Assembly (NCBI GenBank): GCA_021789935.1
Contig: JAJYIR010000026.1
Coordinates: 1 to 33,400 of the forward strand
DNA from: Nitrospirota bacterium
GTDB taxonomy: Bacteria; Nitrospirota; Thermodesulfovibrionia; Thermodesulfovibrionales; JdFR-88
Reading direction: 5' to 3'
Length of the DNA stretch: 33,400 nt
Made by a program: the position numbers and the translations under genes. Shown piece after piece: positions 1 to 33,400 of the stretch (position 1 is the stretch's first letter; every line of letters starts with the position of its first letter). The notes under the pieces were generated by a model. It was not told the DNA's origin. It ran no database searches and worked only from the letters and a program-made list of their open reading frames with translations.

Positions 1-1
1 C

Positions 2-568
2 CAGTACACGATCATTTTCGGCTTTGTCCTCATCCTTGCGTATCTTCTTGCCGGTCTGCAAAAAAAGAAGACGCTTACGGGGGCCGCCGCTGTCTCCGTG
101 CTGGTCCTGGCCCTTGGCGCACGGACGTTCACAAGGAATTTTATCTGGCATGACAATATCAGTCTTTTCTCCAGCATGATCCGCTCGGACCCTGCAAACC
201 CGTTGGCCCATTACGATCTTGGCAATGTCTACGAGGGCATTGGAAGGCTAGACGACGCCATAGCGCAGTTCAAAACGGACCTAGCCCTTGACCCCTACAA
301 TGTAAACGCCATGGTGGACCTTGGGGCGGCCTATGCGGAAAAGGGCAATCTGCAAAGCGCCATACGCGAATTTAAGGCGGCCCTAGCGCCTGAAGCCGGA
401 AATATAATGGCTGTCGCGGATCTCGGTCTGGCTTACGAGAAGGAGGGTCGCCTCAGGCATGCCATGGCCCAGTTCCAAAATGTCCTTGAGCTGGACCCGG
501 GCAATGTCCAGGCCATTAACGCCTTGAATGTTATCGAAAGCAGGCTGGCAGGGCGGACACAAAAATAG
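2..568 (+). CDS. TPR-repeat protein, C-terminal part (5' end outside window)
   Basis: The reading frame is open from base 2, so the gene begins before the window; a GTG at 98 is internal. The first residues visible form a hydrophobic membrane segment (FGFVLILAYLLAGL), then a Lys-rich turn, a second hydrophobic stretch, and then a soluble part with about three tetratricopeptide repeats. The repeats show the usual pattern (AHYDLGNVYEGIGRLDDAI, then AMVDLGAAYAEKGNLQSAI, then AVADLGLAYEKEGRLRHAM), each ending in a DP or EAGN turn. TPRs mediate protein-protein contacts. A polytopic membrane part followed by C-terminal TPRs is common in O-mannosyl or O-GlcNAc-transferase-like and cell-envelope proteins, but the catalytic part is not visible, so no enzyme function is assigned. 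The gene converges on the MFS gene with a 9-base gap. Confidence 0.85.
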   Translation, partial: QYTIIFGFVLILAYLLAGLQKKKTLTGAAAVSVLVLALGARTFTRNFIWHDNISLFSSMIRSDPANPLAHYDLGNVYEGIGRLDDAIAQFKTDLALDPYNVNAMVDLGAAYAEKGNLQSAIREFKAALAPEAGNIMAVADLGLAYEKEGRLRHAMAQFQNVLELDPGNVQAINALNVIESRLAGRTQK

Positions 569-594
569 AAAAAGGCATTAGACCAGCTTTTTCT
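567..594. terminator. Weak AT-rich hairpin between convergent genes
   Basis: AGAAAAAG at 567-574 is complementary to CTTTTTCT at 587-594, with a 12-base loop. It overlaps the stop codon of the TPR gene and the 3' end of the MFS gene on the other strand. The A and T runs would let it act in both directions, but the stem is AT-rich and the call is weak. Confidence 0.3.
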
Positions 595-1822
595 GCTCAT
601 AAACAGGCGCAAGCTCTTCCTTTAGCGAAGGCAGCCTGATTGAAAACGCCGCTGAACCCAGCAGGCAGCAGACCCCGCTGATAAAGGTGGTGTCCGGGGC
701 ACCTATCCGGCTAGCCAGCCAGCCCGCGGCAAGGCTCCCAAAAGGGGTCATGCCCATGAAGGCCATCGTAAAAAGGCTCATTATCCGTCCCCGTTTGCTG
801 TCCTCCACAATGTTCTGGAGCACCATGTTGCTTGAGGCCATCTGTACCATCATCCCAAACCCCGCCAGGCTTACCAGGGGCATCGAGAGCCAGAGGACGC
901 GGGACCTGGAAAAAGCCATGAGTCCCATCCCGAAAACGGCCGCGGCAAAAGGCGTTATCACACTCAGTTGCATGGCGTCCTTCCTGGAAGCCAAAAAAAT
1001 CGCGCCCGCGAGCGCGCCAAGACCCGATGCGCCCATAAGGAAGCCAAGCGTATGCGGGCCTCCGTGCAGTATCTTCCCGGCGAAAATGGGCATCAGCACC
1101 TGATAGGGCATGCCAAGGAAACTCATAAGCGCAAGCAGCAGGAGGATGGATTTTATCGGAGAAAAACCAAATGCATAAGAAAAGCCCTCGGCCAGGTCCT
1201 TTAAAAAATCCTTTTTCTCCGCTGGTATGGCAGGCTTTCCGATCTTCATCATGAGCAGGGCGGCAATCACCGCCAGGTAGCTTATCCCGTTAAAAAGGAA
1301 GCATAAGCCCTCGCCCAAGGCCGCTATCAGGATGCCGGCGATGGCAGGCCCGATAAGCCTTGCTCCGTTTACCAGGGAGGAATTCAGGGCGATGGCGTTG
1401 CCAAGGTCCTCTTTTTTTTCAAGCATGTCCACAACAAATGCCTGCCTGATGGGGATGTCGAAGGCATTTACGCATCCAAGAATAAAGCTGAGCGCGATTA
1501 CCTGCCAGATCCGGACCGCGCCGGTAAGGACAAGGGCGGATAAAACGAACGCCTGGACCATGGAGAGCGTCTGCGTGATGACTATAAAGCGGTGCTTGTT
1601 CGTCCTGTCGGCAAGCACCCCCGCAAACGGGCCGAACAGCAAGGTCGGGATCCTGCCCGAAAAAGCCACCACTCCCAAAAGCAGGGGTGAGCCGCTCATG
1701 CGGTAAACAAGCCAGCTCATGGCTATCTGCTGCATCCATGTGCCTACCAGGGAAATCCCCTGCCCGGAAAAAAACAGGCGGTAGTTCCTGTGCTTAAGAG
1801 AACGGAAAATGGCAATATTCAT
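578..1822 (-). CDS. MFS transporter, EntS-like (MFS_3/TMS family) exporter
   Basis: This 414-residue protein has about twelve hydrophobic segments, the normal size for a major facilitator. The N-terminus (FRSLKHRNYRLFFSGQGISLVGTWMQQIAMSWLVYR) is typical of the MFS_3 family, which includes the enterobactin exporter EntS and many drug-efflux homologues. A loop motif A variant, GVLADRTNKHR, follows TM2 at about residues 63-73. It would sit in the inner membrane and export a small molecule by proton antiport. The substrate cannot be read from the sequence, and no siderophore or antibiotic genes are nearby. It is transcribed divergently from the threonine cluster. Its promoter region carries two dyads, so expression is probably controlled by a repressor or a MerR-type activator. 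There is no strong Shine-Dalgarno sequence close to the ATG at 1822. Confidence 0.88.
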   Translation of the reverse strand: MNIAIFRSLKHRNYRLFFSGQGISLVGTWMQQIAMSWLVYRMSGSPLLLGVVAFSGRIPTLLFGPFAGVLADRTNKHRFIVITQTLSMVQAFVLSALVLTGAVRIWQVIALSFILGCVNAFDIPIRQAFVVDMLEKKEDLGNAIALNSSLVNGARLIGPAIAGILIAALGEGLCFLFNGISYLAVIAALLMMKIGKPAIPAEKKDFLKDLAEGFSYAFGFSPIKSILLLLALMSFLGMPYQVLMPIFAGKILHGGPHTLGFLMGASGLGALAGAIFLASRKDAMQLSVITPFAAAVFGMGLMAFSRSRVLWLSMPLVSLAGFGMMVQMASSNMVLQNIVEDSKRGRIMSLFTMAFMGMTPFGSLAAGWLASRIGAPDTTFISGVCCLLGSAAFSIRLPSLKEELAPVYEQKKLV

Positions 1823-1849
1823 CTTTATAAGGAAAAACTCCAGCGTTGT

Positions 1850-1902
1850 GTAAGTGAATACTTACCAAAGTAGTATACTCCCCCGGTAGTGCGGGCTGTC
1901 AA
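1850..1902 (-). promoter_or_regulatory. Promoter and operator of the MFS gene
   Basis: Reading the minus strand, a perfect TTGACA (-35, plus-strand 1897-1902) is followed after 19 bases by TATACT (-10, 1872-1877). The predicted start is near 1865. A perfect 16-bp palindrome, GTAAGTGAATACTTAC, lies at 1850-1865, exactly over the predicted start, where a TetR-type repressor would act. The unusually long 19-bp spacer also contains a CCCG-N6-CGGG dyad, which is the architecture of MerR-activated promoters. The elements are seen directly; the regulator type is inferred and none is encoded next door. Confidence 0.5.
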
Positions 1903-1928
1903 CGGCCTGCCTCGCAATCCCAGGTTAT

Positions 1929-1958
1929 TTGACACTGTTGCCGGAAACACTTTCAAAA
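1929..1958 (+). promoter_or_regulatory. Probable promoter of the threonine/sulfur-carrier cluster
   Basis: A consensus TTGACA at 1929-1934 is followed by an 18-base spacer and CAAAAT (4 of 6 to TATAAT) at 1953-1958. Transcription would start near 1965, giving an untranslated leader of about 60 bases before the ATG at 2025. No T-box or lysine riboswitch was recognised in this leader. Confidence 0.45.
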
Positions 1959-2024
1959 TAGGAGCGATTCAAGTAAAATAGATTTTTTCCCGTTTTGCCA
2001 TTGCTGGAAGGAGGTTTTTGGGCT

Positions 2025-3260
2025 ATGGGTTATGTGAAGGCTTTAAGATGCCGTGAGTGCTCTCGGGAATATCCCGTAGAGCCCATTTATGTGTGCGAGT
2101 TCTGTTTCGGGCCGCTTGAGGTGGTTTATGATTACGACGGCATCGGCAAGGTGCTCAACAGGGAAACCATCGAGGGGCGCGAAAAAAACCTGTGGCGCTA
2201 CAGGGAGCTTCTGCCTATAGACGGAGAGCCCCAGGTAGGCCTTAGCTCCGGTTTCACCCCGCTTTTAAAGGCGGACAACCTGGCGAAGGTGCTTGGCGTG
2301 AGAGAGCTCTTTATAAAGGACGATACGGTGATGCACCCCACGCTCTCATTCAAGGACAGGGTGGTGTCGGTGGCCCTAACAAAGGCCATGGAGTTCGGGT
2401 TCGACACGGTGGCCTGCGCCTCAACCGGCAACCTGGCCCATTCGGTCTCTGCCCTGGGGGCGCGCTCCGGGCTTAAACGGTTCGTTTTCATACCGGCAAC
2501 CCTTGAGCAAAGCAAGATCACCGCATCCATCGTGTATTCTCCCAACCTGATAGCGGTAGATGGCAACTATGATGACGTGAACCGGCTGTGCAGCGAGATA
2601 GCCAATAAGTACAAATGGGCCTTCGTAAACATCAATATAAGGCCCTACTATGCGGAGGGCTCCAAAACGCTGGGCCTCGAGATTCTCGAGCAGCTTGGCT
2701 GGAAGGCGCCGGACAACGTCGTCATCCCCTGCGCCAGCGGCTCGCTGCTTACCAAGATATGGAAGAGCTTCAAGGAGGCAAAGATGATAGGCCTTCTTGA
2801 CGGGCTGGAAACAAAGGTCTTTGCCGCGCAGGCCACGGGGTGTTCTCCGATAGTGACGGCCATAAAGCAGGGGGTTGAGGTGATACGCCCGGTCAAGCCG
2901 GACACGCTGGCCAAATCCCTTGCCATAGGAAACCCCGCGGACGGGTATTACGCCGGCGCCATTGTCCGGGAGACCGGCGGGGCGGGCGAGGACGTTTCTG
3001 ACCTGGAACTGATAGAGGCCATAAAGCTTCTGGCCGCGACCGAGGGTGTATTTGCCGAAACGGCCGGCGGAGTAACGCTTGCCGCCGCCAAAAAGCTTAT
3101 AGCCTCCGGAAAAATAGACAGGGATTCGCGCACGGTGGTCTGCATTACCGGCAACGGGCTCAAGACGCAGGAGGCGCTTGCCGGGCATACTGCAAGCGTG
3201 CACCGCATAAAACCTAATCTGGCATCCTTCGAGGATGTCCTTAACGCAATAGGGAGGTAA
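2025..3260 (+). CDS. thrC: Threonine synthase-like PLP enzyme with N-terminal zinc ribbon
   Basis: This 411-residue fold-type II PLP enzyme would convert O-phosphohomoserine to threonine, or a related phospho-amino acid to another product. The start at ATG 2025 is chosen because AAGGAGG at 2008-2014 lies 10 bases upstream; an in-frame TTG at 1995 has no ribosome site. C9-x2-C12 and C24-x2-C27 form a zinc ribbon typical of the archaeal/delta-proteobacterial type. The PLP lysine is K110 in PTLSFKDR, and the phosphate/serine loop is STGN at 133-136. It differs from the second copy at 3968, which has PTGSFKDR and no ribbon. The gene is followed closely by a sulfur-carrier gene and a NIL-domain gene, so a role in thiocarboxylate-dependent cysteine or homocysteine synthesis is possible. 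Fold and PLP site are certain; exact substrate is not. Confidence 0.85.
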   Translation: MGYVKALRCRECSREYPVEPIYVCEFCFGPLEVVYDYDGIGKVLNRETIEGREKNLWRYRELLPIDGEPQVGLSSGFTPLLKADNLAKVLGVRELFIKDDTVMHPTLSFKDRVVSVALTKAMEFGFDTVACASTGNLAHSVSALGARSGLKRFVFIPATLEQSKITASIVYSPNLIAVDGNYDDVNRLCSEIANKYKWAFVNINIRPYYAEGSKTLGLEILEQLGWKAPDNVVIPCASGSLLTKIWKSFKEAKMIGLLDGLETKVFAAQATGCSPIVTAIKQGVEVIRPVKPDTLAKSLAIGNPADGYYAGAIVRETGGAGEDVSDLELIEAIKLLAATEGVFAETAGGVTLAAAKKLIASGKIDRDSRTVVCITGNGLKTQEALAGHTASVHRIKPNLASFEDVLNAIGR

Positions 3261-3267
3261 TCGGAAT

Positions 3268-3546
3268 ATGTCAGTAAAAGTGAGGATTCCAACCCCGCTT
3301 CAGCGCATTACCGGCGGGCAGGAGGAAGTAAAGACGGATCCGGGCAAGGTCATAGACATTGTCCAGGACCTGGAGAGGCAATTCCCCGGAATCGCTGAAA
3401 GGATCTCCGAGGGAGGCAAGATAAGAAGGTTCGTCAACGTTTATGTCAATGAAGAGGACATCCGGTTCCTTCAGGCTGAAAACACGATGGTGAAGGATGG
3501 GGACGAGGTTTCAATAGTGCCTGCCATAGCGGGCGGGGGGCAATAA
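3268..3546 (+). CDS. MoaD/ThiS-family ubiquitin-like sulfur carrier protein
   Basis: This 92-residue protein matches the beta-grasp sulfur carriers in size and pattern: an N-terminal strand (VKVRIPTPLQRITGG), a helix with the DLERQFPGI motif, RRFVNVYVNEEDIRFL in the middle, and an end of DGDEVSIVPAIAGGGQ. MoaD, ThiS and CysO carry sulfur as a thiocarboxylate on a C-terminal Gly-Gly. The resemblance is closest to the CysO/MoaD branch (FVNVYVNEEDIR). Here one Gln follows the glycines, so a protease step would be needed to expose the di-glycine, as known for QbsE and HcyS-type carriers. No JAMM protease or E1-like ThiF/MoeB is in the window. It starts 7 bases after the zinc-ribbon ThrC and ends 3 bases before the NIL gene, so co-transcription is very likely. 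Confidence 0.85.
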   Translation: MSVKVRIPTPLQRITGGQEEVKTDPGKVIDIVQDLERQFPGIAERISEGGKIRRFVNVYVNEEDIRFLQAENTMVKDGDEVSIVPAIAGGGQ

Positions 3547-3549
3547 AAA

Positions 3550-3786
3550 ATGAAAAAGCGGGTAAAACTTACGTTTCCTCAGCAGCTCATAAAAGAGCCT
3601 GTCATCTTCAGGATGGCCAAACAGTTCAGCGTCATGCCAAATATCAGGCGGGCCAGGGTGACCGAGACCGTGGGCGAAATGGTCCTCGAACTTGAAGGCG
3701 CACCCGAAGACCTCACGCGCGGCATAGAATTTTTAAAAAGCCAGGGCGTTGTGGTAGAGCTCGTCGAGGGTGACATAGTAGAATAA
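3550..3786 (+). CDS. Stand-alone NIL-domain protein
   Basis: This 78-residue protein is essentially one NIL domain, an ACT-like fold. The characteristic pattern is present: KRVKLTFPQQLIKEPVIFRMAKQFSVMPNIRRARVTETVGEMVLELEG, then FLKSQGVVVELV. NIL domains occur at the C-terminus of the methionine importer ATPase MetN, and fused to ferredoxins in the aspartate-semialdehyde-to-homocysteine route of methanogens. Stand-alone copies are seen beside methionine and sulfur genes. Here it follows the sulfur carrier by 3 bases. The probable role is ligand sensing or partnering in sulfur-amino-acid metabolism, but this is inference. The G-rich end of the upstream gene probably supplies the ribosome-binding purines. 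Confidence 0.8.
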   Translation: MKKRVKLTFPQQLIKEPVIFRMAKQFSVMPNIRRARVTETVGEMVLELEGAPEDLTRGIEFLKSQGVVVELVEGDIVE

Positions 3787-3971
3787 AAAATGGACAGCGA
3801 GCGTACTCCGAAGGGAAAGCGAGTGCATACGATAAATCATACGATTCCTTGCATTCGATGCCCAAAGTGCATAAAAATGGCCGGAGAGCGGCAAGCGATC
3901 GGAAAAACTGAAAAACTATGATAAATCAAAAAGTCCTTACATCCGAAACCCGAAGGGTTTAATAAAAATGG
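3782..3971 (+). repeat. Imperfect tandem duplication of a start-codon leader
   Basis: The segment between the NIL gene and the second threonine synthase contains a unit of about 88-91 bases present twice, plus the start of a third. ATAAAAATGG occurs at 3871-3880 and 3962-3971, with a variant (one extra A) at 3783-3793. GATAAATCA occurs at 3831-3839 and 3920-3928, each followed by diverged but alignable sequence. The third unit runs into the second thrC. A hairpin, AAACCC-GAA-GGGTTT at 3946-3960, lies directly before that start codon. Duplication by slippage of the leader is the simplest reading; a role in translation control is possible. Confidence 0.5.
3790..3921 (+). CDS. Possible 43-residue microprotein with CxxCxxC
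   Basis: An ATG at 3790, 3 bases after the NIL stop, opens a 43-codon frame ending in TGA at 3919-3921. It is basic and contains [10 protein letters not shown], a CxxCxxC arrangement that could bind zinc or half of an iron-sulfur cluster. NIL domains of methanogens are fused to ferredoxin domains, which makes the position suggestive. Against this, the frame lies inside the tandem duplication, has no clear Shine-Dalgarno sequence, and may simply be non-coding leader. It is listed so that it can be compared across genomes. Confidence 0.2.
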
Positions 3972-5032
3972 CCTGGAAAGGGATAGTTGACCAATACAGA
4001 GAATTTTTGCCCGTAACAGGCAGCACCCCTCCGGTGACCCTGCTGGAGGGCGGCACGCCCCTGGTAAAGGCCGTAAACCTTACCGCTAAAAAGGGCCTCG
4101 ATATTGAGCTTTACTTCAAATTCGAAGGGGCAAACCCCACGGGCTCTTTCAAAGACAGGGGAATGGCAATGGCAATTCCCAAGGCCCTGGAAGAGGGCGG
4201 GGCGGCGGTCATCTGCGCCTCTACCGGGAACACCTCGGCCGCCGCGGCCGCTTACGCTGCGCGCGCCGGGATGAAGGCCATAGTGCTCATACCGGAGGGG
4301 AAGATCGCTTTCGGGAAGCTGGCCCAGGCCATCATTCACGGGGCCCATGTCCTGCAGATAAACGGGAATTTCGACAGCGCCCTTCATCTTGTAAAAAAGG
4401 TCGTTGAGGAATACCCGGTAAAGCTGGTCAATTCCATAAACCCCTTCAGGCTGGAAGGGCAGAAAACGGCTGCTTTCGAGATAGTGGACGCCCTGGGCGA
4501 CGCCCCTGCATGCCATGCCCTGCCCGTCGGCAACGCCGGGAACATCACGGCCTACTGGAAGGGATACAACGAATATATGCGGAAGGGCAGGGCCAAGTCC
4601 CTTCCGAGGATGCTGGGTTTTCAGGCGGCAGGCGCAGCCCCGATAGTGCTGGGCAGTCCGGTTGCCAACCCGGAGACCGTAGCCACAGCTATACGTATAG
4701 GAAATCCCGCGAGCTGGACCGGGGCGTTAAACGCCATGACGGAGTCCAGGGGCAGGATAGAGGCGGTCACGGACGAGGAAATCCTGGATGCATACCGCCT
4801 TGTTGCCTCCACCGAAGGCATCTTCTGCGAGCCCGCAAGCGCGGCATCCCTGGCGGGAGTGCTGAAACTGGCCAGGGAAGGCTTCTTCAGTCCGGGCGAC
4901 CGTGTGGTCTGCACTCTCACCGGACATGGGCTTAAGGACCCGGATTCCGTGTTCAAGAGTGTGCCTGCTTCCCCGCTGAAGGTGGAGAACGACCTATCGG
5001 TTATAAAAGATGTAATAGAGAAGATACTTTGA
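3968..5032 (+). CDS. thrC: Threonine synthase (short form)
   Basis: This 354-residue PLP enzyme catalyses the last step of threonine synthesis, O-phosphohomoserine to threonine plus phosphate, in the cytoplasm. Its length and motifs match the Bacillus-type Thr[12 protein letters not shown] near the N-terminus, the PLP lysine K62 in PTGSFKDRG, and the STGN loop at residues 85-88. There is no zinc ribbon, unlike the paralogue at 2025. This copy looks like the housekeeping threonine synthase. The ATG at 3968 has only a poor ribosome site (GGG within a hairpin end), unlike most genes here. Its stop overlaps the TTG start of apgM by four bases, which suggests translational coupling. Confidence 0.9.
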
Positions 5033-6258
5033 AATATGTCATCCTTATAGGTGATGGCATGGCGGACAGACCGCTTGCCCAACTCGGTGGGAAAACACCC
5101 CTTCAGGCGGCCTTCACTCCAAACATGGACAAGCTTGCAAGGGAGGGCCTGGCCGGCGCGGCAAGGACCCTGCCCGAAGGGCTTCCGAGCGGATCCGATG
5201 TCGCGAACCTGGGCATCCTGGGCTATGACCCGGAAAAATACTATACGGGCAGGGCCCCGCTGGAGGCGGCCAGCATGGGAATACCGCTAAAAAGCGGAGA
5301 CGTCGCCTTCAGGTGCAACTTCGTGACTCTCCGGTTCAACAAGGACAGGACGAACATATATATGGAAGACCACAGCGCCGGGCAGATCAGCGCTGAGGAA
5401 GGACGTCTCCTCATAAAAGACCTGAACCGGGAGCTGGGGAGCGACAACCTTAAATTCTATCCTGGCGTAAGCTACCGGAACCTGCTTCTGTGGTCCGGCG
5501 GAGACGCCTCCATTGACTGCATGCCTCCCCATGACATACTTGGCAAGGAGATAGCCCATTATCTTCCTCAGGGCGCAAAGGAAGACTTTATAAGACGGCT
5601 GATGCTGGCTTCAGTCGATATACTGGAGCGCCACCCGGTTAACAAGAAACGCGTTGCCGAGGGCAAAAGACCCGCAAACAGCATCTGGCTTTGGGGCCAG
5701 GGCGGTAAACCGGAGCTGCCTCCGTTCAGTGAGCTGTACGGTTTGCAGGGCGCGATGGTTTCCGCGGTTGACCTGGCGAAAGGGCTTGCCATATCGGCGG
5801 GCCTCCGGGTGATAGAGGTCCCCGGCGCAACGGGCTGGCTGGATACGAACTATGCCGGGAAAGCGGAGTACGCGCTTCAGGCCCTGGAGGAATCCGACCT
5901 GGTTTACATCCATGTCGAGGCGCCCGACGAGGCAGGCCATGAGGGCAGCATCGAGCACAAGATAAAGGCAATTGAGGATTTTGACGCGCTGGTGGTGGGC
6001 ACTGTCATGCGGGGACTGCCGGAGTGGGGCAGCTTCAGGGTGCTTCTTATGCCGGACCACGCGACACCTATTGAGATAAGGACGCACGCGAAGGACCCTG
6101 TGCCTTTCGTCATTTATGACAACGAAGGAAACCACGGGTGGGGGGTCCCTTCGGCCTTGGCGTCCGGTTACGATGAATCCATCACGAAACTGGAAGGGGC
6201 CATCCGGATTGACGCCCACAGGATAATGGAGCGCTTTGTGGAAGGCAGGTTCGATTAA
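5029..6258 (+). CDS. apgM: 2,3-bisphosphoglycerate-independent phosphoglycerate mutase, archaeal type
   Basis: This 409-residue enzyme interconverts 3- and 2-phosphoglycerate in glycolysis/gluconeogenesis. It belongs to the alkaline phosphatase superfamily ApgM branch. The metal-binding Asp is in [11 protein letters not shown] at the start, the catalytic Ser is in [18 protein letters not shown], and later metal ligands lie in [17 protein letters not shown] and ITHxx-type segments such as [11 protein letters not shown]. The length fits the family (about 400). Translation starts at TTG 5029, overlapping the thrC stop (TTGA). The start is supported because it gives the conserved KYVILIGDG beginning. 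apgM next to aspartokinase is a recurrent order in delta-proteobacteria and relatives. An alternative old annotation for the family is homoserine kinase-like (ThrB2-type), which is worth remembering here because no other homoserine kinase is visible in this threonine cluster. Confidence 0.9.
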
Positions 6259-6263
6259 GAAAA

Positions 6264-7484
6264 ATGCTTATCGTCCAGAAATACGGGGGCACCTCCGTGG
6301 GCAGCCTGGAGCGCATTAAGGCTGTCGCTCAAAGGGTCGCCGAATCCGTGCGGGCCGGTGCAAAGGTGGCCGTTGTGGTGTCTGCCATGTCGGGTGAGAC
6401 GGACAGGCTCCTAGGCATGGCCGGGGGGCTTTGCAAAAACCCGGACGAGAGGGAGATAGACCTCCTCCTGTCATCCGGCGAACGAGTGAGCGCCGCGCTT
6501 ACCGCCACAGCCCTGAAGGAACTTGGCGTGAAGGCCATGTCGTTTACAGGCAGGCAGACCGGCATTATGACGGATAAGGCCCACACGAGGGCAAGGATAG
6601 AAAAGATCACCGCTACCAGGGTCAAAAAGGCCCTCAATAACAATACCGTTGCCGTTATAGCCGGTTTCCAGGGCGTCACCGAAGATGAGGATGTGACTAC
6701 TCTTGGCAGAGGCGGGTCGGACCTTACCGCGGTCGCTCTTGCCGCGGCCCTCGATGCGGACCTCTGCGAGATATACACGGACGTGGAAGGGGTATATACC
6801 ACTGACCCCAACATCGTGCCCGAAGCCAGGAAGATGGAAAAGATCTCTTATGATGAGATGCTGGAGCTTGCCAGCCTTGGCGCAAAGGTGCTTCAGACAC
6901 GCTCCGTGGAGTTTGCAAAAAAATACAGCGTGCCCCTCGTGGTGAAGTCCAGCTTCAATAATGCGCCGGGGACTTATATTGTCAAGGAGGATAAGGAGAT
7001 GGAAAAGGTAATAGTCTCTGGCGTTACTTACGATAAAAATCAGTCCAAGCTCACTGTCCTGGGCTTGCCTGACAAACCAGGCATCGCCGGACGGCTTTTT
7101 TCGGAGATAGCCGGTTCAGGACTGGTTGTGGATATGATAGTGCAGAATATTTCCCCGGACGGCAAGTCGACGGACATCTCCTTTACCATCCCCAGGACCG
7201 ACAGCCCCAGAGGGCTGGACATTACAAAAAGACTTTCAGGAGAGTTTGGTGCAAAGGGCGTGGACCTGAAGGACGACATATCAAAGGTCTCCATAGTAGG
7301 GGTTGGGATGAGGACGCATTCCGGTGTGGCCGCCAAGATGTTCGAGACCCTGGCGGCACACAATATAAACATAATGATGATAAGCACCTCGGAGATAAAG
7401 GTCTCCTGCGTAATAGAATCCAAGTACACGGAGCTTGCCGTGAGAGTGCTTCATGAGGTCTTCGGGCTGGCGAAGGCTGTCTGA
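6264..7484 (+). CDS. lysC: Aspartate kinase with C-terminal ACT domains
   Basis: This 406-residue enzyme phosphorylates aspartate, the first step to lysine, threonine and methionine. The kinase domain covers residues 1 to about 245, with [11 protein letters not shown] at the start and the substrate/ATP motif [13 protein letters not shown] and [14 protein letters not shown] in the middle. Two ACT domains follow, [20 protein letters not shown] and [21 protein letters not shown], and these bind lysine and/or threonine for feedback inhibition. The end ([13 protein letters not shown]) is typical. The start at 6264, five bases after apgM, indicates an operon. A very strong internal ribosome site before Met246 suggests a separately translated regulatory beta subunit, as in Bacillus and Thermus aspartokinases. 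Confidence 0.95.
6984..7001 (+). promoter_or_regulatory. lysC: Internal ribosome site and ATG for aspartokinase beta subunit
   Basis: AAGGAGG at 6984-6990 lies 8 bases before an in-frame ATG at 6999, codon 246 of lysC. It is one of the best Shine-Dalgarno matches in the window. The product (6999-7484) would be 161 residues consisting only of the two ACT domains. Bacillus subtilis aspartokinase II and the Thermus enzyme use exactly such an in-frame start to make a beta subunit of almost the same length, giving an alpha2beta2 enzyme. The site is seen directly; its use is inferred from those precedents. Confidence 0.65.
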
Positions 7485-7516
7485 GCAAAAAACAAAAACA
7501 AAAAATAAAATAAAAA

Positions 7517-7996
7517 ATGCTCATAGGTATAATGTCGGATACCCATGACGACATGGAATCCATAAGCAAGGCAGTCCTGTTTTTCAACTCAAGAAAAGTG
7601 GATATGGTGCTCCATGCGGGCGACCTCGTGTCTCCATTTACGTTCGAGGCGCTTGGGAAACTGGAAGCGGAGTTCACGGGCGTCTTTGGCAACAACGACG
7701 GCGACAGGCTCATGCTGGCCAAAAAATCCGGCGACAGGCTCTTTGACCCTCCGTATGTGATGGAGGCCGGCGGCAAGAGGTTAGTTTTGATGCATGAGCC
7801 CAGGGTGGCCGATGAACTGGTGGAAAGCGGTAAATTCGATGCCGTCATATACGGGCACCTTCACAGGCATGAGATAAGGAAAAAAGGCGGCACACTCATC
7901 GTGAGCCCGGGCAAGGTGGCAAGACTTCTTAAGGGGGAATCCACGGTGGTCCTTCTCGATACCGGAAATATGGAGGCCTCGATCTTCAGGCTGTAA
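7517..7996 (+). CDS. YfcE/MJ0936-type metallophosphoesterase
   Basis: This 159-residue protein is a compact calcineurin-like phosphodiesterase. The dimetal motifs are all present in order: IMSDTHDD near the N-terminus, HAGDLVSP, FGNNDGD, LMHEP and YGHLHRHE, followed by SPGKVARL near the end. Homologues such as YfcE and MJ0936 are Mn- or Ni-dependent phosphodiesterases of uncertain physiological substrate. It is the last plus-strand gene of the aspartate cluster. It follows lysC after a 32-base, almost pure A tract with C interruptions (7485-7516), so its start has no recognisable Shine-Dalgarno sequence. Confidence 0.88.
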   Translation: MLIGIMSDTHDDMESISKAVLFFNSRKVDMVLHAGDLVSPFTFEALGKLEAEFTGVFGNNDGDRLMLAKKSGDRLFDPPYVMEAGGKRLVLMHEPRVADELVESGKFDAVIYGHLHRHEIRKKGGTLIVSPGKVARLLKGESTVVLLDTGNMEASIFRL

Positions 7997-8023
7997 AAAA
8001 TCCTTTTTTCTTTTTTGTCCTGC

Positions 8024-9094
8024 CTATGTTGCTTTCTTTTTCTTTTTTTTCTGTTTCTCCGGCTTTTGCACTCTGTGGGCGTCCAGAAATGAGGGGCTTG
8101 CGGGCGCTGCGGTGACCATTCTTGTCTGGCCGTTTTCCCGTACCGACACGGCAACTTCGGGCAGATGCCCGTTATCCGAATACCTGGCGCATATCGAGGC
8201 TGCAGCCTCTGTCCAGTTGTGCTCCGCCAAAGGAACTTCAATTGATGGATCGCCAGCCTTGCCAAGTACAACAAGGACTGCAGGGCTTCCGCACCCTTCG
8301 GCCCTCAAAAGCAGGTCTTCCTGCGCGGCCAGCGCTTCTATGCGGTTGTTGTCGGCCTCGTTCCTTCCGGCTATTATCGTTGCCCCGCCCACCCTGAAGT
8401 GTCTGCCCGCCCTGAGCAGGTTTAAATCCCTGATGGCAGGGTTGGGGTTTGACCGCAAAAGCTCCCTGAGCCTCCAGGCATAATTGGGCTCGGTAAGAAG
8501 GCACCCGCCGGCCGGGTTCGGATAGTCGGTAAGGTCAAAATCCCGGGCAAGCTTCATCTGGGGCTTCCTGCTTCTTCCGTAGATGTCAAAAAGCTCCTCC
8601 CTGTCTATCAGGCCGTTTTTTTGGGCCTCCGTTTCGGGCAGGAGCTTTGCGGAAAGCGGCCTTAAAACCTTCCCCACAAGGCCGGCCTCCCTGTCTATAA
8701 GCGGAAAGGTCTCGCGCCTCTGGCTCATGGGCCTCTGGCCTAGCACCTCGCCCGTGACCACGAAATCAGCTCCTGTCAGGCGCATCAGCTCCCCGGCCTC
8801 CCGGAGCATCAGGATGCGGCAGTCGATGCAGGGGTTCATGTTCTTGCCATGACCGAATTTGGGATTTTTCACTATGTCTATGAACTTGTCCGCCAGATGG
8901 CAGAGTTTCACCTTGAACCCGAATTTTCCGGCTGCGGGGAACGGGTTTTGGGAGCACGAGGAATTGTCCGAGATGTCGCAGCCGAAATGGGTCAGGAAGG
9001 TCACCGCGGTGACATCGACTCCAAGGCTTTTTACGATAAGCACCGCCAGGGTGCTGTCAAGTCCGCCGGACAAAAGTGCAATAGCTTTAGGCAT
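8024..9094 (-). CDS. PP-loop ATPase, tRNA thiouridylase-like, with NFACT-R-like domain
   Basis: This 356-residue protein begins with the adenylating PP-loop SGGLDSTLAV at residues 8-17, as in MnmA, ThiI and related enzymes that activate tRNA or substrates for sulfur transfer. A CxxC (NPCIDCRIL, near residue 90) resembles the cysteine motif of these families. The middle contains GEVLGQRPMSQ, also found in MnmA-like proteins, and DYPNPAGGCLLTEPNYA. The C-terminal third (FRVGGATIIAGRNEADNNRIEALA) resembles the RNA-binding NFACT-R/DUF814 domain. The family is usually annotated as a tRNA 2-thiouridylase homologue, but its exact modification is not established. The last residues are low-complexity Lys (EKQKKKKKKAT), matching an A/T-rich tract at the gene end. 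It lies 29 bases downstream of the heptose kinase on the same strand. Confidence 0.78.
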   Translation of the reverse strand: MPKAIALLSGGLDSTLAVLIVKSLGVDVTAVTFLTHFGCDISDNSSCSQNPFPAAGKFGFKVKLCHLADKFIDIVKNPKFGHGKNMNPCIDCRILMLREAGELMRLTGADFVVTGEVLGQRPMSQRRETFPLIDREAGLVGKVLRPLSAKLLPETEAQKNGLIDREELFDIYGRSRKPQMKLARDFDLTDYPNPAGGCLLTEPNYAWRLRELLRSNPNPAIRDLNLLRAGRHFRVGGATIIAGRNEADNNRIEALAAQEDLLLRAEGCGSPAVLVVLGKAGDPSIEVPLAEHNWTEAAASICARYSDNGHLPEVAVSVRENGQTRMVTAAPASPSFLDAHRVQKPEKQKKKKKKAT

Positions 9095-9123
9095 TTTTTT
9101 TATTTGATCCGCTCAGGGCTCTC

Positions 9124-10101
9124 TTAAAGCCCGTTTTCTTTAAGTGTTTTTTTAAGCATTTCCGGGGTCGCGGCGGCCGTTCCCACCTGGGCAACCACAA
9201 TTCCTGCCGCGTGATTGGCTATCACAGTAGCCTCTTCCATGGCGGCCCCTGACGCATGGGACAGGGTGAAAGCGGCAATCACGGTGTCTCCGGCCCCGGT
9301 TACGTCAAATACCTTCATTGCGGCAGTGGGTATGTGCTTTACCCCGGAGGAGGTAAAAAGGCTCATGCCCTCCTCGCCTCTTGTTATCAAAACGGAGCCC
9401 GCGTGGAGTTTCCCAAGCAGGGCGCGTCCCGCCTTCAGAAGCGTGGCCTCGTCTTTTATGTGAACGGATGTCCCTTCAGAGGCCTCAAGCAGGTTGGGCG
9501 TCACAAGCGATACGCCTTTATAGAGATGGAAATGACCTACCTTGGGGTCAACTGCAATGAATTTTCCCTTCGCCGCCTTCAGGAGGCGCCTCATCATCTC
9601 CGCAGATACAACTCCTTTTTTGTAGTCAGATACTATTATGGCGTCACATTCCCGGACCTGCTCGTCCAGGGTGGAGAGCATGAAGCCGAGTTCTTTGCCG
9701 GTGAGGTGGTCCCTGCTTTCCATATCAAATCTCACGACCTGCTGGTTATGGGCTATGACCCTTGTCTTTACGGAGGTGGGGCGGGAGTCTTCTATCAGGA
9801 CCGTTTCAATGCCGGCCTTTGCCAGAAGCTCCTTTAATACCTGGCCGGCCCCGTCCGTTCCGGCGATGCCTAATACGGCCGCCTTACCGCCCAGGGAGAC
9901 GATGTTGTTTGCCACGTTGGCCGCGCCGCCCAGCATGAAGTCGTCATCAAGCACGTCCACCACCGGCACGGGCGCTTCAGGGGATATCCTGGTTACCTTG
10001 CCCCAGATGTACCTGTCCAGTATCAGGTCCCCGACCACAAGGATCTTCTTCTTTTTGAAACCGTCTATTATCTCTGAAAGGTGTTTTCTTTTTCTGGCCA
10101 T
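9124..10101 (-). CDS. hldA: D-glycero-beta-D-manno-heptose-7-phosphate kinase (RfaE domain I)
   Basis: This 325-residue PfkB-family kinase phosphorylates heptose 7-phosphate at C1 for ADP-heptose, the precursor of the LPS inner core. The N-terminal signature is KILVVGDLILDRYIWGKV at about residues 19-36, followed by RISPEAPVPVVDV and MLGGAANVANN. The PfkB catalytic signature DVTGAGDT is at 266-273, with D272 as the probable catalytic base. It lacks the nucleotidyltransferase domain of bifunctional HldE, so a separate HldC would be required. Its presence argues for a Gram-negative outer membrane. The start has no clear Shine-Dalgarno sequence; the region just upstream is A/T-rich. Confidence 0.92.
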   Translation of the reverse strand: MARKRKHLSEIIDGFKKKKILVVGDLILDRYIWGKVTRISPEAPVPVVDVLDDDFMLGGAANVANNIVSLGGKAAVLGIAGTDGAGQVLKELLAKAGIETVLIEDSRPTSVKTRVIAHNQQVVRFDMESRDHLTGKELGFMLSTLDEQVRECDAIIVSDYKKGVVSAEMMRRLLKAAKGKFIAVDPKVGHFHLYKGVSLVTPNLLEASEGTSVHIKDEATLLKAGRALLGKLHAGSVLITRGEEGMSLFTSSGVKHIPTAAMKVFDVTGAGDTVIAAFTLSHASGAAMEEATVIANHAAGIVVAQVGTAAATPEMLKKTLKENGL

Positions 10102-10416
10102 ATATATAAAAAAAGAAGTTTTTGTATTTTATCATTTTTCTTCATTTAAATTTTTGATCCATTCCGGGAAGGACGGCAGGGTAACATGGCTTGCTCATTC
10201 TCGCCAAACGTTCTGTTCGGCTCCGGGGGTTTTGACTGCCTTCGCCCTTCTTGGCTTCGGCCATGGCAAAAAATCCGCCGCCATGCCATCCCCATCTTCT
10301 TCCTCCCGGTTCCGCAGGTCATCAATGCCGCTCCGAGCGCGCCGGTGATCTCGGGCGGCCGGGAAAAGAGGGTGCGGTTTGTCTTTAACCCGCCTGCTCT
10401 GATAAAATCATTGGCC
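10102..10416. other. Divergent intergenic region, hldA / pyrE
   Basis: The 315 bases between hldA (minus) and pyrE (plus) contain no convincing intact gene. The first 50 bases are AT-rich and probably hold the hldA promoter (minus-strand TAAAAT-like box around 10130). The rest is as GC-rich as coding DNA, and the minus strand holds a short frame with a BcrA/BadF-like motif, described separately. CTGATAAAAT at 10399-10408, just before the pyrE ATG, could be its -10 box, which would make a very short leader. Confidence 0.4.
10317..10376 (-). pseudogene. Possible remnant of a BcrA/BadF-type ATPase C-terminus
   Basis: The minus-strand frame through this stretch reads RTLFSRPPEITGALGAALMT. The PPEITGALGAAL part closely matches the usual C-terminal motif of the acyl-CoA dehydratase activase / BcrA-BadF ATPase family (x-GALGAAL). 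Before it the frame runs into the pyrE coding region without family similarity, and after it the frame becomes basic and compositionally odd until a stop at 10146. This suggests a leftover 3' end after a deletion. The match is short and recalled from family knowledge, so the call is tentative. Confidence 0.3.
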
Positions 10417-10968
10417 ATGGATAGCTGGGAAAAGCTGAGAAAGTTCATAAAGGAAAAGTGCTTTTTGAAAAGCGACAAGCCCATTTTCAGGCTCACATCG
10501 GGCCAGATGAGCACTTTCTACTTTGACCTGAGGCGGGCCACCCTCTCGCCTGAAGGGCAGTACCTGATAGGAAATATCATCCTTGAAAAGGTAATGGAAC
10601 TGGGTCTTTCCCCTGTGGCCGCGGGCGGTCTTACGATGGGTGCGGACCCCATTGCCACAGCCGTAGCGTACTCCTCTTTTCTCAAGCAAAAACCCATTGA
10701 GGCCTTCGTCATAAGAAAAGAGCCCAAGGCGCACGGCACCATGAAGCAGGTGGAAGGAAACGTGGAGGAGGGGGACAACGTGATCATACTTGATGACGTC
10801 CTCACAACGGGGAAATCCACCATAAAGGCCATTGAGGCCGCCAGGGCCGCGGGGCTTAAAACCCTTGCGGCGATAGTGCTTCTGGACAGGGCGGAGCATG
10901 AAGGCAGACAGAACGTCGAGGCCCTTGGCCTGCCCCTCTACAGCATCTTCCGCAAGGAGGATTTTTAA
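10417..10968 (+). CDS. pyrE: Orotate phosphoribosyltransferase
   Basis: This 183-residue enzyme joins orotate to PRPP to form orotidine 5'-phosphate in pyrimidine synthesis. The start at ATG 10417 is preferred because it gives the expected family N-terminus (LRKFIKEKCFLKSDKPIFRLTSGQMSTFYFDLR); a longer frame from 10186 adds 77 residues with no family similarity. SGQMSTFYFDLR, GGLTMGADPIA and RKEPKAHG are typical for PyrE, and the PRPP-binding loop VIILDDVLTTGKST is at residues 122-135. The gene stands alone between a minus-strand and a minus-strand cluster, so it must have its own promoter. A small hairpin follows the stop codon. Confidence 0.92.
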   Translation: MDSWEKLRKFIKEKCFLKSDKPIFRLTSGQMSTFYFDLRRATLSPEGQYLIGNIILEKVMELGLSPVAAGGLTMGADPIATAVAYSSFLKQKPIEAFVIRKEPKAHGTMKQVEGNVEEGDNVIILDDVLTTGKSTIKAIEAARAAGLKTLAAIVLLDRAEHEGRQNVEALGLPLYSIFRKEDF

Positions 10969-10983
10969 TTTACTTTGCAATTC

Positions 10984-11004
10984 CCTGCATCCCGCAGGAT
11001 TTTT
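10984..11004 (+). terminator. Short hairpin after pyrE
   Basis: CCTGC (10984-10988) and GCAGG (10994-10998) enclose a 5-base loop and are followed by ATTTTTG. The stem is short but correctly placed 16 bases after the pyrE stop, before a T-rich tract at 11026-11060. Confidence 0.4.
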
Positions 11005-11025
11005 GATTGATTTCAGCCTCTAAAT

Positions 11026-11058
11026 TTTTTTTGTTTTTTGTTTTTTGCTTTTTGTTAT
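11026..11058. repeat. Low-complexity T-rich tract
   Basis: The plus strand shows runs of T separated by single G or GC (pattern TTTTTTG / TTTTTGC), which on the minus strand is A-runs separated by C or GC. Very similar A-run tracts occur at 7485-7516, 24605-24660, 26041-26060 and 27054-27097, always at gene ends or beginnings. It covers the 3' end of the OppC-type gene. Confidence 0.7.
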
Positions 11059-11927
11059 TGCCCGTCTTCGCCGGTCTCGTACCTCTCCGTCTCCCATAGG
11101 CGGGGATCCAGCGCGTCCCTGAGCCCTTCTCCAACCAGGTTGTAGCTGAGCACGGTGATAAGTATGGCAAGGCCCGGATACAGGGAAAGCCACCAGGCGG
11201 TCTCTATATTGTCCTTGCCGGAGGCCAGGATATTGCCCCAGCTCGGGTTGGGCGGCTGAACTCCCAAACCCAGAAAAGAAAGGGCGGACTCGGTCAGTAT
11301 CGCGCCCGCCACCCCGAAGGTCGCCGCCACGAACACGGGGGAGAGGGCGTTTGGAAGGATCTCCCTGAAGATTAGCCTCATGCTGCCCGCTCCGGCCGAT
11401 TTTGAGGCGAGCACGAAATCCCTGTGTTTCAGTGTAAGGAATTCCGCCCTCACAAGCCTTGCCACATCCATCCAGCCCGTAACGCCGATCACTGCCATTA
11501 TGATGAATATGCTTGGCGGCACTATCGCGATCACCGCCAGTATCAGGACGAAAGAGGGAAAGGCGAGCATTATGTCCACGAACCGCATAAGCACTGAGTC
11601 CACTTTCCCGCCGTAAAATCCCGCCAGAGAACCCACGAGTGTCCCTATGAGCACGGCTATCCCCATGGCGATGAAGCCCACGCTCAACGAGACGCGGCTG
11701 CCTAGCAGCATCCTCGTAAGCACATCCCTTCCAAGCTCGTCCGTGCCGAACGGATGCCGCCAGCTCGGAGGCGAGAGGACGTGGTTTACGTCGATCCCGG
11801 TGGGCGAGTATGGGGCTATATGAGGCGCGAATATTGCGATAAGGATAAGCGCGGCAATCACCGCCAGCCCGGCCAAGGCAAGGCGGTTTTTTTTGAACCT
11901 TCTCCATACCAGGGACTTTACGCTCAT
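11055..11927 (-). CDS. ABC transporter permease, DppC/OppC type
   Basis: This 290-residue inner-membrane protein has one N-terminal membrane helix ([27 protein letters not shown]) followed by about five more, as in DppC/OppC subunits of di- and oligopeptide or nickel importers. The early periplasmic segment [20 protein letters not shown] is a hallmark of the family, and the cytoplasmic EAA loop with [19 protein letters not shown] contacts the ATPase. Its start overlaps the stop of the OppB-type gene by four bases. ATPase subunits and the binding protein are not in the window. The substrate cannot be inferred. Confidence 0.9.
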
Positions 11928-12895
11928 CTGCCTGAAAGCCTTATCCTGGGGTCAACCAGCCCATAGGCTATGTCCGCGATCAGGTTGCCCGCGAGCGTGA
12001 GCACCGCGAATATGACCATCAGGCCCATTATGGCCGGGTAGTCCCTGGACATCACGGACTGGTAATAGAGCTGGCCCATGCCGGGTATGGCGAAAATCGT
12101 CTCGAATATGACCCCGCCCCCGATGAGCCCCGGCACGGAAAGCCCCATTATTGTGACAATGGGCAGCATGGCGTTTTTAAGCGCGTGTTTTCTTATGACC
12201 TCTTTCTCTGAAAGCCCTTTTGCCCTCGCGGTCCTGATATAGTCCTGCCTTATGACCTCAAGCATGCTGGAGCGGCTGTACCGTGAAAGCCCGGCGATAC
12301 TTCCGAATGCCGAGACGAATACCGGCAGTATCAGGTGTCTGCCCCAGTCGGCAAGCCTTCCGGCCGCACTCAAACCCGATACGTCTATGCTCTGTATGCC
12401 CGATATGGGCAGCACACCCAACTGCACCCCGAAAAATATCATAAGCAGCAGGGCAAGCCAGAATGTGGGAGTCGAGAACCCCACGAACACCAGGACCGTG
12501 CTTATTTTGTCGAAAACGGAGTATCGTTTTGTCGCCGAAATGACACCTATGGGCACTGCCACGATGAAGATGAGGAGCATGGACAGCACGTTAATGGTAA
12601 GGGTTATGGGGATGCGCTCTTCTATTTTTTCAAGCACGCTCCGGCCGTCAACGAAGGATTTTCCGAAATCCAGCTTTACGAACCGGAGAAGCCATTCCTT
12701 GTATTGGACCCACAGGGGCTTGTCCAGTCCATAGAGTTTTTTGAGGTTTTGCATGGCTTGGGCGGAGGTCTTCAGGGACATCTGCTGGTCTACCGGGCTG
12801 CCTGGAGCCAGATGGATCACGGCGAAGCTTATGATGGTTATCCCCAGGAGCAGCGGGACCATCTGGATAAGTCGCTTCCCTATGTAACTAAACAT
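11924..12895 (-). CDS. ABC transporter permease, DppB/OppB type
   Basis: This 323-residue protein is the partner permease. It starts [36 protein letters not shown], the standard N-terminus of the DppB/OppB family, and has about six membrane helices. The ATPase-contact EAA loop is [32 protein letters not shown]. With the downstream OppC-type protein it would form the membrane channel for peptide or nickel uptake. It is first in its pair; there is no good Shine-Dalgarno site and no upstream solute-binding protein, since the next gene up is a helicase-nuclease. Confidence 0.92.
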
Positions 12896-12940
12896 ACGAA
12901 CCCAAACATGCCTGTCTATTTTATCACAATGGCACCGAAA

Positions 12941-12988
12941 GGCCGATTTTTTTTGAAAAAATCTGCCTTAAATCAGGGAGCTTCCCTG
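12941..12988 (-). terminator. Two hairpins downstream of the AddA-like gene
   Basis: On the minus strand, reading away from addA, a stem CAGGGA/TCCCTG with a 3-base loop (12974-12988) is followed by a T-containing stretch and then a second inverted repeat (12941-12967: GGCCGATTTTTT against AAAAAATCTGCC). Together they look like a transcription end for the addB-addA unit, separating it from the permease genes. Confidence 0.5.
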
Positions 12989-13014
12989 GCAAGGTGCCGT
13001 ACAAGCCCCTCATT

Positions 13015-16000
13015 TCAGGCTATCTCGATGACCCGGGGGATATTCGTAAATACGAGGAACGCCTTTGCCGGAAGGCCAAAGATGCCTTGGGCCGCCTCCC
13101 TGTAAAGCTCCATCTGGAAACTGTATTTGTTTGCCAGTTCCCCGAGCTCCTGCGGTCTGGCGGGAAAACTCTTATAGTCGAAGATGCGCACAACGCCATC
13201 TTCAATTATCAGCCTGTCGATGCGCCCCTTGTACAGCGTCTTGCCTTTTTCATGCACGAAAGGCAGCTCCGTAAAGGATTTTTGGCGAGGAAGCACCACG
13301 GCTTCAAGTATGCCGGCCGTCCGCAGCTTTTCGATGTCCCCGAGTATCGTCTCCGTAAAAAGTTTTTCCCTCCTGTGGTCGAAAATGTAAAACCCTTTAA
13401 GCAGGGACATGGCGCGCTTCCCGGCTTTATCCGGAGCCAGACTTCCTTCCGATATTTCTTCAAGCACCTGGTGCATGAGCCTTCCAAGCAGCACCCAGTC
13501 TCTTCCATGGCGGGTCTTCACCAGAATGTCCTCGGTTACGTCCTTCGTGCTGACCGGGGGCTCGTACTCAAAGGCATCCGCATAGACCGGCTCGCCAAGA
13601 AAATGCTTCTCCGGCACAAGCTCCATGCCGATGGATTTTGCATAGTTGCCCTCCACCTCTTCCGCCGTAATGACACTAAATGGCAAAGGACAGTTGTTTT
13701 CAAGCGGCAGAGCGCCCTTGCCGTCCGGGCCTGCCAGCGGTTTTTCTGCTTGGTCCAAAACGTCAGGGCCAAAGGCGTCCACAAGGTAGCGGAGCCTGCC
13801 CTTGGGTTTTTCCGATTTTATGCCGCTTAGAAGGAGGTAGTCCATGGCCCTTGTGGCGGCCACATAGAAAAGTCTCTTTTCTTCTTCCAGCTCTTTTATC
13901 CTGTTTCGCTCGAATTCGGGTATTTTTTTCCTGGTTTCAGAATCGGGCTCGTATCTGAAACTGAAGACACAGGTGGATCTTTCCTCCATGGCGGACTTTT
14001 CTTCTATGACTACGGGCCCGCTTTTTGAGTTTATGTCCTCGTCAAGGCTGGGCAGAAAAAGCATGGGGAACTGCAGCCCCTTGGCCGCGTGCACGGTCAT
14101 AAGCTTTACCACGTCCACTCCCTCCGCATTCACGTTGGCCTTGGATACATCGGTCCTTGACCTGCCGGCAAGGAGCTTGTCCCTTATCTCTATCAGGTTA
14201 TTGCCCTGGGATTCATGGGACTCGACCAACTGGATGAACTTTTTTACATTTGCGTGCCTTGGCCTTTCCCAGAAATGCCTCCACCCCCCGGTCTTTACGA
14301 GCATGAATTCGATGAGTTTTGAAAGGGGCAGCGCCTTCCCGGCCGCGATAAAACCATCCAGCATGGCCGCGGCTTCAACATGCTTCTTTACGGGAGAGGC
14401 CCGCAGGCCCTCCATGAGGGTCCGCCTGTTTTTTTTGTTCCTGGAATGAAGATTCGAGATGGTCTTGTAGCCAAGCCCGAAAAGCGGAGAGCGCAGGAGG
14501 CAAAAGAGGCTGTAGTCGTCCGCCGGGTCAGCTATGAAGGTTGCGAACTCCCTCAACAGGGCCACTTCCGGCTCCTCGTAGAAACCCATGCCTTTTATGA
14601 CCAGGAAGGGCACGCCCTCGCGCCTGAATGCCTCTTCGAATGCCGCAAGATGGGTCCTTTGTCTGAGCAGGACTGCCATATCGGCATATTCGCATGGCCG
14701 CTGTCCCCCTTGCTGTCCCGGGGCCTGGCAAGTGACCTGGTAAATTCTGCGCATGGCCTTTATCCGTTTGGCAAGCATCCGGGCCTCAAGGGCGCGTTTG
14801 TCCTTGGTATGCCCGGGGGTGTCTCCTGTTTGCGGCATATCCAGAAGCAAAAGCTCCACTTTGCCGTTCCCCTGCCTTTTGGCCTCAAACGGGCAGTATT
14901 CTACTTGAAATCCATCAGCGCCGGGCTGCCCTTCGCCGGAAGCGGGCTGGTGCCCTTCCGGTGGAAAGGGCGCATCCGGAGTTGGAAACTGGTCAGCTCC
15001 TGAAGTCCCTGCGGCCAGGCCCAACGCGTCAGGACCAAGCTGGGTCCTGGGCATGAGTCTTTCAAAAAGCCTGTTTGTAAACTCTATTATCTCAGGCAGG
15101 CTCCGGTAGTTGTCCTTGGCCTGATGGAACTCGTATTCGGTCCCCAGGAAATCCTGCAGCCGTTGTCTCGCCTTTTTCATGGCGGAGACATCGGCGCCCC
15201 TGAAAAGATAGATGGACTGTTTCTCGTCGCCCACCAGGAAGAAGGTGGGCACTGTGCCGCCCTCTCTCTTTGGCCCCAGTCCGGAACGCCATTCCTCCGT
15301 AAGCTTGTCCAGTATCCGCCACTGGAGGGCGCTTGTGTCCTGGAACTCATCCACAAGTATATGGTCCGTGTATTCGTCAAAGCTGTAGAGGATGTTTTGC
15401 CAATGGGGGCTCTTCGCCAGCGCCTTGAAGGCCAGTATCTCCAGGTCGCTGAAATCCAGCAGGCGGGCCTCCAGCTTTTTGGCACTGTATGCGTCCAGGC
15501 AGCGCGCGAAAAGGACAAGGAGCATTTTTTCTTTTTCACTTTCCCGTCCCGGGCGCAGGCCCAGCGGCTCCCCCAATACAAGCTCCGAAAGCGGCCTTTG
15601 CCTGAACAGTTCCGCGAGGTGGCTTTTTAAAATGGAGTCCCAGCCCCTTATGCCGCGCTCCTTCATAAGGTTGAAAAAAGGGCCGGTAGGCCCATCTTTT
15701 CCAAGGCCGTCAGCCTCTCCTCTAAGTACGTCCATGACGGCTTCATGCAAAAGGGCGGAAGATACGCCTTCATCCGCTACGGAGAGCCTGGGGTCCAGGC
15801 CCAGATCCAGGGAAAACCTCCTGAGTAGCTTCAGGCAAAACGCATGAATGGTGGATATCCTCATAAGGGGGACCCTGGGTTTCACCTTAACGTAAAGCTC
15901 CGGGTTTTCACGGGAGAGGATGTTCAGTATGCGCTGTTTCATCTCCGAGGCCGCCTTTTCCGTAAAGGTTATGGCAAGCACACGTTCCACCTCTCCCCCG

Positions 16001-16104
16001 TCCGCGATAAGGCTTATGTACCTTCTGGCCAGTTTTTCGGTCTTTCCGGAGCCTGCCGGGGATGAGATGATGAAGCTTTTTTTTGTATCAAAAAATTCAG
16101 CCAT
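13015..16104 (-). CDS. addA: AddA-like UvrD-family helicase-nuclease
   Basis: This 1029-residue protein would unwind and degrade double-strand DNA ends for RecA-dependent repair. SF1 helicase motifs appear in order: Walker A SPAGSGKTE (K21), motif Ia AITFTEKAASEMKQRI, Walker B ILVDEFQDTSALQWRIL, motif III FLVGDEKQSIYLFRGADVS, motif V VKLMTVHAAKGLQFPMLFLPSLDED and motif VI RLFYVAATRAMDYLLLSG. A C-terminal RecB-type nuclease domain is marked by KGRIDRLIIEDGVVRIFDYKS. A Gly/Pro-rich insertion near residues 350-400 (AAGTSGADQFPTPDAPFPPEG) is unusual. It is shorter than Bacillus AddA (about 1230) but complete in motifs. It lies 21 bases after the AddB-like gene and would act with it. Confidence 0.88.
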   Translation of the reverse strand: MAEFFDTKKSFIISSPAGSGKTEKLARRYISLIADGGEVERVLAITFTEKAASEMKQRILNILSRENPELYVKVKPRVPLMRISTIHAFCLKLLRRFSLDLGLDPRLSVADEGVSSALLHEAVMDVLRGEADGLGKDGPTGPFFNLMKERGIRGWDSILKSHLAELFRQRPLSELVLGEPLGLRPGRESEKEKMLLVLFARCLDAYSAKKLEARLLDFSDLEILAFKALAKSPHWQNILYSFDEYTDHILVDEFQDTSALQWRILDKLTEEWRSGLGPKREGGTVPTFFLVGDEKQSIYLFRGADVSAMKKARQRLQDFLGTEYEFHQAKDNYRSLPEIIEFTNRLFERLMPRTQLGPDALGLAAGTSGADQFPTPDAPFPPEGHQPASGEGQPGADGFQVEYCPFEAKRQGNGKVELLLLDMPQTGDTPGHTKDKRALEARMLAKRIKAMRRIYQVTCQAPGQQGGQRPCEYADMAVLLRQRTHLAAFEEAFRREGVPFLVIKGMGFYEEPEVALLREFATFIADPADDYSLFCLLRSPLFGLGYKTISNLHSRNKKNRRTLMEGLRASPVKKHVEAAAMLDGFIAAGKALPLSKLIEFMLVKTGGWRHFWERPRHANVKKFIQLVESHESQGNNLIEIRDKLLAGRSRTDVSKANVNAEGVDVVKLMTVHAAKGLQFPMLFLPSLDEDINSKSGPVVIEEKSAMEERSTCVFSFRYEPDSETRKKIPEFERNRIKELEEEKRLFYVAATRAMDYLLLSGIKSEKPKGRLRYLVDAFGPDVLDQAEKPLAGPDGKGALPLENNCPLPFSVITAEEVEGNYAKSIGMELVPEKHFLGEPVYADAFEYEPPVSTKDVTEDILVKTRHGRDWVLLGRLMHQVLEEISEGSLAPDKAGKRAMSLLKGFYIFDHRREKLFTETILGDIEKLRTAGILEAVVLPRQKSFTELPFVHEKGKTLYKGRIDRLIIEDGVVRIFDYKSFPARPQELGELANKYSFQMELYREAAQGIFGLPAKAFLVFTNIPRVIEIA

Positions 16105-16125
16105 GTCTTTGGACCCTGTCCCCTT

Positions 16126-18834
16126 CTAATCCTGACCGTTGATAAACGGACAATACGGCCTTTCATGGCACATGCGGCAGCTCTGCTCAGATATGGGGTC
16201 TGCGGGGAAATCCCCCTTGCGTGCCATGCGTGCCGTCTCTTCCAGCCATGCAAGGGCCGCCGCGGTGAAATCTTTCATGGTCCTTCCGGCTGAGACGTCG
16301 CGCCGTCCGGGCACCATTTTCACTTTCATATCCTTAAAGGAATATATGCCCACCTCCAGGATGTTTTTTATTCCCGCAGCTTCCGCGAGGGCGGCATACA
16401 GGAAGAGCTGCAGGGAAGCCCCTTTTTTAAGCACATCGGATGCGCTCAGGGAGGCCGGACCGCTCTTGTAATCCATTATCCGGCGGGTGCCGTTTTCCCC
16501 GTTTTCATCTATCCTGTCTATCTTACCCTTCAGCCTTATGCCCTTTAATTCCCCCTCCAGCCTGTGTTCCGCCATGGACAGATTGAAACCCTCAAGGAAG
16601 AATTTTTTTTCTATTTCATGAATGTCCGGCAGGGCAGCCATAAAACTCTCCTTAAGCAGCCTGCCCCAGTACGGGTGCACCGGGTTTTCATCAAGGACCG
16701 TGTCAATTATCTTTTCCGCCCGGCCTTGGAACCCGTCAAGGACGGCGTCCTCTGCGGTGAAGGGCAGCAGGTCCTCCATTATCCTGTGAAGGAGGGTCCC
16801 GACCGTTTTTGCATCGACACCGAATTCCTGGGCCTCCGGAGGGGCAAGCCCCATCAGCCTGTCGAGAAAGAAAAATCTCGGGCAGGCCCTCAGGGCGTCC
16901 ACATCTGTAACGCTGACAGCCTTGTTCCGGCCAAACGGTATCTTATCTTTTATGTCCTTTATCTCGTTCAGGTAAACAGAGTAGGGGCGCTTCCCTTCCC
17001 TGACAAACTCCTCTTCCTTTGAGAAGATGCCGTAAGCCGTGTCTTTAAGAGGTTGCCCTTCGGAGATAAGTATGCTGGGCAGGAAAAGCTTGTCCCCCTC
17101 CATGTCCGGGTAGCTCAGGTGGACGAAACCTGTCCCCGGCACCAGTCTGCCAAACAGAAACTCCTCAAGAAGCAGGGTCTTTTTCATTGTGCTTAAGCCC
17201 AGCTTTGCCCGCAGCCTTTCGGGAAGGAAAAAATCGGTTTCGGGCCTCCGGGGGATCTCCCCGTCTTTGAGCCCCAGGAAATACAGGCTTTCCGGCTCAA
17301 GCCCCTCCGCCTCATGGAAACTTAAAACCCTGACCCCGGTTTCGTCTTTTTCCTCCTCTATGCCGGAGGCGGCCAGGCTTACGCAGTCCAGGAATTCCCC
17401 CGGCGCAAGTCCCTCTCCCGGCAAAACGTCCAGGAGCAGCAGGCCGTGCAGCCTGTCTTCAAGCTCGTCCTCGAATGGGAAAGCGCCTCCAGCGGAAAAT
17501 TTAAGGCCTTTGAGCGCCTCCAGGTAACCGTTTATGAGCCGGCTTGTCCCGGTTTTCCCCTCCTTTACGGCCTTTTCAAGGGGCAAAAGCTTCTTTTTGA
17601 GCCATTTAAGCCCTTTTTGCCGGTCCGCGGGCGCTCCCTTCAGGCCGAGCCAGTTTTCAAATCCTCCCGAAACGGCGGAAAGCGTTATCTTTGGCGCCCA
17701 TCCGCACAGTTCCTCCGGTATCCCGGTAAAGAAAGGGGAACTTAAAATAGAGACAAGGTCTGAGGCTCCGTAATCGCCGGAAACTGCCTTCAGCACTGCC
17801 AGCAGGTCTTTTTCCCGCCTTGCCTTTATGGAGTTCCCGCCCCCTCCCGGGAAGCTGCACGGCACCCCGTATTTTATGAATACGCGCTCTATCATGTCCG
17901 TATAATCGGAGGGGTTTTTTGGCAGCAGGACTGCCGTCTTTGAAAGGTCGGTAAACGCGCCGGATATGTAATTGCTCTTTATTTTCCTTGCCGCGGCCTC
18001 CACTTCCTGCTCCCTGGATGGGTAGGCATAATAGCTCAATTTTGCGACGCCGCCGGGCAGGGACCGTATTGGCCCGTGGGGAAAGGACTTGAGGAACGAA
18101 AGGTAGTTCTCCGTGATCTCCGGATGTCTTTCATCAAACGGGACAGAGGCAAATGTCTTCCCGGCCCGGCCGATAAGCGCGGAGATCAGCAGTTTCTCTG
18201 CCGGCGTGATCTCGTAAAACCCGTCCAGGATGAGCGAAAACAAAGGGAACTTTTTGTCCGGGATATTGTCCCTGATCAAGGCCGCCGCCTCCGGAGCGGG
18301 TCCGTCCGGGTCCATGAAGCCCAGGCCCTCAAGCCGCTGCTCGAAAAGAGATACGGTCTCCATCGTCTCTTCAAGCCTCTGGCCTATTTCCTCAGCGATG
18401 CCGAGCTCACCGATTAACGGGGCAATCTTTCCAAGTATTTCAGCTGCTTTGGCCCCCGGAAAGTGGGCTTTCATCTCTCTCATGAATCCTGACAGGGTTG
18501 CCGCGTATCCCACATTTTTGCCGGAAAGCTTCATTATGATGGGCACCTTGAGCCAGGAAGGAAGCAGGATGAATTTTTGTGAATGCTCCCTCAGGATTTT
18601 TTTTGCAAACTGTCCCGTTGTCATCATCAGCGGAGGGATATAGCCTTTGCCTTGAGCCCCGTGCGCGACCGCCGCGTGAAAAAGCCTTTGGGCCTCTTTC
18701 CTTTTTTGGGTGGCCGGGGCAAGATACGTCAACCCCGAAAAATCATTCTCCCCTTCCGCTTCTTTGAGCGCCTCTTCGATCAGTTTTTTTGTAATGCCGC
18801 GCGCCCCGGAGGGAACAAGGAAAATTTCGAGCAT
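16126..18834 (-). CDS. addB: AddB/RexB-like PD-(D/E)XK nuclease subunit
   Basis: This 902-residue protein is the usual partner of AddA in the repair helicase-nuclease. The C-terminal nuclease domain shows KGKIDRIDENG followed by RRIMDYKSG, the PD-(D/E)XK core. Four cysteines place an iron-sulfur staple: one in DALRACPRFFFLD before the nuclease core, and three in SCRMCHERPYCPF near the C-terminus, as known for AddB-type nucleases. The N-terminus (FLVPSGARGITKKLIEEAL) lacks a recognisable Walker A lysine motif, so it is closer to RexB than to Bacillus AddB. Helicase-like features such as VLSFHEAEGLEPESLYFLGLKDGEIP are degenerate motif V/VI remnants. It is first in the minus-strand pair. Confidence 0.85.
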   Translation of the reverse strand: MLEIFLVPSGARGITKKLIEEALKEAEGENDFSGLTYLAPATQKRKEAQRLFHAAVAHGAQGKGYIPPLMMTTGQFAKKILREHSQKFILLPSWLKVPIIMKLSGKNVGYAATLSGFMREMKAHFPGAKAAEILGKIAPLIGELGIAEEIGQRLEETMETVSLFEQRLEGLGFMDPDGPAPEAAALIRDNIPDKKFPLFSLILDGFYEITPAEKLLISALIGRAGKTFASVPFDERHPEITENYLSFLKSFPHGPIRSLPGGVAKLSYYAYPSREQEVEAAARKIKSNYISGAFTDLSKTAVLLPKNPSDYTDMIERVFIKYGVPCSFPGGGGNSIKARREKDLLAVLKAVSGDYGASDLVSILSSPFFTGIPEELCGWAPKITLSAVSGGFENWLGLKGAPADRQKGLKWLKKKLLPLEKAVKEGKTGTSRLINGYLEALKGLKFSAGGAFPFEDELEDRLHGLLLLDVLPGEGLAPGEFLDCVSLAASGIEEEKDETGVRVLSFHEAEGLEPESLYFLGLKDGEIPRRPETDFFLPERLRAKLGLSTMKKTLLLEEFLFGRLVPGTGFVHLSYPDMEGDKLFLPSILISEGQPLKDTAYGIFSKEEEFVREGKRPYSVYLNEIKDIKDKIPFGRNKAVSVTDVDALRACPRFFFLDRLMGLAPPEAQEFGVDAKTVGTLLHRIMEDLLPFTAEDAVLDGFQGRAEKIIDTVLDENPVHPYWGRLLKESFMAALPDIHEIEKKFFLEGFNLSMAEHRLEGELKGIRLKGKIDRIDENGENGTRRIMDYKSGPASLSASDVLKKGASLQLFLYAALAEAAGIKNILEVGIYSFKDMKVKMVPGRRDVSAGRTMKDFTAAALAWLEETARMARKGDFPADPISEQSCRMCHERPYCPFINGQD

Positions 18835-18936
18835 GCCTTAAAGATAAAACATGGACATGGGGAGTTTCAAATTCACGGGAGGCTTTCCGGGGAATCATCA
18901 GGACGACCGGCACCCCCCTCACGATCTTGAAGATTG

Positions 18937-19000
18937 TGTGAATGCACTCACAGACATTTGCTATTTTCTGTTTTTCCGCCTGGGGCGTTTATGTTAGAAT
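18937..19000 (+). promoter_or_regulatory. Crp-like operator and promoter of the HD-GYP gene
   Basis: TGTGAATGCACTCACA at 18937-18952 matches the Crp/HcpR-type palindrome TGTGA-N6-TCACA exactly. A -10 box, TAGAAT, lies at 18995-19000, with predicted start near 19006. The operator centre is then about 62 bases upstream, the classic class I activator position. The -35 region (TTTTCC at 18972-18977) is poor, as expected for an activator-dependent promoter. The matching regulator may be the Crp/Fnr protein at 21065. Confidence 0.6.
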
Positions 19001-19024
19001 AGGTTCAGTTTTTTGGAGCAACCA

Positions 19025-20359
19025 ATGATGATAATTCGAAGCATACGTTTCAAATTCGCTGCGGTCATTCTCCTTCTTCTTGCAGTCGTGACCATGACCT
19101 TTTCGGTCCTTACCGTAAAGACGGTTGAGAACCATATAGTAAACGACGTGATCAGCAGGGCCCAGGCCATAAGCGAAAGCGCTGCGGCATCCGCTGCCTA
19201 CAGTATGCTCTCCAACGATATGCTCGGTATGGACAGCGTGGTTTCGCGCGTGAAGTCTTCCCATCTGGAGGTGGACTTTGTCGCTATTGCCGACAATTCA
19301 ATGAAGGCCCTGGCGCACAGCGATATCGGTCTGCTGGGGAAAACCATACGGCTGATTCCTGGAAAGCTCCTCAGGATGGACCGTTACGGCCGCGTTACCG
19401 AAGACGGCACTGGAGGGGTGGAGGTGGTTACCCCTGTAATTTTTTCCAAAAAAAGGCTGGGTTATGTAGTGCTTGGCATGGATAGGTCCCTCCTGCTTGA
19501 TGCCACGCAAAGCGCAGAAAAAAGTGTTATAAAGGGCCTGGTTGTGGCCTTTGTCCTTGGGGTTGCGGGCGTTCTTGTTCTTTCCGCGAGCATCACAAAG
19601 CCCATCAAGGAACTCTCTTCCGGGGTGGAGGAGCTTAAGCAGGGAAGGAAAAAACCACTCAGGGTATATTCGAAAGACGAGCTTGGAAGGCTCACGGAGA
19701 ACTTCAATGGCATGTCCGCCCTGATCGTGGAGCAGAAAGACCAGCTTGCACAATACGCAGGGGACCTCGAAGAGGCCTTTATTTCCACGCTCGAGGTGCT
19801 TGCCGCCGCGATAGACGCAAGGGACCCTTACACTATGGGCCACTCTGAACGGGTTGCCCAGCTTTCCGTGAAGATGGGCGAGGCCATAGGCCTTTCAAAA
19901 AAAGAACTCGAGGACCTGAAGAACGCCTGTCTCTTTCATGACGTGGGCAAGATAAAGACCCCCGACCACGTCCTTCTTAAACCTGGAAGACTTGATGATG
20001 ACGAGTTCAGGGAAATGGCCCGGCATACCGAGGACGGAATGCATATTATCTCGAAGTCGCCCAGGCTGGCCAAATACATTCCGGCCGTAAGGCACCACCA
20101 TGAATGGTATAACGGCAAAGGATATCCCGACGGGCTTTCCGGAGACGACATCCCGCTGCACGCCGCTATCATCTCGATAGCCGATTCCTTTGACGCCATG
20201 ACGTCCAACAGGCCATACAGGAAATCCCGTTCGGAGGCCGAAGCCATTAAGGAGATTCTGCGGTGCTCCGGGACCCAGTTCAACCCGCATCTTGTCGATG
20301 TCTTTGTCGGCGCGTTCAAGAACGAGCATGAGGGCTTCATGCTTTCGGACCCGGTATAA
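19025..20359 (+). CDS. HD-GYP domain cyclic-di-GMP phosphodiesterase with HAMP
   Basis: This 444-residue membrane protein would sense an extracytoplasmic signal and hydrolyse c-di-GMP. The start at ATG 19025 is chosen because GGAG lies 6 bases upstream; a TTG at 19013 would add four residues. Membrane helix 1 spans about residues 9-29 and helix 2 about 170-189, enclosing a single-Cache-like periplasmic region of about 140 residues. HAMP follows (190-242), then a short coiled segment and the HD-GYP domain. HD is H305-D306 in CLFHDVGKIKTPDHVL, and HHEWYNGKGYP is at 358-368, so all residues needed for activity are present. It heads a gene pair with the lipoprotein and has a Crp-like site upstream. 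Confidence 0.92.
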   Translation: MMIIRSIRFKFAAVILLLLAVVTMTFSVLTVKTVENHIVNDVISRAQAISESAAASAAYSMLSNDMLGMDSVVSRVKSSHLEVDFVAIADNSMKALAHSDIGLLGKTIRLIPGKLLRMDRYGRVTEDGTGGVEVVTPVIFSKKRLGYVVLGMDRSLLLDATQSAEKSVIKGLVVAFVLGVAGVLVLSASITKPIKELSSGVEELKQGRKKPLRVYSKDELGRLTENFNGMSALIVEQKDQLAQYAGDLEEAFISTLEVLAAAIDARDPYTMGHSERVAQLSVKMGEAIGLSKKELEDLKNACLFHDVGKIKTPDHVLLKPGRLDDDEFREMARHTEDGMHIISKSPRLAKYIPAVRHHHEWYNGKGYPDGLSGDDIPLHAAIISIADSFDAMTSNRPYRKSRSEAEAIKEILRCSGTQFNPHLVDVFVGAFKNEHEGFMLSDPV

Positions 20360-20961
20360 TGGTGCGCCGCGGCCTGCCGTCAGCTCTGCTGGTTGCCCTG
20401 GGGCTTCTTGCCATCTGTTCCTGTGCGGTCCTTAAAAAAGGCCCCTCGCCCGTAAGGCCTGCCAGTCACATGCCGGCACCCACTCACGCGCCGGCCCCTG
20501 TTCCCGCCTATGAACCCGGTTCCGTGATAAGAGAGGCCCGGGCCAGGATGGCAAAAGGCGAATACAAAAAAGCGGTTGAAGCATACAAAAGCGCGCTTTC
20601 CATCCACTCCGGCAACAAGAGACTGCTTTCCGGCTGCAGGGAGGCGCTTCTTGCCGCCAATGCGGCAGCCGGGACCTCTTTTGGGAAAGGTGATTTCGGA
20701 AGGGCGGGCAGCCTTTATTACATGGTGGCGGAAAATTACAGGTATCTTGGTCCGGCAGACATACAACCCGCATATCTTAAAAAGAGGATCAAGGATTGCG
20801 GCGTTGCTCTTACACAAAGGGGCCTTGAAAGCTACAGGAAAGGGCAACTGCAGGCGGCCATCTTGGAATGGGAAGAAATATTGCGGTTTGATCCCGGCAA
20901 CTCCGAGGTAAAGAAAGCCGTGGGCACGGCAAAAGTGCAGCTTAAAAACCTCTCCAAATAA
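20359..20961 (+). CDS. Lipoprotein with C-terminal TPR-like repeats
   Basis: This 200-residue protein starts one base inside the HD-GYP stop (TAATG), so the two are translationally coupled. The signal peptide ends in LLAICSC, with lipidation most likely at C22 (I-C-S-C). A Pro/Ala/His-rich linker (residues about 30-52) follows. The mature part has TPR-like helices: EARARMAKGEYKKAVEAYKSALSI, then a middle repeat, then SYRKGQLQAAILEWEEILRFDPGN near the end. It is probably anchored to a membrane and serves as an assembly or partner protein for the HD-GYP sensor. The specific function is not recognised. Confidence 0.82.
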   Translation: MVRRGLPSALLVALGLLAICSCAVLKKGPSPVRPASHMPAPTHAPAPVPAYEPGSVIREARARMAKGEYKKAVEAYKSALSIHSGNKRLLSGCREALLAANAAAGTSFGKGDFGRAGSLYYMVAENYRYLGPADIQPAYLKKRIKDCGVALTQRGLESYRKGQLQAAILEWEEILRFDPGNSEVKKAVGTAKVQLKNLSK

Positions 20962-21064
20962 TTTTTTCCGGGCAAAGTTTTTTATTTGCTTTGCCGCCGG
21001 TAACCGCTTTGGCTTTCCGCGCCTTTCTGTTCTGTAATGAAATATAATAAAATACCCGGAACTT

Positions 21065-21715
21065 ATGGAAAGCTCTTTCTCTTTTCCGCAGGATTTCGAG
21101 GGGCTTTTGGACGGGCTGCGAGGCGAACTGGTTCTGAAACAGATACATGCCGGAACGCTTATCTATTCCCAAGGGGACGCATGCCGTGCCATTGCCTTTG
21201 TCCTGAAGGGCGGCATCAGGGTCTACAAGACCGGAGAAAACGGGCGTGAGATAACCCTTTATGACCTGGGTCCGGGCGAGACTTGCATTCTGAACGCTTC
21301 CTCCATCCTTTCGGGCGAAGGATACCCCGCAAATGCCATCACCTCCGTGAGCACCGAAGTCGCGTTGCTCGATGCCGGGAGATTCAGGCAGCTGATGGCG
21401 GCATCCGGGAATTTGAGGGAGTTCATATTTTCGCTTCTAAGCAGAAGGCTCAGCGGTGTCATGGCCCTTGTGGAAGAGGTCGCCTTCGGAAGGATGGATG
21501 AAAGGCTGATGGAATACCTGAGGGTAAAGTTATTTTCCGGGGGCCTGCCGGAAACAGCAGGGCCGGAACCGTGCGGCCTTTTGAATACCACGCACCAGAA
21601 GATCGCAAACGACCTTGGGACCTCCAGGGAGGTCGTAAGCCGCCTTTTAAAGGACCTTGAGCGAAGAGGTTTTTTGCGGCTCAGAAGGAACTCCATCCTT
21701 TTAAGAAAATTTTAA
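21065..21715 (+). CDS. Crp/Fnr-family transcriptional regulator
   Basis: This 216-residue regulator has an N-terminal cyclic-nucleotide-binding-type beta-roll (GTLIYSQGDACRAIAFVLKGGIRVYKTGENGREITLYDLGPGETCILNASS) and a C-terminal winged helix. The recognition helix is in TTHQKIANDLGTSREVVSRLLKDLERRGFL, near residues 175-205. There is no N-terminal cysteine cluster of the Fnr type, though C17-like cysteines are absent and C39 and C75 occur in the effector domain; haem, nitrosative or other sensing cannot be told. The helix sequence TSREVVSR is that of regulators reading TGTGA-type half-sites. Two such palindromes lie at 18937 and 21720, the second five bases after its own stop codon. Confidence 0.9.
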   Translation: MESSFSFPQDFEGLLDGLRGELVLKQIHAGTLIYSQGDACRAIAFVLKGGIRVYKTGENGREITLYDLGPGETCILNASSILSGEGYPANAITSVSTEVALLDAGRFRQLMAASGNLREFIFSLLSRRLSGVMALVEEVAFGRMDERLMEYLRVKLFSGGLPETAGPEPCGLLNTTHQKIANDLGTSREVVSRLLKDLERRGFLRLRRNSILLRKF

Positions 21716-21719
21716 TATC

Positions 21720-21760
21720 TGTGACAAAGTCACATACTTAAAGCTGGATTTTTTTATAAA
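21720..21760 (+). promoter_or_regulatory. Crp-like palindrome and promoter of the DUF2892 gene
   Basis: TGTGACAAAGTCACA at 21720-21734 is a perfect 15-base dyad (TGTGA-N5-TCACA, one base shorter than the usual spacer). A -10 box TATAAA lies at 21755-21760, giving a start near 21767. The dyad centre is then about 40 bases upstream, the class II activator position. The site lies between a Crp/Fnr gene and a DUF2892 gene, so direct activation by the neighbour is the simple model. Confidence 0.55.
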
Positions 21761-21807
21761 TTCCAAGCAGAAGGGAAACAGTAAAAAAATTTCAGCGAGG
21801 TGAAAAG

Positions 21808-21999
21808 ATGAAGAAAAATATCGGTTCGGTCGAACGTGTGATCAGGGTGGTTGCGGGGCTGGCGATCTTGTCGCTTGCCGTAATAGGCCCCAAGTCTCCC
21901 TGGGCGTTTCTCGGGGCGGTGCCCCTGCTTACGGGGCTCATAGGGTGGTGTCCGCCATATGCGGTTTTGGGAATATCCACCTGCAGGAAAAACAGTTAG
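21808..21999 (+). CDS. DUF2892 (YgaP-like transmembrane) small membrane protein
   Basis: This 63-residue protein begins MKKNIGSVERVIRVVAGLAIL, the typical opening of DUF2892 proteins, and has two hydrophobic helices, about residues 11-27 and 32-52. The second ends in GWCPPYAVLGISTC, with the two cysteines conserved in the family. In Escherichia coli the same segment anchors the rhodanese YgaP. Stand-alone copies are often placed beside Crp/Fnr regulators and sulfur or nitrosative-stress genes. GAGGTGA at 21797-21803 is a perfect ribosome site 4 to 5 bases before the ATG. The Crp-like operator upstream suggests control by the adjacent regulator. Confidence 0.88.
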   Translation: MKKNIGSVERVIRVVAGLAILSLAVIGPKSPWAFLGAVPLLTGLIGWCPPYAVLGISTCRKNS

Positions 22000-22021
22000 G
22001 CATTGGGAGTGAAAGGGGGCG

Positions 22022-22047
22022 GGGAAGGAGGCGCCCGCCTTCTCCCT
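22022..22047 (+). terminator. GC-rich hairpin after the DUF2892 gene
   Basis: AGGC (22029-22032) and GCCT (22037-22040) enclose GCCC and extend outward with several further pairs (GG and A against TCT, then CC). It lies 22 bases after the stop but lacks a T-run, so termination is uncertain. The following 150 bases up to hpt are AT-rich and contain three related TTGAATA/TTCAATA words (22111, 22129, 22160). Confidence 0.3.
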
Positions 22048-22206
22048 GCTTCATTGTCGAAGGCGAATTTGTCTGGAAAATTAAAGAGTTGCCAGCCCCT
22101 GCGTTTCTTTTTGAATATTTGTCTTTCGTTCAATATTCCACTTTGATGTGTTAATATACATTGAATACTTACCCAGTTCTCACATGGAGGTCCGTTCCGG
22201 AAAGAT

Positions 22207-22728
22207 ATGGTAATAGGAAAACCGCTTTTCACCGTGGAGCAGATACAGTCCAAGGTCAGAGAGATCGCGGACAGGATTACCAGGGAGTACGATGGGAAAG
22301 AGATAATAATGGTCTGCATCCTGAAAGGGGCCTTTATGTTTTTTTCCGACCTGGTAAGGTACATCCGCATACCCATAAAAGTGGACTTCATATCGTGTTC
22401 CAGCTATGTTAGATCGGACTCCTCGGGAGAAGTGAAAATGCATCAGGACCTGAAGGAAGACATAAAAGGCAAGCACGTGATCCTGGTGGAGGACATAGCA
22501 GACTCGGGCCTTACCCTGAATTTCCTCAGAGAGCACCTTTTGCAGAGGAACCCGGCTTCTCTGAAGATATGCGCCCTCCTGGACAAAAAGGACCGCAGGG
22601 TTGCCGATGTGCCGCTGGACTATATAGGCTTCGGGATACCCAATGAATTTGTCGTCGGCTACGGGCTCGATTATTCAAACATGTTCCGAAACCTGCCTTA
22701 TATAGCGGTTTTCAAAAAATCAACTTAA
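22207..22728 (+). CDS. hpt: Hypoxanthine phosphoribosyltransferase
   Basis: This 173-residue purine-salvage enzyme converts hypoxanthine and guanine with PRPP to IMP and GMP. The PRPP-binding motif VILVEDIADSGLTL is at residues 91-104, the flexible-loop SSYVRSDSSGEV at about 65-76, and the purine-site segment DYIGFGIPNEFVVGYGLDY near the end; all are standard for Hpt. It starts at ATG 22207 with GGAAAG shortly upstream. It lies apart from the next gene by 71 bases. Confidence 0.94.
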   Translation: MVIGKPLFTVEQIQSKVREIADRITREYDGKEIIMVCILKGAFMFFSDLVRYIRIPIKVDFISCSSYVRSDSSGEVKMHQDLKEDIKGKHVILVEDIADSGLTLNFLREHLLQRNPASLKICALLDKKDRRVADVPLDYIGFGIPNEFVVGYGLDYSNMFRNLPYIAVFKKST

Positions 22729-22799
22729 GGCCCCCCTGCTTTATTTTTTAGAGATGAAAAAAAACCTTTGGGGCCTTGCAAAAAGGAGCAAGAAGACTT

Positions 22800-23168
22800 A
22801 TGTATGAGCTTTCTGTGGAATCTTCATTTGCCGCAGCCCATCAGCTCAGGGGTTATGGCGGGCAATGCGAAAGACTTCATGGCCACAACTGGAAGGTGCA
22901 GGTGCATGTGCTGGCCGACCGGCTTAATGAAATAGACCTGGCCATTGATTTCCATGTGCTTAAAAAGTATCTTACTGAATGCGTGGCGCCTCTTGACCAC
23001 TGCTATTTGAACGACGTGTTCCCCTTTACCGAAAAGAACCCTTCAAGTGAAAACATCGCAAAATGGGTATATGATTCTATCAAGAAGAAATTAAACGGCG
23101 AGGTCCACCTTTCGGCTGTCACCGTATGGGAGTCTGAAACGGCCTCGGCGACCTACTACGAGGATTAA
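22800..23168 (+). CDS. queD: 6-carboxy-tetrahydropterin synthase (QueD/PTPS family)
   Basis: This 122-residue enzyme makes 6-carboxytetrahydropterin from dihydroneopterin triphosphate for queuosine and 7-deazapurine synthesis. The start at ATG 22800 is preferred over an upstream TTG (22776) because AAGGAG lies about 11 bases before it and the product begins at the conserved YELSVESSFAAAH. The zinc histidines are H14, H27 and H29 (AAHQL and CERLHGHNW), with the catalytic Cys at C23. The later DHCYLND and WESETASATYY are also family-typical. No other queuosine gene is nearby. It lies 12 bases before the TldE gene. Confidence 0.92.
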   Translation: MYELSVESSFAAAHQLRGYGGQCERLHGHNWKVQVHVLADRLNEIDLAIDFHVLKKYLTECVAPLDHCYLNDVFPFTEKNPSSENIAKWVYDSIKKKLNGEVHLSAVTVWESETASATYYED

Positions 23169-23180
23169 AAACAATATTTT

Positions 23181-24554
23181 ATGACCGGGACCGGAAACAG
23201 GGAAATGGAGCTTTTGGCAAGGCGCCTGGTTGAGATGGCGATCGAAGGCGGGGCGGACGCCGCCGAGGCGTACATAAGCTCGAAAAAAGGCGTTTCCGCG
23301 GAGTCCAAAGACGGGGCTCCCGAATCCGTGAAGACCTCGCAGGACGTGGGCTGCGCTCTCCGGGTTATCAAAGGGAAGAAGCCGGGATTTTCATATTCCA
23401 CCGGCATGATGGAGGACTTGAGCCGGATCGTGCGCGCCTCCCTGGAGGCCGCAAACCACACGGAGGAAGACCCTTTTTTGGCCCTTCCGGAAAAAAATCT
23501 GCCGCCTGCCCCGGCTCCGGAGATATATGACCCGGCAGTTGCCGGGATGTCCACGGAGGAGGCCTTCCGGCTTGCCTCTGAAGTTGAACAGGGGGCGCGC
23601 GATGCGGACAAAAGGATCAAGCTTGTAAGGAGCGCCACTGCCTCCTTCAACGCAAACGATATTCTTATAGTGAACTCAAACGGTTTTTCCGGGAGCTACT
23701 CTTCCACCTCCGCCACCGCCCAGGTGATGGCTGTTGCAGAGGGCGAAGGGGGCGAGACGCAGATGGGTTGGGATTTCATGGGCAGCGCGTTTCTGGAAGG
23801 GGTCCTTTTTGCGGAGACCGGCAGGGGCGCGGCGGGAAGGGCCCTTGAGATGCTTGGCGCAAGGACCATCTCTCCAATGAAGGCCCCGGTGATAGTGGCC
23901 AACTCTGTGGCCTCCGAATTTCTTGGAATATTCGCCTCCATGCTGTCCGCGGAAGCTGTGCAGAAGGGAAAATCCCTGCTTGCGGACAAACTTGGGCAGA
24001 AAGTCATAAGTGAGGCGCTTTCCATCTTCGATGACGGTCTTCTGCCGCGAGGTCTGGGCAGCGCCCCGTTTGACGACGAGGGGGTGCCTACAGCGAAAAA
24101 ATGCCTGATAGAGGCCGGCGTTCTGAAGGGCTATATGCATAGCACCTATACCGCAAAAAAAGCCAAGGACGGCTCTGTTTCCACAGGAAACGCCGTAAAG
24201 CCGTCTCTGGCATCGTTTCCTTCCGTGGGGCCGCTTAATTTTTATCTCAGGGAGGCCGGGGACGGGAAACCTGTAAAACTGGAGGAGCTTTTTGCCCGGG
24301 CCGGGAAAGGCCTGTATATAACCGAGGCCATGGGCATGCACACGGTGAATCCGGTTTCGGGCGAGTTTTCCATTGGCGTATCCGGCATCCTGATAGAAGG
24401 TGGAAGGCCCTCTCATCCCGTAAAAGAAGCCATGATATCCGGCAGCCTGCTGGATTTTTTTGAAAACGTGGAGGCCGTAGGGGACGATTTGAGGTTTTAC
24501 GGGGGGACGGGCTCTCCCAGCATTCTTATAGGCCCCACAGACATCAGCGCCTGA
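23181..24554 (+). CDS. pmbA: TldE/PmbA-family protein
   Basis: This 457-residue protein matches the PmbA/TldE half of the TldD-TldE heterodimer, a zinc protease complex that trims peptides (for example modified peptide antibiotics or CcdA antitoxin) in the cytoplasm. Typical segments are the N-terminal GGADAAEAYISSKKGVSAE, the central SEFLGIFASMLSAEAVQKGKSLLA, FDDEGVPTAKKCLIEAGVLKGY and the end MHTVNPVSGEFSIGVSGILIEGG. No HExxxH zinc motif is present, which distinguishes TldE from the catalytic TldD; no TldD is in the window. Start ATG 23181. The gene is followed by a probable promoter for argH. Confidence 0.9.
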   Translation: MTGTGNREMELLARRLVEMAIEGGADAAEAYISSKKGVSAESKDGAPESVKTSQDVGCALRVIKGKKPGFSYSTGMMEDLSRIVRASLEAANHTEEDPFLALPEKNLPPAPAPEIYDPAVAGMSTEEAFRLASEVEQGARDADKRIKLVRSATASFNANDILIVNSNGFSGSYSSTSATAQVMAVAEGEGGETQMGWDFMGSAFLEGVLFAETGRGAAGRALEMLGARTISPMKAPVIVANSVASEFLGIFASMLSAEAVQKGKSLLADKLGQKVISEALSIFDDGLLPRGLGSAPFDDEGVPTAKKCLIEAGVLKGYMHSTYTAKKAKDGSVSTGNAVKPSLASFPSVGPLNFYLREAGDGKPVKLEELFARAGKGLYITEAMGMHTVNPVSGEFSIGVSGILIEGGRPSHPVKEAMISGSLLDFFENVEAVGDDLRFYGGTGSPSILIGPTDISA

Positions 24555-24562
24555 AGGAAAAC

Positions 24563-24592
24563 TTGACGGTTCGGCCCCTGAAATTTTATCCT
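24563..24592 (+). promoter_or_regulatory. Probable promoter of argH, leaderless-type spacing
   Basis: TTGACG at 24563-24568 and TATCCT at 24587-24592 are separated by 18 bases. The -10 box ends only 8 bases before the argH ATG (24601), so transcription would begin at or next to the start codon. No Shine-Dalgarno sequence precedes the ATG, which agrees with a leaderless message. Confidence 0.45.
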
Positions 24593-24600
24593 TTCGCACT

Positions 24601-26091
24601 ATGCCGGAAAAAACAAAAACAACAAAAACAACAAAAAAGATAAAAAAGACAGAAAAAACAGAAGCCGGTCCAAAGGCCGTTAAAAAACCTTGGGGCGGAA
24701 GATTTTCGGGCGGCACCAACAAGGCGGTCGAGGCCTTTACCGAATCCATTTCCTTCGACAAGAGGCTCTGGAAGTATGACATACAGGGAAGCGTTGCGCA
24801 CGCAAGGATGCTTGGAAAACAGGGCATCATCCCCAAAAAAGACTCGAAGCTGATAATTGACGGCCTCACGCGGATCGCCTCCCGCATAGCTGACGGCAGG
24901 TTTGTTTTCAGGGAGGAGCTTGAGGACATTCACATGAATATAGAGACGGCGTTGATCGATGAGATCGGGGCGGCCGGCGGCAAACTTCATACGGCAAGAA
25001 GCAGGAACGATCAGGTGGCCCTGGACCTGAGGCTCTATATGCGCAGTGAGGTCAAAGAGACGGTTGGCCTCATAAAAGGGCTTAAGGACGCGTTTGCCAG
25101 TCTTGCGCAGAGGCACAGGGACGTTATAATGCCCGGCTATACGCACCTTCAGCGTGCCCAGCCCGTGTTGCTGGCCCATCACCTGCTTGCGTATGCGGAG
25201 ATGATGGGCAGGGATGCCGCGAGGTTTGAGGAGTCTCTTAAAAGGATAAATGTCCTTCCGCTTGGGGCCTGCGCCCTTGCCGGAACGGGCCTGCCGATAG
25301 ACAGGCATTATGTTGCGGACCTCCTGGGTTTCGAGGCGGTTTCTGCCAACAGTATGGACTCCGTCTCGGACAGGGATTTTGTTCTTGAATTCCTGTGCGA
25401 TGCATCAATACTGATGATGCACCTTTCCAGGCTTTCGGAGGAAGTGGTCCTTTGGGCTACAGAGGAGTTTTCCTTTATCGCGCTTCCGGATGCCTTTGCG
25501 ACCGGCTCCAGCATCATGCCCCAGAAGAAAAATCCCGATGTGGCCGAGCTTTCCAGGGGCAAAACGGGCAGGGTTTACGGAAATCTTATGGGCATGCTTA
25601 CTGTCATGAAGGCCCTTCCTCTTACCTACAACAGGGACTTGCAGGAGGACAAGGAGCTGCTTTTCGATACGGTGGACACGGTGAAATCCGTGCTTGGCGT
25701 GCTTGCCCAAATGCTTCCCGTTATAAATTTCAGGACGGAAAGGCTTGAGGAAACGGCGGGGGAAGGCTTTTCCACCGCCACGGACCTTGCCGAATACCTG
25801 GTTAAAAAGGGCATGCCGTTCAGGGAGGCCCATGGGGTGGTAGGAAGGGTTGTTCTTTTTGCATCCAGGAAGGGCAGCAGGCTCGAAGATATAGGGTTGA
25901 AGGAATACAGGGAGTTCAGCGGTCTTTTTGGCAAGGACGTTTTTCAGGTGCTTTCGCCAAGGGCCTCGGTTGCGGCCAAAAAAAGCCTGGGCGGGACCGC
26001 CCCATCCGAGACGGCCAGGCAGATAGAGGCTCTCAAAAAAGGCAAAAAAAACAAAAAAAGCATTTCGCTGCCGGCAAAAAAAGGCAAGTGA
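24601..26091 (+). CDS. argH: Argininosuccinate lyase
   Basis: This 496-residue enzyme splits argininosuccinate to arginine and fumarate. The canonical core begins at KPWGGRFSGGT (about residue 29) and contains HTARSRNDQVALDLRLY, GYTHLQRAQPV and the signature GSSIMPQKKNPD near residue 302, whose serine is the catalytic residue. The first 27 residues are a low-complexity Lys/Thr segment (TKTTKTTKKIKKTEKT) encoded by A-rich DNA, and the last 20 are similarly Lys-rich (KKGKKNKKS). No alternative start exists between the ATG at 24601 and the core. These ends are not part of the normal enzyme and look like tract insertions. The stop overlaps the next gene's GTG by four bases. Confidence 0.94.
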   Translation: MPEKTKTTKTTKKIKKTEKTEAGPKAVKKPWGGRFSGGTNKAVEAFTESISFDKRLWKYDIQGSVAHARMLGKQGIIPKKDSKLIIDGLTRIASRIADGRFVFREELEDIHMNIETALIDEIGAAGGKLHTARSRNDQVALDLRLYMRSEVKETVGLIKGLKDAFASLAQRHRDVIMPGYTHLQRAQPVLLAHHLLAYAEMMGRDAARFEESLKRINVLPLGACALAGTGLPIDRHYVADLLGFEAVSANSMDSVSDRDFVLEFLCDASILMMHLSRLSEEVVLWATEEFSFIALPDAFATGSSIMPQKKNPDVAELSRGKTGRVYGNLMGMLTVMKALPLTYNRDLQEDKELLFDTVDTVKSVLGVLAQMLPVINFRTERLEETAGEGFSTATDLAEYLVKKGMPFREAHGVVGRVVLFASRKGSRLEDIGLKEYREFSGLFGKDVFQVLSPRASVAAKKSLGGTAPSETARQIEALKKGKKNKKSISLPAKKGK

Positions 26092-27056
26092 GGCACTTCC
26101 CCGCCAGTATTTTCCTGCTTATTTTTTTGTGTGCGGCATCTGTTGCGCTCTCATCCTGCGGGCATAAAACCCCCCTTTCCCTTGAGGCCTTCCGGCCGCC
26201 GCAAGCTCCCGCCAACCTGGCGGCCGTACAGCGGGAAAATATCATCACTCTTTCCTGGACTTACTCCGGGCCGGAGACCATAAAGGACTTTATCATCGAG
26301 GAACGGGCCGTGGGGGGACCTGAAGGGCGGGGGGGAAGGCAGAAGCAGGAAATGCCTTTCAGGATGGTGGCCAAGGTGACGGGCGGCTCATATTCCGAGA
26401 CTGCCGTTTTCGGCCGGACTTATGTTTTCAGAGTTATGGCTGAATCTGAAACCGGGGTGATAGGCAGGCCGGCCGCCATAGAGGTGCCCTCGCTGGTCCC
26501 CCCGCCTCCGCCGCAAGGCCTGGGCTTTTCTATCGGCAATGCGGTTGTAACGCTTAAATGGCAGGCCATCGGGAAGTGGAACGGTAAGGATGTTTTTTAT
26601 GATATCTACAAGAGCGCCCCTGGCGCCAAATCCAAAACGCTCCTTAACGCATCTCCCCTCACGCAAAATCAAAATACTTTCGATGTCGCGCCCGGCGCGG
26701 CGGAGGTGTCGGTCTATTCAGTAACGGCGATGCTTGGGGGGCCATTCGTGTACGAGGGCAAGAGCTCCACGGTTACCGTAAAGCCGGCCGATTTTGTCCC
26801 TGCGCGTCCGGCAACTCCCACGGCGCTAAAAACAGATGAAGGCATAAGGCTTATATGGAATGCCAACGCGGAGTCCTGGGTGACAGGCTACCGGGTTTAC
26901 AGGCAGGAGGGCGGGAAGTGGAAGCCTGCCGGGTTTTCATCCATACCTTCCTATCTGGATTCCGCCGCCACATCCGGGGTCTACAGGATAACCGCGGTGG
27001 GCAGCGTGGCTGAAAGCCCTTTTTCAGGGTCTGTAAGCGTCCCGCCGGGCAAATAA
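26088..27056 (+). CDS. Lipoprotein with three fibronectin type III-like domains
   Basis: This 322-residue protein starts at GTG 26088, overlapping the argH stop (GTGA). The signal peptide ends in VALSSC, so C24 would be lipidated, and the mature protein opens CGHKTPL, like the small lipoprotein LptM (YifL) that often sits between argH and lysA in proteobacteria. Three Fn3-like units follow: about residues 38-125 ([21 protein letters not shown]), 128-225 ([19 protein letters not shown]) and 230-320 ([18 protein letters not shown]). The product probably sits in the outer membrane, facing the periplasm. Here smpB, not lysA, follows. Function beyond envelope adhesion or assembly is not recognised. 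Confidence 0.85.
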
Positions 27057-27097
27057 AAGGAAAAAGCAAAAAAGCAAAAAACAAAAAGCAGAAAACG
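27054..27097. repeat. Low-complexity A-rich tract
   Basis: A-runs of 4 to 6 separated by GG, GC or C (pattern AAAAAGC / AAAAAAC) occupy most of the gap between the Fn3 lipoprotein and smpB. The same pattern recurs at other gene borders in the window (see findings). Confidence 0.7.
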
Positions 27098-27112
27098 TTC
27101 CTGAAGGTTTCC

Positions 27113-27574
27113 GTGCTAAAATGGACGATGAAGTCCGTTGCGGAAAACAGGAAGGCATTCCACGATTATTTCATAGATGAGACCTACGAGGCCGGCATCT
27201 CGCTTGTCGGAACGGAGGTCAAATCCATACGTGAAGGCAAGGCCAACCTTAAAGACAGCTACGTCCTCATAAAGGACGGAGAGGCGTTTTTGCTTAATTG
27301 CCATATCAGCCCTTACAGCCATGGCAATATCATGAACCATGATCCCTTAAGGACAAGGAAGCTCCTTCTAAAAAAAGGCGAGATAGACCGGATCAGGGGG
27401 AAGCTTCTCCAGAAGGGGTACACGCTCATTCCGACAAAAATGTACTTTAAGGGCCCTTATGTTAAAATAGAAGTAGGGCTTGCGAGAGGCAAGAAGCTCT
27501 TTGACAAACGGGAGGCTTTGAAAGAGAAAGAAGCCAACCGCCAGATTGAGAGGGCCCTTAGAAGGGCCCAGTGA
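27113..27574 (+). CDS. smpB: SsrA-binding protein SmpB
   Basis: This 153-residue protein binds tmRNA and brings it to stalled ribosomes for trans-translation. The conserved SmpB core is present: [42 protein letters not shown], then NCHISPY, then [15 protein letters not shown] and [32 protein letters not shown]; the basic C-terminal tail enters the mRNA channel. Two starts are possible: GTG 27113, supported by GAAGG 5 bases upstream, or ATG 27128 (148 residues). I list the first because of its ribosome site. The gene for its RNA partner, ssrA, begins 24 bases after the stop. A stable hairpin overlaps the end of the gene. Confidence 0.95.
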
Positions 27575-27582
27575 CTTTTTTT
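27552..27582 (+). terminator. Hairpin and T-run at the smpB 3' end
   Basis: GGGCCCT (27552-27558) and AGGGCCC (27563-27569) pair around a TAGA loop, and a run of seven T follows at 27576-27582. The stem ends just before the smpB stop codon. It has the form of an intrinsic terminator, but it lies only about 17 bases before the tmRNA 5' end, so it may instead be a processing or partial-attenuation site for a joint smpB-ssrA transcript. Confidence 0.55.
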
Positions 27583-27598
27583 ACTCTTTCTTCTCTTA

Positions 27599-27947
27599 GG
27601 GGGCGAAAGGTTTCGACGGGGGTCATGAGGCTCAGATGGCATGCCGTGGCTCCATCACCACGTAAAAAGATGGAAACAACACAAAAGCCAATAACGAACT
27701 GGCACTGGCCGCTTAACTAAAAGCGGCGCGTCTTTCCGGGAATGCCCGCGGCCCGGACGGACGAAAGAAGCGGGATAAGCTTCCGGATGGCCTTCTGCCG
27801 GAAGATGAAAACCAAACGGGGGATAGGCCCATGGCCGGGCGCGGTTGCTCGCATGGTCCGGGCCGAAATTTAAATAGGCAGCCTAAGCATGTAGAAGTCT
27901 GTGTGTAGTGCTTTCGGACGCGGGTTCGATTCCCGCCGCCTCCACCA
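27599..27947 (+). ncRNA. ssrA: Transfer-messenger RNA (tmRNA)
   Basis: This 349-base RNA frees stalled ribosomes and tags the unfinished protein. The 5' end GGGGGCG pairs with the 3' CGCCTCC before ACCA, forming the tRNA-like acceptor, and GCGGGTTCGATTCCCGC near the 3' end is the T arm. The 5' conserved GCGAAAGGTTTCGACGGGG is present. The tag reading frame starts at GGA (27672-27674) and ends in TAA (27714-27716), encoding GNNTKANNELALAA, with the usual LAA end that directs tagged proteins to ClpXP-type proteases. The gene is encoded right after smpB. No clear promoter was seen between them. Confidence 0.97.
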
Positions 27948-27969
27948 ATTAAAGTTTTTGATTCAAAGG

Positions 27970-28006
27970 AAAATACCGCTTTCATTAAGAAGGTCTCCGG
28001 TATTTT
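27970..28006 (+). terminator. ssrA: Terminator-like hairpin after tmRNA
   Basis: AAAATACCG (27970-27978) and CGGTATTTT (27998-28006) are perfect complements around a 19-base loop, 23 bases after the mature tmRNA end. The TTTT on the descending arm is a short T-run. It is the best candidate for the ssrA transcript end and could also serve the minus-strand hemerythrin gene. Confidence 0.5.
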
Positions 28007-28196
28007 AACCTTAAATGATCTGTTTTATTCCAAGCGCGATCAATAAAAGACCGGCTGCGACATTGGCCTTATTGGTTATATTCAATTCTTATGAAGAGTT
28101 CCTCAATGTAGTTGCCCGCCCAAAGTGCCGGAAAACTCAACAAACTCATGCCCTCATAATAACCTTGCGTCCTGTATGGCAAGTGCCGGCCCGGAT

Positions 28197-28631
28197 TCAG
28201 GATTCCTGTGCTGCTCCGGTCCGGCTGTTGCGTAAAAAATCCGCCAACTTGCAATCGTCCTGCCTTACGTGCTCATTAAGCCAGTCGACTGCCGCCTGTA
28301 TCGTCCGGACGGATAATTCATACGACCCTCCGGATCCCGAGGATCTGATTTTCAGCAATTCCTCCCTTAGATCAAGCATCTGGGCCGCAAATCGGTCATG
28401 CCTTTCCTTGTGGGAAAGGTATAAGGGATATCCATAACGGCGCATATGCCTCTCCTCTTTCCGCAAATGTACTGCCGAGTAATCCTCCAGAAAAAATATC
28501 GTTTTATCTATGGCATACCGGCAGAGCTGCCATTTGACGGCCTGCTGCAGGGTGTCAATCCTCATGATTATATCTTCGAATTTTTCATCAATGAAAGTTA
28601 TGCTGCCATCAAGGTCTCCGGATAATCGCAT
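28197..28631 (-). CDS. Bacteriohemerythrin-like protein lacking one His ligand
   Basis: This 144-residue four-helix protein belongs to the hemerythrin family of non-haem di-iron oxygen carriers or sensors. The start at ATG 28631 is chosen because the AGGAGG site (28642-28647, minus strand) lies about 11 bases upstream; an ATG at 28640 would be only 2 bases away. Ligands present are H55 and E59 (AVHLRKEERHM), H74 and H78 (SHKERHDRF), and H121 and D126 (WLNEHVRQDD). The first-helix His of the usual IDxQH motif is replaced: the sequence is FIDEKFEDI, with F18 in its place. The iron site may thus be mono-iron, altered or non-functional. It stands alone on the minus strand, with its 3' end facing tmRNA. 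Confidence 0.85.
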   Translation of the reverse strand: MRLSGDLDGSITFIDEKFEDIIMRIDTLQQAVKWQLCRYAIDKTIFFLEDYSAVHLRKEERHMRRYGYPLYLSHKERHDRFAAQMLDLREELLKIRSSGSGGSYELSVRTIQAAVDWLNEHVRQDDCKLADFLRNSRTGAAQES

Positions 28632-28755
28632 GTTGAACATTACCTCCTTTCGGAATAGATACTGTCCGGCCGATGCACGAGCCGTATCATACAGTTTATT
28701 GGCCGATTATTACACCGTTATGCCGGTGCCATAAATTTTTTGTTAATTCGATTCT

Positions 28756-28779
28756 GTTGCGAAAGCGTTTTTCGGCAAC
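28756..28779. repeat. Inverted repeat (hairpin)
   Basis: GTTGC-GAAA at 28756-28764 pairs with TTTC-(G)-GCAAC at 28770-28779 with a GCGTT loop and one bulged G. It has no T-run on either strand and no gene within 100 bases, so its role is unknown. Confidence 0.4.
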
Positions 28780-28833
28780 AAATTTATTACTAGTAAGGGC
28801 ATATATTGAGAGGTTTTGCTATCATCTTAATGA

Positions 28834-28960
28834 CGTCATTCCCGGGGTATTAATCGGGAATCCAGTGACTTTGATTTTTGCCGGTCATAAGACAACGCCG
28901 CTGGCCGGACTTGATCTTTTTACGGATAAAATCGGGCGCTAACTACACGCGGGAATGACG
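28834..28960. repeat. REP-like element with CGTCATTCCCG arms
   Basis: CGTCATTCCCG (28834-28844) and its exact complement CGGGAATGACG (28950-28960) bracket 105 bases. Directly after the left arm, CATTCCCG and CGGGAAT also form a small internal hairpin (28837-28860), followed by CCAGTGACTTTGA. The core word GTCATTCCCG with a nearby GGGAATCCAG is a well-known dispersed extragenic repeat in many proteobacterial and related genomes. It is non-coding and probably one copy of a family in this genome. Confidence 0.6.
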
Positions 28961-29377
28961 GCCAAAACTAAAACACTCGAACAAATGTAAAGAAGTGTTA
29001 GGGACGCTGCACTAGGGGCCATCGGCAACCATCAAGCTTCCCAAAAAACTCATCCGGTGTTCAAGGCGGCCCCGGCCAGGCAGATCGTCCGAGGGAACAT
29101 CCGATGTTTTTTATTGTCCTTCGGGCAGTGCATTATTTTTTTTAATGATACAATCTGGAATTGTAATTCGTTCGTTGTGTGAAAAAGCACTTTTTTAAAC
29201 TTTTTTGGGGAAAAAGCGCAATAAACTCTTTCCTTTAGCAATAAAAAATAGTCCTGGCCGCCCTTTGTTTTGAAAAATCTTTTGTAATTCAAGGTGTTTC
29301 CTTTTTTTTTGCGATACCTGGCACAAAAACTGCTTTATCAGTCCCTGGGAAAATATTTTCCTTTCCTAACCTCCGTA

Positions 29378-29409
29378 GGTATGGGCGCGGCGTTTCCCGC
29401 GCCCATACC
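29378..29409. repeat. GC-rich perfect hairpin
   Basis: GGTATGGGCGCGG (29378-29390) is perfectly complementary to CCGCGCCCATACC (29397-29409), with a 6-base loop CGTTTC. The 13-bp stem stands out in AT-rich surroundings. It is followed after 4 bases by an AAAGGAG ribosome site and a short open frame. It lacks a T-run, so it is more likely an RNA structure or REP-type element than a terminator. Confidence 0.7.
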
Positions 29410-29424
29410 GAATAAAGGAGTGCG

Positions 29425-29451
29425 ATGGAAAAAGCCATGGCTGGCAGATGA
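29425..29451 (+). CDS. Possible 8-residue leader peptide
   Basis: AAAGGAG at 29414-29420 lies 4 bases before ATG 29425, which opens an 8-codon frame (MEKAMAGR) closed by TGA at 29449-29451. It follows the strong hairpin at 29378-29409. Such a short frame with a good ribosome site could be a leader peptide, but there is no directly downstream gene and it may be chance. Confidence 0.2.
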   Translation: MEKAMAGR

Positions 29452-29481
29452 GGAGTTCAGGCTTCTTGAGGTTAATTTAAG

Positions 29482-29616
29482 GTGACGGGAATTGATGGAT
29501 TGATTATAAGGCATACACTTAGAAGAGGGTTTTGACAATAAATGAATAGTCAATGCGGGGTGTCCCACTGGCTTGCTGGAGAGCAGGCGACAGCGGTGGG
29601 GTGCGCCGTTTTTTTT
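29482..29616 (+). ncRNA. Candidate small RNA with intrinsic terminator
   Basis: A possible promoter, GTGACG (29482-29487), 17 bases, TATAAG (29505-29510), would start an RNA near 29517. The RNA ends in a compact structure: a 7-bp stem GCTTGCT/AGCAGGC (29571-29577 and 29582-29588) with a GGAG loop inside CCCAC/GTGGG (29564-29568 and 29596-29600), followed by GGTGCGCCG and eight T (29609-29616). Alternative pairing of GGCG (29586-29589) with CGCC (29604-29607) next to the T-run is possible, which would make the element switch-like. No known riboswitch class was recognised. Confidence 0.4.
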
Positions 29617-29713
29617 GTTGAACCGCTGGATATATATGAATTGGCGAATAATTGCAGGAAATTCTCAATTCTTAAAGACAAAGGAGGGTCATGTAAAAAA
29701 CGAATTTGAGTCT

Positions 29714-29741
29714 TTGAAGCCGTACTGGAAAATGGTACAAT
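29714..29741 (+). promoter_or_regulatory. Probable promoter of the cytochrome-porin operon
   Basis: TTGAAG (29714-29719) and TACAAT (29736-29741) are separated by 16 bases, giving a start near 29748 and a 41-base leader before the cytochrome ATG. GGAGAAGGGAG at 29773-29783 provides the ribosome site. Confidence 0.5.
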
Positions 29742-29788
29742 GCGTTCAAGTTTTTTTATAAAGTTAATTCACGGAGAAGGGAGAAGCA

Positions 29789-30739
29789 ATGAAGAAAGCT
29801 GCGTCTTTTTTAAGTCTTTGTATGGTTTTTATGCTTGCCCTGTTTTTTACAGGCACGCAAGCACGTGCGGAGGGAAGTGGTGGCTATGTAGGGCCGAATG
29901 TCTGCAAAAAATGCCATCCTTATGAGTATGGGACCTATGAAACATCAATCCACGCGAAAAAGACTATTGTCAACACGCCCGCCAACAATGAGGCGTGCGA
30001 AACCTGCCACGGTGCGGGCGCACAGCACGTCGCAAAGGGTGGAGGTGGGGGCAGCATATTTGCCTTCAATAAGGAACACTCTGCGAAAGAGAAGGCGGCC
30101 AAATGCCTGGCTTGCCATGCTCAATCAAAATGGGCCGCATTCTGGAGCCAGGGCAAGCACGCAAGGGAAGGCCTTGCCTGCACGGACTGCCATTCAATGC
30201 ATAACGGCGGCTGGAACTACCTTAAGGGCGTAACTGGCAAATACGACGTATATAACCTGTGCTTCAGGTGCCACAAGGATGTCAGGAACATGGTGAACAA
30301 GCAGTCCCATCACCCGATACTCGAGGGCAAGGTGTCCTGCGTGGACTGCCACAATCCTCATGGGACGTTCAACCGCAGGATGCTCAGGGCGGATTCTGTA
30401 AACGAGCTCTGCTATAAGTGCCATCCGGAAAAAAGAGGGCCGTTCATGAACGAGCACCCGCCGGTGGAGGAGAGCTGCCTTACCTGCCACACCCCTCACG
30501 GCAGCAACAACAACAAGCTGCAGGTGGCGCAGATAACGGTGCTTTGCGAGAGGTGCCATATAGATGGAGGCCACCAGAACGGACCGTTTACCACATTCCA
30601 GTCGTTCAATCCTCCTACAAAGGGCATTAGCAATCAGTTCGCAAGTCCCAGGGTTGTCGGCCGCATGTGCACGAACTGCCATACAAACATCCATGGATCG
30701 AACTTCCCGGGCGAACTCGGGCAAACGTTCATAAGATAG
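29789..30739 (+). CDS. Decaheme c-type cytochrome, DmsE/MtrA family
   Basis: This 316-residue periplasmic electron carrier has exactly ten CxxCH haem sites: CKKCH, CETCH, CLACH, CTDCH, CFRCH, CVDCH, CYKCH, CLTCH, CERCH and CTNCH. The signal peptide is about residues 1-27 (cut ARA|EG). The spacing of haems and the size match the DmsE/MtrA decaheme family, in which the protein plugs an outer-membrane porin to pass electrons across. Distal histidines such as QSHHPILEG and NEHPPVEESC are likely second axial ligands. The porin gene follows 12 bases later. In Shewanella the equivalent proteins carry electrons outward to Fe(III), Mn(IV) or DMSO; in Fe(II) oxidisers (PioA) they carry them inward. Direction here is not known. 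Confidence 0.95.
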   Translation: MKKAASFLSLCMVFMLALFFTGTQARAEGSGGYVGPNVCKKCHPYEYGTYETSIHAKKTIVNTPANNEACETCHGAGAQHVAKGGGGGSIFAFNKEHSAKEKAAKCLACHAQSKWAAFWSQGKHAREGLACTDCHSMHNGGWNYLKGVTGKYDVYNLCFRCHKDVRNMVNKQSHHPILEGKVSCVDCHNPHGTFNRRMLRADSVNELCYKCHPEKRGPFMNEHPPVEESCLTCHTPHGSNNNKLQVAQITVLCERCHIDGGHQNGPFTTFQSFNPPTKGISNQFASPRVVGRMCTNCHTNIHGSNFPGELGQTFIR

Positions 30740-30751
30740 GAGGGGACAATA

Positions 30752-33049
30752 ATGAAATTTAAGATACTAATAGCAAGCATGGCAATGGTCCTCCTGACGT
30801 CTGCCAGCGCATTTGCCTTTGAAAGCAGTTATATGCCAGCCGGGAGCGTGCTGCCGGGCGCAAGCGCGGTCAGCAATACGCCCGCAGTGCATGGGAATAT
30901 AAGCCTGACACCCGCAGTCGTTAATGTCTCTGGCAACAAGGCGCAGTTCAGCCCGTACAGAGACCTGACCCAGGGCGGCGGGCTCTTCAGCAATATCAAC
31001 ATCGGTTATGACAACAACCATTACTGGCTGGACCTGAAGACGACGGACCTTGGCTACAAGGACCAGTACGACCGCATTCATGGCGGCGAGTACGATGCGT
31101 TTAAGTTCGGCGTGTATCTCAACCAGATAGTCCATAACTTCACCTTCGGCGCCATAAGCCCGTATGCGGGAATCGGGACCCAGAACCTAACCTCGGGCAC
31201 CGGCACATGGTCCACCACCCTGCCTACGAACCCGGGCCAGTGGCCTACCACCTTCAATTATTCCACGCAGCGGACCCGGGTGGGCGGCAACTTCAACGTG
31301 AACCTGCTCGATAACATCTTCCTCGATTTTTCGATGATGAATGAGCACAAGACCGGCATCTATCCCCTTGGGGGCGGCACCGGGTCGAACGGTGCAATCG
31401 AGCTGCCGGTGCCGATAGACTGGTGGACGCAGGACTATAATACGGCGCTGCTGTACCAGGCCAGGCCGCTTTTCGCACAGGCCGGCTTTGATTACAGCAA
31501 CTTCAGCGACCACGACCAGTTCGTCAACTTCGAGTTCCCCGGCGGAAACTTCGAGTCCGACACGCTGTCTATGCCGTCTGGCAATGACTATTACAAGGCG
31601 TACTTCAAGGGTTCGCTGCAACTGCCTTATTACTCCCATTTAAATGTGAACGTTGGCAAATCCAGGTATGAATCGACTGCCGATCTTACTCCCTTTTTAA
31701 ATGGAGGAAACGGTAATATTTTCGGGGGCGTTACCCTTGACAATACCGACGACCACTGGGTAGGGATGCCGAACACGACGACCTTTAACGGCAAGCGCGA
31801 CGTCACGAACATTGACGTCACCTTGACCAGCAACCCCATCCGGTGGCTGGATGGCAGGCTGTTCTACAAGTACTACGATTCGACGAACAACTCCCAGGAT
31901 GTGATCGTTCCGGTATCCAATTCCGCAACTGGGATATCGACGGTGTCGCCAATGGTATTTAACTACAAGACAAGCACCTACGGCGTGGACCTGGGCTGGG
32001 AGCTGCCTATGGAATTCCATCTCGACACGCAGTATTCGCTCGTGCACACAGAGAGGCCGGATGCCAGCTTCCACAGTTTCCACCTCCCCTCGACCAACGA
32101 CAACACTTACTATGCTGAACTCAGATGGAACGGGCTGGACTGGCTCACTCCAAGGGTCTCATTCAGGGACTTCAACAGGAACGGCGAGGGAATAACAGAC
32201 CCTAGTTCCCCTGTGCAAGTTCAGACAGATCCTGAGTTTGGTAATCCAGCAGACAACAATGTTCAGCTCCTGGAGTACTTCAACATAGCCGCCCAGCACT
32301 CGAAGACTTACAGGGCTGAGATCGACACGAATCCTATCAACAACTTAGAGTTCGACGTTGCGTACCGGTACAACACTACTTTCTGTCCCGATAGCCAGGT
32401 TGGCCTCCAGTCTTCAAGGTCCAACGAGTGGGACGTGAACTCCAGCTATAAGGTAGGGCAGGTTGCCCGCTTCGACGGTTATTTCGACCTGGACAACATC
32501 AAGACCGACCAGCTGGCAGACAACAATGCAGAAGCACCCAGCGCTACGGACTTGACAACGACGTTCTACACGGACCAGACCGTGAAGGACTATGAGTATG
32601 AGTGGGGATTGGGCAGCACCGTGTATGTCATTCCCGACAAGCTCACGTTCAACATCAGGTACGACTACATGCAGACCAACGGGCGTAACGACTACACCAT
32701 AGTCACCGACAAAGCCCTTGATGCGCTTTCCGGAATCGGGCCTAATAGCGGTTTCCCCGCGGGGGCTAATGAGTCCAACATAAGCCCGCAGTACGCCACC
32801 TACAAGGACAGTGCCGTAAGCGCGAAGCTGACGTACAACTTCACGCCTTCTCTGGCGCTCACCGGTGGTGCGGAGTTCGACCACTTCGAGTACAACAACA
32901 TCAATATCGACGGTTACCAGTACGTGTACGAGACGACAAAATATGCGACAGGAGCATTACAAAGCGGACCGTATTTCCTGAGCGGCGCGTATTCATCACC
33001 GTCTTACAACGCGAACGTTGAGTTCCTGACGTTGGCTTACAAGTTTTAA
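30752..33049 (+). CDS. MtrB/PioB-family decaheme-associated outer-membrane beta-barrel
   Basis: This 765-residue porin would form the outer-membrane sheath for the decaheme cytochrome. A signal peptide (MKFKILIASMAMVLLTSASAFA, about residues 1-22) is followed by alternating amphipathic strands rich in aromatic residues, with repeated motifs such as LDLKTTDLGYKDQYDRIHGGEYD, RWLDGRLFYKYYDS and LTFNIRYDYMQTNGRNDYT. The last residue is Phe (FLTLAYKF), the outer-membrane assembly signal. The CxxC pair near the N-terminus of Shewanella MtrB is absent; the only Cys is in TTFCPDS. AGGAGGGG just before the ATG is a strong ribosome site and overlaps the cytochrome stop region, so the two genes are one operon. 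Length exceeds Shewanella MtrB (about 700). Confidence 0.93.
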   Translation: MKFKILIASMAMVLLTSASAFAFESSYMPAGSVLPGASAVSNTPAVHGNISLTPAVVNVSGNKAQFSPYRDLTQGGGLFSNINIGYDNNHYWLDLKTTDLGYKDQYDRIHGGEYDAFKFGVYLNQIVHNFTFGAISPYAGIGTQNLTSGTGTWSTTLPTNPGQWPTTFNYSTQRTRVGGNFNVNLLDNIFLDFSMMNEHKTGIYPLGGGTGSNGAIELPVPIDWWTQDYNTALLYQARPLFAQAGFDYSNFSDHDQFVNFEFPGGNFESDTLSMPSGNDYYKAYFKGSLQLPYYSHLNVNVGKSRYESTADLTPFLNGGNGNIFGGVTLDNTDDHWVGMPNTTTFNGKRDVTNIDVTLTSNPIRWLDGRLFYKYYDSTNNSQDVIVPVSNSATGISTVSPMVFNYKTSTYGVDLGWELPMEFHLDTQYSLVHTERPDASFHSFHLPSTNDNTYYAELRWNGLDWLTPRVSFRDFNRNGEGITDPSSPVQVQTDPEFGNPADNNVQLLEYFNIAAQHSKTYRAEIDTNPINNLEFDVAYRYNTTFCPDSQVGLQSSRSNEWDVNSSYKVGQVARFDGYFDLDNIKTDQLADNNAEAPSATDLTTTFYTDQTVKDYEYEWGLGSTVYVIPDKLTFNIRYDYMQTNGRNDYTIVTDKALDALSGIGPNSGFPAGANESNISPQYATYKDSAVSAKLTYNFTPSLALTGGAEFDHFEYNNINIDGYQYVYETTKYATGALQSGPYFLSGAYSSPSYNANVEFLTLAYKF

Positions 33050-33066
33050 CTGACTCACGTCTTGCG

Positions 33067-33099
33067 AAAAAGGAGGGCGGATATCCGCCCTCCTTTTTT
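33067..33099. terminator. Strong bidirectional intrinsic terminator
   Basis: A-run, GGAGGGCGG (33072-33080), ATAT loop, CCGCCCTCC (33085-33093), then six T (33094-33099). It is a perfect 9-bp GC-rich stem flanked by A and T runs, 18 bases after the porin stop. It ends the cytochrome-porin transcript and would also stop transcription coming from the right. Confidence 0.9.
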
Positions 33100-33277
33100 G
33101 TTCACAGTTAAAAAAGCTGCCTTGCTTTCCGATAGCGAATATGCGAGGATTGTTAGAGGGTGTCTGAGACTGGAAAACAATCCCTCTCCCGATGGTAAAC
33201 ACACAAAGAAATTGAAAGTGTATAAAGACCTTTACAGGCTAAGAATCGGCACCTATAGAGTTGTCTTTTTATGGTAA
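33098..33277 (+). pseudogene. Decayed RelE/ParE-type toxin fragment
   Basis: The frame reads FTVKKAALLSDSEYARIVRGCLRLENNPSPDGKHTKKLKVYKDLYRLRIGTYRVVFLW in pieces: the central part (LRLENNPSPDGKHTKKL, YRLRIGTYRVVF) matches the RelE/ParE fold, with the typical RxGxYRV strand. The N-terminal part of the fold is missing several residues, the only upstream start is a TTG in the terminator T-run, and the frame ends TGG-TAA right after RVVF where normal toxins have another 15-20 residues. No antitoxin gene is adjacent. It is probably a pseudogene left from a toxin-antitoxin pair. Confidence 0.6.
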
Positions 33278-33359
33278 GCGTTTAATAAACCCCATCTTCC
33301 GCTGAAGCACCCAGCCGTGCCATTCTACTTCTGAATAACGAAACAGGAGGAGAAACGGC

Positions 33360-33400
33360 ATGGGAAAAACAGATCGCATTGAACGGCGTGAATACTGGAC
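33360..33400 (+). CDS. Start of an unidentified gene (3' end outside window)
   Basis: AGGAGG at 33345-33350 lies 9 bases before ATG 33360. Only 13 full codons are visible (MGKTDRIERREYW, then T partial). The basic, Glu/Arg-rich start with ERREYW resembles beginnings of PilZ-type proteins, but too little is present to name it. The 82 bases before it hold no other feature that I can support. Confidence 0.7.
   Translation, partial: MGKTDRIERREYW

Follow-up and report, generated by a model that had tools for sequence, protein, structure and literature searches.

The 33,400 nt stretch of Nitrospirota DNA analysed here (the window) carries, near its end, a decaheme cytochrome gene and a gene for an MtrB/PioB-type porin (Table 1). 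The locus raises the question of which way electrons would move through such a pair and what would meet them at the cell surface. An earlier note on this DNA had proposed either an inward conduit for Fe(II) or Mn(II) oxidation or an outward conduit using another partner, and it is the second half of that reading that survives best. On balance, the pair probably encodes an MtrAB/MtoAB-type outer-membrane heme wire. Its electrons most probably go outward, where they would be taken up by acceptors in soluble or chelated form or by a cell-surface cytochrome other than MtrC. As a two-protein heme wire it is a sound example of an established kind, not a new system.

Table 1. Coordinates of the gene pair and of the features around it, as positions in the window.
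Feature	Position	Strand	Remarks
Decayed receiver-domain (response regulator) gene	29423-29690	+	intact in sister species; start by eye
Promoter-like site TTGAAG-16-TACAAT	29714-29741	+	weak evidence
Decaheme cytochrome gene	29789-30739	+	316 aa; MtrA/DmsE family
MtrB/PioB-type outer-membrane beta-barrel porin gene	30752-33049	+	765 aa
Terminator-type hairpin, 17 pairs	33064-33101	+	MFE -31 kcal/mol, z -7.4

The two open reading frames are on the same strand, 12 nt apart, and bear out the description of a cytochrome with ten CxxCH sites and a 765-residue porin ending in Phe. Only 351 nt of the contig (C26), which stops at 33400, follow the porin, so the claim that there is no third gene, which the window is too short to carry, was checked across the genome and in relatives. 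The draft genome is rated 100% complete. Its best score for the OmcA/MtrC family (TIGR03507) is 16.1 bits against a cut-off of 209.3, with all 16 candidates scored, which supports an MtrAB/PioAB-type conduit without MtrC; OmcS-like cytochromes of surface type do exist elsewhere in the genome. At the sequence level, both the relationship of the pair to MtrAB and the absence of MtrC are established. No PioC was seen in the 351 nt up to the contig end, no DmsAB is present next to the pair among the ORFs of the window, and the small ORF at 33062-33274 matched no family in a Pfam scan.

The decaheme and the porin are conserved as a gene pair. In 21 of the 22 named relatives' loci the porin gene is immediately preceded by a multiheme ORF, and in the remaining locus the contig begins within the porin. 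The clade of such pairs includes members of the same order and class of Nitrospirota and some delta-proteobacterial MAGs. When the loci were compared around the pair, no other neighbour was common to most of them. There is one copy of PF11854 in the genome.

By its sequence, the cytochrome is a secreted-type member of the MtrA/DmsE family. Its CxxCH sites (residues 39, 70, 106, 131, 158, 184, 208, 230, 253, and 294) are all invariant across 20 aligned sequences, and its N-terminus, judged by eye, is Sec-type with no lipobox. The protein scores 119.1 bits with Pfam Paired_CXXCH_1, far beyond chance, and matches S. baltica MtrA (6r2q_A) with an E value of 7.8e-47. In our reading of the latter alignment, ten His outside the CxxCH sites align with His of MtrA; nine of these are invariant or nearly so in the 20 sequences, the exception being H138. 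The match to the model for the GSU2203-family decaheme (NF041028) is clear, but at 227.4 bits it is below the cut-off of 325. The cut-off of TIGR03508 ('DmsE family') is passed, with 245.1 bits against 192.2, a name that does not discriminate, since the MtrA of a Photobacterium plasmid, whose genes score as MtrC, MtrA, and MtrB, also passes (322 bits). An AlphaFold model of the decaheme, computed without hemes, was useless (pLDDT 45).

The porin scores 173.5 bits on Pfam MtrB_PioB (PF11854, cut-off 23), far beyond chance, and is predicted to be a 26-strand barrel of the MtrB fold. The AlphaFold2 model (pLDDT 73) has 26 strands of at least 8 residues. Its best Foldseek match is 6r2q_B, which is MtrB (E 5.8e-36, TMt 0.85), and VIA-align gave Z 24.1 over 631 residues for the same structure, the next row being 15.4; identity in the structural alignment is 18%. 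On the NCBIfam MtrB/PioB model TIGR03509 the porin reaches 106.4 bits, below the curated cut-off of 240.05, as do the porins of two relatives (L021, 112.2 bits; L032, 203.3 bits), whereas two MtrC-linked porins are above it (L090, 551.1 bits; L091, 469.9 bits). This difference was counted against the outward reading of MtrAB/MtoAB type.

An N-terminal CxxC is a feature of gammaproteobacterial MtrB, and the Photobacterium MtrB (L090) has one near its N-terminus. The sole Cys of the porin in the window is residue 545, so that the motif is absent, as had been observed in the earlier note. Its absence carries little weight: no CxxC is present in 21 of 21 named relatives' porins either, and Baker et al. 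(PMC8805035) report that Mto/Pio proteins make no function-specific clade.

The best solved match for both chains is the MtrAB core of Shewanella MtrCAB (6r2q, S. baltica), which has the same A-B gene order and combines a periplasmic-type decaheme with a 26-strand barrel, as is predicted here. The present system differs from MtrCAB in having no MtrC/OmcA, no porin CxxC, a TIGR03509 score below the cut-off, and no CymA over the cut-off. MtoAB of Sideroxydans, likened by description, is also a porin-decaheme pair with neither MtrC nor a long N-terminal extension, and MtoB too has been predicted as a 26-strand barrel (PMC10654088); here, however, CymA over the cut-off and heme-copper oxidase are lacking. 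The term 'mto-like' has been used for systems without an extracellular cytochrome (PMC6137239). In the PioABC system of Rhodopseudomonas palustris TIE-1, PioA has an N-terminal extension of about 200 residues and PioAB is described as an inward two-protein system (PMC6831781); no such extension is present here, the first CxxCH being at residue 39. In Desulfobacterota the mtrAB genes are likewise clustered, with mtrC in varying places and not always adjacent, and Mtr and Omc pathways may share a genome (PMC12133095), whereas here mtrC is absent from the draft genome. The DmsE and DmsF of Shewanella DmsEFAB are homologues of MtrA and MtrB, but no DmsA over the cut-off is found here. The premise of the earlier note that MtrAB needs MtrC was too strong, as there is precedent without MtrC in an MtrAB suppressor (PMC12175506) and, for the inward direction, in PioAB.

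By analogy with the MtrAB structure, the periplasmic ten-heme cytochrome would thread into the 26-strand barrel, and the threaded pair would make an insulated heme wire through the outer membrane. The Nitrospirota bacterium looks anaerobic, and multiheme carriers in its periplasm would hand respiratory electrons to the wire for export. At the mouth of the barrel these would meet soluble or chelated acceptors, or else pass to a surface cytochrome other than MtrC. The direction of the electrons and the outer partner are what we infer. Outward flow is favoured because the genome has no heme-copper oxidase match (COX1; 8 of 14 control genomes were positive), none of its six molybdopterin (PF00384) loci is Nar/Nap over the cut-off, and it has six OmcS-like hexaheme proteins. 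One of these (G000:C24:46697-48034) has six CxxCH and is a full-length match to OmcS 6ef8_A (E 2e-137), with its residues 40-446 aligned to residues 1-407, and for this genome OmcS nanowires make an appealing candidate partner. Two modules on contig C24 are possible quinol oxidisers: a DsrP (421.8 bits, cut-off 350) accompanied by a tetraheme cytochrome and an FeS protein, and a cytochrome b with a Rieske protein (26.5 bits, cut-off 20.3), next to which a pentaheme cytochrome is encoded. Electron export is probably likelier than oxygen-linked oxidation of iron or manganese.

It is possible, at clearly lower probability, that the cell, living anaerobically, uses this wire in the inward direction and draws on a syntrophic partner, Fe(0), or Fe(II) minerals for the electrons it needs in sulfur-compound reduction or carbon fixation. 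Sulfur metabolism is indicated by the DsrP, which is over its cut-off, and by TtrA-like and PhsA-like enzymes, both below their cut-offs and on contigs other than that of the pair. PioAB is the inward two-protein precedent, and MtrCAB has been made to work as an oxidising path under laboratory conditions (PMC8805035). The missing PioA-type extension and the lack of CymA over the cut-off argue against it, and nothing in the evidence points positively to an electron donor.

An unlikely variant is a chain lacking both MtrC and CymA, in which quinol oxidisers of Dsr or Rieske/cytochrome b type feed the Mtr-type conduit and the conduit delivers directly to OmcS nanowires. If true, this chain would unite the Shewanella conduit and the Geobacter wire in a sulfur-metabolising Nitrospirota bacterium.

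A survey was made of 395 Nitrospirota genomes, evenly drawn from a larger group, in which at most three porin, four OmcS, and two MtrC first-look candidates were scored per genome, so that misses are possible. The sample is without the closest relative (G002), and a contig-end porin fragment in G003, which has an OmcS match, was not counted. An MtrB/PioB-type porin was found in 44 of the 395. On the two best candidates of each genome, 41 of these 44 have no MtrC/OmcA match; the 3 that do compare with 14 of 395 overall (p 0.20). OmcS matches are likewise present in 3 of the 44, and in 23 of all 395 genomes (Fisher p 0.73). Within the window's own family, four genomes (G001, G005, G007, and G009) have an OmcS match and no porin match, and one (G008) has the reverse. 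OmcS as an obligatory partner of the pair was rejected, its co-occurrence being no better than chance, and is retained as a possibility for the present genome only; the same result was counted against the outward reading.

A specialised conduit with a non-cytochrome surface partner is quite improbable. The candidate comes from a sister subclade, where a gene for a SUMF1-like (FGE-sulfatase-domain) protein is immediately 5' of the decaheme gene in 7 of the 22 named loci, all seven matching PF03781 with 194-208 bits (cut-off 23.3). Neither the window nor the close relatives L021 and L023 showed such a gene adjacent to the pair, however.

Inward oxidation of Fe(II) or Mn(II), the first option of the earlier note, is very improbable with oxygen or nitrate as the electron sink. 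The missing MtrC does recall MtoAB and PioAB, but the lack of heme-copper oxidase and of Nar/Nap over the cut-off disfavours this reading, as does that of NapC/CymA (PF03264), whose best score is 21.7 bits, just below the cut-off of 24.1. Mn(II) oxidation needs a high-potential acceptor. Least probable of all is a DmsEF role, in which the pair would supply a surface enzyme of the DMSO-reductase family: the TIGR03508 match is shared with the Photobacterium MtrA, the best DmsA (TIGR02166) score among the six PF00384 loci is 133.5 bits against a cut-off of 777.7, the TtrA-like and PhsA-like enzymes are encoded apart from the pair, and most of the relatives' loci compared have no further neighbour in common. 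The DmsEF placement with DmsAB that the earlier note had named as telling against its reading was thus not found.

The presence of mtrAB without MtrC, whether adjacent or genome-wide, should not be seen as a marker of an iron oxidiser, and this common inference is one to be cautious of. The clade of pairs without a known surface partner offers a defined target: what takes or gives electrons at the outer end.

The earlier note had also given the operon a strong terminator and its own promoter. The hairpin 3' of the porin has a strong fold, none of 200 shuffles being equally stable. It was not listed in a terminator consensus scan, its T run sitting inside the stem, and the description as a strong terminator therefore rests on the fold. 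The promoter did not hold up: six promoter-like sites were observed in 4.4 kb against 3.8 +/- 2.0 in shuffles, and in an alignment judged by eye the -10 hexamer of this one is not conserved in the sister-species locus L021. Upstream of the site is the decayed response-regulator gene. Positions 29449-29800 align to L021:8664-9046 with 71% identity, gaps included, and 29476-29688 retains a 40% match to receiver residues 54-125. The intact L021 counterpart matches PF00072 with 71.8 bits.

The gene pair belongs to the known MtrC-less kind of porin-cytochrome system. Such pairs have been published as PioAB (PMC6831781), MtoAB (PMC10654088) and 'mto-like' genes (PMC6137239), and in the Desulfobacterota mtrAB has been described with a varying position of mtrC (PMC12133095). 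The heme-site count, barrel length and terminal Phe that the earlier note had reported were verified from the open reading frames, and the porin indeed lacks a CxxC, having a single cysteine in the whole protein. The two genes are arranged like an operon, being 12 nt apart on a common strand, and the proposed terminator 3' of the porin gene is a stable hairpin (-31 kcal/mol). The decaheme cytochrome scores above the cut-off of NCBIfam TIGR03508 and matches Shewanella baltica MtrA (6r2q_A, E 7.8e-47). The porin is above the cut-off of Pfam PF11854 and below that of TIGR03509, a narrower model.

Features of the porin-cytochrome locus in the window
Feature	Position	Strand	Remarks
Receiver-domain gene remnant	about 29423-29690		Intact in the sister-species locus L021
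Decaheme cytochrome	29789-30739	+	316 residues; ten CxxCH; Sec-like N-terminus (by eye)
MtrB/PioB-type porin	30752-33049	+	765 residues; C-terminal Phe; one Cys

The AlphaFold2 model of the porin (pLDDT 73, input alignment of 21 rows) is a predicted barrel of 26 strands, each of at least 8 residues. As read from the strand list, the turns at the end that carries the termini are short and the loops opposite are longer. Its top solved structure is MtrB 6r2q_B (Foldseek E 5.8e-36, target TM-score 0.85; VIA-align Z 24.1, rmsd 3.2, 631 residues, the next row having Z 15.4). The fold cannot discriminate between MtrB and MtoB/PioB, because 26 strands are predicted for the latter two as well (PMC10654088).

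The porin tree has 40 rows. It contains the window and 20 of the 22 named porin loci of relatives (without L036 and L040), together with the Photobacterium plasmid locus L090 and 18 loci from the survey set of 29 (L091-L119); the remaining survey loci were incomplete, duplicated named loci or were not selected. The window lies inside a 28-row clade with support of 100/100, which includes the near-duplicate L037/L101 (distance 0); the MtrC-linked loci L090, a long branch, and L091, from genome G168, fall outside it. The decaheme tree (the window, 19 named loci without L030, L036 and L040, and 22 others) agrees, since its 26-row clade (support 100/98) likewise holds the window and excludes these two. 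The two MtrC-linked porins reach 551 and 470 bits with TIGR03509, compared with 106 for the window, 112 for L021 and 203 for L032 (cut-off 240). Judged by sequence, these low scores mark the window's porin clade as a divergent branch.

The absence of an MtrC partner, which the earlier note had seen at the locus, extends to the whole genome, a 2.47 Mb draft of 60 contigs with completeness rated at 100% and contamination at 0.61%. The window spans contig C26 from end to end (33,400 bases). With all 16 candidates scored, the OmcA/MtrC model reached 16.1 bits at most (cut-off 209.3). In 395 Nitrospirota genomes, evenly drawn from a larger group, MtrB/PioB is matched in 44 and OmcA/MtrC in 14, nine of them exceeding the cut-off, a possible undercount with two candidates scored per genome. 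Three of these genomes (G168, G098 and G115) match both; MtrC, decaheme and porin share one contig in G168, and MtrC and porins are on different contigs in the other two. 'Nitrospir' is absent from the main text of Baker et al. (PMC8805035), and the open-licence literature, mostly as titles and the beginnings of abstracts, yielded no publication on this Nitrospirota clade.

The porin shares 61% identity with its counterpart in a same-genus genome and 51-52% with those in two same-family genomes; the publicly titled relatives comprise Nitrospirae MAGs, Candidatus Magnetominusculus and a small number of delta-proteobacterial MAGs. In 21 of the 22 named loci the porin gene is immediately preceded by a multiheme ORF, the last contig beginning inside the porin; 20 of these ORFs have ten CxxCH and one, cut by a contig edge, has nine. 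Further ORFs with at least 8 CxxCH are absent from the 22 loci, eight of which have at least 5 kb on either side of the porin, and ORFs with 4-5 CxxCH are close to the pair in L028 and L035. Directly 5' of the decaheme gene, seven named loci (L024, L028, L032, L033, L035, L039 and L041) have a gene with an FGE-sulfatase (SUMF1-like) domain, confirmed by Pfam in all seven. It is possible that its product is a third component in a sister subclade. The entire pair is found in tandem copies on contig C9 of G163 (L105) and contig C105 of G344 (L115).

In L021, argH, another gene and smpB come first; then follow genes for a histidine kinase and a sigma-54 response regulator, and last a single receiver-domain gene immediately 5' of the decaheme gene. 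The window retains argH, smpB and tmRNA, with 91.7% identity to L021 across 27108-27959, and no match to the kinase or the sigma-54 regulator is left in it. Comparison of window 29127-29800 with L021:8233-9046 covers the receiver-gene remnant, which is part of the region 5' of the decaheme gene. With the kinase and regulator missing and the receiver gene decayed, regulation seems to have changed relative to the sister species. A hemerythrin-domain protein (28197-28640, minus strand) occupies the kinase/regulator position.

The earlier note had proposed an inward Fe(II) or Mn(II) conduit, or an outward one using another partner. Outward electron flow fits the presence of OmcS-like proteins and an MtrAB precedent for soluble acceptors. 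MtrAB without outer-membrane cytochromes can reduce such acceptors, one example being Fe(III)-citrate reduction by a suppressor form (PMC12175506); AQDS reduction was 141 nmol per min and OD in S. oneidensis without any outer-membrane cytochromes versus 209 in the suppressor, entry of AQDS into the periplasm also being discussed by the authors. Inward flow under anaerobic conditions is a less probable alternative. Oxidation of Fe(II) or Mn(II) with oxygen or nitrate appears unlikely, because the genome has no heme-copper oxidase match, versus 8 of 14 control genomes, and no Nar or Nap above cut-off among its six molybdopterin loci; to this extent the inward proposal was not supported. These loci are two NuoG above cut-off, one NuoG-like, one TtrA-like and one PhsA-like protein below cut-off, and a formate dehydrogenase (689 bits, cut-off 666) split by TGA. 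A DmsEF/DmsAB system is not supported, none of the six being a DmsA above cut-off. The TGA in the formate dehydrogenase locus (L140, contig C53:58414-59679) is in frame and perhaps encodes selenocysteine.

Six OmcS-like hexaheme proteins are encoded on contigs C37, C50, C24 and C8 (L079, L082, L083 and L086). One aligns with OmcS 6ef8 over its full length (E 2e-137), and the remaining five are 31-44% identical to it. OmcS in the Thermodesulfovibrionia has already been published (PMC8478452). It is matched in 3 of the 44 porin genomes (the window's own, G010 and G115), about the chance level (2.6 expected, p 0.73), and a tight link with the pair is not supported. Within the window's family, G001, G005, G007 and G009 have OmcS without a porin match and G008 the reverse. 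A partnership of the pair with an OmcS nanowire is a possibility for the window's genome only. The OmcS-like gene on C8 and one of those on C37 have as neighbours genes for large TPR-repeat proteins whose N-terminal parts look hydrophobic by eye.

NapC/CymA was not found at cut-off in the genome (top 21.7 of 24.1 bits). Electrons could be supplied to periplasmic cytochromes by two modules on C24. In one, DsrP (421.8 bits, cut-off 350) is encoded with an FeS protein that scores 193 bits on the DsrO model (cut-off 200) and with a tetraheme cytochrome; the other combines a cytochrome b with a Rieske protein (26.5 bits, cut-off 20.3) and a pentaheme cytochrome. The CxxCH pattern has 356 matches in the genome versus 71 for a reversed control pattern; the first 100 places reach contig C23, later contigs being covered by separate searches. 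Among the stretches examined, C2 encodes 13-CxxCH and 8-CxxCH proteins, and 16-CxxCH and 26-CxxCH proteins adjoin on C37. The C37 pair (L079:3259-6668, minus strand) consists of ORFs of 470 and 680 residues, and an NHL-repeat protein adjoins it.
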